Shown here piece after piece: positions 1 through 64,000 of a stretch of DNA of 64,000 nt. The position numbers and the translations under genes are program-made. The first letter of the stretch is position 1. Each line of letters starts with the position of its first letter. Below the pieces are notes generated by a model, which had not been told where the DNA came from, did no database searches, and was given only the letters and a program-made list of their open reading frames with translations. The stretch spans positions 1-64,000 of the forward strand of contig NZ_NBYY01000028.1 in the NCBI RefSeq assembly GCF_002464935.1. Reading direction: 5' to 3'. This DNA is from Candidatus Enterovibrio escicola (lineage in GTDB: Bacteria > Pseudomonadota > Gammaproteobacteria > Enterobacterales > Vibrionaceae).

Positions 1-117
1 CCGTTACATATCCGCAAATGGTCGTGTCCTGAATGCTCTAGTGAGCTAGACCGCGACCTAAATGCGGCACTAAATATAAAAGCTGTCGGGCAGACAGTGT
101 TAGCCTGTGGAGCGTAA
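1..117 (+). pseudogene. tnpB: TnpB (IS200/IS605 family OrfB) C-terminal end, cut by window edge
   Basis: The first 38 codons read in frame to a TAA at 115-117. They contain the CPEC half of the TnpB zinc ribbon followed by the LDRDLNAALNIK block and the QTVLACGA tail typical of IS1341/IS605-type TnpB proteins. TnpB is an RNA-guided nuclease carried by these elements and related to the ancestor of Cas12. Only the C-terminal end is visible, so whether the rest is intact upstream cannot be judged. The DR pair of the conserved RDLNAA motif, part of the RuvC III site, is present. Confidence 0.88.
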
Positions 118-200
118 GTAAGACTTTAGATCCTCTCGGATTTAAAGCTATACGCTGTGAAACAGGAATCCCCTTCCTTTAGGTGGGGGAGGATGTCAAA
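118..200 (+). ncRNA. IS200/IS605 right end; candidate omega-RNA (reRNA) scaffold tail
   Basis: Directly after the tnpB stop lies the structured right end of the element. A hairpin is formed by CCCC at 170-173 with CC at 176-177 against GG at 182-183 and GGGG near 185-188. It is followed by GGATGTCAA at about 191-199, the usual end of such elements. In characterised TnpB systems the 3' part of the gene plus this right end is transcribed as the guide RNA, and the flanking DNA just past the end acts as the guide. The assignment rests on position and the hairpin; transcription is inferred. Confidence 0.45.
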
Positions 201-276
201 TTCAGACTTTGACAAACATTATTAAACGCGATTTTTTATTTCGAGTAATATCAAATAAACGATGCTTTAATCAGTA

Positions 277-777
277 TTACTTGCAGGTAACTCTGTTCTC
301 TCGTATAACTTTCTTTTCTATACGACGTCGGCGAAAAAAGGCTCTAAGCTGTTCCCCACAAGCCTCTTTCATCACACCACTCTGATAAGTAACATGGTGG
401 TTGACGCTGTCATAACGCAACAGGTTTATAATGCTACCCTCCACTCCCCTCTTTGTATCAGACGCACCAAAAATAACTTTACTAACTCTGCTGTGTACCA
501 TAGCGTATGCGCACATTGGACATGGTTCCAATGTGACATATAACACAGTATCGTGCAGACGATAGTTCTGTAGTATTTTCCCAGCTTGACGAAGTGCAAT
601 CATTTCCGCATGTGCTGTCGCATCGTGCTGTCCAACCAAACGATTCCATCCTTCACTGATTACAACGCCATCGTGCACCACAACAGCACCAACAGGTACC
701 TCACCTTCAGCCTCCGCATTTGCAGCGAGCTCAATGGCGCGCTGCATAAATTGATGATCAATCTCGATTTGTGTCAC
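277..777 (-). CDS. tadA: tRNA-specific adenosine deaminase TadA
   Basis: The 166-residue product has the usual length of bacterial TadA, which deaminates A34 to inosine in tRNA-Arg(ACG) so that it can read three codons. The zinc site is complete: HAE at residues 56-58 supplies the zinc-binding His and catalytic Glu, and PCPMC at 85-89 supplies the two zinc-binding Cys. The basic C-terminal tail (FFRRRRIEKK) fits tRNA binding. The gene is essential in most bacteria and is intact here. In other gamma-proteobacteria tadA lies beside mltF and purL; here it is separated from them by about 19.5 kb of other genes and IS debris, which suggests rearrangement. Confidence 0.97.
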   Translation of the reverse strand: MTQIEIDHQFMQRAIELAANAEAEGEVPVGAVVVHDGVVISEGWNRLVGQHDATAHAEMIALRQAGKILQNYRLHDTVLYVTLEPCPMCAYAMVHSRVSKVIFGASDTKRGVEGSIINLLRYDSVNHHVTYQSGVMKEACGEQLRAFFRRRRIEKKVIRENRVTCK

Positions 778-1039
778 TTTTAACCAACTTATTTATAAGC
801 GTCCAATTTATACTGCAGAGTATATTTCAGTGTAAAATTAGACAATGTTTAAGTGAGGAACATTATTAACATTTTAGTCTGAAGCTTAAGTTGTTGTAAA
901 TTCCCGTGTAGAAACAGTTTTTAGACCAACTTCTCCATATCTTGGTAGTTATTAAGACTTTGAACTGTATAAAAACTTCTTGTTTATGCTGATTAATTTT
1001 AATAGCCCTGAATGTAAATCTGAAGTACGATTATTTCTA

Positions 1040-2440
1040 ATAAAGCTACTAATGTTATTTCTTCATCCGTGACTATTCTCAAGTATGTTCCTTTCTTTGC
1101 GTACTGTCTCAAAAGCCCATTTTAATTTTCTATTTGATCCTATTACAAGGAAGTGTAGGAAAAGTAAATTTCAATATCCAAAGCTTTTGCTCTATTTAGG
1201 ATGTATTTCTTAGTTAACCAAAGACTGTCATTGATGATAAATCGTTTTTCAAACATAAGACGATCCAAAAGCTTCATCACCTTTGATTTTATGTTTTGCC
1301 GTGTATTCGTGATGAGACTAACCCATTTTTCGTCGAATGTTTCTTCAAAGTAGCTAGACATATACCCCTGATCTCCATAAAGTGATCCTCAGAGATTATC
1401 TGGACGTGCCATGCACTGGTTTTCTGACATCAATATTGGCTGTTGTTACCTTTACCGAAATGATACCGCCTTGCTAGTTGAGCATAAGTGAAGTTTAAAG
1501 CCATATAACCATCCTATCGTCCCTAAACCTTGTTTAGCTACCCTCTCAAATAAGCGATGCCGTGGAATACGTAAGTTATGACAGACATGTAGCTTGGTTG
1601 AACCAACTAACTCGGTGCGAGTAAGTTGGGCTTGGCGGTGAAACAGATAAGAACAAAGGGAAATCAGAGCAATTTATATCAATTTATGCATTTGCGTATA
1701 GCTGACCAAATCAGGAAATTCACCTGTTAGGTGAAGGTAGATATATTGTATGTAATACCTTTTAAAATTACAAAATCCAGATTGATGAAAAGATACAATG
1801 ATCGTTATTACTTCACTGATTGAAAGGCGAGAAGATTTATCTCTTGTTTTTACACCCAGAATCTGATTTTTTTCCAAAGTAGGAAGGAAAACCTGATAGG
1901 AATTGTCGATTTCGGTGAAAAAACAGTCTAATTTATTCATGATAACGTCCTTATGCGACTGATCATTTGATTGAAACGATTAGATCGCAACTTGAGCCTT
2001 TAGTTCATTTCGTATGTGCAGCTCAGGTTAATTAACAAATAGTTTCCGACTCTCTACAATCAACGGTATTTCATCGATTGATGTTGTATCTTAATAGCGG
2101 GTAATTTTTCGCGTCAACCTTCTAGATATCGCTGATGTTTCTGCTTTAAGTGACGATAGACAGCTTGTCTCCTTACCGTTTATTGGCTGCAACAAAACAA
2201 CAATCCCACTTACGGATGACGGGAATCCCTAGATTAGTTAGTCTGTGCTATATCTGTTTGGGACACCAATCGTTCTTGATCAACAGATGAATAAAATCTC
2301 TTTGGTCTGTGGTATTTTTTTGATTACGCTTATTCATCGATAGATGTTAAGCAACTTTAGGGCAATAAGCACCTCCATTACTGTACCTTTTCAGCTCTCG
2401 ATAAACGGAGGAACGATGGTACTTAATTGTCTATTTCCCT
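1040..2440 (-). pseudogene. IS30-family transposase remnant (lineage B), split by IS982
   Basis: Read on the minus strand, 2420-2034 gives a helix-turn-helix region (HRSSVYRE) and NDWCPKQ, matching the N-terminal half of IS30 transposases but with several stops. The C-terminal piece (KALDIEIYF, then LLRQY and VTDEEI) lies at 1198-1040. An IS982 copy sits between them and the middle, including the first catalytic Asp region, is missing. This is a dead element. Related fragments occur near 36.5, 50.7 and 58.6 kb. Confidence 0.7.
1199..2033 (-). mobile_element. IS982-family element, divergent lineage, decayed
   Basis: The minus strand encodes the IS982 transposase start at 1940 (MNKLDCFF) with the RLSISEVITIIVSFHQSGF block, and a C-terminal part at 1361-1199 (KSKVMKLLDRL, KRFII). 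The middle carries frameshifts. The left-hand transposase-start end finishes with GCAGCTCAGGTT at 2033, the standard end of this family; the opposite end is lost where it meets IS30 sequence. LTGEFPDLVS links it to the copy at 34.7 kb and separates it from the more common copies. Confidence 0.75.
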
Positions 2441-2443
2441 CCA

Positions 2444-3445
2444 TCATCTGAAATGCACAGATGTTATGTCTGAAGCCGCCATTAAATACTCTAAAAAAAC
2501 ATCGTTAGGAGAGCGATACCTAGGACTTGCTCTATCACGTGTATTTAGGATGTGTTTTATCTTGGCAAATTTCTCATTACTAACCTCGTTGACGTCAGTT
2601 CCCTTGGATAAAAATTGCCTTATCAGATTATTGATATTTTAATTTAGTCCTCGATTACTTGACCGATAAGGGTTGGAGAAATAGAAATCAGAGGTTGTAA
2701 TTTCAGCAACCTATTCATGATCTTCGAACACTGTAACGTTATCTGACGTGATGGTTCTGAAGTTATGGAAGGTGGGATTCACAATATCAATAAACGTTTC
2801 CACCCCTGTATCCGTCTTCTTATTAGGTATGTTTCTAATGCAGCAGAGTTTATTGCTTTTATCCACCAAGGTAAGTAGAAAAGATTTATGACCTGTTCCG
2901 AGGACTGTGTCAATTTTAAAATAACCAAACTCGGTCTTTTCATCTGGAATATCAGACCATTTCTCAATGCCAACTAAGTTAGTTGTCTTTATTTTATCGC
3001 CACCGCTCATCTTGATCTGTCAGTTTCTTCATGATGGGGAAGATCCTTGTATAGTACCCTGACATTACCCATGTCATACGATATATATCGGTCAAGCGTG
3101 CTTTTACTGAGTATCATATCGTGCTTTATAGTCAGTTCACCACTAATCACATTTGGTGATGTATGCCTGCTGAGGCGTTCATGAATGAACGCCTTCGTAC
3201 TTTCTGAAATACAGCTAAAAACCAGCCAATTCGTAGTGTTGGAACGGGTTGCTTTAGCATGTTCTGATGCAAGTCTATGCTAGTATACGCTTTGAAAACT
3301 GTCTTGGATATGGCACTTTATTTCTTGACTAATCGTGGAGTGATCACAGGCAAGTGTTCAGTCAATCTATCTAAAGGAATTACCTTTAGCCAATCGTTTC
3401 TCATATATAAAATTGGTCATTGTCATTTAACTGTTTATGAGCCAT
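2444..3445 (-). pseudogene. IS30-family transposase pseudogene (lineage A)
   Basis: The minus strand starts at an ATG (3445) with MAHKQLNDNDQFYI and EKRLAKGNSFR, then DHSTISQEIK, the N-terminal helix-turn-helix of IS30 transposases. Further on, 3010-2711 gives EFGYFKIDTVLG and SFLLTLVDKSNKL, and the C-terminus at 2640-2444 gives NNLIRQFLSKGTD and SPRYRSPNDVFLEYL. There are stops after the first 14 codons and more frame breaks later, so it is inactive. The untranslated end extends to about 3560. A truncated relative lies next to purC at 17.5 kb. Confidence 0.75.
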
Positions 3446-3704
3446 GTAGATCTCGAAGCCAAAAGAGGACGCGTAGAGTGTACTTTAATTTGGCTAACTT
3501 TCCGCTAGGTTGTGCATTTTACCTGACGGAGGGTATACTTATTCTTCACGTTTACTGGGTATAGAACTTTGGATGCAGGAAGGCTATGACCAAAGCTAAT
3601 ACTTCATTTTCAGCTTTCCGAAAACGAGCTGTGTTATCATGTAAAACTCATAAAAATTCGTGAATAATTAGCAAGATTTTTACACTTAGATTTGCATGAT
3701 GTAA

Positions 3705-5264
3705 TCATATCTGATAAGTGTATGGCGCATTAATACCTAATGGTATATTCAGAGCCCAGTATGCCAACAGGAACATCGTCCAGCCGATGAACATCGAAAT
3801 TGAATACGGTAACATCATTGAAGCTAACGTACCGATCCCCGTACTCTTCACGTAGCGTTGACAATAAACCACCACCAGCGGAAAGAACACCATCAATGGG
3901 GAAATGATATTGGATACAGAATCACCTATGCGGTATGCCGCTTGAGACAGTTCAGGTGCAATACCCAATCCCATTAATATTGGCACTAGAATTGGACCCA
4001 TCAATGCCCATTTTGCAGATGCAGAGCCAATCAGCAGGTTAACGGTCGCCGTCAGTAGGATCATACAAACGATGGTCAGTTGACTTGGCATATTTATTTC
4101 TTTTAGAAACGCCGACCCTTCTAGAGCCAAAAATGTACCAATATTAGACTGGCTGAACGCGGCTAGGAATTGCGCGCAGAAGAACGACATGACCAAGTAT
4201 GGACTCATGGCGGACATGCTATGATTCATCGCTTTGATGATGTCGTTTTGATTCTTGAAGGTACCTGCCACTCGGCCATATACCACACCGGAAATCATGA
4301 ACATGATAAAAATAAGCGGAACGATGGACTTCATCAGTGGTGCAGAATGGACTATCAATGAACCCGATGGGGAACGCAATGCGGAAGCTTCAGGAATAGA
4401 CAAGAGAATCAACAGTAAAATACCAGCTAGCATTGAAAATGCTGCACGGTTAAATGCTTTATTTTCAAGTTCAGAGTAGCTACCCATATCTTGGTTGCTT
4501 TCAGCATTTACATCAATTGAGAGTCTTTTCAGACGTGGCTCGATTATTCTTTCAGTAACATACCAAACAATACCCACAATAATAATTGAAGATAACCCAG
4601 TAAAATAAAGGTTAGACAGTGGATTAACCAAGTATTCTTTGTCGAGTACTTGTGCCGAAGATTGAGTAAAGCCCGCTAGTAGGGGATCGACGGCAGAAGG
4701 GATGAAGTTCGCAGAGAAACCACCGGAAACACCTGCAAACGCGGCAACGATACCTGCCAACGGGTGACGTCCGGCAGCGTGAAAGAGAATGCCACCTAGT
4801 GGAATGATCAACACATATCCCGCATCAGCCGCAGTGTGAGAAATAATAGCCACTAAAACCAGTGCTGGTGTCAGCAACTTTTTAGGTGTGACATTTAGCA
4901 TTTTTTTGAGGCCTGTGGTAATAAAACCAGAGGCCTCAGCTACACCGACACCCAGCATTGCCACCAACACAATACCGATTGGGGCAAAACTAGTAAACGT
5001 GGTAACCATGTTGGTAAGTGAACCTGCCAAGGCGTGACCAGTAAGCAAGTTCTTAATCTCTACGGTTGTGCCTGTTACAGGGTGTATCAAGCCAAAATTA
5101 AACTGAGAAAGGAATGCAGACAGAATCCAGATAATTAACAATCCGTAAAAAAACAATAGAGCCGGATCAGGGATTTTGTTTCCTACGCGCTCAACTGAGT
5201 TAAGAAACTTGTCCATAACACTTCTTGATGCACACAGATTATTGTTCGTAGCATGATTACTCAT
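3705..5264 (-). CDS. abgT: AbgT-family transporter (p-aminobenzoyl-glutamate transporter-like)
   Basis: A polytopic inner-membrane protein of 519 residues with about a dozen hydrophobic segments, matching the length of AbgT-family carriers. AbgT imports p-aminobenzoyl-glutamate, a folate breakdown product; some family members export sulfonamides. Visible landmarks are the N-terminal ERVGNKIPDPALLFFYG, the internal SHTAADAGYVLIIPLGG and GVSGGFSANFIPSAVDPLLAG segments, and the second-repeat counterpart IGSASAKWALMGPILVPI. The ATG at 5264 is preferred over one four codons upstream because GGAG lies seven bases before it. No partner enzyme genes (abgA, abgB) are nearby. Both flanks are IS debris and the gene shows no sign of damage. 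Substrate is inferred from family only. Confidence 0.92.
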   Translation of the reverse strand: MSNHATNNNLCASRSVMDKFLNSVERVGNKIPDPALLFFYGLLIIWILSAFLSQFNFGLIHPVTGTTVEIKNLLTGHALAGSLTNMVTTFTSFAPIGIVLVAMLGVGVAEASGFITTGLKKMLNVTPKKLLTPALVLVAIISHTAADAGYVLIIPLGGILFHAAGRHPLAGIVAAFAGVSGGFSANFIPSAVDPLLAGFTQSSAQVLDKEYLVNPLSNLYFTGLSSIIIVGIVWYVTERIIEPRLKRLSIDVNAESNQDMGSYSELENKAFNRAAFSMLAGILLLILLSIPEASALRSPSGSLIVHSAPLMKSIVPLIFIMFMISGVVYGRVAGTFKNQNDIIKAMNHSMSAMSPYLVMSFFCAQFLAAFSQSNIGTFLALEGSAFLKEINMPSQLTIVCMILLTATVNLLIGSASAKWALMGPILVPILMGLGIAPELSQAAYRIGDSVSNIISPLMVFFPLVVVYCQRYVKSTGIGTLASMMLPYSISMFIGWTMFLLAYWALNIPLGINAPYTYQI

Positions 5265-5736
5265 GTAAAGCTCCACGATTAGAGGTGTATATTTACTTCT
5301 TCAATGAAAAACCAAGGAATAGATTGAAACAACACGATTTTCAAAAAAAACAGTATTAGATACACTAGTAATCCCGATAATTCCAGTAGAAACACCATAT
5401 ACAGGAAAATGAATGGGGCACAATATCATGAATACACAGCAACGGGTAATTATTCAAATAGGAATTTTACGTTAGTCTAAAAGCTTTAGTATCAAATAAT
5501 GTCCCATATACAAATCGGTGCGATATCGAGGAAACGAGCTAGTTCGTGTTTAGACCCTCGTTGATAAACAATAAAAAAGCACATATACCCAGATAACTTT
5601 AAAATGCTTGATTTCAGAGGTTATCAGGGCGTTTAATTCAAAGTAAATCCGCATAGGAATAATTAGTTTATTGCACATGTAGTTACCAACGACATGTGCG
5701 CGCTATATGAATCCTAGTAGGTCAAGTTTACTAAGG
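5265..5736. other. Non-coding stretch upstream of the AbgT-family gene
   Basis: No open frame with recognisable content is visible on either strand. The region is AT-rich and presumably holds the transporter promoter near 5280-5420. A short inverted motif (ACATGTAGTTACCAACGACATGT, 5675-5698) is present but has no assignable role. Confidence 0.4.
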
Positions 5737-5850
5737 TCATGCCTTGTGTTATCCCTTTCTGATGGAGCTGATTACCCTTATAAAGGGATTTCTTGATTAT
5801 GACATCAGGACATCTTACTGAAACCTGTATCTTCAAGTTATTTAAGCACA
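5737..5850 (-). repeat. Fragment of the 255-bp inverted-repeat element family
   Basis: The minus strand begins AACTTGAAGATACAGGTTTC and continues through TGATGTCATAATCAAG to CTCCATCAGAAAGGGATAACAC. It aligns in order with the copies at 9.35, 14.3, 53.4 and 59.3 kb. Only one end is retained. Confidence 0.6.
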
Positions 5851-5895
5851 GGTGACGTAGACAACTTTTGTTTAATATGTTTTAACGTCACGAGG

Positions 5896-6938
5896 CGTTG
5901 TTGATTAAATCTGGCCTCTAATGCATTAGAGACAAGTTTTTTTACAGTCTCAATTTGTTTGCTGGCGAACGGTCATATCGAGTCTTATAACTTTGTTTAT
6001 CGCTTTCACATTTACCAACGCTTCACTAACTTAAGCATTGTAATCACGAAGAGTAGGTTGAGGATTTAATAATTGTTTATAGCGAAACATTACTGTCTCT
6101 ACTAATACGCATTTATTATAACCCCCGTCCTTTTTTACTCCGCCAATTTATCTTTTTCTAATACCTTTACAGCTTCATTTTTAGAATGTTATTCCTCCCA
6201 GTATCCAGTGTTGATTCGAGGTGGAATACTGGGTGTTATTCCTTTATTTTTCAGTACGTGGTGACATGCTTTTGTATCATAGGCTCCATCAGCACTGACT
6301 TGCTGTATTTTTCGTTGTCATGGGTTAATCAATGTAGGTACAACCTTATTGTCACCCACAGAAACTGTGCTAACTTCTGCAGCAATAACCTCATGATGAG
6401 ACACATTAACGGTAAAATGAAGTTTGAGCCAGATAGCCGCTTTTTCTTACCGCATTTACGCGTTTTTCATTCACCTTCGCCGTATACCTTTAGGCCTGTG
6501 ACATCAATAAGGACATGGGCGACAGCTCCTCGACTAGGCAAACGGTACTTAACTTTTATGCTCTTTGAATGCTTACTAATGCAAGTGTATGTAGGGGATC
6601 TCAGTGAGAGATTCATCAACGTAAAAATCGAATTGAGAAAGTCTTTTAACCCACGAAGTGGGAGCTTAGAAATACCTTTCACCATCAGTGCCGTTTCAAT
6701 CGAGGATTTAAAAATATAAATTCACGGCCACGATGACCGTGATGCTTTAGACAATACTCTGCCTTAATGGCAGTGGTGTTTATCCAAAAAGGGACTGAGC
6801 TACGGTTTACTAATGCTTGATTATATTATTTCCAGTTGCTAATTTTATGCTTGGCTTTTTACATCATCACCTCCCGCTTAATTCCATGAGGATCTGATCG
6901 TAAAAATGGAGATTAGTTCAGATATTTTAGAAACAACG
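5896..6938 (-). mobile_element. IS5-family (IS903 group) element, full length but decayed
   Basis: The ends are CGTTGTTGATTAAATC at 5896 and AAACAACG at 6938, inverted relative to each other. The 1043-bp length fits IS903-type elements. The minus strand carries transposase segments such as KLPLRGLKDFLNS, KVKYRLPSRGAVAHVLIDVTG and LKVYGEGEW, broken by stops and frameshifts. No target duplication is visible; the right side abuts truncated IS982 sequence. Confidence 0.85.
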
Positions 6939-7626
6939 CCGTGTTACCTCCTTCGTTTACGAGTTCCCGCTCCAATGAACTAGAAATATAACCTTTATCT
7001 CCGTATAAATACCCCCAAAGCTCGGCAATCATTTCCGGTACAGGTTTTCTATCATCCATGTTTGACGTCATCACTTTGACTGAGATAATGCTACCTTTAT
7101 CATTGATCATAAGGTATGATTTGAAGCCGTAGAATCATCCCATCATTCCTTTTCCTCGCTTCGCAGTACCTTTAAAAACCTAATTTCTGAGAATGCGTAG
7201 GTTATAACAAACCTGTAGCTTGGACGAATCAACGAAAACAATCCCCGTCGGCCTTGCCTGACGGTGAGTGAGGTAAGAGCAAAGCGAACCAGAACACCTT
7301 GCATGAGCTTGAGCATTCACGTGTAGCTAACTCATTCAGGAAATTCGTTGGTGAAGTAGAGGCAAACAAAGTGGATGTAATAGGTTTTGAAGTCTCGATA
7401 CCCCGATTAATGAAAATCTATTACTATAGTCATCATTTCGCTAACGGAGAAGCGAGAAGGCTTGTTTCTTTTTTTGATACCGAAAGAAATTAGGTGTTTT
7501 CCCATGCAGGGAGGAAAGTCTAGTAGAAGTCATCAACATTGAGGAAAACAGCGTCTAAGTTATTCATGACCAAGTCTTTATGCAAGGAATAGTTTTCTTC
7601 AAACGATCAGATTGCGACTTGGGATA
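6939..7626 (-). mobile_element. IS982-family remnant, both ends damaged
   Basis: The minus strand shows the middle of an IS982 transposase (INDKGSIISVKV, DDRKPVPEM, GDKGYISSSLE) and, near 7550-7320, a degraded N-terminal part. The C-terminal end is lost at the junction with IS5 and the outer inverted repeat at 7626 is no longer recognisable. Confidence 0.75.
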
Positions 7627-8205
7627 TATTCAGCACCTACAACCGTTTATTTGGTGTAAGATAGGAAAAACCGAACACAGTTCTTTATTCATGTTGGATG
7701 AATAACTCATGACAACTCTGTTGTGCTAGGAGATTTCGCACACATCACATTAAAAGGTATTAAGAACGGTTAGACATAGCGTATTCCCGTGCTTAAATAT
7801 TCCGAAGACATTGTGTGTCAACGTATAAGAAAGAGGTGTACATATGCTTTTAGAAGGGTTTTCTAGCGTAAACTTACAAGAAACTTGGATACCATGAAGA
7901 AGTCGTTAGGTGATGCAGGTAACTTCGAGTTTATACCTAACGTGATGCTCCTCACGGTTAACAATACGGGATACTCCTAGGTAAATATCCCTCTAATTTC
8001 TGAGGTTCGGTTACTCAACTCCAGTAGCCAGATTATAGCTAAACGTTAAGTATATACATATACTTGGATTTTAATTGATCAGTTAGTTGATACGGTTAGT
8101 TTACCAGAAAACTTAGTAAACAATGGGCCTAATGTTCCAGAGTTGTTAGTGTGTATTCATGTCACAATGATGTTTTACATCACAAAAGAACAAATAGGAA
8201 ACTAA
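7627..8205. other. Unassigned stretch upstream of perM
   Basis: No convincing gene is present. Short open stretches occur but lack start signals and recognisable protein motifs. A ribosome-binding AGGAAAC at 8195-8201 belongs to perM. The region may be a completely eroded gene; nothing in it supports a specific identity. Confidence 0.35.
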
Positions 8206-9282
8206 ATGCTACAGATACTTAACCGTTGGTATAAAAGACGGTGTTTTGATCCACACGCGGTCAGTTTGGTTGCTCTGCTTGTTGTGGGTTTCATTGTCAT
8301 TTACTTTTTCGGTCATCTTATAGCACCACTGTTGGTTGCAATCGTACTCGCCTATTTGCTTGAATGGCCAGTATCTAAATTGGTGTCGATCGGCATGCCA
8401 CGTCTTATGTCAGTGATTATGGTATTAACATTGTTCGTTGGTTTAATGCTCATGGCTTGTTTTGGTTTAATACCGACGATTTGGACCCAGATTGTCAATT
8501 TGGTGGCGGATATGCCCACCATGTTCAGCAACTTTCAGAATTTCGTATCTCACTTGCCTGAAACACATCCAGATCTGATTCATCCCTATATGGTTAATTC
8601 ATTCATCGATACTGTACAAAACCGTGTTCTAGGTTTGGGAGCAACCGCAGTAAAAGGATCTTTATCGTCATTGATTAGCCTTGCTGCCTTAGCGGTTTAT
8701 CTGATTATTGTTCCATTACTGGTCTTTTTCTTGTTAAAAGATAAACAAGAAATGTTGAGAATATTTGGTGTTGTGCTGCCACGTAACCGTCGCTTGACCA
8801 ATAAAGTTGCGAGCGAAATGAATCAGCAAATATCGAATTACATTCGAGGTAAAGTAACTGAAATTATCATTGTTGGTGTGACTAGCTACATTACATTTTC
8901 CTTGCTAGATTTAAGGTATACAGCGTTGCTGAGTGTCGCGACAGGATTGTCAGTACTTATCCCGTATATAGGTGCAGCAGCAGTGACCTTTCCCATATTT
9001 ATGGTAGCACTTTTCCAATGGGGTATCAGCCCAGCATTGGGTTACCTCATGCTTTCTTACGGTATTATTCAAACCTTAGACGGAAATGTCCTAGTGCCAG
9101 TTCTTTTCTCTGAAGCTGTGAACCTTCATCCTGTTGCAATCATTGTTTCAGTACTAGTCTTTGGTGGTTTGTGGGGCTTCTGGGGTGTATTTTTTGCAAT
9201 TCCGCTGGCAACCTTGGTTAAAGCCGTATGGAATGCGTTAACTATAAGTGATGCAGATGAAGATCCTACCGAAAAATTGTAG
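8206..9282 (+). CDS. perM: AI-2E family transporter, PerM
   Basis: The 358-residue product is a membrane protein of the AI-2E (PerM/TqsA) family. It has a hydrophobic pair near residues 20-50, a periplasmic or cytoplasmic amphipathic region around 95-150 (PTMFSNFQNFVSHLPE), and a C-terminal half with family signatures LLVFFLLKDK, LIPYIGAAAVTFP and LDGNVLVPVLFSEAVNLHPVAII. The function of PerM is not firmly established; relatives export autoinducer-2 or act in sodium/proton exchange. The start has an AGGAAAC site seven bases upstream. In Vibrio relatives it lies near bcp, dapA and bepA; here the neighbours have been scattered by IS activity. Confidence 0.93.
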   Translation: MLQILNRWYKRRCFDPHAVSLVALLVVGFIVIYFFGHLIAPLLVAIVLAYLLEWPVSKLVSIGMPRLMSVIMVLTLFVGLMLMACFGLIPTIWTQIVNLVADMPTMFSNFQNFVSHLPETHPDLIHPYMVNSFIDTVQNRVLGLGATAVKGSLSSLISLAALAVYLIIVPLLVFFLLKDKQEMLRIFGVVLPRNRRLTNKVASEMNQQISNYIRGKVTEIIIVGVTSYITFSLLDLRYTALLSVATGLSVLIPYIGAAAVTFPIFMVALFQWGISPALGYLMLSYGIIQTLDGNVLVPVLFSEAVNLHPVAIIVSVLVFGGLWGFWGVFFAIPLATLVKAVWNALTISDADEDPTEKL

Positions 9283-9339
9283 TAGGTTAAAAAACAACAG
9301 TTGTCCTAAACGTTAAGTTTTAAATATTGAGTTTACTAA

Positions 9340-9450
9340 CGCATGCTAGGTGTTATCATTTTCTTATAAAACTCACTACATATTATAGATGTACGCCTTG
9401 ATCATCACATCAATAAGAATTAGCTGAAACCTTTATATTGCACATAGGCC
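9340..9450 (-). repeat. Fragment of the 255-bp inverted-repeat element family
   Basis: The minus strand reads AAAGGTTTCAGCTAATTC, then TGATGTGATGATCAAGGCG and TGTAGTGAG, collinear with the better preserved copies at 53.4 and 59.3 kb. Outer ends are eroded. Confidence 0.5.
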
Positions 9451-9528
9451 TTCTACGGTAGAGTCTTACAGATTGCTACGTGTTTTCCATTGTAAACCTT
9501 GATGCCATCCCTTTACTCGCCGTTAGTT

Positions 9529-9726
9529 AACTTGAGCTGCGCATAAGAAATGAACTAAATGATAAAGTCGCGATCTGATCGTTTGAAAAAACTATTGATT
9601 GCATCAGGACTTTGGCATTAATAACTTAGACGGTATTTTCGTCGGTGTTGACGACTTCTTCCAGACTTTCCACCCTGCATGGGAAAAACACCTAATTTTT
9701 CTGGTGTTAAACAAAGAAATAAACCT
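9529..9726 (+). mobile_element. IS982 left end fused to yffB
   Basis: It starts with AACTTGAGCTGCGCATAAG, the transposase-start end of the IS982 family, and runs through the first roughly 35 codons (NNLDGIFVGVDDFFQTF, then a frameshifted GKTPNFSGVKQRNKP). Homology stops at about 9726, where the reading frame passes directly into yffB. Confidence 0.85.
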
Positions 9727-9996
9727 TACACATTTCATGATCATCGTAAAGATGGTATTGACCAAAACACGCTCAATAAATTCGTAAATGTACTTGGTTG
9801 GGAGGTATTGATGAATAAACACAGGGCAACGTTCCGCGTCTTGTCTGAAGAGCAAAAAGACAACCTTGACGAAATCAACGCTATCGTTATGATGTTGGCA
9901 CATCCAACAATGATTAAACGTCCTATACTAAAACATGAAGGTGGTTATTACCTAGGATTCAACAAACTGAAATATAATACTATTTTAGACTTGTAA
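9727..9996 (+). pseudogene. yffB: ArsC-family reductase YffB, N-terminus lost to IS982
   Basis: From YTFHDHRKDGID the frame reads through LNKFVNVLGWEVLMNK, RVLSEEQKDNLDE and HPTMIKRPILKHEGGYYLGF to a stop at 9994-9996. This matches the C-terminal two-thirds of YffB/ArsC-family proteins, which have a thioredoxin-like fold. The missing first 30 or so residues carry the catalytic Cys (usually in a CDT-K-K-A type motif), so any product would be inactive. The frame is open into the IS982 leader, giving a 105-residue chimeric ORF. As in other Vibrio relatives it sits immediately upstream of dapE (23 bp). Confidence 0.85.
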
Positions 9997-10019
9997 TACA
10001 AAAAGGGAAGTTGAACACA

Positions 10020-11156
10020 ATGATAGACAGTGCTGTATTGTCCTTAACTAAGGATCTGATTGGACGTCCTTCTATCACTCCTATAGATGAAGGGTGCCAA
10101 GAGCTAATAATTCAACATCTAGAGGCAATAGGTTTCACCATAGAACGCATGCTTTTTGAAGACACCACCAACCTATGGGCGCGTAGAGGAACAGAAGCGC
10201 CTCTATTTGCTTTCTCAGGTCATACAGATGTTGTTCCATCAGGTTCTATTGACAAATGGGACACGCCACCATTCGAACCAACTGTGATAGATGAATACCT
10301 TCATGGCCGTGGCGCTGCGGACATGAAAGGTTCTCTGGCTGCTATGGTGGTTGCTGTTGAGCGATTTATTGCTGTACACCCAAACCATAAAGGTTCACTC
10401 GCTTTTCTTATTACATCAGACGAAGAAGGCTCCTTTATCAATGGAACAACCCGTGTCGTTGACATGCTTATAGCACGCAATGAAATCATCGATATGTGTG
10501 TTGTTGGCGAACCTTCAAGTACACATACGGTGGGTGATGTGATTAAAAATGGTCGGCGTGGATCTATCACTGGTAACTTAACCGTGAATGGTATTCAGGG
10601 GCACATTGCCTATCCGCAACTGGCTTGCAACCCGATCCATCAAGCGTTACCTGCACTTGTGGAGTTAACTACTATCCAGTGGGATTTAGGTAATGAGTAT
10701 TTCCCACCGACCAGCTTTCAGATTCCAAGCGTGGTATCTGGAACGGGTGTCAGCAACGTTATTCCTAGTAATTTCCAGGTTCAATTCAATCTTCGTTTCA
10801 GTACTGAGCTCACGGCTGATAGCATCAAATCACGCATTCATGAGGTGCTGGATGCACATAAACTTGAATATAAACTAACATGGATCTTTAGTGGCTCTCC
10901 CTTTTTAACCGAAACGGGTACACTAATGAAGGCCGTTGTTGAGGCCGTGGATGAAGTCAATCATCAGAAACCAAAACTTCTAACAACAGGCGGAACCTCA
11001 GATGGACGCTTTATCGCCAAAATGGGCACACAAGTGATTGAGTTAGGTCCAGTGAACGCAACTATTCATAAAGTGAATGAATGCGTGAAAATTACTGATC
11101 TCGAAAAGCTCACGGATATGTACCAGAAGGTGCTAGAAAAATTGCTGACACACTGA
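10020..11156 (+). CDS. dapE: Succinyl-diaminopimelate desuccinylase
   Basis: DapE hydrolyses N-succinyl-LL-diaminopimelate to LL-diaminopimelate and succinate in lysine and peptidoglycan precursor synthesis. The 378-residue product shows the M20 dizinc peptidase motifs in order: [10 protein letters not shown], the bridging Asp in [14 protein letters not shown], the catalytic Glu in SDEEG, and the C-terminal TGGTSDGRF with downstream NATIHKVNE. The ATG at 10020 is preferred to an in-frame TTG at 10011 because it gives the standard length and follows AAAGGGAAG. It is co-oriented with the yffB remnant, whose IS982-fused 5' end may have replaced the native promoter. Confidence 0.97.
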
Positions 11157-11391
11157 CTTAATAAATTTTGGCATTGATTTACTAACAGGTTGAACGCGTG
11201 ATAACTTAATTAAAGTGAGTGATTACTTGGTGCAAGCTAATGTGAAATAAAGCGTTATTTACCTTCTGCACGTGAAAAAGATGAAGAATCCAATCTGATT
11301 TATTGCCAGTAATTTTCATGATTTTAATCGCCATAGTCTTCTTTAAAAGAACAAGTTTTCCGATCTTCGATCTCCCCTTTGAGGGTACCGG

Positions 11392-11565
11392 CGTTATTTT
11401 CTAAATATCTAAACTAATGGAAATTCCTACGATCAGATCATCATGGAATTAAGCGGGAGGGGAGGATGGGAAAAGTCAAGCACAAGATCAGAAACTGGAA
11501 ATAATATAATCAAACATTAATAAACCGTGGCTCAGTGCATTATAAGTCTGATTTAATCAACAACG
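11392..11565 (+). mobile_element. Internally deleted IS5 (IS903 group) derivative, 174 bp
   Basis: One end is CGTTATTTTCTAAATATC followed by the usual IS5 leader (GATCAGATCATCATGGAATT, then AAACTGGAAATAATATAATC and AACCGTGGCTCAGTG). This jumps straight to the opposite end, CTGATTTAATCAACAACG. The whole transposase body is deleted, leaving a MITE-like piece with both termini. No target duplication is seen. Confidence 0.7.
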
Positions 11566-11904
11566 CTGATGGTATCGACAATGTCCTTGACCCTAACTTA
11601 ACCTGAGTTGCGCATAAGCAATGAACCAAATGTCCGAGGCGCGATCTGATCGTTTGAAAAAAACTATTGATTGCATAAGGACTTGGGCATTAATAATTTA
11701 GATGGTATTTTCGTCGGTGTTGACGACTTCTTCCAGACTTTCCACCCTGCATGGTAAAAACACCTCATTTCTTCCGGTGTCAAAAAAGAAAAAAGTCTTT
11801 TCGCCTCTTAGTTAGCGAAGTGATAATTTTCCATTCATCGGGGTATCGATACTTTAAAACCTATTACATCTACTTTGTTTGCCGCTACCTCACCAATGAA
11901 TATC

Positions 11905-13275
11905 GAGCCATGGTCAAATCTGGTGTACAGCTTCCAGAGAAGTATCCTGATAATTGACGTTTGTTTCACGAATACTATCTCTAAATTTCATACCTTTGAT
12001 GATATCCGTGAGTAATTTAAAGCCACGCAGCCTACGCCAGTTAACCTTAGCGGTTCGCATTAATTTGCTGGACATTGCCTGCCAGTGTCGTTTTTCGGCT
12101 CCCACAATTCTTGGTTTTGTTCGTTCTTAGCTTCACCGTTGCAAACATTGATTCAATTGGGTTTATCGTTCGAATATGTATCTAGTGCTCGGCGGGGAAA
12201 TCGTAAAATTTCAGCATTTTTACTTTATCTTTGGTCAGACACTCTGCTGCTTTGTGATATCGAGTATCATATCGTATTTTGAACTGTCCGAGGGCTTTAT
12301 GTGCCTTTTGTTGTGTCTCTGCCATCCAGATATCGTGAGGTGTTTTTTTGATTCTTGGTTGAACAAATGTTGGGAGTTTGTTTAATACATTAGCCGTTTT
12401 ATGTATCCAGCAGCGCTGATGACGCGTCATTAGCCAATTCTTTGTCACTGCAGTCCAAAAACAGAAAGCACCATCACCAATGGCGAGTTCAGTCGCGATA
12501 TTGATACCTTTGGATGTTAGCTGTGACAGAACTTCAAGCCAACTTACTTCTGACTCCCTGTACCCCTCGATAACGGTTGGCACTTCCTTGCGGCTGAAGT
12601 CATCGAGGCCGATGACAACAAGTAGGTAAAGCTTGTCATCCATCTAAACTTTGCAGTAAAGATCAGCGACCAAAATGTAGATATAGCTCCGTTTATTTAG
12701 GTCGCATTTACGCCCTTAGTCATATTCTGATTCCCACTGCTTCTTGAGTCGAAAAATACTGTTTGTTGACAACCCCTTGGCTTGCTTACCTAAGAGCGAT
12801 TCTAGAGTGGATTGCATATCGCCCGTAGAAATTTCCCGTAAATAGAGCCAAAGGATAAGTTCTTTTATGTTTTTAGTTCGCTTGCGATAGAGCGGAACCT
12901 GTGTGATATTGAACTTGATCCCACTCCCTGTTCTATCTCAAACTATTAGGACTTTGATGATAATGTCGCCGAACCAAGTTTGTAGGTGACGCTCAGAAAA
13001 ATGGGCATTGCGAACCACTCCCTGCTTTCCGTTAGCTTGGAGTGATGTAATATTATCAAGCAAGGATTAAACCTCGGCTTCTATAGCTTGCGTCAACAAC
13101 TGCTGTGCGCCTTGTTTCAGCAGTTCATTAAGCGGGTTTTCTAGTTTATGAAGCTCGGTAACGTTATGATTATTGTCCATGCGGTGTATTCCTTGTTGGT
13201 TGTTGATCTGGCGAGATTAATCAACAGGTTACATCGCATTATTTCCTACTCATACACCAGAAATTACTATAGCTC
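11905..13275 (-). mobile_element. IS256-family element, 1371 bp, inside IS982
   Basis: The terminal repeats are imperfect: GAGCCATGG at the left with TCTGGTGTA following, and TACACCAGAAATTACTATAG at the right ending GCTC. They are flanked by ATGAATATC (11896-11904) and ACGAATGTC (13276-13284), a partly eroded 9-bp target duplication. The host IS982 normally reads ACGAATTTC here. Length and duplication size both fit the IS256 (Mutator-like) family. This is the only copy of the family in the window. Confidence 0.85.
11914..13180 (-). pseudogene. IS256-family (mutator type) transposase pseudogene
   Basis: It starts at an ATG at 13180 (MDNNHNVTELHKLENPLNEL). Downstream are YLREISTGDMQSTLESLLG, the DDF region MDDKLYLLVVIGLDDFSRKE, GDGAFCFWTAV, the RCWIHKTANVLNKLP signature, ECLTKDK and FYDFPAEH, then NWRRLRGFKLLTDIIKGMKF near the end. 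Several in-frame stops (near 12645 and 12960) and loss of sequence between the FYDFPAEH block and the C-terminal block make it inactive. Confidence 0.85.
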
Positions 13276-13834
13276 ACGAATGTCCTGAATTAGTCAGCTA
13301 CAGGTTTATTACAACCTACTTATTCCCAGATATCAGGTTTTTAAAGGTACCGCGAAGCGAGAAAAAGGAACGATGGGGTGGTTCTACAGCTTCAACTTAC
13401 ATCTCATTGTCAATGATAAAAGTGGCATTATCTTAGTTAAAGTGACGACGGCTAACGTGGATGATAGAAAGCCTGTGTCGGAAATGGCTGACGAGATTTG
13501 GGGTGTTTATACGAAGACAAAGGTTATATCTCTAGTCCATTGGAGTGGAAACTTGCAGACAAGGGAGTGATACTGATAACGGGTATGAAAAAGAATATGA
13601 AATCTAAGGTGATGAAATTTTGGGACCGCCTGATACTCCGGAAACGCTTTATTATTGAAACCGTTTTTAACCAACCAAAAAACATATCCAAAATCGAGCA
13701 TTCTCGGCACCGTAGTTATATCAACTTTATAGTCAACTTGCTGAAGGGGTTCATCGCGTATTCATTTCAACTAAATAAGCTGAGTATCAAGATGACTTGG
13801 CTTGATAAGCAAGCACTTATGCAGATCTGAGGTT

Positions 13835-14234
13835 ACTTAATTTTTACGGTCTTTGAACGCATTACTAATGCAGGTGTATGTAGGGGATTTCAGTGGGACA
13901 TTCATCAACGTAAAAACCGAATGGAGAAAGCCTTCTAATCCACGAAGTGGGAGCTTAAACAGAGCTTTCACCATCAGTATCGTTTCAAGTGAGGTATTCA
14001 AAAATATAAACCAACGACCACGAAGACATGGCTGATTTAGACAATTTCATGCCTTAATAGCAGCGACGTCTATATAAAAAGTCACTGAGCTAAGGTTTAC
14101 TAATGCTTGATTATATTGTTTCCAGTTTCTGATCTTGTGCTTGGCATTTCTCTTTCCCATTATAACCTCCTGCTTAATTCCATGATGATCTGATCTTAGG
14201 AATTGCCCTTAGTTCAGATATTCTGGAAACAACG
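13835..14234 (-). mobile_element. IS5 (IS903 group) fragment
   Basis: The minus strand holds the IS5 left end (CGTTGTTTCCAGAATATCTG from 14234), the leader, and the N-terminal third of the transposase up to the region before KYRLPSRG. The rest is missing at the junction with the IS982 right end. Confidence 0.8.
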
Positions 14235-14310
14235 GTTATAAAACCTGTGCATTTCACGGAGATATAACATCGAGATTGGCGTGCTGACGTCCTCCTGTAG
14301 GGAGAATTTG

Positions 14311-14437
14311 TTAATGCCATGCTTGGGATTATTCCTTTTTGATAGCTCTCACTACACTTACAAATTAGTGTCATGATCATGATATCAGTAAAGCTTGCTG
14401 AAACCTGCATCTTCAAGTTGATGGGATTATAGGCGCT
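14311..14437 (-). repeat. Copy of the 255-bp inverted-repeat element family, partial
   Basis: The minus strand reads CAACTTGAAGATGCAGGTTT, then ACTGATATCATGATCATGAC and AGCTATCAAAAAGGAATAAT, matching the copy at 53.4 kb over most of its length. It lies about 70 bp upstream of dapA and could supply or disturb its promoter. Confidence 0.65.
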
Positions 14438-14504
14438 CTGTCGGTGCTTGTTTTTGCTTGGCACGAAACGTACCATGGTATAAAACACACTTTTGGAGAA
14501 AAGA

Positions 14505-15383
14505 ATGTTTTCAGGAAGTATCGTAGCATTAGTCACCCCGATGGATAACTATGGTGAAATTGACTATACTAGTTTAAGGAATCTTGTTAATTTCCATGTA
14601 GATGCCGGTACAAATGCAATCGTATCTGTAGGTACAACAGGCGAGTCTGCAACGGTTACCGTAGAAGAGCATATTAAAATTGTCCTGAAAACATTAGAGT
14701 TCGCTGATGGGAGAATCCAAATTATTGCGGGAACGGGTGGTAATGCGACCCATGAAGCCATCACCTTCAGCAAAATGTTTGCTGGTTCCGGTATTGCGGG
14801 ATGCCTGAGTGTTGTTCCTTACTATAACAAGCCTTCCCAAGAAGGCCTCTATCAGCACTTTAAAGCTATCTCAGAATCTTCTGAACTACCACAGATCTTG
14901 TATAACGTACCAAGCCGTACTGTAACTGATATGTCTCCAGAAACCGTTGCGCTTTTGTCTGAATTTAAGAATATAGTCGGTATTAAAGATGCGACAGGCG
15001 ATTTAGAACGAGTTCGAATCCATCGTGAATTCTGTGGCGAAGATTTTATTCTACTTAGTGGTGATGATTTGACTGGTATTGAATTCATTGCTAGAGGTGG
15101 AGATGGTATTATCTCGGTGAGTAATAACATCGCGGCTGTGCAAATGGCAAAAATGGTTAAGCTGGCCATGTCTGGTGAATTGGATGAAGCCCGTTCAATT
15201 AATGAAAAGCTGGTTCCGTTACACAAAGATCTGTTTGTGGAGGCAAATCCAATTCCTGTTAAATGGGCACTACATGAGATGGGTCTTATTGTAAATGGTA
15301 CATTGCGACTACCATTGACTACGTTGAACATAGCGTTGCAACCAACGGTTAGACAGGCTTTGCTTGATGCGGGTATACTGTAG
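14505..15383 (+). CDS. dapA: 4-hydroxy-tetrahydrodipicolinate synthase
   Basis: DapA condenses pyruvate with aspartate semialdehyde, the first committed step to diaminopimelate and lysine. The 292-residue product equals the E. coli length. Schiff-base Lys161 sits in GIKDATGD, Tyr133 in LYNVPSRT, and Thr44-Thr45 in GTTGES, so the catalytic triad is intact. The ATG at 14505 is preceded by TTGGAGAAAAGA; starting at the TTG would add four residues with no family support. It is followed 14 bp later by bamC, as in the dapA-bamC operon of E. coli. With dapE it preserves the lysine/peptidoglycan branch. Confidence 0.98.
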
Positions 15384-15397
15384 GAGACCTCATATTA

Positions 15398-16423
15398 ATG
15401 AAGGATGTTTTTAAGCTAGTTCCCTATGTAATTATAGTAGTGTTTTTGGAAGCGTGTACAAACGGAAACTATCACCGTCAACCCTCAAACGGTTTTTCCT
15501 ATTTGGATTCAACACAACTTTATCAATGGAAAACACTGGTTGATCAGAAGCTTGAATTTTCAAGTGCATATCATATACCTTCTGGCGATGTATCTGGCTC
15601 AATAGGACGTAGTGTAGATATTCGGCCACCCCAGCAAATCTTGGAATTTATTCAGGGAGCACACTATGAACATAATAGTGATGGTCTCACCGTTTTGATA
15701 CCCTGCGAAGAAAAATCAGAATGTTTGTGGCAAACAATTAAATCAATGGTGACTGATAACCGAATCCCAATTCGCACTTTGTCTATTGATGGCATTGAAA
15801 CCGATTGGTTGTCGTGGATCAGTGAGGATGACGATGAAGTAATTGAAAGCCGTTACTCCATTGTTCCTGTGGTTGACCGTGGTCGTGCAGGATTTCTCAT
15901 TGATATGGTGGAATGGAAGAGTAATGGGCAAACTAGGGACATCAATGGTAATACACGTGATCGCTATACTACGAAAATGACCAATATGATCACTGAGCGT
16001 TATGATAGTAATTTACGTAAAAAAGTGCGTATGCTTGCTCAGCAACTGGTGAGTGATATTCCTATTGATTTTGGTAAAGATTATAGTGGATTTCCCGTTA
16101 TCCTTGCTCTTTCTCCTTATCATGTATTCTGGGAAAAATTCCCCTCTATCTTAGCTCATCTTGGCTTTATAGTAAAAGATCGTAATCAATCACAAGGTAC
16201 ATTAGACGTGAAATATGAGGTTACAGATTATGTAGCAGAGCGAGGAATTGGTGGTAAACCTCTGCAGCTCTACCGCAAAAATTACAAATTCATATTAGGT
16301 GATTTGGGGAATCGTACATCGATCAACCTCATTGATAGTACAGGTAAACCAGTTAATGAAGAAATACTCTTGAACTTAAGTCAGGTGCTGGCTGCCGTGG
16401 TTGATAATATGAAGGATAACTAG
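15398..16423 (+). CDS. bamC: Outer membrane assembly lipoprotein BamC (NlpB)
   Basis: BamC is a lipoprotein of the BAM complex, which inserts beta-barrel proteins into the outer membrane. The 341-residue protein has a lipoprotein signal peptide with lipobox LEAC (Cys at residue 20), an unstructured N-terminal segment, and two helix-grip-like domains (roughly residues 85-200 and 215-335; DRYTTKMTNMITERYDSN lies at the end of the first). An AGGAGA site lies upstream of the ATG. The dapA-bamC arrangement is standard; E. coli continues with a short purC, whereas here an IS982 copy follows directly. Confidence 0.93.
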   Translation: MKDVFKLVPYVIIVVFLEACTNGNYHRQPSNGFSYLDSTQLYQWKTLVDQKLEFSSAYHIPSGDVSGSIGRSVDIRPPQQILEFIQGAHYEHNSDGLTVLIPCEEKSECLWQTIKSMVTDNRIPIRTLSIDGIETDWLSWISEDDDEVIESRYSIVPVVDRGRAGFLIDMVEWKSNGQTRDINGNTRDRYTTKMTNMITERYDSNLRKKVRMLAQQLVSDIPIDFGKDYSGFPVILALSPYHVFWEKFPSILAHLGFIVKDRNQSQGTLDVKYEVTDYVAERGIGGKPLQLYRKNYKFILGDLGNRTSINLIDSTGKPVNEEILLNLSQVLAAVVDNMKDN

Positions 16424-16438
16424 AATTAGACATTAAGC

Positions 16439-17402
16439 AACCTGAGCTGCGCATACGAAATGAACTAAATGCCAAAGTCGCGATCTGATCGTTTAAAAAA
16501 ACTATTAACAGCATAAGGACTTTAGTATGAATAACTCAGACGATGTTTTCGTCGATATCGACGACTTCTGCCAGACTTTCCTCCATAGCATGGGGAAAAA
16601 CACCTAATTTCTTCCGGTATCAAACAAAAAACAAACATTCTCTCCTCTCAGTTAGAGAAGTGATAACTATCCATCAATCGGGGTATCGAGACTTTAAAAC
16701 CTATTATATCTACTTTGTTTGCTGTTAGCTCACCAACGAATATCCTGTAGTTAGCTACATGCGAATGCTCAAGCTCATGTAAGGTGTTCTTATTCCGCTT
16801 TGCTCTTACCTCACTCACCGTCAGGCAAGGCCGACAGGAATTTCCTTCGTTGATTAGTTCAAGCTATAGGTTTATCACAACTTACGAATTCTAAGATATC
16901 AAGTTTTTAAAGGTACCGCGAAGTGAGGAAAAGGAAGGATGGGGGTGGTTATACGGTTTCAAATTACACCTTATTATTAACGACCAAGGTGCCTTATCTC
17001 AGTTATAGTGATGATGATTAACGTGGATGATAGGAGCCTGTTACGAGAATGGCTAACGAGCTTTGGGAGTGTTTATACGGAGATAAAGGTTAGATCAATG
17101 GTTCATTGTAGCGGGAACTTGCAGACTAAGGGAGTGACACTGATAACGGGTGTGAAAAAGAATATGAAACCCAAAGTGATGAAATTTTAGAACCGCTTGA
17201 TGCTCCGGAAATGATTTATTATTGAAACCGTCTTTGACCAACTAAAAAACCTATCCCAAATCGAGTGTTTTCGGCACCGTAGTTGTATCAACTTTATGGT
17301 TACCTTGCAGGTGGTGATCATCGCGTATTCATTTTAACTAAAGAAGCCAAGTATCAAGATGACTCGGCTTGATAAGCAAGCGCTTATGCAGATCTAAGGT
17401 TA
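16439..17402 (+). mobile_element. IS982 element, 964 bp, defective; inverted partner at 19309-20264
   Basis: It has both ends: AACCTGAGCTGCGCATACG at 16439 and GCAGATCTAAGGTT at 17402. The transposase frame is broken early (a frameshift after CQTF) and again in the catalytic region. The copy at 19309-20264 on the other strand shares these defects, including an identical frameshifted 61-residue N-terminal reading frame, so the pair derives from one already dead copy or has been homogenised by gene conversion. Confidence 0.9.
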
Positions 17403-17404
17403 AT

Positions 17405-17566
17405 TACAATGCTCAAGTTGGTGAATCGCTGGCAAATATAAAATAGGTCAGGATCATTTAACTATTTATGAACCATGCATATCTCCGAGCCAAAATAAGG
17501 GTGTGGAGAGTGTACTTTAGTTTTACTAACTCTCTGCTAGGTTGTACATTTCACCTGACGAATGGA
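17405..17566 (-). mobile_element. IS5 scrap plus truncated IS30 (lineage A) 5' end
   Basis: At 17407-17440 the plus strand retains a piece of the IS5 transposase C-terminus (AQVGESLANIK). From about 17566 down to 17440 the minus strand matches the 5' leader and first codons of the IS30 element at 2444-3560 (MVHK, LNDPDL), after which it is cut. It abuts the purC stop codon directly. Confidence 0.65.
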
Positions 17567-17567
17567 G

Positions 17568-18674
17568 TTATCCATCAATTAGATCGTACTTATCTCTCAG
17601 AGTTGTAATGATTTCTTGCCTAGGATTATTGCTTAGGTGAATGGTATGTCCGATGATCCTCTCGGCGATATTAATGTAGGTCTTAGATATAGCCATGAGA
17701 ACCTCAACCGGTAATTCGTTTTCTTGTGCTAATATTTCACGTTCAGGCATGCGTTCTTTATTGAGCAGGATATCTGGATCAAGAAAATAATTGAGCAGGA
17801 ACTGACGGAAGTCTTCCTTCGAATTTTCGATGATCTCACCTGCTTGATATTTTGCTGTATCCCAAATGCGTGATGAATCAGGTGTACCTACTTCATCCAT
17901 GTAGATCAGTTTCTCTTGACCTACTATATCGGTTACATAACCAAACTCAAACTTGGTATCGACCAATATTTGTCCGATGTCTGCTAGTGCATTGCTGATT
18001 ACGTTAAAACCTTTTCTTAGGTAGTTTTCATACAACATAATGTCGTTTGTAGAAGAGAAGTTAAATGCCAAGAAGTTATCTTCTATATTTTTACGAGTGA
18101 TATTTATGTCATTTATTTCCGGTATATCCGGTATGTCATTCAAGATGCCTTTAGTTGAAGGTGTGATGAGTAAGTTTGGCAGTAGCTTGTTTTGCATTAA
18201 TCCTTCAGGCAGGGTAATACCACAAAATTCGCGTTTGCCTTGTGCGTATGTTCGCCACAGTGAACCCGTAATGTACTGGCGACAAACGGCTTCAATTTTT
18301 ACTGGTTTGGTTTTTTGTACGATCCAAATGAACGGATGTGGGACGTCGAGAACATGGCTATCAGCAAGGCCTTTTTTTCTAAATAACTTAAACCAGTGAT
18401 TAGAAATAGTGTTGAGTACTACTCCTTTTCCTAAAACGCCTTTCAGGCCGCATTCACCTTTCCAGATACAGTCGAAGGCCGAGATACGATCACTAATGAT
18501 CATTATAGCCAGTGGTGCATCTGCTGCGGTATTATACCTTTTTTCTTTGATCAATCGCTGACTATCTTCTTCAGTTAGATAGTAAACGGCGCGAACTTTT
18601 CCGCTATGCACAGCTTGGTGAGTACGAATTGGAAGATCGTCGTTAACGGCAAGAACTTGATCCGAGAAGTTCAT
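17568..18674 (-). CDS. purC: Phosphoribosylaminoimidazole-succinocarboxamide synthase
   Basis: PurC joins CAIR and aspartate with ATP to make SAICAR in purine synthesis. The 368-residue product is the long form found in Vibrio, not the 237-residue enterobacterial form. Motifs include [11 protein letters not shown] at the N-terminus, the signature [36 protein letters not shown] and [15 protein letters not shown]. The ATG follows AGGA by eight bases. The gene lies alone between two inverted IS982 copies and its stop codon touches an IS30 fragment, yet the coding frame is intact, which points to selection for purine synthesis. Confidence 0.97.
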
Positions 18675-19308
18675 TGATACATTCCTATTTGTTGGGAACG
18701 TGGACTCATTTAGCCACTTCTTTACTTCAATTTTTTACCAAGAGACAATCATCCTTAATCATTATTATTGGTATATTGCTTGGTATTGTCTTGAATTGAT
18801 TGTCGCTTTTATTTTTGAATCTTTGGATGTGATCCTTCACTTCATATCAAATTTTGTTCGTTTGGGGTATTTTAGTGTCATGATATTGCTGATAATTACG
18901 GCTATTACGATGAAAACAATCACATAAGAATCATTAATCAAGTCAGTGATCTGGATTCACACCTGTTAGATACAGACCGATAATATATCCAATTGAGCAT
19001 TGTAAGAATAGTATAGTGCCCTTTAATCATTAGATAATCAGATGATATCAAAAATCTTTCCATCGTTAACCTATCAAATAGACCTATTATTAAAAATGCG
19101 AACGCGATATCTATTTTATCTCCTATTTCTTAAATGATGGGGAATAGAAGTTATTCGTGTTAAGATTCGTTTCTTACCCTGTAAGGAGTCAAATTAGGTG
19201 TTTTGATAAACATTCCTAAGATTCCAATTTCAGAGTTGATTTCTTCGTAATAGGTTAAGAGTATCGACATGGATATCCGTTCCCCAGTGGTAACAGTGAG
19301 TACCGAGT
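18675..19308. other. Non-coding region upstream of purC
   Basis: No gene is recognised. The part next to 18675 should hold the purC promoter; no clear PurR operator is seen. Between 19160 and 19295 the minus strand has a short open stretch (VTTGERISMSILLTYYEE) that reads like protein but has no start and no assignable family; it may be a gene remnant. Confidence 0.35.
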
Positions 19309-20264
19309 AAACCTCAGATCTGCATAAGAGCTTGCTTATCAAATCGAATCGATCGGCTTTTTTAGTTGAAATGAATACGCGATGAGCTCCACCAGAAAAT
19401 TGACCATAAAGCTGATACAACTACGGTGCCAAGAATACTTGATTTGGGATAGATTTTTTAGTTGGTCAAAAACGGTTTCAATATTAAATCATTTCCGGAG
19501 TATCAGGCGGTTTCACAGTTTCATCACTTTTGGTTTCATATTTTTTTTCATACCCGTTATCAGTGTCACTTCCTTAGTCTGCAAGTTCCCGCTCCAATGG
19601 ACCATTGATCTAACCTTTATCTCTATATAAACACTCCCAAAGTTCGTTAGCCATTCCCGTAACAGGCTCCTATCATCCACGTTAATCATCATCACTATAA
19701 CTGAGATAAGGCACCTTGGTCGTTGATAATAAGGCGTAATTTGAAACCGTATAACCACCCCCATCCTTCCTTTTCCTCACTTCGCGGTACCTTTAAAAAC
19801 TTGATATCTTAGAATTCGTAAGTTGTGATAAACCTATAGCTTGAACTAATCAACGAAGGAAATTCCTGTCGGCCTTGCCTGACGGTGAGTGAGGTAAGAG
19901 CAAAGCGGAATAAGAACACCTTACATGAGCTTGAGCATTCGCGTGTAGCTAACTACAGGATGTTCGTTGGTGAGCTAACAGCAAACAAAGTAGATATAAT
20001 AGGTTTTAAAGTCTCGATACCCCGATTGATGGATAGTTATCACTTCTCTAACTGAGAGGAGAGAATGTTTGTTTTTTGTTTGATACCGGAAGAAATTAGG
20101 TGTTTTTCCCCATGCTATGGAGGAAAGTCTGGCAGAAGTCGTCGATATCGACGAAAACATCGTCTGAGTTATTCATACTAAAGTCCTTATGCTGTTAGTG
20201 GTTTTTTTAAACGATAAGATCGCGACTTTGGCATTTAGTTCATTTCGTATGCGCAGCTCAGGTT
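19309..20264 (-). mobile_element. IS982 element, 956 bp, defective; inverted partner of 16439-17402
   Basis: The ends are AACCTCAGATCTGCATAAG at 19309 and GCGCAGCTCAGGTT at 20264. Minus-strand translation gives the same broken N-terminal segment as the partner copy (GKTPNFFRYQTKNKHSLLS, REVITIHQSGYRDFKTYY, ending in a premature stop) and the same defects further on. The two copies enclose 1906 bp containing purC. Confidence 0.9.
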
Positions 20265-20332
20265 ATTTGATATAGGACCCTATCTTTTATCACTGTCTTT
20301 ATTTAAAACTATGCTGTATCAGCAATAGTGTA

Positions 20333-21844
20333 TTATTCATCGGATATTGTTTTTATAGAGATTGTGTGAGCCGTAGTAACAGCTCCTTCTGTTTCAGGGA
20401 TGATCCCTTTTAGGTCATTTACACTGTTCGCCTCAACGCCTTGTATTACTAGTGCTCGCCTTTGCTCATGGCCAATAATACTCTGGTAGTAACGGCGAAT
20501 ATTTTCTACGTAACTTTTCGCTTCATCACCGCGGGCATACCCATATCTGGTTTGCTTGTAGTATTGAGGCTGCGTTAGAAGTGGCAACCGTTGTTTGACG
20601 TCAGTCCATGAGTCAGGGTTAGCCTTTTGCGATTTAGTTAGTCGACGGACATCCATTATGTGGCTAAAACCCATATTGTAAGAGGCAAGAGCAAACCAAA
20701 TACGTTCTTGTTCACTCACACTTATAGGCACACGATTTAACATTTTTCGAAGATAATCCGCACCACCACGAATACTTTGTTCAGGGTCAAGTCGATTTTG
20801 TACACCGACGGACTTTGCGGTTGGTAGTGTCAACATCATCATACCACGAACACCCGTCGGTGAAACGGCACGTGGATTCCAGTGTGATTCCTGATAGGCA
20901 ATCGCGGCGAGTAACTGCCAGTCAAATTCGGCAGAATATTTCTGGAATAGGGGTTGCCATTTTGGCAATTTTCTGTCGATAGCCCGCAAAAACGCGCGAG
21001 TATCGACAAAGTCGAAACTGTTGACGTGCCCAAAGTACTTTTCTAACATCATAGCTAATTCACCGTCTTGGTCTTTCTGATCAAAAAACTCGAGCATCAT
21101 CATGTATACACTGTCATCTTGTTTTTTTTTCATAAACCAAGCAACAGGTTCATCTTCGGTGAGTTCGAGAGCTACCGTGATTTCAGGGTGAGTTCGTTGG
21201 ATTAGTGCAATATTAACAGAATCTGCGATTGTAAAATCTAGTTGTCCATCAGCTACTTGTTTTAGAAGCTCATTATTATCGGTACCTTTTACACTATCCC
21301 AGACAAGACTTGGATATTTGCGTTGAATAGATTGAAGTATGATAGCGTGGCTCGAGTTCTCCACCACGGCAATGCGTGCACCGTCTTTGTTTAGTTCTGT
21401 TAGGTTACGTGGACGCCAGTGACCCTTTTTGTACACCAATTGTTGGTTTACAAAGTAGTATTCAGGTCCAGAGCGAAAATGCTCCACTCGGCCTTCGGTG
21501 AGGGTTAATCCTGAGGCAATGATGTCGATATCACCATGCATTAGCGCGGAAAAAATACCGGAAATGGTATAGAATGACTGCATCTCAAGCTTAACGCCAA
21601 GGCTATTTGCGAACTGTAATGCCAATTCATAGTCAAGTCCAGTTGGACCATTCGGTCCAATGTAATAGGATAATTGATTGTTGAGTGTACCAACACGGAG
21701 GACATCACGCGCGAGGATTTTTTCAATCTCGGTTCTATAGTCGGGGGGCTGCTTGTAATAGGAAAGGGCTAACATAGTTATGGATAATATAGCCATGAAA
21801 CTAGATAGAAGTTGATACATTCGTTTTGTAGAGTTGGGACTCAA
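20333..21844 (-). CDS. mltF: Membrane-bound lytic murein transglycosylase F
   Basis: MltF cleaves peptidoglycan glycan strands to form 1,6-anhydro ends. The 503-residue product has an N-terminal signal or anchor segment, a periplasmic solute-binding-like domain (VLRVGTLNNQLSYYIG, GLDYELALQFANSLGVKL, FTIADSVNIAL) to about residue 290, and a C-terminal SLT lysozyme-like domain with the catalytic Glu in AYQESHWNP, then SPTGVRGMMML and ALASYNMG. The start is uncertain: TTG at 21844 keeps the Lys-Arg before the hydrophobic stretch, whereas the ATG at 21820 would remove it. It is divergent from purL, as in enterobacteria and Vibrio. Confidence 0.95.
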   Translation of the reverse strand: MSPNSTKRMYQLLSSFMAILSITMLALSYYKQPPDYRTEIEKILARDVLRVGTLNNQLSYYIGPNGPTGLDYELALQFANSLGVKLEMQSFYTISGIFSALMHGDIDIIASGLTLTEGRVEHFRSGPEYYFVNQQLVYKKGHWRPRNLTELNKDGARIAVVENSSHAIILQSIQRKYPSLVWDSVKGTDNNELLKQVADGQLDFTIADSVNIALIQRTHPEITVALELTEDEPVAWFMKKKQDDSVYMMMLEFFDQKDQDGELAMMLEKYFGHVNSFDFVDTRAFLRAIDRKLPKWQPLFQKYSAEFDWQLLAAIAYQESHWNPRAVSPTGVRGMMMLTLPTAKSVGVQNRLDPEQSIRGGADYLRKMLNRVPISVSEQERIWFALASYNMGFSHIMDVRRLTKSQKANPDSWTDVKQRLPLLTQPQYYKQTRYGYARGDEAKSYVENIRRYYQSIIGHEQRRALVIQGVEANSVNDLKGIIPETEGAVTTAHTISIKTISDE

Positions 21845-21994
21845 AAAATATGCTCACTTTTTATTAAGTGGGGGATAGTTATATCAAAGCTGGCATGCTG
21901 CGAAAAGCAATGACTCATTCTTGGTGGTTTAATATTTCAGCAGGAAGACAATAAAAAGCTGTCAAGCAAAGTTAAGAAAATAATTGCCAAAGTG

Positions 21995-22023
21995 TTACGT
22001 CATTCATATTTCTCCTTTATAAT
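21995..22023 (+). promoter_or_regulatory. Candidate purL promoter
   Basis: A perfect TATAAT at 22018-22023 lies 17 bp after TTACGT (21995-22000), a weak -35. It is about 130 bp before the purL start in the mltF-purL divergent region. No PurR operator was recognised. The rest of 21845-22155 holds no gene. Confidence 0.35.
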
Positions 22024-22155
22024 ACTTACACGAAGACCCTATTGCAGGATAAACATGGGTATTAATATGGTTTATCCATGATTTTCGATGATTATAAATC
22101 ATGAAGTTAGCTCAATTATCACTTTAATCCTCTGCTAATCGAGAGACATACGTAC

Positions 22156-25100
22156 ATGGAAATTTTGCGTGGTCCCCCTGCTTTGTCTGATTTTCGAGGC
22201 AATAAACTTCTAGAAAACTGTCACGTAAACGATTTACCTGTTATTGGCCTGTATGCAGAGTATATTCACTTTGCCAATATCAATGCGTCACTCAGCAAGG
22301 ATGAACAACAAAAATTGGGTCGATTATTAACGTATGGTTCGACCATCGCGGTGCATACCCCGAAAGGTACACTATTTCTCGTTACACCACGTCCTAGCAC
22401 TATTTCCCCTTGGTCATCTAAAGCCACTGATATTGCACACAATTGCGGCCTAAATCAAGTCACACGTCTTGAGCGTGGAATTGCATACTACGTTGATCTT
22501 TCTACGGTGATGACACCTGCTCAAAAAAAAATATTTTTGACACTTTTACATGATCGTATGATTGAAGTTGTATTTACTAAAATGGAAACAGCGTCAGAAC
22601 TCTTCAAACAAGCGGTTCCAGCACCTATCAAAATCGTTGATATTCTTGGAAGTGGTCGTGGTGCACTTAAAAAAATTAACGTAGAGCTGGGTCTTGCACT
22701 GGCGGAGGATGAGATTGAATATTTGCTTGCTAGCTTTATTAAGCTCGGTCGTAACCCTAATGATATTGAACTAATGATGTTTGCGCAAGCTAACTCTGAA
22801 CATTGTCGGCACAAAATTTTTAATGCGGATTGGACGATCGATGGTATTAAGCAGGAAAACAGCCTATTCAAAATGATTAAGAATACCCTTGAGCAGAACA
22901 ATGAATATGTGTTGTCAGCTTACAAAGATAACTCTGCTGTGATGAAAGGTTCTGAAGTTGGCCGCTTCTTCCCTGATCCGAAATCACGTCAATACAATTA
23001 CCATCAGGAAGTAGCACATATCCTGATGAAAGTAGAAACCCATAATCACCCAACTGCAATTTCACCGTGGGCAGGTGCTTCAACTGGCTCAGGTGGTGAA
23101 ATCCGTGATGAAGGTGCGACGGGTATAGGTGGTAAACCTAAAGCTAGCTTGGTTGGTTTTAGCGTATCAAATCTACGTATACCTGGTTTTGAGCAGCCTT
23201 GGGAAAGTGATTTTGGTAGACCCGATCGAATTGCTACAGCGCTTGATATTATGTTGGAGGGCCCTCTTGGCTGCGCTGCATTCAACAATGAATTTGGTCG
23301 GCCTAATATACTTGGTTATTTCCGTACCTACGAAGTAAAAGTCACTTCAAATGAAGGCGGAGAAGTACGTGGTTACCACAAACCAATCATGATCGCAGGT
23401 GGTATAGGTAATATCCGTGAACAGCATGTGAAGAAAAAAAACATTTTAATAGGTGCACAGCTTGTCATTCTTGGAGGTTCTTCGATGAATATTGGTTTGG
23501 GTGGCGGCGCCGTATCATCAATGGAATCAGGCCGTTCGGCAGAAGATTCTGACTTTGCCTCGGTACAGCGTGGAAATCCAGAAATGGAACGTCGCTGTCA
23601 GGAAGTGATTGACCGTTGTTGGCAGATGGGTGAAGACAATCCGATTGCATTTATTCATGATGTGGGCGCTGGTGGTATCTCCAATGCTCTGCCAGAATTA
23701 GTCAATGATGCTGCGCGAGGTGGTAAATTCCAGCTGCGAGATATACCGAACAGTGATCCGAGTATGAGTCCACTCGAAATCTGGTGTAACGAATCACAAG
23801 AGCGCTATGTAATAGCGATTGTACCAGGAAATATGGCTATATTTTCTGCAATTTGTAAGCGGGAACGTGCCCCGTATGCAATAGTGGGAGAAGCAACGGA
23901 AGAACGTCATTTAACATTGGGAGATAACCATTTCGGTAATAAACCAATCGATATACCATTGGATATATTGCTGGGTAAGCCACCGAAAATGCACCGTGAT
24001 GTGAAAAGTAGAAAAATGGTAGGAAAAGTAATTGATCGCAGCGCGATCTTTCTCGAAGAGGCATCACATCGTGTATTGCGTTTACCATCTGTTGCTGAAA
24101 AAACGTTCCTGATCACTATCGGTGACCGTAGCGTGACGGGTTTGGTAGCACGAGACCAAATGGTAGGTCCTTGGCAGATTCCTGTAGCTGATTGTGGTGT
24201 AACCGCGGCAAGTTATGACACTTATCATGGTGAAGCCATGTCAATGGGTGAGCGTGCTCCAGTGGCTCTATTGGATTATGCTGCATCAGCGCGTCTAGCT
24301 GTAGCCGAAGCGTTGACCAATATTGCATGTGCAGATATCGGAGACTTGAAACGGATTAATCTCTCTGCAAACTGGATGGTCGCAGCGGACCACCCTGGCG
24401 AGGATGCGGGTCTTTACGAGGCAGTAAAAGCCATAGGTGAAGAACTGTGCCCAGCGTTGGATTTGACTATCCCCGTGGGTAAAGACTCTATGTCTATGAA
24501 AACTTACTGGGAACAAAACGGAGAAAAAAAAGAAAATATTTCTCCAATGTCTCTGGTGATCACTGCATTTGGTCGTGTTATTGATATTCGCAAGACTGTC
24601 ACCCCACAGCTTCGCTGTGATAAAGGTTCAAGTGTTTTAGTGCTTGTGGATTTAGGTTTAGGCCAAAACCGCTTAGGCTCGACAGCTCTGGCTCAAGTTT
24701 ATAACCAACAGGGAGATAAACCAGCAGATGTGGATAATCCAGAGCTTCTAAAAGGTTTTTTCAATGGAATACAATCATTGGTGCGTAATGAAAAGTTGTT
24801 GGCTTATCACGACCGTAGTGACGGTGGCTTGTATATCACGTTAGTAGAAATGGCGTTTGCAGGTCACATTGGTGTAGAAGTAGATATTAACGCCTTGTCG
24901 GCAACAGGTGACTGTGACGATGAATTAGCAGCTTTGTTTAACGAAGAATTAGGCGCGGTAATCCAAGTTCTAACTAAAGACCTCGATGAAGTACTATCAA
25001 CATTATCATCTCACGGTCTTGAAACTTGTAGCCATGTTATAGGTACATTGTGTGATGAGGATACGGTTCGTATTTGGAATGGTGATGTGTTGGTATTAGA

Positions 25101-26064
25101 TCAAATTCGTACCGAATTACGCAGCATTTGGGCTGAAACTACTCATAAAATACAGGCAATTCGTGATAATCCTTCATGTGCTGATCAAGAATTTAAATTC
25201 AAAAAAGACATCAGTGACCCTGGATTGAACGTCTCATTATCGTTTGATATCGAAAAAGATGTTGCTGCATTATATATTGCTATGGGTAGACGACCTAAAA
25301 TGGCGATTCTGCGTGATCAAGGTATCAACTCTCACGTAGAAATGGCTGCTGCGTTCGACCGTGCTGGCTTTGATGCCAGAGATGTTCATATGACTGATAT
25401 CTTAAGTGGAAACGTGACACTTGTAGGTTTTGATGGACTAGTAGCTTGCGGTGGTTTCTCCTACGGTGACGTGTTGGGAGCCGGTGAGGGTTGGGCGAAG
25501 TCCATTCTGTTTAATCATATGGCGCGTGATATGTTTGAACGCTTCTTCCAGCGAGGTGATTCATTTGCATTGGGTGTGTGTAATGGCTCTCAGATGCTAT
25601 CAAACTTGAATGAATTGATCCCAGGTGCAGATTTATGGCCTCGCTTTGTACGCAATGAATCTGAACGTTTCGAAGCTCGATTTAGTTTGGTCGAAGTTCA
25701 GAAAAATCCATCTTTGTTCCTTAGTAGGATGGCAGGTTCACGTATGCCAATCGCAGTATCTCATGGTGAAGGACGTATAACAGTGCGCAACGCTGAACAT
25801 TTGGCTGCAATTGAGCAATCAGGCATGGTTGCACTCCGCTATTTGGATAACTTCGGCAAGGTCACCACATCGTATCCTGCTAACCCGAATGGTTCCCCAA
25901 ACGGTATTACAGGATTGACAACGATAGATGGTCGAGTAACGATCATGATGCCACATCCTGAGCGTGTTTTCCGCACCGTAACAAATTCATGGCATCCAGA
26001 TGGCTGGGGTGAAGATAGTCCTTGGATGCGCATGTTTCGTGATGCGCGAGTGACACTGGGTTGA
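22156..26064 (+). CDS. purL: Phosphoribosylformylglycinamidine synthase
   Basis: The large single-chain PurL converts FGAR to FGAM using glutamine and ATP in purine synthesis. At 1302 residues it matches the gamma-proteobacterial form. Order of domains: N-terminal PurS-like part; linker; FGAM synthetase core with [43 protein letters not shown] read as one conserved block near residues 295-325, and [14 protein letters not shown]; and a C-terminal class I glutaminase with nucleophile Cys in [11 protein letters not shown] and the His-Glu pair in PHPERVFR. The frame is uninterrupted over 3.9 kb, in contrast to the surrounding IS wrecks. With purC it indicates a retained de novo purine pathway. 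Confidence 0.98.
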
Positions 26065-26797
<733 letters not shown>

Positions 26798-27008
26798 TTG
26801 CTCTATTATATGTTATGTTTAAACCCTTTCTGTTCGTTGATGGATGAAGAAAAGATTCTTTGTGAATCAGGTACACTGTGAATACTTACATTGCAGCTAA
26901 TGGCTAGTTTTCTATGAATATGAAGTAAACTGATTACACCCGAGGTAGTGGTATACCGAAATGTAATCAGCATAGTTATATTTGCGCTTAGATTTTATTT
27001 CTGATGAG

Positions 27009-27965
27009 CGTTGTTGATTAAATCAGGTCCATAAAGTATTGCTTCCAATCTTTTTTATAGTCTTACTTTTTCTGCTGGTGAAGAGGCATACCGAGTCTTA
27101 GAACTTAGTTCATCGCTTTCACATTTTGCAGCGCTTCACCAACGTGAGAATTGTAATAACGAAGAGTGAGTTTAGAGCTGAGCAACTGTTTATAGCGAAA
27201 TATTGCTGTCTCTGCTAATGAGAGTTGGTGATAACCCCTATCCTTTTCCCACTTCGTCAATTTATCTTCTTCTAACGCCTTTACAACTTCATTTATAGGA
27301 TGCCATTCCTCCCAGTACCCCGCGTTGCTTTGAGGTAGAATACTGGGCGTTATTCTTCTGTTTTTCAGTATGTAGTGACATGATTTTGTGTAATAGGCTC
27401 TATTAGTACTTACTTGCTATATCTTGCGTCGTAATAGATTAATCAATATAGGTAAAACTGCATTGTCACCCATAGAAACTAGGCTAACTTCTGCAGCGAT
27501 AACCTCATGAGTAGACACATCAAAGGCAAAATGAAGTTTGCGCCAGATACGCCGATTCACCTTACTGTGTTTACGTGTTTTCCACTCACCTTCACCGTAT
27601 ACCTTTAGGTCTGTCGCATCAATAACGATGTGAACGACAGTTCCTCGAGTCAGCAAACGGTATTTAACTTCTGCGTTCTTCAAACGCATTACTAATGTAG
27701 GTGTATGTAGGGAATTTAAGAGAGACATTCATCAACGTAAAAACCGAATTGAGAAAACCTTCTAATCTACGAAGTGGGAGCTAAAACGTACCTTTCACCA
27801 TCAGTGATGTTTCAATCGCGGTATCAAAACAGTGACTGAGCTATGGTTTACTAATGCTTAATTATATTGTTTCCAGTTACTGAATTTGTGCTTGGCCTTC
27901 CCCTTCCCATTATAACCTCCCGCTTAACTCCATGATGATTTGATTGTAGGAATTGCGATTGTTTG
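27009..27965 (-). mobile_element. IS5 (IS903 group) element, right end eroded
   Basis: The end CGTTGTTGATTAAATCAGG is clear at 27009. The minus strand encodes transposase blocks EVKYRLLTRGTVVHIVIDATD, LKVYGEGEWKTRKH and IAAEVSLVSMGDNAVLP with stops before and after. The opposite terminal repeat near 27965 is degraded. Confidence 0.85.
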
Positions 27966-28054
27966 ATAAATGGAGATATTTTTTGTAGGGTATGCGTAAA
28001 TCAATTGTGACTGCTGTGAAATTAGTTGCCGATTTCGATACTGCTTTTAAAATT

Positions 28055-28781
28055 AAGCTTAGATCTGCATAAGCGCTTTCTTATCAAGCCGAGTCATCTT
28101 GATGCTTGGTTTCTTTGGTTGAAATGAATACGCGATAAACCCCGCCAGCAAGTTAACCATAAAGAGGGTACAACTACGATACCGAGAATGCTCTATTTGG
28201 TATATGTGTTTTAGTTGGTTAAAAACAGTTTCAATAATAAATGGTTTCTGGAGTATCAGGAAGTCTCAAAGTTCGTCAGCCATTTCTGGTACGGGGTTCC
28301 TATAATTCACGTTAGTCGTGTCACGTTGAGTGAGATAATGCTACCTTGGTCATTGATAATGAGGTGTAATGTAAAGCCATAGAACTACCCCATCATTCCT
28401 TTTCCTCGCTTCGAGGAACCTTTAAAAACCTGATATCTGAAAATGTGTAGATTATGATAAACCTGTAGCTTGGACGAATCAACGAAGGCAATCCCTGTCA
28501 GCTTTTCCTGACGGTGAGTGAGGTAAGAGCAAAGCGGAACCAGAATACCTTGCATGAGCTTAAGCATTCGCATGTAGTTGAATAATTTAGGAAATTCGTT
28601 GGTGAAGTAACGGCAAACAAACTGGATGTAATAGGTTTTAAAGTCTGGCAAATGTCATCGACATCGATGAAAATAGTGTTTAAGTTATTTAGGATCAAGT
28701 TCTTATGTAGTCAATAGCGTTTTTAAAATGGTTAGCTCGCGATTTTGGCATTTAGTTCATTTCTTATGCGCAGCTCAGGTT
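28055..28781 (-). mobile_element. IS982 element with internal deletion
   Basis: The ends are AGATCTGCATAAGCGC near 28060 and GCGCAGCTCAGGT at 28780. The minus strand shows the N-terminal FKTYYIQFVCRYFTNEFPKL, LMQGILVPLCSYLTHRQEKL and FVDSSKLQVYHNL segments. The catalytic centre is partly deleted around 28260, where two distant parts are joined. Confidence 0.8.
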
Positions 28782-29015
28782 ACGTAAAATGTTTGGAACT
28801 CCCAGTAACCTGAAATCCCCTCCTTCAATTAAGTCAGTTCATCCCTAAATTCTGGTAATCACCTGCATACTCCATGAGAGCTTACAATTCTTTATCCAAA
28901 ATCTCTGCGCGTACTGCGTCTTCTATCGTATGTTCATCAACATTCATTTGGGGTATGCGGATTTAGTGATTGATTTTCACAGGATGTATTAATTTGTAAA
29001 AATCGGATTTAATGA

Positions 29016-29045
29016 TTGACATCATAAACTAAATACACTTGTATT
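29016..29045 (+). promoter_or_regulatory. Promoter for the ISL3 passenger gene
   Basis: A perfect TTGACA at 29016-29021 is followed after 18 bp by TGTATT at 29040-29045. It lies inside the element, 65 bp before the passenger start, so the passenger is transcribed from its own promoter. Confidence 0.55.
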
Positions 29046-29051
29046 AAGAAC

Positions 29052-29090
29052 GTGGAGACATCCACAGCCGAACTCAGCGGCGACTCTGAG
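29052..29090 (+). promoter_or_regulatory. Two tandem stem-loops in the passenger leader
   Basis: GTGGA (29052-29056) pairs with TCCAC (29061-29065) over a GACA loop, and CTCAG (29073-29077) pairs with CTGAG (29086-29090). Both fall between the promoter and the start codon. The pair could stabilise the leader or regulate translation; role unknown. Confidence 0.5.
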
Positions 29091-29109
29091 AAGACAAAAT
29101 GATTTAACC

Positions 29110-29871
29110 ATGAAAACTATCTCTATTGCTGAATTTGAAACTCTGGTAGCACGCAACGACTGGCAGCGAGAATAAAATTGCGAAGTTTTAGAGCGTCTTG
29201 ATCGTCAGGTTGAAGAGTAGAACGAAGAAAATGAATCTTTTGATCTGAACGATATTCCTCATGTTTTTGGTTTGGCTTCTAAAACCTCAACCTTAGATGG
29301 TATTAAAATTACTTACACCGAAGGCTTTAACTACGAAGAATGCGACTCCGACTCTCTGTCTACAGGAACCGAGGGACAGGATGCTGTTTGGTCTGTAGAA
29401 AGCGTTACGGTTGTTGATGAAGAGGGTGACGAGCTGAATGCACACGAATTGGCTGACTATCTGGATTCTGATTTCAGCAGCATTAATTACAGTGTACTTG
29501 AGATAGAGCAAATAATTGACGGAGACGAGGACTCTGACATGGAAACATTTACACTTGATATTGATAACGCGCCAAACGTTCGCTTTACTGGTGAATTGGT
29601 AGCAAATGTGGCTTGTTCTGATAATCAAGCTATTGGCAGTAGTTATAACGGTCCAACTGGTCGTTGGATAGAGTTATCTCTTTACAAGACCAAAGGCGGA
29701 AAATTCATCTGTCATCAAGTTGGTCGCACTAGAAGGAAAGATGAGCGTGACCGTTTTAGCGGCAAGGTCTGTGAAACGCTGGAAGAGGTTAAAGAGTTTT
29801 TTGGCCACCGCTAGCTATCCAAAGAGTTGTACGCTGAGGCTAGCATTGATGATGTAGTAGAAGTGGAGTGA
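29110..29871 (+). pseudogene. ISL3 passenger gene, unknown function, three in-frame stops
   Basis: From the ATG at 29110 one frame runs to a TGA at 29869-29871, 254 codons in all, but is cut by TAA near codon 22, TAG near codon 37 and TAG at 29812-29814. Each could arise from a Gln or Trp codon by one transition, and sequence on both sides still reads as protein: MKTISIAEFETLVARNDWQRE at the start, SFDLNDIPHVFGLASKT, a long acidic middle, then GRWIELSLYKTKGGKFICHQ, KDERDRFSGKVCETLEEVKE and a tail ending DDVVEVE. The longest open part is 29272-29814. I do not recognise the family; the acidic character and C-terminal block recall small plasmid-borne accessory proteins. It has its own promoter and terminator. 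Confidence 0.8.
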
Positions 29872-29875
29872 CAGC

Positions 29876-29902
29876 AAGGGGCTTCGGCTCCTTTCTTTTT
29901 GA
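29876..29902 (+). terminator. Rho-independent terminator after the passenger gene
   Basis: AGGGGC and GCTCCT form a short stem closed by the stable TTCG tetraloop, followed by TTCTTTTT. It lies just after the passenger stop and before the transposase, separating the two transcripts. Confidence 0.75.
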
Positions 29903-29920
29903 CTATGACAAATTTTGACT

Positions 29921-31222
29921 ATGACAAATATTTTGAATTGGTCTGACTACAATGTTAGTCAGGTTCATGAATCTAAGTATGATTATCAGGTTTACGCTGA
30001 ACTAAAATACCCGCCTTCATTTTGCATCCACTGCTACACATCTGATCTCGTTGGTTTTGGGAAAAGAACCGAAATTATCATGGATATACCCATGCACGGC
30101 AAGCGTATCGGCATCCACCTAAATCGTAAACGTTTTAAGTGCCAAAGTTGTAATAAGACGTTCTACGAGCTTGTATCGCGCAAAGATGAAAAACGTAGGA
30201 TGACTAAACGTCTTATTGAATACATCGAGCGAGAGAGCCAGAAACGTACATTTTTAAGTATTGCAGATGATATAGGTGTGGATGAAAAAACAATCCGTAA
30301 CATATTTCAAGATTACTGCGAGCGTGAAGAAGAACGACTGAAATTCGAAATGCCAAAATGGTTAGGAATTGATGAAATTCATATCATTAAGAAACCTCGA
30401 TGCGTGTTAACCAATATTGAGTATCAAACAGTCATTGATATGCTCGACAACCGTGATAAATCAACTCTACTTCGCTACTTTACAAAACGCGAAGACAGAG
30501 AGCATATTGAATTTGTCGCAATGGATATGTGGTGTCCTTATAAGGACACGGTAGAAACCATGATACCGAATTTCACTATCGTCATAGATAAGTTCCACGT
30601 AGTCAAAATGGCTAACGAGTCGTTAGAGCGTGCAAGAAAAGCAATACGTAGCCAACTTACGCCACAACAGCGCCGTGGACTACTAAAGGATAGGTTTGTA
30701 CTGCTAAAGCGAAAGCACGAACTCTCAGATGCGGAATACTTACGTCATTCTGGCTGGATACTTAACTATCCCGAAATGGGAGAAGCTTACGAACTTAAAG
30801 AGTCTTTCTTTGTTATTTGGATCAGTCAGACGCGTGATGAAGCTCAGCAAGCTTACTACGCTTGGCTACGACTGGTTTCACCTGAAATGACGCGGTATTT
30901 TGATCCGCTAATCAAAGCTATGGGTAACTGGCACAATGAAGTTTTTGCGTACTTTGATCATCCAATAACGAATGCTTATACGGAAAGTCTCAACAACCTC
31001 ATTCGAGTTATGAACCGTACTGGTCGAGGTTATAGCTTTGAAGCTTTTAGGGTTAAGATGCTATTTACTGAAGGATTCCAAAAAGTGAAACGTCCACTAT
31101 ATCAACGAGATCCAATTTCTGATGATGCCATTAGCTTGTTTGATATGGCTGCGGAACCGCAAATAGTAACGAACTATGGTTCGAGCATATCAACTTTGAT
31201 CAAAGAATTTGAAAGGGATTAA
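29921..31222 (+). CDS. ISL3-family transposase, intact
   Basis: The 433-residue protein has the ISL3 layout: an N-terminal zinc-finger region (CIHC near residue 36, CQSC near residue 75), a helix-turn-helix around residues 110-140 (TFLSIADDIGVDEKTIRNIF), and the DDE core with first Asp in WLGIDEIHI, VAMDMWCPYK, VIDKFHVVKMANE, and the C-terminal Glu in ITNAYTESLNNLIRVMNRTGRGYSF. The frame is uninterrupted. The ATG at 29921 is chosen over a TTG two codons upstream. It probably mobilises its own element, and as the only complete transposase here it stands apart from the decayed families. Confidence 0.95.
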   Translation: MTNILNWSDYNVSQVHESKYDYQVYAELKYPPSFCIHCYTSDLVGFGKRTEIIMDIPMHGKRIGIHLNRKRFKCQSCNKTFYELVSRKDEKRRMTKRLIEYIERESQKRTFLSIADDIGVDEKTIRNIFQDYCEREEERLKFEMPKWLGIDEIHIIKKPRCVLTNIEYQTVIDMLDNRDKSTLLRYFTKREDREHIEFVAMDMWCPYKDTVETMIPNFTIVIDKFHVVKMANESLERARKAIRSQLTPQQRRGLLKDRFVLLKRKHELSDAEYLRHSGWILNYPEMGEAYELKESFFVIWISQTRDEAQQAYYAWLRLVSPEMTRYFDPLIKAMGNWHNEVFAYFDHPITNAYTESLNNLIRVMNRTGRGYSFEAFRVKMLFTEGFQKVKRPLYQRDPISDDAISLFDMAAEPQIVTNYGSSISTLIKEFERD

Positions 31223-31257
31223 AAAAGTCACATTTCACTCACTAAATCCGCATACCC

Positions 31258-31596
31258 TTCATTTGTTATATCCAGTAATTCACGGGTATTACTAGACAAT
31301 CCAGCCTATCATCATGCTTTTAGCGCCCATTTTTCCATCGTCACTCACGCCATTTGGTAAAAGAGTCAGTAAGATACTTTAGCAACTATACTTGCCTGTC
31401 CCTCTCGATAAGTTTGTAGTCAACCACTAACTTATGTTGCATTATGACGGGTTTTAGCATATCGCTACTACGGCGTTATTTCTGGACGTGGTGCCTTATA
31501 TCCTCGATATAGCAAGGGTAAATCCGGTTAACGAAAGGTCGTAGTAATTGACAAAACATGCTGTCACCTGAATTGGATTTATAAAAAATCTTATTT
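31258..31596. other. Unassigned DNA right of the ISL3 insertion
   Basis: The first 8 bp are the target duplication. The rest shows no intact gene; the minus strand has a short open run (MQHKLVVDYKLIERDRQV then LLKYLTDSFTKWRE after a stop) that may be the remains of a foreign gene like those at 31.8-33.1 kb. Confidence 0.3.
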
Positions 31597-31645
31597 AACC
31601 TCAGACTCTGTATAAGCGCTTGCCTATGCAGATCTGAGGTTATTT
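31597..31645. repeat. Palindrome made of two facing IS982 right ends
   Basis: AACCTCAGACTCTGTATAAG on the left faces CTATGCAGATCTGAGGTT on the right around GCGCTTGC. This looks like two opposed IS982 right ends joined near the palindromic AAGCGCTT of that end, with everything between deleted. Confidence 0.6.
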
Positions 31646-31830
31646 ACTTTATGCGCGCTGTTTCTGTAATTTTCGTTAAGTTCTGTGGGGCGTATGCTTC
31701 CAGCAGACTCAAAAATTTAACTAGAAAGATCGATGGAGACAGGCATGAGGCCAAGGCCAGTAATACTGAATATGAATTTATCAGTTGCATTCACTGTGTA
31801 TTCAATATCATCCATATTACCGTTATGTCC

Positions 31831-32055
31831 TTAAGCGAGTCTTTCAAATATCTTATCTAAGGCATCTGCTTGGTCTGTGCTATATGTGTTTACTAATTCT
31901 TTCTCTAAGTGCTTTCCGTTCATGATGTTTTTGCCATCATAAGTGAAAGCAAAATCAAGGGTTACACTCTTTAAGAGGCATGTTGGTTGTTTAATATCTT
32001 CTTTTAGAGCTACTAGTGCTATATCGATTGCGCCATTGTTTGCTACAGTAAACTA
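31831..32055 (-). pseudogene. Decayed foreign gene fragment, unknown
   Basis: The minus strand carries an open run NGAIDIALVALKEDIKQPT, then LKSVTLDFAFTYDGKNIMNG, ending LDKIFERLA and a TAA at 31831-31833. There is no start codon; an upstream stop separates it from the neighbouring fragment. Residue composition is protein-like, but I recognise no family. It is probably the tail of the gene beginning at 32212. Confidence 0.35.
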
Positions 32056-32099
32056 ACTCGCTTTCACCTCTAGTAGATGTGTGGGTGTTTTGCAAGGAC

Positions 32100-32212
32100 C
32101 CTAATTAATTCCTCGGTTTTACGGGGTGACAGCGTAGGTTTACTGTTTGTTGCGATGTAATTTTTATCGTCTCGTAGAGCAGTAACGCTTCCTTGATTTG
32201 CTTTTTATTCAT
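32100..32212 (-). pseudogene. Start of a decayed gene (MNKKQIKEALLLYE)
   Basis: An ATG at 32212 opens MNKKQIKEALLLYETIKITS and runs about 35 codons to a stop. The upstream frame (ending TLGYEKYE) nearly overlaps it, suggesting an old operon on the minus strand. Function unknown. Confidence 0.35.
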
Positions 32213-32392
32213 TAAGTCATTTCCTGTAAGTATCTTAATGATTTGATACTATTCATATTTTTCATACCCCAATGTCCTCTTGGCAGTAGGTTCATAAGTC
32301 ATTGCTGCAAGGTTCGCTGTGTTAACTTCGCTTTAGATCTATCTTTCAGAGACCATACCATCACTATTCGTTGGTGTGTAATCTAGTCCCCC

Positions 32393-32655
32393 AAAGAAAT
32401 ATTACTGGTATTAACAAACTGTGTATCTCTATTAACACTAAAACCGTTCACGAAGATTTGCTTTAGTACCTCCTAAGGTAACTCACCCGTGGATAAACGT
32501 TCTCGAACACTTTCAGCGAGCTTAATATCAGCCTCCTTCACAAGGAGGGTTGATATACCAAGTTGATCCATAGTCACTTTACCGTGTAACCATACGTCAC
32601 CCACTGAGTCAACCCGTACATGCTCAGCCCTGTTTGAGATTGCGTCTAAAATATG
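32393..32655 (-). pseudogene. Decayed foreign gene fragment, unknown
   Basis: The minus strand reads ILDAISNRAEHVRVDSVGD, then WLHGKVTMDQLGISTLLVKE and SVRERLSTGELP, a TAG near 32474, then EVLKQIFVNGFSVN to a stop at 32393-32395. A premature stop and missing ends mark it as dead. It lies between the DUF4116-like remnant and the MNKKQIK fragment, all on the same strand. Confidence 0.4.
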
Positions 32656-32714
32656 CTATTGCCATTTTTAGATGAAAATTAGGGGTTTGACTTACAGCCT
32701 TGGTTGCTTAACAG

Positions 32715-33125
32715 CTAGCTAACCAAAGGCTCTTTTTCTTGTTTAAATGCACTTCTCCTTACGTAGCGAAGTGCGTCCCTAGTTTGCCTAACTGCTGAAA
32801 TGCATAGCTCTGGTGTGTTATATCCATTTGGGATATCGTTCAGTTCGTGACCACTTTTCTGAACGACTGCAAGAGACACTTCGTAGGTTAAGAAATCCAA
32901 AGGAAGATAGTTCAGTGATAACCAACGCATCTTGACGACGGCAAGGTATAGCTCGGGTGTTAAGTGTTCTTTTGGTACAGACCGAAGTGTGTAAGGGATG
33001 CCCATGACCGTGCAAGGAGCAACTCTGGTGCTTTATGTGTTTCGTGTACATATTGCAATGCATAACCGTCAACATTAACAGCTGTGAGACAAAGCTGGTA
33101 AGTCCGGTATATTTCCGGTACATCT
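32715..33125 (-). pseudogene. DUF4116-like repeat protein remnant, frameshifted
   Basis: The minus strand shows repeats of about 33 residues with the pattern LYLAVV...LxYVP: QLCLTAVNVDGYALQYV in one frame (33120-33010), then, after a shift near 33005, TPELYLAVVKMRWLSLNYLP, YEVSLAVVQKSGHELNDIP and TPELCISAVRQTRDALRYV to a stop at 32715. This periodicity is that of DUF4116 repeats, found in large proteins of host-associated bacteria and phages. The N-terminus is gone. Its function here is unknown; it looks like horizontally acquired cargo now eroding. Confidence 0.6.
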
Positions 33126-33196
33126 TGGAGTGCGTAGCTACCTATCTAAACGGTTTTTTAAGCATCTTCCTTATCAATTTCAGGATGTTAACTTAA

Positions 33197-34741
33197 CGTT
33201 GTTTCCCAAATATCTGAACTAATCGTAATTCCTGCGATTAGATCATTATGGAATTAATTGGGAATTTATAATAGGAAAGGCCAAGCACATGATCAGCAAT
33301 TGGAAACAATATAATCAAGAATTAGTAAACCGTGGCTCAGTGACTTTTTGGATAAACATCGCTATTATTAAGGTATTGCATAGTCTAAAGCATCACGGTT
33401 ATCGTGGATGTGGGTTTATATTTTCGGATACCGCGATTGAAACAGCACTGATGGTGAAAGATATTTTTAAACTCCCACTTCGTGAATTATAAGGCTTTCT
33501 CAATTCAATTTTCACGTTGATGAATGTCCCGCTGAAATCCCTTACATACATCTTCATTAGTAAGTGTTTGAAGACCGTAAAAATTAAGTACCGTTTGCCA
33601 AGTTTAGGAGCTGTCGTCAACGTCGTTATTGATGTCATAGGCCTAAAAGTATATGACGAAAGTGAATGTAAAACGCGTAAATATGGTAAGGAAAAGAGGT
33701 GTATCTGCGCAAACTGCATCTTGCAGTTTATGTGTCTACTCATGAGGTTATTACTGCAGAAGTTGATCATGTATTCAATAGATTCTTCTTCGTGTAAAAT
33801 ACCTGTTTTTGCAGGGTGATCATTATAGCTACCGTTGACGTTAAATATCGTTTTTACCAGCAAACAAGAACGGTTAAAAAGCATGGTATCGGACTTGGTG
33901 GACACACACTTTATGCTTGAAAAGCATGTTGCAGAACCTTCCAGCTTAAATATATATACAAGGCTTTTCAGGTGATGATAAAAGAATAACAAGTTAAACT
34001 TGCTATGAATAATTCAGGTATTCATGACTCCTAGCGAATGCTACACATCAGCATTAATGCCGTTGTCAGAGTTTTAAAAAACTTACACCACGCTGTGTAA
34101 CCACATTACCTCTTGATGTACAGGAGGTGGTGCTTATCTGTGAAGTAGATGAGCAATGGTCTTTCGTAGGTAACAAATATATCCCTCGTTGGGTTTGGTA
34201 TGCTAGGGACCTCGATTGAAAAAATCATTGCTCACGCATTCTGGTGTCGTAGAAGAAAGATACTTAATTTACTTCTCAATCGGTTATCCATATTTAATGT
34301 TTCATTTTGGTGTATGGACGGTCTCAATTCATACGATATCTCTTCCTGAGAATAAACACATTGTTGGCAAGTTATATACTCAACGCATTGAGAGGAAAGA
34401 TTTAACCCTTCGTACACGCTTGAAACGACTCAACCGGAAATGATTGGATACTAAAATTAACGGAAATGCACGACAAAGTGATTGGTACATTCATTGAATG
34501 GGAGTATTCCCTTTAAACCATAATCAACCCCTTGAACACATGACCAAAGAGTTAGTACAGTTCCTGTGAGTGAAAATGATATTTTACCTATATTGCTTAA
34601 CCCATTACGACGAAAGATACAGTAAGTTAGTGCTGATGGAGCTTATGACACAGGAGCATGTCACCACGTACTTAATAATAAAGGAATAAGCCCAGTATTC
34701 CACCTTGAAGCAACGTGGAGTACTGTGAGGACGGGCATCCT
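33197..34741 (+). mobile_element. IS5 (IS903 group) element interrupted by IS1
   Basis: The left end CGTTGTTTCCCAAATATC starts at 33197. The N-terminal transposase part (MISNWKQYNQELVNRGSVTF, GFIFSDTAIETALMVKDIFK, stop, then KIKYRLPSLGAVVNVVIDV) runs to about 33764. IS1 follows, and the IS5 frame resumes at 34546 (ENDILPILLNPLRRK, VSADGAYDTGACHHVLNNKG) until 34741, where it is cut by IS982. Confidence 0.85.
33765..34545 (+). mobile_element. IS1-family element, 781 bp, decayed
   Basis: The ends are GATCATGTATTCAA at 33765 and the inverted GGTCATGTGTTCAA ending at 34545. InsA-like sequence (KKHGIGLGGH, CRTFQLKYIYKAF, LHISINAVVRVLKN) occupies about 33870-34085 and InsB-like sequence (NKYIPRWVWYARDL, LLNRLSIFNVSFWCMDGLNS, LYTQRIERKDLTLRTRLKRL) follows to 34514. 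Stops and frameshifts disrupt both. An eroded 8-bp target duplication is visible (CAGAAGTT / AAAGAGTT). Confidence 0.85.
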
Positions 34742-35507
34742 AGAAATAAACCTTCTCGCCTTTCAATCAGTGAAGTTATAAAGATTATTGTATCTCTTCA
34801 TCAATCAAGTTTTCATGGTTTTAAAAAATATTACACGCAATTCATCTGTCGTCACCTAACAGGTGAATTCCATGATTTGGTTAGCTCTACGCGAGTGTTT
34901 AAGTTGATGCAAAGTGCTCTGGTTCCACTTTGCTCTTATCTGACTTCACGCCAAACCAAACTTGCTGGTATCGTGTTCGTTTATTCAACCAAACTACAAG
35001 TTTATCATAATTTACGTATTCCACGGCATCAAGTGTTTGAGGGGAGGGTTAAACGAGATAAGGAGATTATGGGAGGGTTTTATGCTTTAAACTTCCTCAT
35101 ATCATCAACGATCAAGGAAGTATCATTTTTGTAAAGGAAACGACAGCAAATGTTGATAACAGAAACCCCGTGGTTGATATGGCGGATAATCTCTTGAGAG
35201 CCATCTATGGAGATCAAGGATATCTCTCTAGCCCCCTTGAAACAAATCTCGCTCGAGCACAGGATTAGATCAACATGAATACATGTAAGAAAATGAAATA
35301 AAAGGTGATGAATCTTTGGGATCGTTTTATGTTGAGAAAACTATCGAGCATCGAGACAATCTTTGATTAACTAAAAAATATGTTTCAGGTGTGTGAGATT
35401 TATAGTCAACCTGATTGCTGGACTCATTACTTATACCTTCCAACAAAAATAGCCTAGCTTTAAAATTACTTGGTTTAAAGGAGTAGCTCCTATACAGATC
35501 TTAGATT
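34742..35507 (+). mobile_element. IS982 element, divergent lineage, 5' truncated
   Basis: The frame opens with KPSRLSISEVIKIIVSLHQS, then FICRHLTGEFHDLVSS, ALVPLCSYLTSRQTKLAGIV and FVYSTKLQVYHNLRIPRHQV before shifting near 35095. The right end is CAGATCTTAGATT at about 35507. The left terminal repeat is missing at the IS5 junction. It belongs with the 1199-2033 copy. Confidence 0.8.
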
Positions 35508-35713
35508 GATTAATCAAAGTCCGTCGTTTATTTGTTGAACGAACGAACATTTTGTCTCAGGTAGGTTATTTTTACATCGGCGGTAATAAAGTAATTGAAA
35601 GTTTAGCAACTTTTCTATTAAATATCATACCTTCACATAACAATTCGCATGAATTGATCGAATAGTAATTACTGATTTCAACCTGTAATTTAGTTAGTAT
35701 ATTAGGAATACAT

Positions 35714-36184
35714 ATGAAAATTATAACTACTGGTCTACCCGCACCAGATTTTACACTTCTTGATCAAAATGGACATTCAGTGACGCTCAGTCAATTCGCA
35801 GGAAAACGAAAAGTATTGGTATATTTTTATCCAAAGGCTATGACACCGGGTTGTACCACACAAGCATGCTCATTGCGTGACAGCAAGAACGAATTAGAAG
35901 CGCTCAATACTGTGGTACTAGGTATTAGTCCTGATCCGGTAAAACGGTTGCTACAATTTACCGAGCGTGATAGACTCAACTTTACTTTGCTCAGCGATGA
36001 AGATCATGCAGTTGCCGAAGCGTTCGGTGTGTGGGGGTCGAAAAAATTTATGGGTCGTGAATACGACGGCATTCACCGTATGAGCTTTTTAATTGGCGAA
36101 GACGGAAACGTGGAACACGTATTTGATAAATTCAAAACTAAAGATCATCACAATATAGTGATAAACTCCCTGAAAGTCGAATAA
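35714..36184 (+). CDS. bcp: Thioredoxin-dependent thiol peroxidase (peroxiredoxin Q)
   Basis: Bcp reduces hydrogen peroxide and organic hydroperoxides using thioredoxin. The 156-residue length is standard. The peroxidatic Cys47 sits in PKAMTPGCTTQACSLRD with the resolving Cys52 five residues on. The thioredoxin-fold N-terminus (LPAPDFTLLDQNG) and the KKFMGREYDGIHRMSFLI segment are typical. The ATG follows TAGGAATACAT. In relatives gcvR lies beside bcp; it is not seen here. A strong terminator follows. Confidence 0.96.
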   Translation: MKIITTGLPAPDFTLLDQNGHSVTLSQFAGKRKVLVYFYPKAMTPGCTTQACSLRDSKNELEALNTVVLGISPDPVKRLLQFTERDRLNFTLLSDEDHAVAEAFGVWGSKKFMGREYDGIHRMSFLIGEDGNVEHVFDKFKTKDHHNIVINSLKVE

Positions 36185-36241
36185 ATTACTCAATTTTAAT
36201 AAACTCTTAATGAACATCAGACCTGTATAATCATGTTTTTT

Positions 36242-36273
36242 CCGAGCCTATTAATTGAAGGCTCGGCTTTCTT
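36242..36273 (+). terminator. Rho-independent terminator after bcp
   Basis: CCGAGCC (36242-36248) pairs perfectly with GGCTCGG (36260-36266) over an 11-base loop, followed by CTTTCTT. It is 57 bp after the bcp stop. Confidence 0.8.
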
Positions 36274-36419
36274 GATTTGAACGTATAAGTCTAAATTTAA
36301 GTCTGACTTGCGCCACTTTCTAATTAGCTTCTTAATGCCATTTATTTAAAAATAACGGTAGGTTTTTTAAACCCTAAACATTGCTTAAGCTGATGTTTGA
36401 TCCTTACTTGAGAGAAGGT

Positions 36420-36640
36420 AATTTCTTCATCCGTGACCTTTCTTATAGTCTGCCTCTTTCTTTACGTACTGTCTCAAAAGCCCATTGAAATTTTCATTTA
36501 TCCCTCGTTTTCATGAAGAGCAAGGCTGGGTAAAGTAAATCTCAACGTCCAAATCTTTTGCTATCTTTTCATGATGAACACACTCTTGACCATTATCTGT
36601 CATAATCATATGGAAATGTGTTTTGTTTGACATTAGTAAA
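36420..36640 (-). mobile_element. IS30 (lineage B) fragment
   Basis: The minus strand gives KTHFHMIMTDNGQECVHHEK with the catalytic DNG, then IAKDLDVEIYFTQP, a stop, and a degraded C-terminal part to about 36420. Both ends are missing. Confidence 0.7.
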
Positions 36641-36642
36641 TC

Positions 36643-36746
36643 AACTTCAGATCTGCATTCCAGAGTCTTTCTGCAGTCGATAGTTTTTTCAAACAATCAA
36701 ATCTCGACTTGGGTATTTAGTTCATTTCTTATGCGCAACTCAGGTT
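36643..36746 (-). mobile_element. 104-bp internally deleted IS982 derivative
   Basis: AACTTCAGATCTGCATTCC at the left end is followed within 20 bases by the opposite IS982 end (ATAGTTTTTTCAAACAATC to GCGCAACTCAGGTT). It keeps both termini and almost nothing else, a MITE-like form. Confidence 0.7.
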
Positions 36747-36862
36747 ATGTCGGCATATCCAAGCTGGAAGGTATTTTCGAAGAGTTGGTAATGGAAGTGC
36801 GTACTCCTGCCAATTTCATATTTTCAAACAGCACGCGTTTGCTGGAAAACAACGACATTTGA
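36747..36862 (+). pseudogene. Orphan C-terminal coding remnant, unknown
   Basis: After the IS982 derivative the plus strand reads YVGISKLEGIFEELVMEVRT, then PANFIFSNSTRLLENNDI and a stop at 36860-36862. The run looks protein-like and ends 109 bp from the ligA stop, on the convergent strand. It may be the tail of a gene cut by the insertion. No family was recognised. Confidence 0.35.
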
Positions 36863-36970
36863 TGTCAATATTAGCCAAAAAGTATTTCATTAAAAAATGC
36901 AGTCTTTTATCATAAATGGCGATTTATTGGACATAGGATCATTCTCTACATTAGAATTAAACGCTAATAT

Positions 36971-39349
<2,379 letters not shown>

Positions 39350-39495
39350 GGTTATATACTTAATAAGTTGAAGGCTTCGTCAGTATGACTTGCAATCAAC
39401 TTGTCCATTACCACAGATCTCATGTATCCTTAATAGGATTTATAACCATAAGAAAATCTATTCTCTAGACGGGAACTAACTTATTGAACCTTCGA
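39350..39495 (+). repeat. IS1-ended MITE-like element, copy 1
   Basis: It begins GGTTATATACTTAATAAGTT, continues GAAGGCTTCGTCAGTATGAC, then TTACCACAGATCTCATGTAT, and ends near AACTTATTGAACC. It aligns end to end with the copies at 42023, 51632 and 55248. The termini resemble those of the IS1 copy at 33765. No coding capacity. Confidence 0.65.
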
Positions 39496-39679
39496 CCCAC
39501 TTATTGAATACCACAGAGTCCTTACCAGCCCAGTATAAGATCAACATTTAGCTGTTGCATGATCAATTGCATAGTATAGCACCGATGGACGTACTTGTTT
39601 CAAGTTAACTTTGTCCCCAGAATTCATGTGTTTTCGTCATTGTCAAACTACACCTTTTCATTGATGAAATTGAACAAAA

Positions 39680-39990
39680 TACGGTCAGATATTCAATAGA
39701 TTTTTCTTCGTATAAAAAGCCCTGTTTTTGCATGGTGATTATTATAACTACCGTTAAATATCATTTTTGCCCGCAAACAAAAACGGTTAAAAAGCATGGT
39801 ATCGACCTTGGTGGACACCAACACTATCATTATTGAGCATGTTGCAAAACCTTCTAGCTTAAATATACATACAGGGCTTGTTAGGCAGGGATAAAAGAGC
39901 AAAAAGTTGAACTTGCTATGAATAATTCTGGTATTCGTGACTCCTCTCGAGTGCTACATATCAGCATTAATGAGGTTATCCAAGTTTTAT
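39680..39990 (+). mobile_element. IS1-family left-end fragment
   Basis: It starts with ATATTCAATAGATTTTTC as in the 33765 copy and covers the InsA region (KKHGIDLGGHQ, CKTF, MNNSGIRDSSRVLHIS-like) to about 39990, then is lost. Confidence 0.75.
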
Positions 39991-40099
39991 TTCACCTAGG
40001 AATTCCCTCCCAGAAACCATATGTGGTGGGGCTTAAGGCATGCCCCTATCTGTGATACATTTTAAACGATTGAACAGATTAAAGGCATGAATAAATTTC

Positions 40100-40575
40100 A
40101 AAGGTATCAAATAGAAGCTGCTTCGCTTTAAACGTATTTTCACTACAACTTTGGGAATATTCCTATCCAGTTATCCCAGATATGACACCGATTATTATTA
40201 TTCAGAAATCGCTAAGATGCTGAAGTGTGGAAGCTCAGAAAATGGTTTTGCCACTTACCAATGCTTGTGTTGCGATGAAGGGCAATATAAAGTTAACTTT
40301 AGTTGGTAAGGGGAAAGCTTGTCCGTAATGTGAAAAGCGTTATGTACGGGAGAGTATGGTCAAAATAGGAGACGCCTGTTTCCTAGAATGAGTTATCGGC
40401 GAGTTGTTTTAACATTGCCTGAACAACTTCGTATTCCTTTCCATAATCACTCCAATCAGAAGCATTTATATTCTGGGTTTATGGTCTTGGCGGAAGCCTG
40501 CTTATCAGAGTTGATTCGGTTCTCCCACCCAAGGCATGGTTTATTCTTCGATTTATTTGCTTCTGATAGTTGTTA
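40100..40575 (+). pseudogene. IS91-like transposase remnant
   Basis: The plus strand carries a zinc-ribbon region (MLKCGSSENGFATYQCLHCD, stop, later SYRRVVLTLPEQLRIPFHNH and FMVLAEACLSEL). The order of a Cys-rich segment followed by VLTLPEQLR matches IS91-family (Y2/HUH type) transposases carried by Vibrio and related bacteria. Stops and frameshifts inactivate it; the catalytic HUH and Tyr regions are not seen. Confidence 0.5.
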
Positions 40576-40949
40576 ATTGATATGGTTTTTATTCTCGTTA
40601 TCGCTCCGCCTTTTGCACCATCTGACTGTTTCAGGATTCTGCAAAATACTATTGCCGAGAACTTAATTTTCAATATCAATTGGACTAGATGGATGGATGT
40701 TTGCGCGCGATATAATGTGACGCACATCGGTATGGATACCACGGGTGTTAGTTTAGGCGTTCGGTATACGAGAATCACCCCCTCGAAGCCGTCGCAATTC
40801 ACTATAGCAACAAAACGAAGGAACGATGCACATTAAAAATGCTTAATGTGATAGACGTCAATCGGCTGCATTTCGATGTGGAATATAAAGACGTCATCCT
40901 AGTATTCATGGCTATAAAACGAGGGGTTCACTGAAGTGGAAATATGATT
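40576..40949. other. Unassigned stretch right of the IS91-like remnant
   Basis: An open run at 40582-40836 (MVFILVIAPPFAPSDCF and RWMDVCARYNVTHIGMDTTG) has no recognised family and may be rearranged IS91 sequence. Nothing else is supported. Confidence 0.25.
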
Positions 40950-41639
40950 GATTTTATAGCGAAACATTGCTGTCTCTGCTAAGTGAGCATTTGTGATCAT
41001 TCCTGTTTTTTTCCACTCCGACAATTTGTCCTATTTTAACACCTTTAACAGCTTCATTTCTAGGATGCCATTCCTCCCAGTACCCCGCGTTGCTTCGAGG
41101 TGGAATACTGGACGTTATTCCTTTGTTTTTCAGTACGTGGTGACATGCTTTTATGTGATAGGATCCATCAGCAGTGACTTAACTGTATCTTTCGTCGTAA
41201 TTGGTTAAACAATATAGGTAAAATCTCATTATCACCAACAGAAACTAGGCTAACTTCTGCAGCAATAATCTCATGAGTAAATACATCAACGGAAAGATGA
41301 AGTTTGCGCCAGATCCGCCGCTTCTCCTTCCCGTATTTACGCGTTTTCGATTTACCTTTGTCATATACCTTCAGGCCTGTGGTATCAATATCGACATGGT
41401 CGATAGCTCCTTGATTCGGCAAATGGTACTTGATTTCTACGGTTCTCGAACGCATTACTAATGCAGGTGTATGTAGGGGTTTTAGCGGGACATTCATCAA
41501 CGTGAAAACTGAATTGAGAAAGTCTTTTAATCCACGTAGTGGGAGCTTAGAAACACCTTTCCCATGATCACCTTCCGTTTAACTCAATGATGATCTAATC
41601 GTATGAATTACAATTAGTTTAGCTATTTGGGAAACAACA
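40950..41639 (-). mobile_element. IS5 (IS903 group) fragment with internal deletion
   Basis: The minus strand has the transposase middle (EIKYHLPNQGAIDHVDIDTT, LKVYDKGKSKTRKYGKEKRR, IAAEVSLVSVGDNEILPIL) and a GYWEEWHPRNEA-like part. The N-terminal region is deleted near 41560, joining straight to the left-end leader (to AACAAC at about 41639). Confidence 0.8.
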
Positions 41640-42460
41640 TCTTGTCTACATATAAACAGCCATAAAGTTCGTCGGCCATTTCCGGAACAGGCTTATTATC
41701 ATCCACGTTAGCCGTCGTCACTTTAACTGAGATAATGCCACTTTAGTCATTAATAATAAGGTATAATTTGAAGCCGTAGAACCACTCCATCATTCTTTTT
41801 CCTCGCTTCGCAACACCTTCAAAAACCTGATGTCTGAGAATGCGTAGATTCTGACAAACCTGTAGCTTGGATGAATCAACGAAGGTAATCCCTATCGACC
41901 TTGCCTGACGGTGAGTGAGGTAAGAGCAAAGCGGAACCAGAACATCTTGCATGAGCTTGAGCATTCGCGTGTAGTTGACTAATTCAGGAAATTCATTAAT
42001 GAGGTAAAAGTAAACAAAATGGGTAGTGTGTTCAATAAGTTTATTTCCATCTCGAAAATGAATTCTTTCATATATTACAACTCCTTGTTAAGACACATGA
42101 CATCTGCAGTAGTCAATAACTTGGTTGCCTGTCATACCAACGAACCATTCAACTTATTGAATATATAACCAACAAAGTAGAAATAGGTTTTGAAGTCTAG
42201 ATATCCTGATTGATGGAAAGCTATCATTATCGTCATCACTTCGCTAACTGAGAGGCGAGAAGGTTTGTTTCTTTGTTTGATACCGGAAGAAATTGGATAT
42301 TTTTTCCATGCAGGGAGGAAAATCTAGCAGAAGTCGTCGACATTGACGAAGATAGCGTCTAAGTTATTCATGCCCAAGTCCTTATGTAGGCTATAGTTGT
42401 TTTCAAACGATCAGATCGCGACTTGGGCATTTAGTTCATTTCTTACGCGCAACTCAGGTT
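41640..42460 (-). mobile_element. IS982 element interrupted by an IS1-ended MITE
   Basis: The left end AACCTGAGTTGCGCGTAAG starts (minus strand) at 42460. Transposase segments MLKLMQDVLVPLCSYLTHRQ, FVDSSKLQVCQNLRILRHQV and GFKLYLIIND are readable at 41964-41743. The C-terminal half is lost at 41640. A 148-bp MITE interrupts it at 42023-42170. Confidence 0.85.
42023..42170 (-). repeat. IS1-ended MITE-like element, copy 2, inside IS982
   Basis: It has 11-bp perfect inner inverted repeats, TTCAATAAGTT (42031-42041) and AACTTATTGAA (42151-42161). Minus-strand ends are GGTTATATATTCAATAAG and the inverted GTAGTGTGTTCAATAAG. The IS982 sequence repeats on both sides as AACAAAATGG (42013-42022) and AACAAAGTAG (42171-42180), a target duplication of about 9-10 bp as IS1 makes. 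The interruption of a known element proves it was inserted. Confidence 0.8.
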
Positions 42461-42517
42461 AGATAGAATAGGAAATTTTATTATTGAACGGGGGATTACT
42501 TGTAAGAAAGCATATGT

Positions 42518-43486
42518 TTACTGTAAGTTCTCTAGATCTGTAGAAATGCCCGCAAACAATGCAGTACTTAGATATCGTTCTCCAGAGCTTGGCAGAACAG
42601 TAACGATAGTTTTACCTGCAAACTCACGGAGGTTCGCTATTTTGTTTGCGGCTGCCACCGCGGCTCCAGAAGATATACCCGCAAGGATACCTTCGTCTTC
42701 CATCAGACGTCTAGCCATGTAAATTGCTTCGTCAGAAGTAACATGAATCACCTTATCAATCAATGACAAGTCCAAATTTTTTGGTATGAAACCAGCGCCA
42801 ATACCTTGAATTTTATGAGATGCCGGCTGTACTTCACTACCCTCAAGGGTTTGTGTAATGACAGGTGACTCTGTAGGTTCAACCGCCACGGTCGTAATTG
42901 CTTTACCTTTTGTATTTTTAATGTAGCGGCTAACGCCGGTTAACGTACCGCCAGTACCAACCCCAGAAACGAATACATCAATCGTACCGTCAGTATCTTC
43001 CCAAATTTCTGGCCCCGTTGTTTTTTCGTGTATCTCTGGATTTGCTGGGTTATCAAACTGTTGTAACAGTAAATATTTTTCTGGATTAGACGCTACAATT
43101 CCTTCAGCTTTCGCAATTGCACCCTTCATGCCTTTTGCTGCTTCGGTTAGTACCAAATTTGCACCTAGTGCTTTAAGCAATTTACGACGTTCAAGGCTCA
43201 TTGATGTTGGCATAGTCAGTGTTAATTTGTAACCACGTGACGCAGCAACATATGCCAAGGCGATACCTGTATTACCACTGGTTGCTTCTACCAGCTCAAC
43301 GAAGGGTTTTAACTTTCCTCTTTTTTCTGCGTCCCAAATCATATTCGATCCAATACGACATTTAACGCTGAAGCTAGGGTTCCTAGATTCAATTTTAACT
43401 AGTACCTTTCCATTAGATATACGATTCAGTCTTACTAAAGGTGTATTACCGATAGTAGTTGAATTATCTTCGTGAATTTTACCCAT
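42518..43486 (-). CDS. cysK: Cysteine synthase A
   Basis: CysK makes cysteine from O-acetylserine and sulfide with pyridoxal phosphate. The 322-residue product has the PLP Lys42 in SVKCRIG, the substrate loop TSGNTG, the phosphate loop [10 protein letters not shown], and the C-terminal [11 protein letters not shown]. The motif usually written NPXXSVKDR reads NPSFSVKCR, with Cys replacing Asp, as also occurs in other CysK proteins. In relatives cysK reads in the same direction as ptsH just downstream; here it faces the other way and lies 4.4 kb from ptsH, with zipA between. cysZ, usually adjacent, is not found. Confidence 0.97.
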
Positions 43487-43879
43487 CTACTTCGTTCCTT
43501 AGCTTGCTCAAGTATGTATATAAAGCATATCCTTTTTTTTCTAATTCTAAAAATAATCGTTAGTTATATCTTATTGATAAACATTTAATTTTAGATAACA
43601 CGTTTCAAATTTAGAAAACGATAAGAGCTAAAAGAACTCGGGAAGGTATGAGCAAGTTAAGCTTAGATACGCCATAGAGAGATGAACTACATGACCAAGT
43701 CACGGCCTGAATCATTTGACTAGGTCGTGTTAATCTTCAATGAGTGTATTTTGAACAGCGCGGAGAAGTGTTATCATTACTTCTCTAAAAACAACCTAGC
43801 CTACAATACCTTGCCTAGAACCTTGTTAAGTGATAATCACTGAGAATTATTACTTCAATTAATGAAGAATACTGGAGAG
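43487..43879. other. Upstream region of cysK
   Basis: No gene is seen. The cysK promoter should lie within the first 100-150 bp (AT-rich, with ATAACACGTTTC near 43596). GTGATAATCAC at 43830-43840 is a small palindrome resembling part of a Fur-type site but is too short to call. Confidence 0.3.
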
Positions 43880-44078
43880 CGTTTATGACAAGCCAAAACA
43901 TAGAATGACTTCTGAAGTCATTCCCTATCGGATGCGAACTGGTATTCCATGGTGAGATTTGCCTCGTTCATTTGGAAAGTGGAGCAACGATTGAATCGTT
44001 GGCCTAAAAAAGCATTCTAGAAAAATTTCTCGAGGAATTGTCTAAAAATAGTTGACTTTAGATGGGTCTTTATTGAGG
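43880..44078 (+). pseudogene. IS5-superfamily (IS427-like) transposase N-terminal fragment
   Basis: The plus strand reads SILEKFLEELSKNS, then LRWVFIEELL after a stop, and earlier degraded RMRTGIPW. The pattern W-SK-SILEKLF-ELS-D-LEWVFID matches N-terminal parts of IS427-group transposases. It is truncated by the next IS5 copy. This group differs from the IS903-type copies elsewhere in the window. Confidence 0.5.
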
Positions 44079-45027
44079 AGTTATTGATCAAATCAGTCCT
44101 ACAATGCACTGACAAAAATCTTTTTTAACAGTCTTCATTTATCTGTTGGCGAACTGGCATACTGAGTCTTATGATCTTGTTCATTGCTTTCATATTTACC
44201 AGAGCTTCACCAACTTGAGTTGTATAATCACGAAAAGTGAGTGTAGGACTGAGAAACTGCTTATAGCGATACATTTCTGTTTCGGCTACTAAGCGTTTGT
44301 GATAACCCCTGTCCTTTTTCCACTTCACCCGTTTCTCCTCTTTCAACGCCTTCATAGCTTCATTTTTAGGACGCCCTCCTCCCCGTACCCCGCGTTGCTT
44401 CGAAGTGGAATACTTGGCATTATTCCTTTATTTTTCAGTACGTGATGACCTGCTCTTGTGTCATAGGGTCTATCAGCACTGACTTATTGTATTTTTCGTC
44501 GTAATGGGTTAAGTAATCTAGGTAAAACCTCATTATCACCCATAGAAACTAAGCTAACTTCTGCAGCAACAACCTCATGAGTAGACACATCAACGGCAAG
44601 ATGAAGTTTTCGGCAGATACGCCGCTTCTACTTACCGTGTTTACGTGTTTTTCATTCACCTTTGCCGTATACTTTTAGGCCTGTGGCATCAATAATAACG
44701 TGGGTGATAGCTCCTCTATTTAGCAAATGGTACTTAACTTTTACGGTCTTCGAACGCTTACTCATGCAGGTGTATGTAGGAGATTTTAGCGGGACATTCA
44801 TCAACGTAAAAATCAAATTGAGAAGGCCTTATTATCCACAAAAGTAGGATCTTGAAAATACTTTTCACCATCAGTGCCGTTTTAATCGCGGTATCCGAAA
44901 ATATAAACCCGCGGCCACAATGACCGTGATGATTTAGACAATGGCATGCCATTAATGCTTAATGGCAGCGACATCTATCCAGAAAGTGACTGAGCCTCGG
45001 TTTACTAATGCTTGATTATATTGTTCA
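44079..45027 (-). mobile_element. IS5 (IS903 group) element, left end missing
   Basis: The end GTTATTGATCAAATCAG starts near 44080. The minus strand shows the C-terminal MKALKEEKRVKWKKDRGYHK, TQVGEALVNMKAMNKIIRLS and MPVRQQIN, plus N-terminal GFIFSDTAIKTALMVKSIFK. Stops break the frame. The opposite terminus is lost at about 45027. Confidence 0.85.
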
Positions 45028-45371
45028 AGTACATCAAAAAATCACTGGGCTAGTGACTCCAAATCATGAGCGAATAGAGAAAAGCAGTGGCGATAGTTTC
45101 ATAAATATTTATTTTTCCATGAAATAGTAGCGAATTGTGTACCTATTTTGAATTTTCAAAAGAAGAAAAGCACGATATTGTTCATGCAGACAGTCTTGTA
45201 GAGCACCCTTATATTATTTTAAAAAAGGGTGGTATTAGTAGCTTGATTGGGAAATAGAACACTTGAAACTTGAATTTAGGGGTAATTTAAGCTAAGAATG
45301 AATTTTTTGGTATTAGCTTTGTCAAAATGTGATTAGGAAAGGTACTTTTGGGTATACTTACGGGTTGAGCA

Positions 45372-45399
45372 TTAACTTTTGTGTGCTTTTTGTTATAGT
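45372..45399 (+). promoter_or_regulatory. Candidate zipA promoter, extended -10
   Basis: TATAGT at 45394-45399 is preceded by TG one base upstream (extended -10) and by TTAACT 16 bp further up. It lies about 105 bp before the zipA start. The remainder of 45028-45502 holds no gene or IS match. Confidence 0.4.
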
Positions 45400-45502
45400 A
45401 TAAGCAAAAAAACTTATAACATTGGCAATGCTTGTTCCAAGGTGTTTAGATTGAGGTTGATCTAGGATTTCTCGTTGCTAATTGTATAAATACTGAGATT
45501 TA

Positions 45503-46525
45503 ATGATGCAGGAATTACGCCTTGTATTGATTGTTGTTGGAGTTGTAGCTATTACAGCACTTCTACTCCATGGTCTGTGGATCATTAGGAAAGAAAAGCC
45601 TAAAAAGTTTACTGAAAAGCTGCTTGGTAAGCGAACTGGCAAGAATTATCCTAGATTTTATCAGGATGTTACCAGATCTACTCATGTTATTAAAGTGAGT
45701 GCTGACAAGCAGAAAATAGGAAGGAAAGAGCTTGAGTTAAACCCTGATGATAGATCAAGCGTCGATCCACTCTTCCTAGATGTGAATTGGGTCTCTACAG
45801 AAGAAAATGATGTGGAACTAAGTGTAGATTTTAATCGATATAGAAAACCCTACAACGTAACAGAGGAAGAGAAGATCGTTCTTCCAGCATTTTCTGCCAC
45901 TGATGTGGAGGATGAATTTGAGCAGGTTGGTGTCTCGGTTGTATCTAAGAAAGCTACTATCGATTTCTATCAGGCCACCTTGTCCCATAATGATGTGCCT
46001 GAAAAAAATAAATTAAAGAAAACGATCTCAGAGCCTCAAAATGAACCAACTGTTACTAAGGAAGTTGAGGTAAATACCAAAAATCCTGAGCAGCAGGAAA
46101 AAATCCAAGAGCTAGTTCTGATCATGAATGTACAAGCTGTCAAAAATCAGAAATTTGACGGCACAGAACTCATCAACAGTCTTGAACAACACGGTCTGCT
46201 TTATGGTGAAATGGAGATTTTTCATCGGCATGCTGAACCAGTAGATACTGGAAAGATACTGTTTAGTGTAGCTAATATGTTCAATCCAGGCAGTTTCCCG
46301 CAAAAAACGATTAATCAATTCAGTACACAGGGTATCACCCTGTTTATGACCTTACCTTGTTACGGTGACGCTGGACAAAACTTTAAATTAATGCTAAAAA
46401 CGGCTCAGCAAGTTGCTGACCAATTAGGTGGTTTGGTGACAGACGATAGGCGCAGTATGATGACACCACAACGTTTGGACTGTTATCGAAAGAAGATCAA
46501 AGAGTTTAATTTACACGAACAATAG
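45503..46525 (+). CDS. zipA: Cell division protein ZipA
   Basis: ZipA is the inner-membrane anchor that tethers FtsZ to the membrane at the division site. The 340-residue product has the expected N-terminal membrane segment (LRLVLIVVGVVAITALLLHGL, residues 5-25), a basic patch (KEKPKKFTEKLLGKRTGK), a long charged linker, and the C-terminal FtsZ-binding domain from about residue 200 (VLIMNVQAVKNQKFDGTEL, LFSVANMFNPGSFP, ITLFMTLPCYGD). There is a second ATG one codon in. Its reading direction, opposite to ligA, differs from the zipA-ligA arrangement of relatives. Confidence 0.93.
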   Translation: MMQELRLVLIVVGVVAITALLLHGLWIIRKEKPKKFTEKLLGKRTGKNYPRFYQDVTRSTHVIKVSADKQKIGRKELELNPDDRSSVDPLFLDVNWVSTEENDVELSVDFNRYRKPYNVTEEEKIVLPAFSATDVEDEFEQVGVSVVSKKATIDFYQATLSHNDVPEKNKLKKTISEPQNEPTVTKEVEVNTKNPEQQEKIQELVLIMNVQAVKNQKFDGTELINSLEQHGLLYGEMEIFHRHAEPVDTGKILFSVANMFNPGSFPQKTINQFSTQGITLFMTLPCYGDAGQNFKLMLKTAQQVADQLGGLVTDDRRSMMTPQRLDCYRKKIKEFNLHEQ

Positions 46526-46665
46526 AGGAACCGCTAGAATGAACGTTTGTATGAGCTAAAATAAGGTACTGTTTCGCATATTGTCAAAACTTTGTTAACA
46601 TTGACTCAAAATAAATGCACTTAACTGTATTATCGCCGATCTAAAACTGATCTACCCACGTAATT

Positions 46666-47552
46666 AACCTCAGATCTGCATAGGCGCTTGCTTATCAAGC
46701 TAATTCATCTTGATGATCGGCTTCTTCGGTTGAAATGAATACGTGATGAGACCCGAGAGCAAGTTGTCCATAAAGCTGATACAATTGCAGTGCCGAGAAT
46801 GCTCAATTTGGGATATGTTTTTTAGTTGGTCAAAAACTGTTTCAATAATAAATCGTTTCCGGAGCATCAGGCGGTTCTAAATTTTTATCACTTTGGGTTT
46901 CATATTCTTTTTTACACCCGTTATCAGTGTCACTCCCTTGTTTGCAAGTTCCCGCTCCAATGGATCAGAGATATAACCTTTATCTTCATATAAACACCCC
47001 TAAGGCTCGTCAACCCTTTCTGATATAGGCTTTCTATCATCCAAGTTAGCCGTCGTCACTTTGACTGAGATAATGTTACTTTAGTCATTGATAATAAGGT
47101 GTAATTTAAAACTGTAGAACCACCCCTAGTTTTTTCTCGCTTCGCGGTACCTTTAAAAACCTGATATCTGAGAATGGGTAAGTTGTGACAAACCTGTAGC
47201 TTAGATGAATCAACGAAGGCAATCCCTGTCAGCTTTGCCTGATGGTGAAGTAGTGACAAACAAAGTGGATGTAATAGGTTTTCAAGTCTCGATAGCCAGA
47301 TTGATGGAAAACGATCACTATCGTCATCACTTCGCTAACTGAGAGGCAAGAAAGCTTATTTCTTTGTTTGATACCGGAAGAAATTAGGTATTTTTCCCCA
47401 TGCAGGAAGGAAAGTCTGGTAGAAGTCGTCGACATCGACGAAAACGGCGTCTGAGTTATTCATACCCAAGTCCTTATACAGTTAATAGGTTATTTCAAAC
47501 AATCAGATCGCGACTTTGGCACTTAGTTCATTTCTTATGCGCAGCTCAGGTT
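46666..47552 (-). mobile_element. IS982 element, decayed
   Basis: The ends are AACCTCAGATCTGCATAGG at 46666 and GCGCAGCTCAGGTT at 47552. Minus-strand segments include LSVSEVMTIVIVFHQSGYRD, FVDSSKLQVCHNLPILRYQV and degraded catalytic parts. Flanks TAATTA and TATTTA may be an eroded 6-bp target duplication. A deletion near 47245 removes part of the N-terminal third. Confidence 0.85.
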
Positions 47553-47877
47553 ATTTAATATACTTTTACACGTGAATAAGGGTTCAAGGTAATCTTCATG
47601 CAAACTAGTAAATACTCAAAATCGATGAAAATAGATAAGAAGGTGATCGGTATATCCATTGAACACTAATTTTTGAACACTAATTTTGGATATAAACCTC
47701 AATCAATCTATTGAATATATCTCCTTAAAATGTCATGGAAAATTGATTTGAGTTAAGTATAGCAATTCAAATCTTCGTTAGTTTATCGTCGATTGATAGC
47801 TAAAACAGATCAATCAGTTTAAGCTGTTCACAGATTTAATTACACAAACTGGAATAAACAATGTATCGAGGTAAGTC
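47553..47877. other. Upstream region of ptsH
   Basis: The first 170 bp include a scrap of an IS1-type end (minus-strand GATATATTCAATAGATTG at about 47700-47717). The remaining AT-rich DNA should hold the pts promoter; no full CRP site was recognised. Confidence 0.35.
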
Positions 47878-48135
47878 ATGTATCAAAAGCAAGTAGAAAT
47901 CACTGCTGAAAACGGTCTGCACACTCGTCCTGCTGCTCAGTTCGTTAAAGAAGCAAAAAACTTCGATGCTAAAATTATTGTAGAATCTGCAGGTAAAGTA
48001 GCTAGTGCAACGAGCTTGTTCAAGCTACAAACTCTAGGCCTGAGCAAAGGTACCGTCGTGACCATTCAAGCAGAAGGTACACAAGCTAAAGAAGCTGTTG
48101 ATTGCCTAGTTAAACTTATGAAGAAGCTGGAATAG
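47878..48135 (+). CDS. ptsH: Phosphocarrier protein HPr
   Basis: HPr carries phosphate from enzyme I to the sugar-specific IIA proteins of the phosphotransferase system. The 85 residues equal the usual length. The phosphorylated His15 lies in [16 protein letters not shown], and the Ser46 region reads [25 protein letters not shown] precedes the ATG. It is the first gene of ptsH-ptsI-crr, with 56 bp to ptsI. Confidence 0.98.
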
Positions 48136-48191
48136 TCCAGCTTTTTTTCTCTCTAATTGATTATTTAATTTGGTCAACGTAAGGTAAGGCT

Positions 48192-49919
48192 ATGATTTCA
48201 GGTATCCTGGCATCCCCAGGTATTGCTTTTGGCAAAGCGCTGCTACTTCAAAAAAACGAAATCGTTATCAATAAAAATCCAGTTTCTTCTGATCAACTGG
48301 ATACGGAGATTCAACGTCTATTCCATGCACGCGACAAATCTAAACAACAACTTGAAGCAATCAAAGATAGGGCTCGTATCATTTTTGGTGAAGAAAAAGA
48401 GGCTATATTCGAAGGTCACATAATGTTGCTGGAAGATGAAGAGCTAGAAGAAGAAATCATAGCTTTCATCAAACGAAACCATGCTTCTGCTGATCACGCA
48501 ATTTATAGCGCATTCGAAGAGCAGGCGTTGGCTCTAGAATCTCTTGATGATGAGTACCTGAAAGAACGTGCAACCGATATTCGCGATATAGGTTCCCGTT
48601 TTGTTAAGAATGCTCTAGGTCTGAATATTATTTCCTTGAGTACAATTCACGAGGAGGTCATTCTGGTTGCTAATGACCTATCTCCTTCTGAAACAGCACA
48701 AATCAACCTAGATTATGTTCAAGGATTCATTACAGATATTGGTGGCCGTACATCTCACACGTCTATCATGGCGCGTTCCCTAGAACTACCGGCAATCGTC
48801 GGTACGATTGATATAACCAAACGTGTAAAAAACGGCGATATGCTGGTGCTTGATGCAATCAATAACAAAATTGTGATCAATCCCATTGAAAAAGAACTGA
48901 CTAAATTCAAAGCAATCCGTGATGACTACATGGTAGAAAAAGAAGATCTGGCAGAACTGAAAGACCTGCCCGCTATAACTCTGGATGGTCATCAAGTAGC
49001 AGTTTGTGGTAACATCGGTACAGTTAAAGACTGTAAGGGTGTAAATCGAAACGGCGCTGAAGGTGTGGGTCTTTACCGTACGGAGTTTCTGTTCATGGAT
49101 CGTGACTCACTACCGACTGAAGAAGAGCAGTATAACGCATACAAAGACGTTGCAATAGCAATGAAAGACTACTCAGTGATTGTTCGTACTATGGATATTG
49201 GTGGCGATAAAGATCTACCATATATGGATTTGCCTAAAGAGGCGAATCCATTCCTAGGTTGGCGTGCAGTACGCATCAGTCTAGATCGTCGTGATATTCT
49301 GCGTGACCAGATGCGTGCAATCCTTCGTGCTTCTGCACACGGTAAACTGCGTGTGATGTTCCCAATGATCATATCAGTCGAGGAAATTCGTGAGCTGAAG
49401 AAGGCTATCGAAGAATACAAAGTAGAATTGTGTGCTGAAGGTTTAGTATTTGACGAGAAGATCGAAATCGGTGTTATGGTTGAGACACCCGCCGCAGCGG
49501 CAATTGCTCACCATCTAGCAAAAGAAGTTGAATTCTTTAGCATTGGTACAAATGACTTAACCCAGTATACTCTTGCAGTTGACCGTGGCAATGAAATGAT
49601 CTCTCACCTGTATAACCCACTTTATCCAGCAGTACTAACTGTCATCAAGCAGGTCATTGATGCTTCCCACAAAGAAGGAAAATGGACAGGCATGTGTGGT
49701 GAACTTGCAGGAGACGAACGTGCCACTCTGCTGCTATTGGGTATGGGTCTTGATGAATTCAGTATGAGTGCTCTTTCTATTCCACGTATTAAAAAAATTA
49801 TCCGTAATGCTAATTACTTTGATGTAAAAGCCATGGCAGAAAAGGCTCTGGAAATGCCTACAGCAGCAGAAATCGTCGCACACGTAGATAAATTCATTGC
49901 TGACAAGACTGACAAGTAA
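48192..49919 (+). CDS. ptsI: Phosphoenolpyruvate-protein phosphotransferase (enzyme I)
   Basis: Enzyme I transfers phosphate from PEP to HPr, the first step of PTS sugar uptake. The 575-residue length is standard. The active His, near residue 190, lies in [21 protein letters not shown]-type sequence; the PEP-binding barrel has [26 protein letters not shown] and [17 protein letters not shown], and the catalytic Cys is in [13 protein letters not shown] lies upstream of the ATG. It is co-transcribed with ptsH and crr. Confidence 0.98.
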
Positions 49920-49960
49920 ACTACTGCAGCAAGTTACTATAACGCTTAGGAGCAAACACA

Positions 49961-50470
49961 ATGAGTCTGTTTGATAAACTAAAGAAGCTTGTTTATGCGA
50001 ACAATAGCAATGCAGGTGTGATTGAAATCATTGCACCCCTATCTGGGGATATTGTAAACATTGAAGACGTACCAGATGTTGTTTTCGCTGAGAAAATAGT
50101 TGGAGACGGTATTGCAATTAAGCCAACGGGTGATAGAATGGTTGCACCCGTTAATGGTACCCTTGGCAAGATTTTTGAGACCAATCACGCTTTCTCTATC
50201 AAATCTGAAGACGGTGTTGAGCTATTTGTTCACTTCGGTATTGATACTGTTGAGTTGAAAGGAAAAGGATTCAAGCGGATTACTCAAGAAGGACAAACGG
50301 TTAAAGTTGGCGATACCATAATCGAATTCGATCTGGCAATGCTGCAACAAAAAGCTAAGTCTACCCTAACCCCTGTTGTTATCTCTAACATGGACGAGTT
50401 CAAAGAGCTGAATAAGCTTTCTGGTTCTGTTATTGTTGGTGTAACTCCAGTACTACACATCAAAAAGTAA
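49961..50470 (+). CDS. crr: PTS glucose-specific IIA component
   Basis: IIA-Glc receives phosphate from HPr, passes it to glucose-type permeases, and regulates adenylate cyclase and permeases. The 169-residue product has His91 (His90 in mature numbering) in [16 protein letters not shown] and the partner His76 in ETNHAFSI, plus the N-terminal membrane-binding helix ([10 protein letters not shown]). AGGAG lies nine bases before the ATG. It is the last gene of the operon. Confidence 0.98.
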
Positions 50471-50479
50471 TTGTTGATT

Positions 50480-50511
50480 AGAGAAAAGCGTAGCTGACGT
50501 TGCGCTTCTCT
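50480..50511 (+). terminator. Terminator-like hairpin after crr
   Basis: AGAGAAAAGCG pairs with CGCTTCTCT (two-base bulge) starting ten bases after the crr stop. No long T-run follows, so it may act as a stability hairpin or weak terminator. Confidence 0.5.
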
Positions 50512-50619
50512 CCCTGTTAACATTCAAAAAGTGATAGAATATTTCTAGGCAAGGTATGTTATTGTTAGTATCATTTATTTAAAAATAACAAAATACCTCT
50601 TAAAACCCTAAATATCTCT

Positions 50620-50905
50620 TAGGTCGATGATTGATCCTTGCTCAAGCGAAGGTAATATTTTCATCCGTGATCCTTTTAAAGATTGTCCTTTTCTTTGCGT
50701 ACTGTCGAAAAAGCCGATTAGCTTTTTATTTACCCCTCGTTTCCCTGGATTAGTAAGGGAGGAAAGAGTAAATCTTAACACCTAAATCTTTTACTATCTT
50801 TTCATGATGAGCAAGCTTTCGACCACTATTTGCCGTAATAGTATGGACCTGTTTTTTGTATGGCATAAGTAAATCTATTGTTTCTTCAGTGACATTAACT
50901 GCCAA
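50620..50905 (-). mobile_element. IS30 (lineage B) C-terminal fragment
   Basis: The minus strand matches the C-terminal catalytic region (HTITANSGRKLAHHEK-like, then a degraded LLRQY and VTDENI) as in the 36.5 and 58.6 kb fragments. Both ends are lost. Confidence 0.6.
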
Positions 50906-50937
50906 TTTCGGTGTCACTTGTTTAATTAATCTCAGAT

Positions 50938-51240
50938 CTGCATAAGAGCGTGCTTATCAAGCCGAGTCATCTTGATGTTAGCTTTCTTTGATTAAATGAA
51001 CTCCACCAGTAAATTGACCATAAAGCTGACACAACTACAGTGCCGAGAATGCCTTATTTGTGATATGTTTTTTAGTTGATCAAAGACTATTTCAATAATA
51101 ATTTATTTTTTAAGAAAAGATGATCCCAAAGCTTCATCACTTTTGGTTTCATGTTTTTCCGTGTATTCGTGATGAGAGTAATTACTTTTTCGGTGAGTCT
51201 CTCCTTAAGGTAGCTAAATATAAACCCCTTATCTCCACAG
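50938..51240 (-). mobile_element. IS982 right-end fragment
   Basis: The right end AATCTCAGATCTGCATAAG at 50938 is followed by the transposase C-terminus (minus strand KSKVMKLWDHL, KKNKLLLK and VTLITNTRK-like). The element is cut at about 51240. Confidence 0.75.
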
Positions 51241-51274
51241 ATCATCGGCCATATTAGGCACGGGCATCCGTGCC

Positions 51275-51560
51275 TTCTCTCGAGTGCGATACATCAACAT
51301 TAATGAATGTTATTTTAGTTGTAAAAAACTTACAGCCTGCTGTGCAACTACATTCCATCTTGATGTACAGGAAGAGGTGTTTATCTGAGAAGTAGATGAT
51401 GAATAGTATTTTGTGGGTAAGAAAAATATCTGTCGCTGGCTCTAGTATATTTTGGAGCCTCGATTGAAGGAAATTATTTCTGCCGAATTCGGTTCTTGTA
51501 GAAGGAAGATATTCAATTTACTTTTCAATATGTTATCCATATTTAATGTTAGATTTTGAG
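51275..51560 (+). mobile_element. IS1-family internal fragment
   Basis: Plus-strand sequence corresponds to the InsA-InsB junction (CDTSTLMNVILVVKNL-like, then DDEQYFVGKKNICRWL-like and LLFNMLSIFNVRF). Frames are broken and both ends are absent. Confidence 0.65.
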
Positions 51561-51631
51561 TGCACTTCTTTAATAAAAGAAAAACGAATTTTGTATCCTA
51601 ATATCGTGCTTATAATGCCAGTACTATTTTT

Positions 51632-51787
51632 TTTCATACATCTAATAGGTTGTAAGGTGCGTTAGCATGACTGGTAAAGTGGTAGCGATAGCATCTACCA
51701 TTACAGACGTCATAGTTTCTAATAGAAGTTTTTACGATAAATAGAGATCTCTTTTTTACGGAGACCAAATTATTAAACATATAGTAG
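51632..51787 (+). repeat. IS1-ended MITE-like element, copy 3
   Basis: It aligns along its length with the copies at 39350 and 42023: TCTAATAGGTTGTAAGGTGC, GTTAGCATGACTGG, ACCATTACAGACGTCATAG, ending GGAGACCAAATTATTAAAC. Divergence is higher than among the other copies. It abuts the 3' end of gltX. Confidence 0.5.
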
Positions 51788-51804
51788 ATATGCTTATTAA
51801 GCAG

Positions 51805-53229
51805 TTACTGTTTCATTTGGCGTTCTCTAATAAACGTAAGTGCTTTTCTAATACGTGAAACAAGTCTTTTTTTACCTACGAGATACATAACAGCATCTAT
51901 AGATGGTGATTGACTAACACCTGTGATCGCAACTCGTAAAGGCATACCTACTTTACTCATCCCGACTTCTAGTTCTGTACAGGTATCAGAAATCACGTTA
52001 TGCAGCGAATTGATACTCCAATCTTCTAGAGATTCAATTTTGGATAAAGTTAGATCAAGCACTTCTTTTGCGACGGGTCGTAGGTGTTTCTTTGCTGCAT
52101 CTGCATCAACAGTTTGGTTCTCTTGATAAAAATAACGGCTTTGATCGGCTAGTTCGATGAGTGTATTACAGCGTTCACCAATAAGTTTGATTACGTCTCT
52201 AATGTCTGGACCGTTTGAAATATCAATGTTTTTTTGGTCAAGATGCCATTGAAGATACTTAGATACATACTCTGGATCAGACGATTTAATGTAGTGATTA
52301 TTCAACCAAAGTAGTTTATCCGCATTAAATGCAGATGCAGATTTACTGATCGAATTTAAGTCGAAAAGGTTAATCATCTCTTCGATTGAGAAAATTTCCT
52401 GATCACCATGTGACCAACCTAATCGGACTAGATAGTTAAGCAGAGCATGAGGTAGGTAGCCATCATCACGATACTGCATTACGTTGACTGCTCCATGTCG
52501 TTTGGAAAGCTTTGATCCATCATCACCTAAGATCATTGCACAATGAGCAAACTCAGGAATGCTAGCACCGAGTGCTTTATAAATATTGATTTGACGAGGG
52601 GTGTTATTGATGTGATCATCGCCACGTATAACTTGAGTAATTCCCATGTCCCAATCATCAACTACGACGCAGAAATTATAGGTAGGAGCGCCGTCCGACC
52701 GCCGAATAATAAGATCATCCAGTTCAGAGTTAGAGATTTCAATGTTGCCACGAATCTTGTCATCAAAAATGACACTACCTTCTTTTGGATTCCGAAAGCG
52801 AATAGCAAAAGGCCACTCTTCCGTTGCTATTGAATTTACTTCAATGACTTTTGGATGAGTGGCATCGTAGTGGGGTTTTAATCCTGCAGCCACTTGCTCT
52901 TCGCGAATTTCGTCAAGCAATTCTTTCGGAGCGTAGCACTTGTATGCTTTATTTTTTGCCAACAATTCATCAAGGAGTTGGTTATAGCGGTCAAGACGTT
53001 TAGTTTGGTAGTATGGTCCTTCGTTCCAAGTCAACCCTAACCATTCGAGGCCTTCAATTATGGCATCAATTGCTTTTTGCGTAGAACGTTCAAAATCACT
53101 GTCTTCTATTCTCAAAACAAACTTTCCATCGGTGTGTTTAGCATAGAGCCAAGAGTAAAGGGCAGTTCTCACACCGCCTACGTGTAAAAATCCTGTAGGG
53201 CTGGGAGCAAAGCGAGTTTTTACGGTCAT
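51805..53229 (-). CDS. gltX: Glutamyl-tRNA synthetase
   Basis: GltX charges tRNA-Glu. The start at 53229 gives 474 residues, the family norm, beginning [20 protein letters not shown], where PTGFLHVGG is the HIGH-type motif. The KMSKS-type loop is SKLSKRHGA near residue 240. [14 protein letters not shown] and [19 protein letters not shown] are conserved class I catalytic-domain blocks. An upstream in-frame ATG at 53298 would add 23 hydrophobic residues that no family member has. AAGGT lies upstream of the chosen start. The gene is intact between IS wrecks; in Vibrio it also lies near the flgT region. Confidence 0.97.
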
Positions 53230-53370
53230 GTAGCTTACCTTGTACAATGCTAAAGAAAGCAGGGATAGGCCTGCCAGTAAATTTGCATATAGTAGCACTA
53301 ATACTCTGCTCTACAATCATATTGACTTAGTACAATATGTAAGTCTTAGTTGATAACTTACCTTGTATAT

Positions 53371-53525
53371 CAAAACAACTTGAAAATGCAGGTTTCAGTG
53401 AGCTTTACTGATGTCATGATCAAGGCATCTCTTTGTAGGTATCGTCAGCTCTATCAAAAATGGATAACACTGAGTATAACGTCAGTAAAGTCATCCTACT
53501 GGAAGTTAGTGGTGTGCCCATTCCG
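53371..53525 (+). repeat. Copy of the 255-bp inverted-repeat element family, one end
   Basis: It begins TATATCAAAACAACTTGAAA and runs through ACTGATGTCATGATCAAGG, GCTCTATCAAAAATGG and CATCCTACTGGAAG. It matches the first 60 percent of the 59331 copy. It lies in the region upstream of gltX. Confidence 0.65.
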
Positions 53526-53553
53526 TTGTTAACTTTTATAAAATATATTAATT

Positions 53554-54442
53554 AACCTCAGATCTGCATAGACGCTTGCTTATCAAACCTAGTCATCTTG
53601 AAGCTCGGCTTCTTTGGTTAAAATAAATACACGATAAGCCCCGCCAGCAAGTTGACGATAAATCTGATACAATTACGGTGCCGTAAATACTCGATTTGGG
53701 AGATGTTTTTTAGTTGGTCAAAAATGGTTTCAATAATAAATCGTTTCTGGAGCAACCGGCGGTTCCAAAGTTTCATCACTTTGGGTTTCATGTTTTTTTA
53801 CACCCGTTATCAGTGTCACTCCCTTGATTGCAAGATCCCGCTCCAATGGATCAGAGATATAACCTTTATCTTCATATAAACACCCCCAAAGCTCGTCGAC
53901 CCTTTCCGATATAGGCTTTCTATCATCCAAGTTAGCCGTCGTCACTTTGACTGAGATAATGCCACCTTGGTCATTGATAATAAGGTGTAATTTGAAACCG
54001 TAGAACCACCCCATAGTTTTTTTCCTCGCTTCGCGGTACCTTTGAAAACCTGATATCTGAGAATGGGTAGGTTGTGACAAACCTGTAGCTTAGATGAGTC
54101 AACGAAGGAAATCTCTGTCAGCCTTGCCTGACGGTGAGGTAGCTACAAATAAAGTGGATGTAATAGGTTTTGAAGTCTCGATAGCCAGATTGATGGAAAG
54201 CGATCACTATCGTCATCACTTCGCTAACTTGAGAGGCGAGAAAGCTTATTTCTTTGTTTGATACCGGAAGAAATTAGGTGTCCTTCCCCATACAGGAAGG
54301 AAAGCCTGGTAGAAGTCGTCGACATCGACGAAAACGGCGTCTGAGTTATTCATACCCAAGTCATTATGTAGTCAATAGGTTATTTCAAACGATCAGATTG
54401 CAATTTTAGCATTTAGTTCATTTCTTATGCGCAGCTCAGGTT
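53554..54442 (-). mobile_element. IS982 element with 6-bp target duplication
   Basis: The ends are AACCTCAGATCTGCATAG at 53554 and GCGCAGCTCAGGTT at 54442. If the repeat starts at ACCT, the flanks are TAATTA on both sides. The minus strand reads MGWFYGFKLHLIINDQGGII, VTTANLDDRKPISERVDELW and GCLYEDKGYISDPLERDLAI in one run. A stop and N-terminal deletion inactivate it. Confidence 0.9.
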
Positions 54443-54449
54443 AATTAAA

Positions 54450-54592
54450 CTTCTCAAGTTAGTGAAGAGTTTGCAAATGTGAAAGCGATGAACAAAGTTC
54501 TAAGACTCAGTCTGTCTGTTCGCCAGCAGACAAATTAAGACTGTAAAAAACATTGGGAGCAGTGCGTTATAGGCCTGATTTAATCAACAACG
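54450..54592 (+). mobile_element. IS5 (IS903 group) right-end fragment
   Basis: The C-terminal codons (LVKSLQM-type frame, better as QVSEEFANVKAMNKVLRLSL and VRQQIN) are followed by the terminal repeat CCTGATTTAATCAACAACG ending at 54592. Confidence 0.8.
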
Positions 54593-54740
54593 GAAAGGAA
54601 TGGTATTAATAGCTTGTTTGGAAAATTGTCGGACTTCCGTCTCTAAGTCAAGTATAACAATAATGGATTTGTTAATCCATTGTTTTCTATTAGATTTCTA
54701 TCTAGAATAAACAATCAATTTAAATTGGTTGTTTAGGAAC

Positions 54741-55169
54741 TTAGAAAATAAGCACATTATTTGGTGGAACATGGTGTGATTCATCATACTTTGCCATTTC
54801 CTTCATCTTACGTAAATTAAGCTCCAGTTCAGTAACGTAGCTATCACCAACAGGATAACTACTTATCACTTCTGCTGCGCGTATAATACCGTCAACCATG
54901 CCAAGCGTTCTATCTTCACCTAACGTTTGGTCATCAACTTTCATTAAGTTACTAACTCGAATGCCGTATACTTGCTCGGATAATTCTTTATACGCTTCAA
55001 GCTTAGATGCACGCATCGCTTTAAGCTGTTTTTCTTCTAATGTATCACCGTGTTGAATACTTATGGAGGCTGTTCCCACGGCGTTCAGGAGCTCATCCGA
55101 ACGCATTTGTGTCAGGGGATGGCACGCATTTAATAGAAGCAACATCACCATTATAAGCCATGTTTTCAT
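54741..55169 (-). CDS. flgP: Flagellar lipoprotein FlgP
   Basis: FlgP is an outer-membrane lipoprotein of Vibrio polar flagella that forms the H-ring/basal disk with FlgO and FlgT and stabilises the motor. The 142-residue product begins MKTWLIMVMLLLLNACHPL, with a lipobox LNAC and Cys at residue 16. It continues with RSDELLNAVGTASIS, KAMRASKLEAYKELSEQVYG and DGIIRAAEVISSYPVGDSYV, typical of the LPP20-like domain. The ATG at 55169 follows GGAGAG; an upstream ATG 10 codons earlier lacks such a site. It is the second gene of flgO-flgP, but a MITE now lies between the two. Confidence 0.94.
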   Translation of the reverse strand: MKTWLIMVMLLLLNACHPLTQMRSDELLNAVGTASISIQHGDTLEEKQLKAMRASKLEAYKELSEQVYGIRVSNLMKVDDQTLGEDRTLGMVDGIIRAAEVISSYPVGDSYVTELELNLRKMKEMAKYDESHHVPPNNVLIF

Positions 55170-55247
55170 GTGCTCTCCATTCTTCAAGATAGGTTTCAAC
55201 GTAATTTAAATATTTATATGATTATGGTTAGATTATCTAGTCAATCT

Positions 55248-55392
55248 GTTATATACAGTAAAAGTATGTTCTTTTAGCTGTCAGCGATCTTGATGTCCAC
55301 TACTTTAGATATCATGCTTTCTCATAAAGGTTACCTCCATGAATCATGAATAAAGAAACGTTCTTCACGGAGACCCACTTATTGAACACATG
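55248..55392 (+). repeat. IS1-ended MITE-like element, copy 4, between flgO and flgP
   Basis: It starts GTTATATACAGTAAAAGTAT and ends CACTTATTGAACACATGATC; the inverted last part, GATCATGTGTTCAATAAGTG, has the same start as the IS1 copy at 33765-34545. It ends 3 bp from the flgO stop, so a flgO-flgP transcript would contain the whole element. Confidence 0.65.
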
Positions 55393-55394
55393 AT

Positions 55395-56030
55395 CTAAGG
55401 TTTCAACATAATCGTTTCTGGAGTGTGTTTATGTTTGTCACCACGAATAATGACACCATCTTCAATACGCACTTTTCTCAAGGTATCAAGATCTCGACCA
55501 ATACGATCAGCTGGCAAGAAACCTTGTGCCGCCGCAATAACCACCCGAGAACGCATACCAACAATACGAGCATTGACCAGTATTCCACCACCTTGTCGTA
55601 ACATGGTACCTGTCAATACGTAATCAATGTTCTGCTCTGGATTAAGTTCTTTCCAATTACGGCTTAAAGTAAAGTCACCCTTGTGTGTAACGCGAATAGA
55701 GCCCGTATTCTTGAAATCTATGACTGTAAAGCCGCGACGTTGTAGTTGGTATATCATGCCTTCAGTTACCGTATTACCAAGCCAATTTGACTCACTCATG
55801 TCTTCAATGTCGACAAACGAAACGATTGCCATAGGTGTTTTGGCCGTAAGGTAATTATTGGTTTCAAGCAATTCTATTGTTAAACCATTGAGAAAATAAT
55901 CGAGAGTATGCCGAGGTTTTTGTTGTAATAAAAACGGACTACCAGAATACGGTTCTTTACCATTATATATTGGATTATAAGCACAAGATGCGGTTGCAAG
56001 ACTCAGTAATATCACTATCCAATTTTTCAT
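55395..56030 (-). CDS. flgO: Flagellar outer-membrane lipoprotein FlgO
   Basis: FlgO is an outer-membrane protein needed for flagellar stability and full motility in Vibrio. The 211-residue product has a lipoprotein signal (MKNWIVILLSLATASCAYNP, Cys at 16) and a single FlgO domain: TPMAIVSFVDIEDMSESNWL, GNTVTEGMIYQLQRRGFTVI, NIDYVLTGTMLRQGGGILVN and GMRSRVVIAAAQGFLP. GGAG lies about 11 bases before the ATG. It is divergent from flgT, as in Vibrio, and precedes flgP with 225 bp between, most of it a MITE. Confidence 0.95.
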   Translation of the reverse strand: MKNWIVILLSLATASCAYNPIYNGKEPYSGSPFLLQQKPRHTLDYFLNGLTIELLETNNYLTAKTPMAIVSFVDIEDMSESNWLGNTVTEGMIYQLQRRGFTVIDFKNTGSIRVTHKGDFTLSRNWKELNPEQNIDYVLTGTMLRQGGGILVNARIVGMRSRVVIAAAQGFLPADRIGRDLDTLRKVRIEDGVIIRGDKHKHTPETIMLKP

Positions 56031-56252
56031 TGTCGTCTGGCTCCGGACACATTTAATTTCTGACTTTTTACTTATTCACCATTCACTTGACTTTGGTAAC
56101 AGTCAAATCCAAGTTGCGACCACTTTTTGGGAATATTATTTGCAGCTATGCAGTGAAATATTTCACGATGATTGCTCATTACCTAGTAGGTTTTTCTGTT
56201 ATGCTTCTTGTTGATTTAGCAATTTTCATACCTACTATTGGGAATAGAGGTC

Positions 56253-57386
56253 ATGCACAAACATCTTCTTAAGACCTTGGTCGCTTATATAGCACTATTC
56301 ACGGTGTCAGTAAACGCTGTCTGGTATGAAGTCACTAGTATCAGTGCTGTACTGGGGAATAAAGCACGAATGCGAGAGCGCGCACTAGAAGATGCTGTTT
56401 ATCAAGCGATCTTATTTTCTGGAGCGGATATTTCTGGATTAATTGGGATACGTCCTTACTTGAAAGAAATACGGAGTGATTATCAATTCAGTGGTAATGA
56501 GATCCGTCGTATACAAGTTCTAGATACAAAGCAAGAAAAAGGTGTCATAAAATTGACAGCTCGGATAGATATCTATCCTATGGCAAATGCTTGCCACAAG
56601 AATCAATATCGAAAGGATCTTTTGATAGGTCGATTCAAAATCGTTTCGCCAGCTCATGCCGCCCTAGGTGGAATCTTTCAGTTTGGTGATGATTTTACTG
56701 CCCTGCTACAGCGACAGTTCGAAACACAGGCGCAAAGTTTCGTTGTTAAGGGAATTTCCTCCCACACAATTTCTTCAATACAACCTCATGTGGCTACGAT
56801 GATCGCAGAAGACATGGGCGCACAGTATTTACTGATTGGTACAATCACAGACATGACGGCAACCATAGGAACAAAGGTGCAGGGAAAAGATAAAATTAAC
56901 CGACAACTCGCATTATCCATTGATGTATTAGATGGTAAATCAGGCGAAGTAATTTATCAAAATATATATCGTGATATAGCCACGTGGTCATTTGAAAAAC
57001 ACAGTAAGGTTGATACAAAAACTGCACATTTTTGGACATCCACGTATGGAGAAATGGCACGGACAATGAGTCGTAATATCTTACTCGACCTTGAAAATAA
57101 CCTCGCTTGTCGGGCGACAACACCAGAGGTTGTATCTATAAATAGTCAAGGTGGGCAAATTAATGCAGGGCGAATTCACGGAGTAAAATATGGTGATAAA
57201 TTATCACTCTGGCACAATGCATCATTCACTGATCAATATGGTGTAAATCGCACCAGATTGAAGAAAAGTGATATACAGCTTACTGTTGTCCGCGTTTATG
57301 AAAGCTCTGCAGAAATAACCATTTCCCCCGTGGAATTCAGCACAAGCATTCAACTTGGCGACATAGTAACCAAATATACACGATAA
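56253..57386 (+). CDS. flgT: Flagellar H-ring protein FlgT
   Basis: FlgT forms the H-ring around the P ring of the sodium-driven polar flagellum and helps recruit MotX and MotY. The start at 56253 gives 377 residues, the Vibrio length, with a signal peptide (MHKHLLKTLVAYIALFTVSV, then NAVWYEVTSI). The N-terminal domain has ALEDAVYQAILFSGADISGL, the middle domain QYLLIGTITDMTATIG, and the C-terminal domain GGQINAGRIHGVKYGDKLSL. A TTG five codons upstream is possible but would add charged residues before the signal. It is intact and divergent from flgO. Confidence 0.94.
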   Translation: MHKHLLKTLVAYIALFTVSVNAVWYEVTSISAVLGNKARMRERALEDAVYQAILFSGADISGLIGIRPYLKEIRSDYQFSGNEIRRIQVLDTKQEKGVIKLTARIDIYPMANACHKNQYRKDLLIGRFKIVSPAHAALGGIFQFGDDFTALLQRQFETQAQSFVVKGISSHTISSIQPHVATMIAEDMGAQYLLIGTITDMTATIGTKVQGKDKINRQLALSIDVLDGKSGEVIYQNIYRDIATWSFEKHSKVDTKTAHFWTSTYGEMARTMSRNILLDLENNLACRATTPEVVSINSQGGQINAGRIHGVKYGDKLSLWHNASFTDQYGVNRTRLKKSDIQLTVVRVYESSAEITISPVEFSTSIQLGDIVTKYTR

Positions 57387-57466
57387 GATCACTTTTCACT
57401 TAACCTAAGACCAGAATCTCAGTATACTTAATTTAGATCTTGCGATGAACTACTACACAACCACCT

Positions 57467-57542
57467 GCTTCCATAGCTCAACGGGATAGAGCAGTCGCCT
57501 CCTAAGCGATCGATCTGGGTTCGATTCCCTGTGGAAGCGCCA
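57467..57542 (+). tRNA. tRNA-Arg, anticodon CCT
   Basis: The 76-nt cloverleaf has a perfect 7-bp acceptor stem (GCTTCCA with TGGAAGC), D stem GCTC/GAGC, anticodon stem GTCGC/GCGAT with loop CTCCTAA (anticodon CCT), TTCGATT T-loop, and encoded CCA. Two pairs depart from ideal: the anticodon stem closes with G-T, and the T stem CTGGG/CCCTG has one T-T mismatch. It decodes AGG. Placed between flgT and an IS982 copy. Confidence 0.95.
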
Positions 57543-57650
57543 TTGGAGCACAAACCCTAAGTCTTCATTAAAATACCAACTCTATATCAATTCCGTACGC
57601 TTTCTCTAGCCAGTTTTTACACGCATATTGACTAGTTGTTAACTTCAAAT

Positions 57651-58532
57651 CTGCATAAGTGCTGGCTTATCAAGCTCAAACTTGGTCATCTTGATGCTAG
57701 GTTTCTTTGGTTAGAATGAATACGTGATGATCTCCGCCAGCAAGTTAACCGTGAAGCTGATATAATGACAGTGTCGAAAATGATTGATTTTGGGTATATT
57801 TTTTTACACCCGTTATTAGGGTCACTCTCTTATCTATAAGTTCCCGCTCCAATAGACCAGAGATATAATCTTTATCTCCGTATCAACACCCCCAAATATT
57901 GTCAGCTATTTCCGACACAGGCTTTCTATCATCCACGTTAGTCGCCGTCACTTCGACTGAGATAATGCCACCTTGGTCATTGATAATAAGGTGTAATTTG
58001 AAACCGTAGAACCACTCCATCGCTCTTTTTCCTCACTTCGCGGTATCTTTAAAAACCTGATGTCTGAGAATTCACAGTTTGTAACAAACCTGTAGCTTGG
58101 ACGAATCAACGAAGGCAATCGCTGTCGGCCTTAGCTGACGGTGAGTGAGGTAAGAGCAAAGCGGAACCAAAAGACCTTGCATGAGCTTGAGCATTCGCAT
58201 GTAGCTAACTAATTCAGAAAATTCGTTGGTGAGGTAACGGCAAACAAAGTGGATGTAATAAGTTTTAAAGTTTCGATATCCAGATTGATGGAAAGCTATC
58301 ACTATAGTCATCACTTTGCCAACTGAAAGGCGAGAAGATTTATTTCTTTGACACCGGAAGACATTAGGTATTTTTTTCATGCCGGAAGGAAAGTATGGCA
58401 GAAGTTATCGACATCAACGAAAACAGCGTCTGAGTTATTCAAACCCAAGTCCTTATGTAGGTAATAGTTTTTTTTCAAACGATCAGATCGCAATTTTGCC
58501 ATTTAGTTTATCTCTTATGCGCAGCTCAGGTT
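57651..58532 (-). mobile_element. IS982 element, decayed
   Basis: The ends are AACTTCAAATCTGCATAAG at 57651 and GCGCAGCTCAGGTT at 58532. The minus strand retains VFRCQRNKSSRLSVGKVMTI, FKTYYIHFVCRYLTNEFSEL, LMQGLLVPLCSYLTHRQLRP and FVDSSKLQVCYKL before a stop. A deletion removes part of the C-terminal third near 57800. Confidence 0.85.
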
Positions 58533-58538
58533 GATTAA

Positions 58539-58850
58539 TTGATGCCATACAAGAAGTATGTCCATACGATTACGGCAGATAATGATCAAAAGTTCGTACA
58601 TCATGAAAAAATAGCAAAAGCTTTGGATGTTGAAGTTTACTTTGCCCACCCTTACTTTTCATGGGATCTGGGGATAAATAAAAATATTAATGAGCTTTTG
58701 AGACAGTACCTATTACGTATATAAAGAAGGGATATTCTTACGAATGGTCACCGATGAATAGATTAGCTTCGAGCAAGCAAGGATCAATCATCTGCCTAAG
58801 CAATTTTCAGGATTTAATCAGCCTGCCTTTATTCTTAAAGAAAGGGCATG
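58539..58850 (+). mobile_element. IS30 (lineage B) C-terminal fragment
   Basis: The plus strand reads MMPYKKYVHTITADNDQKFV, HHEKIAKALDVEVYFAHPYF and SWDLGINKNINELLRQYLLR, the second half of the IS30 DDE domain (catalytic Asp in TADN; the usual G after N is D). It ends in a decayed tail to about 58850. Confidence 0.75.
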
Positions 58851-58889
58851 AGCAGCTTGATTGGAAAGTGTAGCATTTCAGATATGAAT

Positions 58890-59325
58890 TCAGGGACTGT
58901 TTTTCTTCTACGACAACTGAATGTTGTGAGTAATGATTTTCTTCAATCTAGGCTACCAAACTTAGCAGAGCCTGCGTTAGTTATTTTCATTACCTAGGAA
59001 AGACTATTGCTCATCTACTTCACAAATAAGCAGGACTTACTGTACATAAAGAGGGAAAGTAGTTACACAGCGGGGTGTAAGTTTTTGGAAACTTGGCCAA
59101 CTAGATTAATGCTGATATGTCACACTCGAAAGGAGTTTCGTATACCCGTATTGTTCATATGAAGCTGAACAATTTGCTCGTTGATCTTCACCGGCCAAGC
59201 CGTATATGTATATTCAAACTGGAAGGTTCTGCAACCTAACTGGTGACAGTGGCTTGGGTGTTCACCCCAGATCATAGCCTACTATTTAACCGTTCTTTTA
59301 ACCGTTTTTGTGGACTGATAATAAC
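58890..59325 (-). mobile_element. IS1-family fragment
   Basis: The minus strand corresponds to InsA (KRSFKRTVK, then CRTFQFEYTYTAW-like, INLVGQVSKNLHPAV) and the start of InsB (VDEQ-SFLGNENN-like). It is heavily mutated and lacks both termini. Confidence 0.6.
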
Positions 59326-59330
59326 GACAT

Positions 59331-59585
59331 TTATACCAAAACAACTTGAATAGGAAGGTTTTAACTAGCTCTGATGATATCATCATCAAGGCATCCATTT
59401 GTAGGTGTAGTGAGCTCCATCAAAAAGGTATAATACTGAATGAGGTATCAAAAAATTCACCTTATTGGAGGGTATCGATGAGACCATTTCGTCGTTAAAT
59501 CCAGATGAAATAGACTGCTTATTTGTCGAGAACTGAACGTACTGATGACCTCTGAGATCGAGCATCTTCAAGTTATTTTGGTATA
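59331..59585. repeat. Full-length 255-bp inverted-repeat element
   Basis: Terminal repeats are TTATACCAAAACAACTTGAA (59331-59350) and the inverted TTATACCAAAATAACTTGAA (from 59585), 19 of 20 matching. The interior has no coding capacity. Partial copies occur at 5737, 9340, 14311 and 53371. The ends do not match IS982, IS5, IS1, IS30, IS256 or ISL3 ends in the window. Confidence 0.75.
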
Positions 59586-59675
59586 ACTTCCATAGTGATG
59601 ACGGTGGCCATGATGTAAAGATAGCCACCTCACACCATGAGCAACGTATTGAGAACATGCACTTAATTTCTAGAA

Positions 59676-60107
59676 TTAGGCTTTAATATTAGTTCCTAGC
59701 GTGCGACGCCCGAATGCTTGACCTTCACTGTCGTAGGTTAGTTCATTTTTACCGCCAGTTTCTTCAAATAAATTACGTAGCTTACGCATGCTCAGTTGAG
59801 CACGTTGAAGTGCAGAACCATTGGCGTCATTCAGTTGTTGGCAGCGCTTAAGAGTATCTTTAATGGCCAACACGTAACGTTTAATATCATCAGAAGGGGA
59901 TGATATCTCTGGGCATTGAGCCAATAGTATATCTCGGTATTGAATGGCATTGATTAAAACCAGTTTTTGTTTAGCATTGATGTTAATATCGGGCACTTTT
60001 CGGGAAGCTATCGCAGACGTCTCGGTCTTTATTACTTCGAAGAGCATGTTGATATCATCTGATTGCGCGTTGAGGTGTTGCTCAAAGGTGAGCGTTTCGT
60101 TTTGCAT
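59676..60107 (-). CDS. flgN: Flagellar export chaperone FlgN
   Basis: FlgN is the cytoplasmic chaperone for hook-associated proteins FlgK and FlgL. The 143-residue helical protein (MQNETLTFEQHLNAQSDDIN at the start; RCQQLNDANGSALQRAQLSM near residue 95) fits the FlgN family in length, coiled-coil character and position. It starts 6 bp after flgM. The N-N-A-G type motif of FlgN appears as LNDANGSAL. A C-terminal tail (QAFGRRTLGTNIKA) is as in Vibrio. Confidence 0.9.
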   Translation of the reverse strand: MQNETLTFEQHLNAQSDDINMLFEVIKTETSAIASRKVPDININAKQKLVLINAIQYRDILLAQCPEISSPSDDIKRYVLAIKDTLKRCQQLNDANGSALQRAQLSMRKLRNLFEETGGKNELTYDSEGQAFGRRTLGTNIKA

Positions 60108-60113
60108 AATTAA

Positions 60114-60431
60114 TTATTTGAGACTACGAATCTCGTCTTCATATTTCATGATATTGGTAGCAAGCTTGTCAGCATTCACTTTGTATACGCCATTAGTAAT
60201 AGCTGCTTTAATTGCTGCAACTTTTGTACTGTCAAAATGTATTTCATTTGCCATTTGTTGATTAAGTGCTTCAATGGCACGACTTTGATCACTTATGGAA
60301 AAGGCATCACTACGAGGCTGGAGGACTTCGCGTGACGAACCCTCTTTGACGAGAGTACTATGTAAATCGTTTTGGTTTGTTCTGCTCGTTTCTAACGGTT
60401 GACCAGAACGCAACTGATCGATACTTGTCAT
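60114..60431 (-). CDS. flgM: Anti-sigma-28 factor FlgM
   Basis: FlgM binds the flagellar sigma factor FliA until it is exported through the finished hook. The 105-residue product has a disordered N-terminal half and a C-terminal sigma-binding part (FDSTKVAAIKAAITNGVYKV, NADKLATNIMKYEDEI), matching the family. AAGG lies upstream of the ATG. A good sigma-28 promoter lies about 40-70 bp upstream, so FlgM is made under control of the factor it inhibits. Confidence 0.95.
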   Translation of the reverse strand: MTSIDQLRSGQPLETSRTNQNDLHSTLVKEGSSREVLQPRSDAFSISDQSRAIEALNQQMANEIHFDSTKVAAIKAAITNGVYKVNADKLATNIMKYEDEIRSLK

Positions 60432-60472
60432 ATTAAAGCCTTTGTATATACCTGAATCCTCTGCTATCTACT

Positions 60473-60499
60473 ACATCGGCAGTGCTCGTGTAAACTTTA
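60473..60499 (-). promoter_or_regulatory. Sigma-28 (FliA) promoter for flgM-flgN
   Basis: Minus strand TAAAGTTT (60499-60492) is followed after exactly 11 bp by GCCGATGT (60480-60473). The consensus is TAAAGTTT-N11-GCCGATAA, so only two positions differ. The start codon of flgM lies about 40 bp downstream. Confidence 0.85.
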
Positions 60500-60518
60500 G
60501 CATCTAAATCGTAGAAAC

Positions 60519-61217
60519 TTAGAATTTTACAGTCACTTGGTCGACTGAAATGATTGTAGCATCTACGATCTTGTTGGATTTACTGTTGCGGATTTTAATT
60601 TGTTCGCCTAGAGCGCCGTCACCTAAGGCTGTTCCTTTTGTAATAATATTTAACCCATTACTGCTTGCAGTTATCATAACTTCATCACTTCTGCATACCA
60701 TGCAAATGTCATTTCCTTGCACTGGTTGTCCTATTCCAACAACACGCTTAATACGAGAACCAATAATGGATACAGTATCAGTGTAGGTTTGACCGCGTTG
60801 AAACCTAGCATCGACGAGTTGGATGGTTAAATCGTCATTTGTCAGTGTAATACCTCGATCTAAGGGTCTACGAGCAACAACTATGGGTGTAAGCAAGCTA
60901 ATTTGTGTAGGCACATAGACCTGCCACGCGTTGTTAGGACAACGTACCAAGACTGTAACACTTTTATTCAGTGTTTGTCGGCCTGGCACTGAAACATCCA
61001 GCGCGAAAGGACAATTCGAGAGGTGTAATCGAGAATCAATATTTCCTGCTTGTACGTTGAGTTCACCATGTTTAGGTGGTGTGATTAAGGTTCTAACATA
61101 TTTCTCTGCAGCTTCTTGTACTGCCTGAAGTTGATTTGTTGGCGCAGAGGCTATAATGGAGCTAAAGATAATGAGAAATATGCCGATGAAAAGACAAGTT
61201 AATCGTGAATAAAACAT
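60519..61217 (-). CDS. flgA: Flagellar P-ring assembly chaperone FlgA
   Basis: FlgA is the periplasmic chaperone for P-ring assembly. The 232-residue protein has a signal peptide (FYSRLTCLFIGIFLIIFSSI), an N-terminal domain with LHLSNCPFALDVSVPGRQTL, and the SAF domain: VVARRPLDRGITLTNDDLTI, GRAI-type RVVGIGQPVQGNDI, then ASSNGLNIITKGTALGDGAL and GEQIKIRN. The two Cys in NCPF and RCPN probably form a disulfide. It is divergent from cheV, as in V. cholerae. Confidence 0.95.
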   Translation of the reverse strand: MFYSRLTCLFIGIFLIIFSSIIASAPTNQLQAVQEAAEKYVRTLITPPKHGELNVQAGNIDSRLHLSNCPFALDVSVPGRQTLNKSVTVLVRCPNNAWQVYVPTQISLLTPIVVARRPLDRGITLTNDDLTIQLVDARFQRGQTYTDTVSIIGSRIKRVVGIGQPVQGNDICMVCRSDEVMITASSNGLNIITKGTALGDGALGEQIKIRNSKSNKIVDATIISVDQVTVKF

Positions 61218-61346
61218 AAATTACATATTGGTTAATATGGTAAACAATAGCTGCAGTGTTCCACGAATTTGCTCGCTGATGAAGCATGTTGAGCAAATAT
61301 TTGCTGCAATACAATAAAAAAAACAGTGTAATATGGAGTTTATCTT

Positions 61347-62282
61347 ATGTCGGGGATTCTTGATTCTGTCAACCAACGTACACAGTTAGTGGGACAAAAC
61401 CGCTTAGAGTTATTGACATTCCGATTAATGCTAAAACAACGTTACGGTATTAACGTATTTAAAGTAAAGGAAGTTCTCCAGTGCCCTCGACTCACGTTAC
61501 TACCGAATTTACACCGATTGGTGAAAGGTATTGCGCATATTCGTGGAAAAACGATATCGGTCATTGATATGAGCCTTGCGACAGGTGGTTTGCCTATTAA
61601 TGATCATGAAAATCGTTTCATTATCATTTCTGAATTTAATCGTTCCACACAGGGCTTCTTGGTCGGTTCTGTAGAACGGATTGTAAATATGCATTGGGAG
61701 TCGATTCTTCCTCCACCTGAAGGGATGGGGAGTTCAAGTTACTTGACAGCAGTCACTGAAATCGACGGTGAGTTAGTTGAGATTCTGGATGTGGAAAAAA
61801 TTCTCAACGAAATTTCACCTGTTAATGAACAGATGAGTGACGAAACATTGGCTCAGAAACCAGTGATTACTAAAAAAGGCGCAGGTCCGAATAAAGTTCT
61901 TGTCGCTGATGACTCTAGTGTGGCGCGTCGTCAAGTTAAACGTGCTGTTGAAACTCTCGGGTATGAAGTTATGCTTGCTTACGATGGACGAGATGCATTA
62001 AATCAGTTGCAGGCTATGGCACTAGAAGGTGATATTTATCAACAAGTTGCGTTGGTTATTTCTGATATTGAAATGCCAGAAATGGATGGCTATACGTTGA
62101 CCACAGAAATTAAAAAGGATACGAATCTAAAAGATCTTCATGTAGTATTGCATTCCTCGTTGAGCGGTGTGTTTAATGAATCTATGGTTCAGAGGGTTGG
62201 TGCTGATGCATTTATTCCAAAATTTGATCCAGATGAATTAGCTGCTGCAGTGATTAAATCGGTTAAATACCAAGATAATTAA
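61347..62282 (+). CDS. cheV: Chemotaxis coupling/response-regulator protein CheV
   Basis: CheV couples receptors to CheA through a CheW-like domain and tunes signalling through a phosphorylatable receiver domain. In the 311-residue protein the CheW domain covers about residues 25-160 (RYGINVFKVKEVL, HIRGKTISVIDMSLATGG), and the receiver about 185-305 with acidic pair in VADDSSVARRQ, phospho-acceptor Asp in VISDIEMPEMDGY, and SS in LHSSLSG. GGAG precedes the ATG. cheR follows 3 bp later, and flgB beyond, as in V. cholerae. Confidence 0.96.
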   Translation: MSGILDSVNQRTQLVGQNRLELLTFRLMLKQRYGINVFKVKEVLQCPRLTLLPNLHRLVKGIAHIRGKTISVIDMSLATGGLPINDHENRFIIISEFNRSTQGFLVGSVERIVNMHWESILPPPEGMGSSSYLTAVTEIDGELVEILDVEKILNEISPVNEQMSDETLAQKPVITKKGAGPNKVLVADDSSVARRQVKRAVETLGYEVMLAYDGRDALNQLQAMALEGDIYQQVALVISDIEMPEMDGYTLTTEIKKDTNLKDLHVVLHSSLSGVFNESMVQRVGADAFIPKFDPDELAAAVIKSVKYQDN

Positions 62283-62285
62283 TTC

Positions 62286-63113
62286 ATGAAGAATATAACG
62301 TTCTCAGAACAAGAATATCGTGACTTTTGTAAATATCTCGAAAAGAAATGTGGAATTATTCTTGGTGATAGCAAACAATACCTCCTAAGAAGTCGGCTTA
62401 GTCCATTGCTTAGTCGTTTCAAGCTAGTGTCGATGACTGAGTTATTACAACTCGTTTTCACTAATTGTAATAGTGAACTCTCGGTTGCTGTACTTGATGC
62501 CATGACCACTAATGAAACCCTGTGGTTCCGTGACACCTATCCCTTTGATGTTTTAGCAAATCAACTGTTGCCGGAGGTAGCTGCAAGTAAACGTCAGATT
62601 AAAATGTGGTCTGCCGCAAGTTCGTCAGGGCAGGAGCCGTATTCAATTGCGATGATCATCCAAGAAAAATTAGGTAAAAAAACAGGATTATTGAGCAACG
62701 TGCAAATTACAGCAACAGATATATCTTCGAGCATGTTGGAAAACTGTCGTAAGGGAGTTTACGACAATCTGGCACTGAGCCGTGGCCTCTCCCAAGAACG
62801 GCAACGTCAGTTTTTTGAAGATGCGGGTACAGATCGTATGAAGATCAAAGATACACTCAAGCGAATGGTTACCTTTAAACCTCTTAATTTGATGGGTAGC
62901 TATGGTAAACTTGGAAAGTTTGATATCATTTTTTGTCGCAATGTTCTGATCTATTTCTCACCAGAGATAAAATCACAAGTAATCAATAAAATGGCCAAAA
63001 GTTTAAATCCAAAAGGTTACTTGTTGCTGGGGGCATCTGAATCACTAACTAGTCTGACTGACCGGTTTGAGATGATTCGATGTAACCCAGGGATCATTTA
63101 TAAACTTAAATAA
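62286..63113 (+). CDS. cheR: Chemoreceptor methyltransferase CheR
   Basis: CheR methylates glutamates on chemoreceptors with S-adenosylmethionine during adaptation. The 275-residue protein has the N-terminal helical domain (SEQEYRDFCKYLEKKCGI) and the SAM domain with MTTNETLWFRD, MWSAASSSGQEPYSIAMII (motif I), QITATDISSSML, DIIFCRNVLIYFS and LLGASESLTSL. All core motifs are present. It lies 3 bp after cheV, indicating translational coupling. Confidence 0.97.
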   Translation: MKNITFSEQEYRDFCKYLEKKCGIILGDSKQYLLRSRLSPLLSRFKLVSMTELLQLVFTNCNSELSVAVLDAMTTNETLWFRDTYPFDVLANQLLPEVAASKRQIKMWSAASSSGQEPYSIAMIIQEKLGKKTGLLSNVQITATDISSSMLENCRKGVYDNLALSRGLSQERQRQFFEDAGTDRMKIKDTLKRMVTFKPLNLMGSYGKLGKFDIIFCRNVLIYFSPEIKSQVINKMAKSLNPKGYLLLGASESLTSLTDRFEMIRCNPGIIYKLK

Positions 63114-63133
63114 AACGTTTACCTAACTAAAGG

Positions 63134-63149
63134 TGGTGTATTTATTGCC
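63134..63149 (+). promoter_or_regulatory. Sigma-54 (RpoN) promoter for the flgB operon
   Basis: TGGTGTATTTATTGCC carries GG (63135-63136) and GC (63147-63148) ten bases apart, plus TTGC, as in the TGGCAC-N5-TTGC consensus. It lies about 155 bp before flgB. In V. cholerae the flgB operon is sigma-54 and FlrC dependent, which fits. Confidence 0.65.
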
Positions 63150-63306
63150 AATTTTTTATGTCTTGAATGTGGAAAATACTATTTGAAGTGTTTTGAAATA
63201 AGCTTAAAGTATTGATAATTACGTTTGTTGTTCCATTGTGTTTCTTCAAGGTAAAGTTGGCGCCTATATTGCTTTAATATGTAGGAAATATATAGGAGGT
63301 GACCAC

Positions 63307-63702
63307 ATGGTAATGTCGTTCGACAAAGTGCTCGGAATTCATCAATACTCGGTAGGAGTTCGTGCTCAACGGGGTGAAATATTAGCAAGTAACCTTGCAA
63401 ACGCAAATACACCTGGTTATAAGGCTCAGGATCTCGATTTTGAACGTACGCTTCAGGCGGTAACCTTTGGGGTAAACATTGGGTTGAGCCGAACAAATGG
63501 CCGGCATATTTATTCCTTATCAGAGGTGAATGGAAAAAAAATGTACCGTATCCCCAACCAGCCAGACACGGGTGACGGCAATACAGTTGATGCACAAGTT
63601 GAAAGTAATTTATTCATGAAAAATGCACTTGAGTATCAATCTTCATTATATTTTCTTGGATCAAAGTTCAAAAGGATCTCAAAGGCATTGAGAGGGGATT
63701 AA
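63307..63702 (+). CDS. flgB: Flagellar basal-body rod protein FlgB
   Basis: FlgB forms the proximal rod of the flagellar basal body. The 131-residue length is typical. The conserved N-terminal rod motif reads ILASNLANANTPGYKAQDLD, and the C-terminal heptad region reads FMKNALEYQSSLYFLGSKFK. GGAGGTG lies eight bases before the ATG at 63307; a longer frame upstream lacks family similarity. First gene of the rod/hook operon, 3 bp before flgC. Confidence 0.97.
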   Translation: MVMSFDKVLGIHQYSVGVRAQRGEILASNLANANTPGYKAQDLDFERTLQAVTFGVNIGLSRTNGRHIYSLSEVNGKKMYRIPNQPDTGDGNTVDAQVESNLFMKNALEYQSSLYFLGSKFKRISKALRGD

Positions 63703-63705
63703 TTA

Positions 63706-64000
63706 ATGAGTTTGTTTAATATTTTCGATGTGGCAGGTTCTGCCATGAGTGCAGAGTCAATACGACTAAACACTACGTCAAGTAACCTAGCAAACTCAAA
63801 TTCAGTAAGCAGTTCTGAGGGTGAAACGTATAAAGCTCGCCACCCTATCTTTGCAGCAGAGTTGAACAAATACACTTCACAACAGGGAGCAAGTGTACCT
63901 GTGTGGGTTGCAGGAATTGTTGAAAGTCAAAAACCACTCCGTGCTGAGTATAACCCCGATCACCCGATGGCAAACGTAGAAGGTTACATTTTTAAACCAA
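63706..64000 (+). CDS. flgC: Flagellar basal-body rod protein FlgC, cut by window edge
   Basis: FlgC is a proximal rod subunit. The visible 98 codons begin MSLFNIFDVAGSAMSAESIR and include LNTTSSNLANSNSVSSSEGE, KARHPIFAAEL and YNPDHPMANVEGYIFKP, all FlgC hallmarks. It begins 3 bp after flgB and continues beyond the window, presumably followed by flgD and the rest of the operon. Confidence 0.96.
   Translation, partial: MSLFNIFDVAGSAMSAESIRLNTTSSNLANSNSVSSSEGETYKARHPIFAAELNKYTSQQGASVPVWVAGIVESQKPLRAEYNPDHPMANVEGYIFKP

Follow-up and report, generated by a model that had tools for sequence, protein, structure and literature searches.

We suggest that the insertion element at positions 28951-31257 (2307 bp) of the window, by which we mean the whole analysed stretch of 64,000 nucleotides from contig NZ_NBYY01000028.1 of Candidatus Enterovibrio escicola, is probably an ISL3 element of a two-gene type, now decayed, with an exchangeable expression cassette in its cargo slot. 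The features of the element are given in Table 1.

Table 1. Features of the ISL3 element and its flanks (window positions).
Feature	Position	Strand	Remark
Target duplication TTCATTTG, left copy, 8 bp	28943..28950	.	
Left inverted repeat, outer 19 bases perfect	28951..28973	+	
Subterminal repeat of the inverted-repeat motif	29004..29022	+	Overlaps the -35-like hexamer of the passenger
Promoter-like TTGACA - 17 nt - TTGTAT	29016..29044	+	By eye
Conserved 5' leader	29049..29106	+	Covariance model R1, 75.1 bits; window sequence among the 7 used to build R1
Leader hairpin 1, GTGGA-GACA-TCCAC	29052..29065	+	Predicted fold
Leader hairpin 2, CTCAG-CGGCGACT-CTGAG, after linker AGCCGAA	29073..29090	+	Predicted fold
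Passenger pseudogene, in-frame stops at codons 22, 37 and 237	29110..29871	+	Translation from ATG 29110
Intrinsic terminator-like stem past the passenger	29876..29893	+	
Tandem duplication of TTTTGACTATGACAAA at the cassette/transposase junction	29897..29928	+	
ISL3 transposase, 433 aa: zinc ribbon, HTH, DDE	29921..31222	+	
Right inverted repeat	31235..31257	-	
Target duplication TTCATTTG, right copy	31258..31265	.	

The ISL3 family duplicates 8 bp of its target. The window element has such a duplication together with terminal inverted repeats, which agree at 96% over 23 nt and are identical in the outer 19 bases, and a DDE domain above the curated cut-off. Its transposase matches Pfam DDE_Tnp_ISL3 at 1.7e-61 and NCBIfam NF033550 with 272 bits (cut-off 180), and the motifs GIDE, VIDKFHV and AYTESLNN, which we take to be the catalytic motifs, are readable. 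The initial annotation was thus right in describing an ISL3 element with cargo, perfect 19-bp ends between identical 8-bp flanks and an uninterrupted transposase of 433 residues. Of the 40 open reading frames of at least 110 aa in the window, 12 were run against Pfam; ten of these, run in one batch, are host genes.

The same annotation placed a separate transcription unit (promoter, two leader hairpins, gene and terminator) inside the element. The terminator and the two predicted leader hairpins hold up, but the gene is interrupted by three in-frame stops, and the reading frame at 29272-29814 that had been taken for the passenger is a remnant of a longer pseudogene. By eye, the promoter-like pair aligns with TTGACA...TACCAT of the E. 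coli copy described below; its -10 hexamer is weak, and a consensus promoter scan did not list the pair. A stretch similar to the subterminal repeat can also be seen by eye in the E. coli and Vibrio harveyi backbones, and TTTTGACTATGACAAA appears by eye as a single copy in the E. coli element. In the whole stretch, 4 intrinsic-terminator sites were found against 1.7 expected.

Intact pairs of passenger and transposase are found on an E. coli IncK2/Z plasmid, in E. coli DETEC-S792, in Amphritea atlantica and in a Lysobacterales MAG; L069, from IMG/VR, has neighbouring reading frames as in the Amphritea atlantica locus. The E. coli (proteins WP_001681711 and WP_001681712), Amphritea and MAG elements have the same cassette and leader as the window element, but neither of their two genes is disrupted. 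With the window transposase, those of Amphritea and the MAG share 68% identity, and five full-span passenger copies in the symbiont genome are 84-87% identical to the E. coli protein. For the passenger, dN/dS is low, at 0.09, 0.09 and 0.20 in three pairs of intact copies and 0.09-0.14 in three pairs that include the window copy. Exact 8-bp duplications flank the DETEC-S792 (GCTTTATG) and Amphritea (TAGATTTT) copies, and neither the copy on the E. coli plasmid nor that in the MAG has a matching target duplication; by locus, an exact duplication is present in L040, L072 and L021 and absent in L020 and L073.

The DETEC-S792 copy interrupts the tnpA of an IS200/IS605 element (IS200C tnpA in the five rows shown). 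Of 5426 E. coli genomes, 2081 have the joined flanks of this site without interruption over at least 80% of the joined length, often more than once; since IS200C is itself multi-copy, these matches represent the target without the insert and not always the same locus. Because the E. coli target is found uninterrupted elsewhere, passenger and transposase appear to have moved as one unit at this site. Judged by sequence, the cargo therefore lies inside the ends and moves with the element, as is the case for passenger-gene ISL3 elements.

The leader and gene together look like a cassette that is exchanged between ISL3 backbones. This is because elements that have otherwise diverged share a nearly identical block, and because related elements carry other cargo. 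The E. coli and Amphritea elements differ at 14 positions in a block of 990 nt, from the leader into the start of the transposase, and at 144 in the other 1310 nt, a mosaic contrast that was matched by 0 of 200 site shuffles. Their dS is 0.051 in the passenger and 0.502 in the transposase. The cassette is about 87% identical between the window and E. coli and the transposase 66%, whereas the window and V. harveyi transposases are 86% identical despite the unrelated V. harveyi cargo. In that element, on V. harveyi pvh3 (L021; transposase DNA about 86% identical to that of the window, target duplication CAAAACTC), the same slot holds reading frames of 52 and 155 aa where the window has the passenger. 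In the three pairs for which both genes were compared, the lower synonymous divergence of the passenger might partly come from synonymous constraint, not exchange.

In each of the five loci inspected (L219 and L227 were left out), more distant elements, with transposases 44-57% identical to that of the MAG, have different genes in front of the transposase. The cargo of L216/L228 is a methylase (Eco57I/N6_Mtase) with a BsuBI/PstI endonuclease, in an element that has ATTTGATT on either side of its ends, and is likely a type II restriction-modification pair inside a simple IS; at L228 3125-7135 (G553:C1), N6-methylase-like and BsuBI/PstI-type genes lie in a complete ISL3 element of 4.0 kb. L217/L230 carries DUF5397 and a Cas2-like small protein, just below the Pfam cut-off, which presumably resembles VapD; the element with DUF5397 and this Cas2/VapD-like protein in its cargo slot spans L230 762-3515 (G205:C40). 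The remaining cargo consists of small reading frames, one of them DUF2442 (L226), an ArsP-type permease (L215/L229), and a signal peptidase II beside a reading frame that by eye is cation-efflux-like (L218). Both element ends were found in L226, L228, L229 and L230, and the right end only in L218.

ISL3 elements with cargo are a known kind. According to excerpts of PMC4447125, ISPpu12/ISPpu12a (ISL3, 3372 bp) likewise carries a passenger module; its cargo is the CzcD metal efflux protein, whereas the window type carries one orphan acidic protein behind a structured leader. ISPst2a/b (ISL3, 2985 bp), in excerpts of PMC6305408, has ends of the same style (GGGTATCCGGAATTT and GGGTATACGGATTTA), 8-bp repeats and internal passengers, an ArsR-family regulator and a putative permease that are unlike the window passenger. 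The literature on ISL3 passenger genes that we covered in excerpts, with most subscription journals outside its scope, includes the ISPpu12 and ISPst2 types and no description of the present cassette or leader.

The conserved leader has a fixed order of hairpin 1, linker, hairpin 2 and ribosome site. In an alignment of eight leaders that was fitted to R1, a model to which seven of these rows or their close kin had contributed, and that includes five ISL3 copies, 97.4% of the cells pair and 5 of 10 pairs are changed on both sides. The compensatory changes expected of a structured cis-regulatory leader are thus found in both helices of these eight sequences, within an alignment fitted to the model. 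Their covariation score was reached by 0 of 500 shuffles, a weaker measure (further pair types) by 12 of 500, and sliding the pairing partners destroyed the signal; the more independent rows are L022, L041 and L075. Single-sequence folding z-scores are modest (-0.7 to -2.0 in eight sequences). With limits that were set after seeing the 14 upstream regions, the two-hairpin layout is present in nine of them at shuffle p <= 0.033, with L071 at 0.06, and absent in four (L024, L026, L213 and L074). It is found with different stem sequences 5' of the divergent Shewanella, Halomonas, phage and G345 homologs. The GCC of the linker could pair with the GGY of the hairpin-2 loop. We considered a riboswitch and do not claim one: Rfam has no match to window positions 28900-31300 at E<=1, nor to L022, L127 and L041 at gathering scores.

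Searches with the leader were also made across genomes. A broad leader family was not retained: R1 gave hits at E <= 0.1 in 95 of 296 family genomes, our own included, and none of the 15 loci inspected is a whole leader ahead of a passenger-like gene. Several of these lie inside long reading frames and may be chance matches, and the leader may well have scattered relatives; L162 keeps hairpin 1 and the linker, and L163 hairpin 1 only. L160 1501-1559 and L161 1501-1558 (G051 and G597, of the Vibrionaceae family) have hairpin 2 without hairpin 1, at 25.5-25.6 bits. At L159 1501-1546 (G643:C125), 30 bases are identical to the leader before the sequence diverges into a simple repeat, and may be what is left of the cassette. 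An exact scan of viral contigs for the leader core gave 27 loci, with only L061 (on the same contig as L069) relevant by eye, and a gapped pattern gave 70 stretches, with only L127 (the same as L075) and L061 convincing by eye. The same leader is present at L041 3001-3058, on the A. caldus megaplasmid mpAca1.1, at the end of a ProQ/FinO-family gene. Since it there precedes a 30-codon reading frame that by eye does not evidently resemble the passenger, the link between leader and passenger gene is not strict.

The intact passenger is an acidic protein of about 255 aa, with a pI of 4.1-4.3 in all eight proteins measured, and the family has the strong negative charge of acidic DNA-mimic and anti-restriction proteins. 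It is rare. Matches were found in 2 of 199 relatives and, for a C-terminal profile, in 2 of 369 class genomes, the own genome being counted each time. There are matches in three plasmid records, a fourth (Ahniella) with a Halomonas query, and a weak match in one phage (two records). One genome-contig scan contributed three loci and two viral-contig scans three each. A first genome-contig scan gave 588 candidate stretches and no relative. Only the N-terminal half is present in L071, and only the C-terminal half in L024, L026, L074, L078 and L213. No Pfam or NCBIfam model matches the passenger at cut-off, and PADLOC has none at E <= 1; the top hit in PHROGs, with an E of 0.0027, has no name, and the best profile match to the PDB has an E of 0.15. 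Since the protein is strongly acidic, occurs on plasmids and phages, and related ISL3 slots hold a restriction-modification pair or a Cas2/VapD-like protein, we speculate that it is a counter-defence or addiction-type factor. The AlphaFold model (pLDDT 55.7) is too weak to use and gives this idea no fold support.

The symbiont genome (G000; 2,645,619 bases, 39 contigs) has 19 matches to the element. Besides the window copy, nine copies exceed 2 kb, at 94-96% identity, and the ten long copies are 95.0-97.7% identical in pairs. Their divergence is star-like, with 289 singleton and 59 informative columns. Singleton changes (synonymous/other/stop) number 27/64/12 in the passenger and 30/97/8 in the transposase, against a rough neutral expectation, with mutation weights of our own choice, of 28:67:4 and 28:68:5 percent, respectively; passenger stops lie above it. 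Neither gene looks to have been under selection since the burst, and the changes look near-neutral. Among 13 passenger matches, the five spanning residues 1-255 hold 1-3 stops each and the rest are partial. Of six transposase matches, four cover residues 1-433 and have no stop; in-frame deletions shorten two of the four. Of the nine own copies with both ends, five (L001, L002, L005, L006 and L012/L013) have an exact 8-bp target duplication, and in the other four a matching one is absent. The five IS982-like copies, a group named from Pfam DDE_Tnp_1_3 and from the IS982 count in excerpts of PMC6020299, are 81-84% identical to each other. Because the ISL3 copies are at 95.0-97.7%, the comparison supports an ISL3 burst younger than that of the IS982-like group, which would be an older expansion.

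These data bear on how the window copy should be viewed. The initial annotation had regarded it as the only intact mobile element, late or still active among dead insertion sequences. Its perfect ends and duplication, its open transposase with readable motifs, and the closer likeness among ISL3 than among IS982-like copies do fit a recent insertion, and lateness relative to the IS982-like group stands. However, it is one of many copies that diverge in a star-like manner with near-neutral class ratios in both genes; it has 14 singleton changes of its own in each gene, in addition to the three passenger stops, and over their length the closest other matches in the genome reach 96% identity, one fragment of 64 nt having 97%. 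A recent and still active insertion is thus highly improbable. Gene decay after insertion, with the passenger broken and the transposase still open, also separates the window copy from a functional autonomous transposon. The insertion site is covered by none of 17 other genomes of the genus, and both flanks contain repeats with many copies in the own genome.

Two other explanations concern the parts of the cassette. The passenger could be an accessory or regulator of ISL3 transposition instead of cargo, as it is enclosed by the ends of the element, and as a subterminal repeat to which the transposase may bind overlaps its promoter-like pair. We regard this as very unlikely, since family members occur apart from any nearby ISL3 transposase on a Shewanella plasmid (L022), a Halomonas plasmid (L038) and phage contigs (L070 and L075), the close V. 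harveyi backbone with its exact duplication has no passenger, and the more distant ISL3 elements carry unrelated genes. Alternatively, the leader hairpins could be inherited sequence with no role, the protein alone being of importance. The leader copies are mostly close relatives, the folding scores are modest and the layout is missing in four upstream regions, all of which would agree with this. Against it are the compensatory changes in both helices, the recurrence of the layout with different stems ahead of divergent homologs (under limits set post hoc), and the conservation of about 45 nt of leader at 87% between Shewanella and E. coli, whose proteins are 47% identical. An inert leader is therefore unlikely, though slightly less so than the accessory role.

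We return to the decayed two-gene element with an exchangeable cassette, for which the following mechanism may be proposed. The backbone would consist of left repeat, cargo slot, transposase and right repeat, and the slot would take a self-contained cassette of promoter, two-hairpin mRNA leader, acidic-protein gene and terminator. Homologous recombination would swap cassettes between ISL3 backbones, and related cassettes are present on a plasmid and a phage contig. A hairpin at the 5' end of an mRNA can slow decay. Since hairpin 1 lies a few bases from the predicted 5' end and hairpin 2 just before the ribosome site, the leader may give the cargo a stable, efficiently translated mRNA at any site of insertion. 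The start codon (ATG) of the transposase is 28 nt beyond the final base of the terminator stem, and by eye this interval contains no clear promoter or ribosome site; we thus infer that low-level transposase expression comes from transcripts that read through the cargo terminator. In the symbiont, the element would have multiplied after the IS982-like burst and then decayed. A bolder extension is possible and rather doubtful. In it, leader and acidic gene form a self-sufficient mobile cassette whose carriers, namely ISL3 elements, plasmids and phages, can replace one another, the leader is an undescribed cis-acting RNA securing expression in whatever host it newly enters, the protein acts in counter-defence, and this ISL3 subgroup is a general platform that recombines defence, addiction and resistance cassettes through one slot.

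If the proposed reading is right, a simple IS family serves as a vehicle with an exchangeable cargo slot, with loads up to a complete restriction-modification pair. The analysis also brings to light a family of orphan proteins whose RNA leader covaries and which can be put to a direct test in E. coli. In addition, it qualifies the published view of the symbiont. Excerpts of Hendry et al. 2018 (PMC6020299) describe 'Ca. Enterovibrio escacola' MJ02 as a deep-sea anglerfish symbiont with 57 ISL3 transposases, none complete and all truncated or without inverted repeats; the window copy, at least, has both ends, its duplication and an open transposase.

Two further observations concern the own genome. 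An IS982-like transposase remnant (Pfam DDE_Tnp_1_3) lies beside the element at window positions 28385-28651, and the segment 28351-28950 has 62 pieces among the own-genome matches listed. In one own copy, L012/L013 (G000:C16:27402-28716), part of the interior is deleted, so that the end of the passenger is joined to the late part of the transposase close to a short repeat (TTAAAGAGTTTTT/TTAAAGAGTCTTT); this copy has kept its target duplication.
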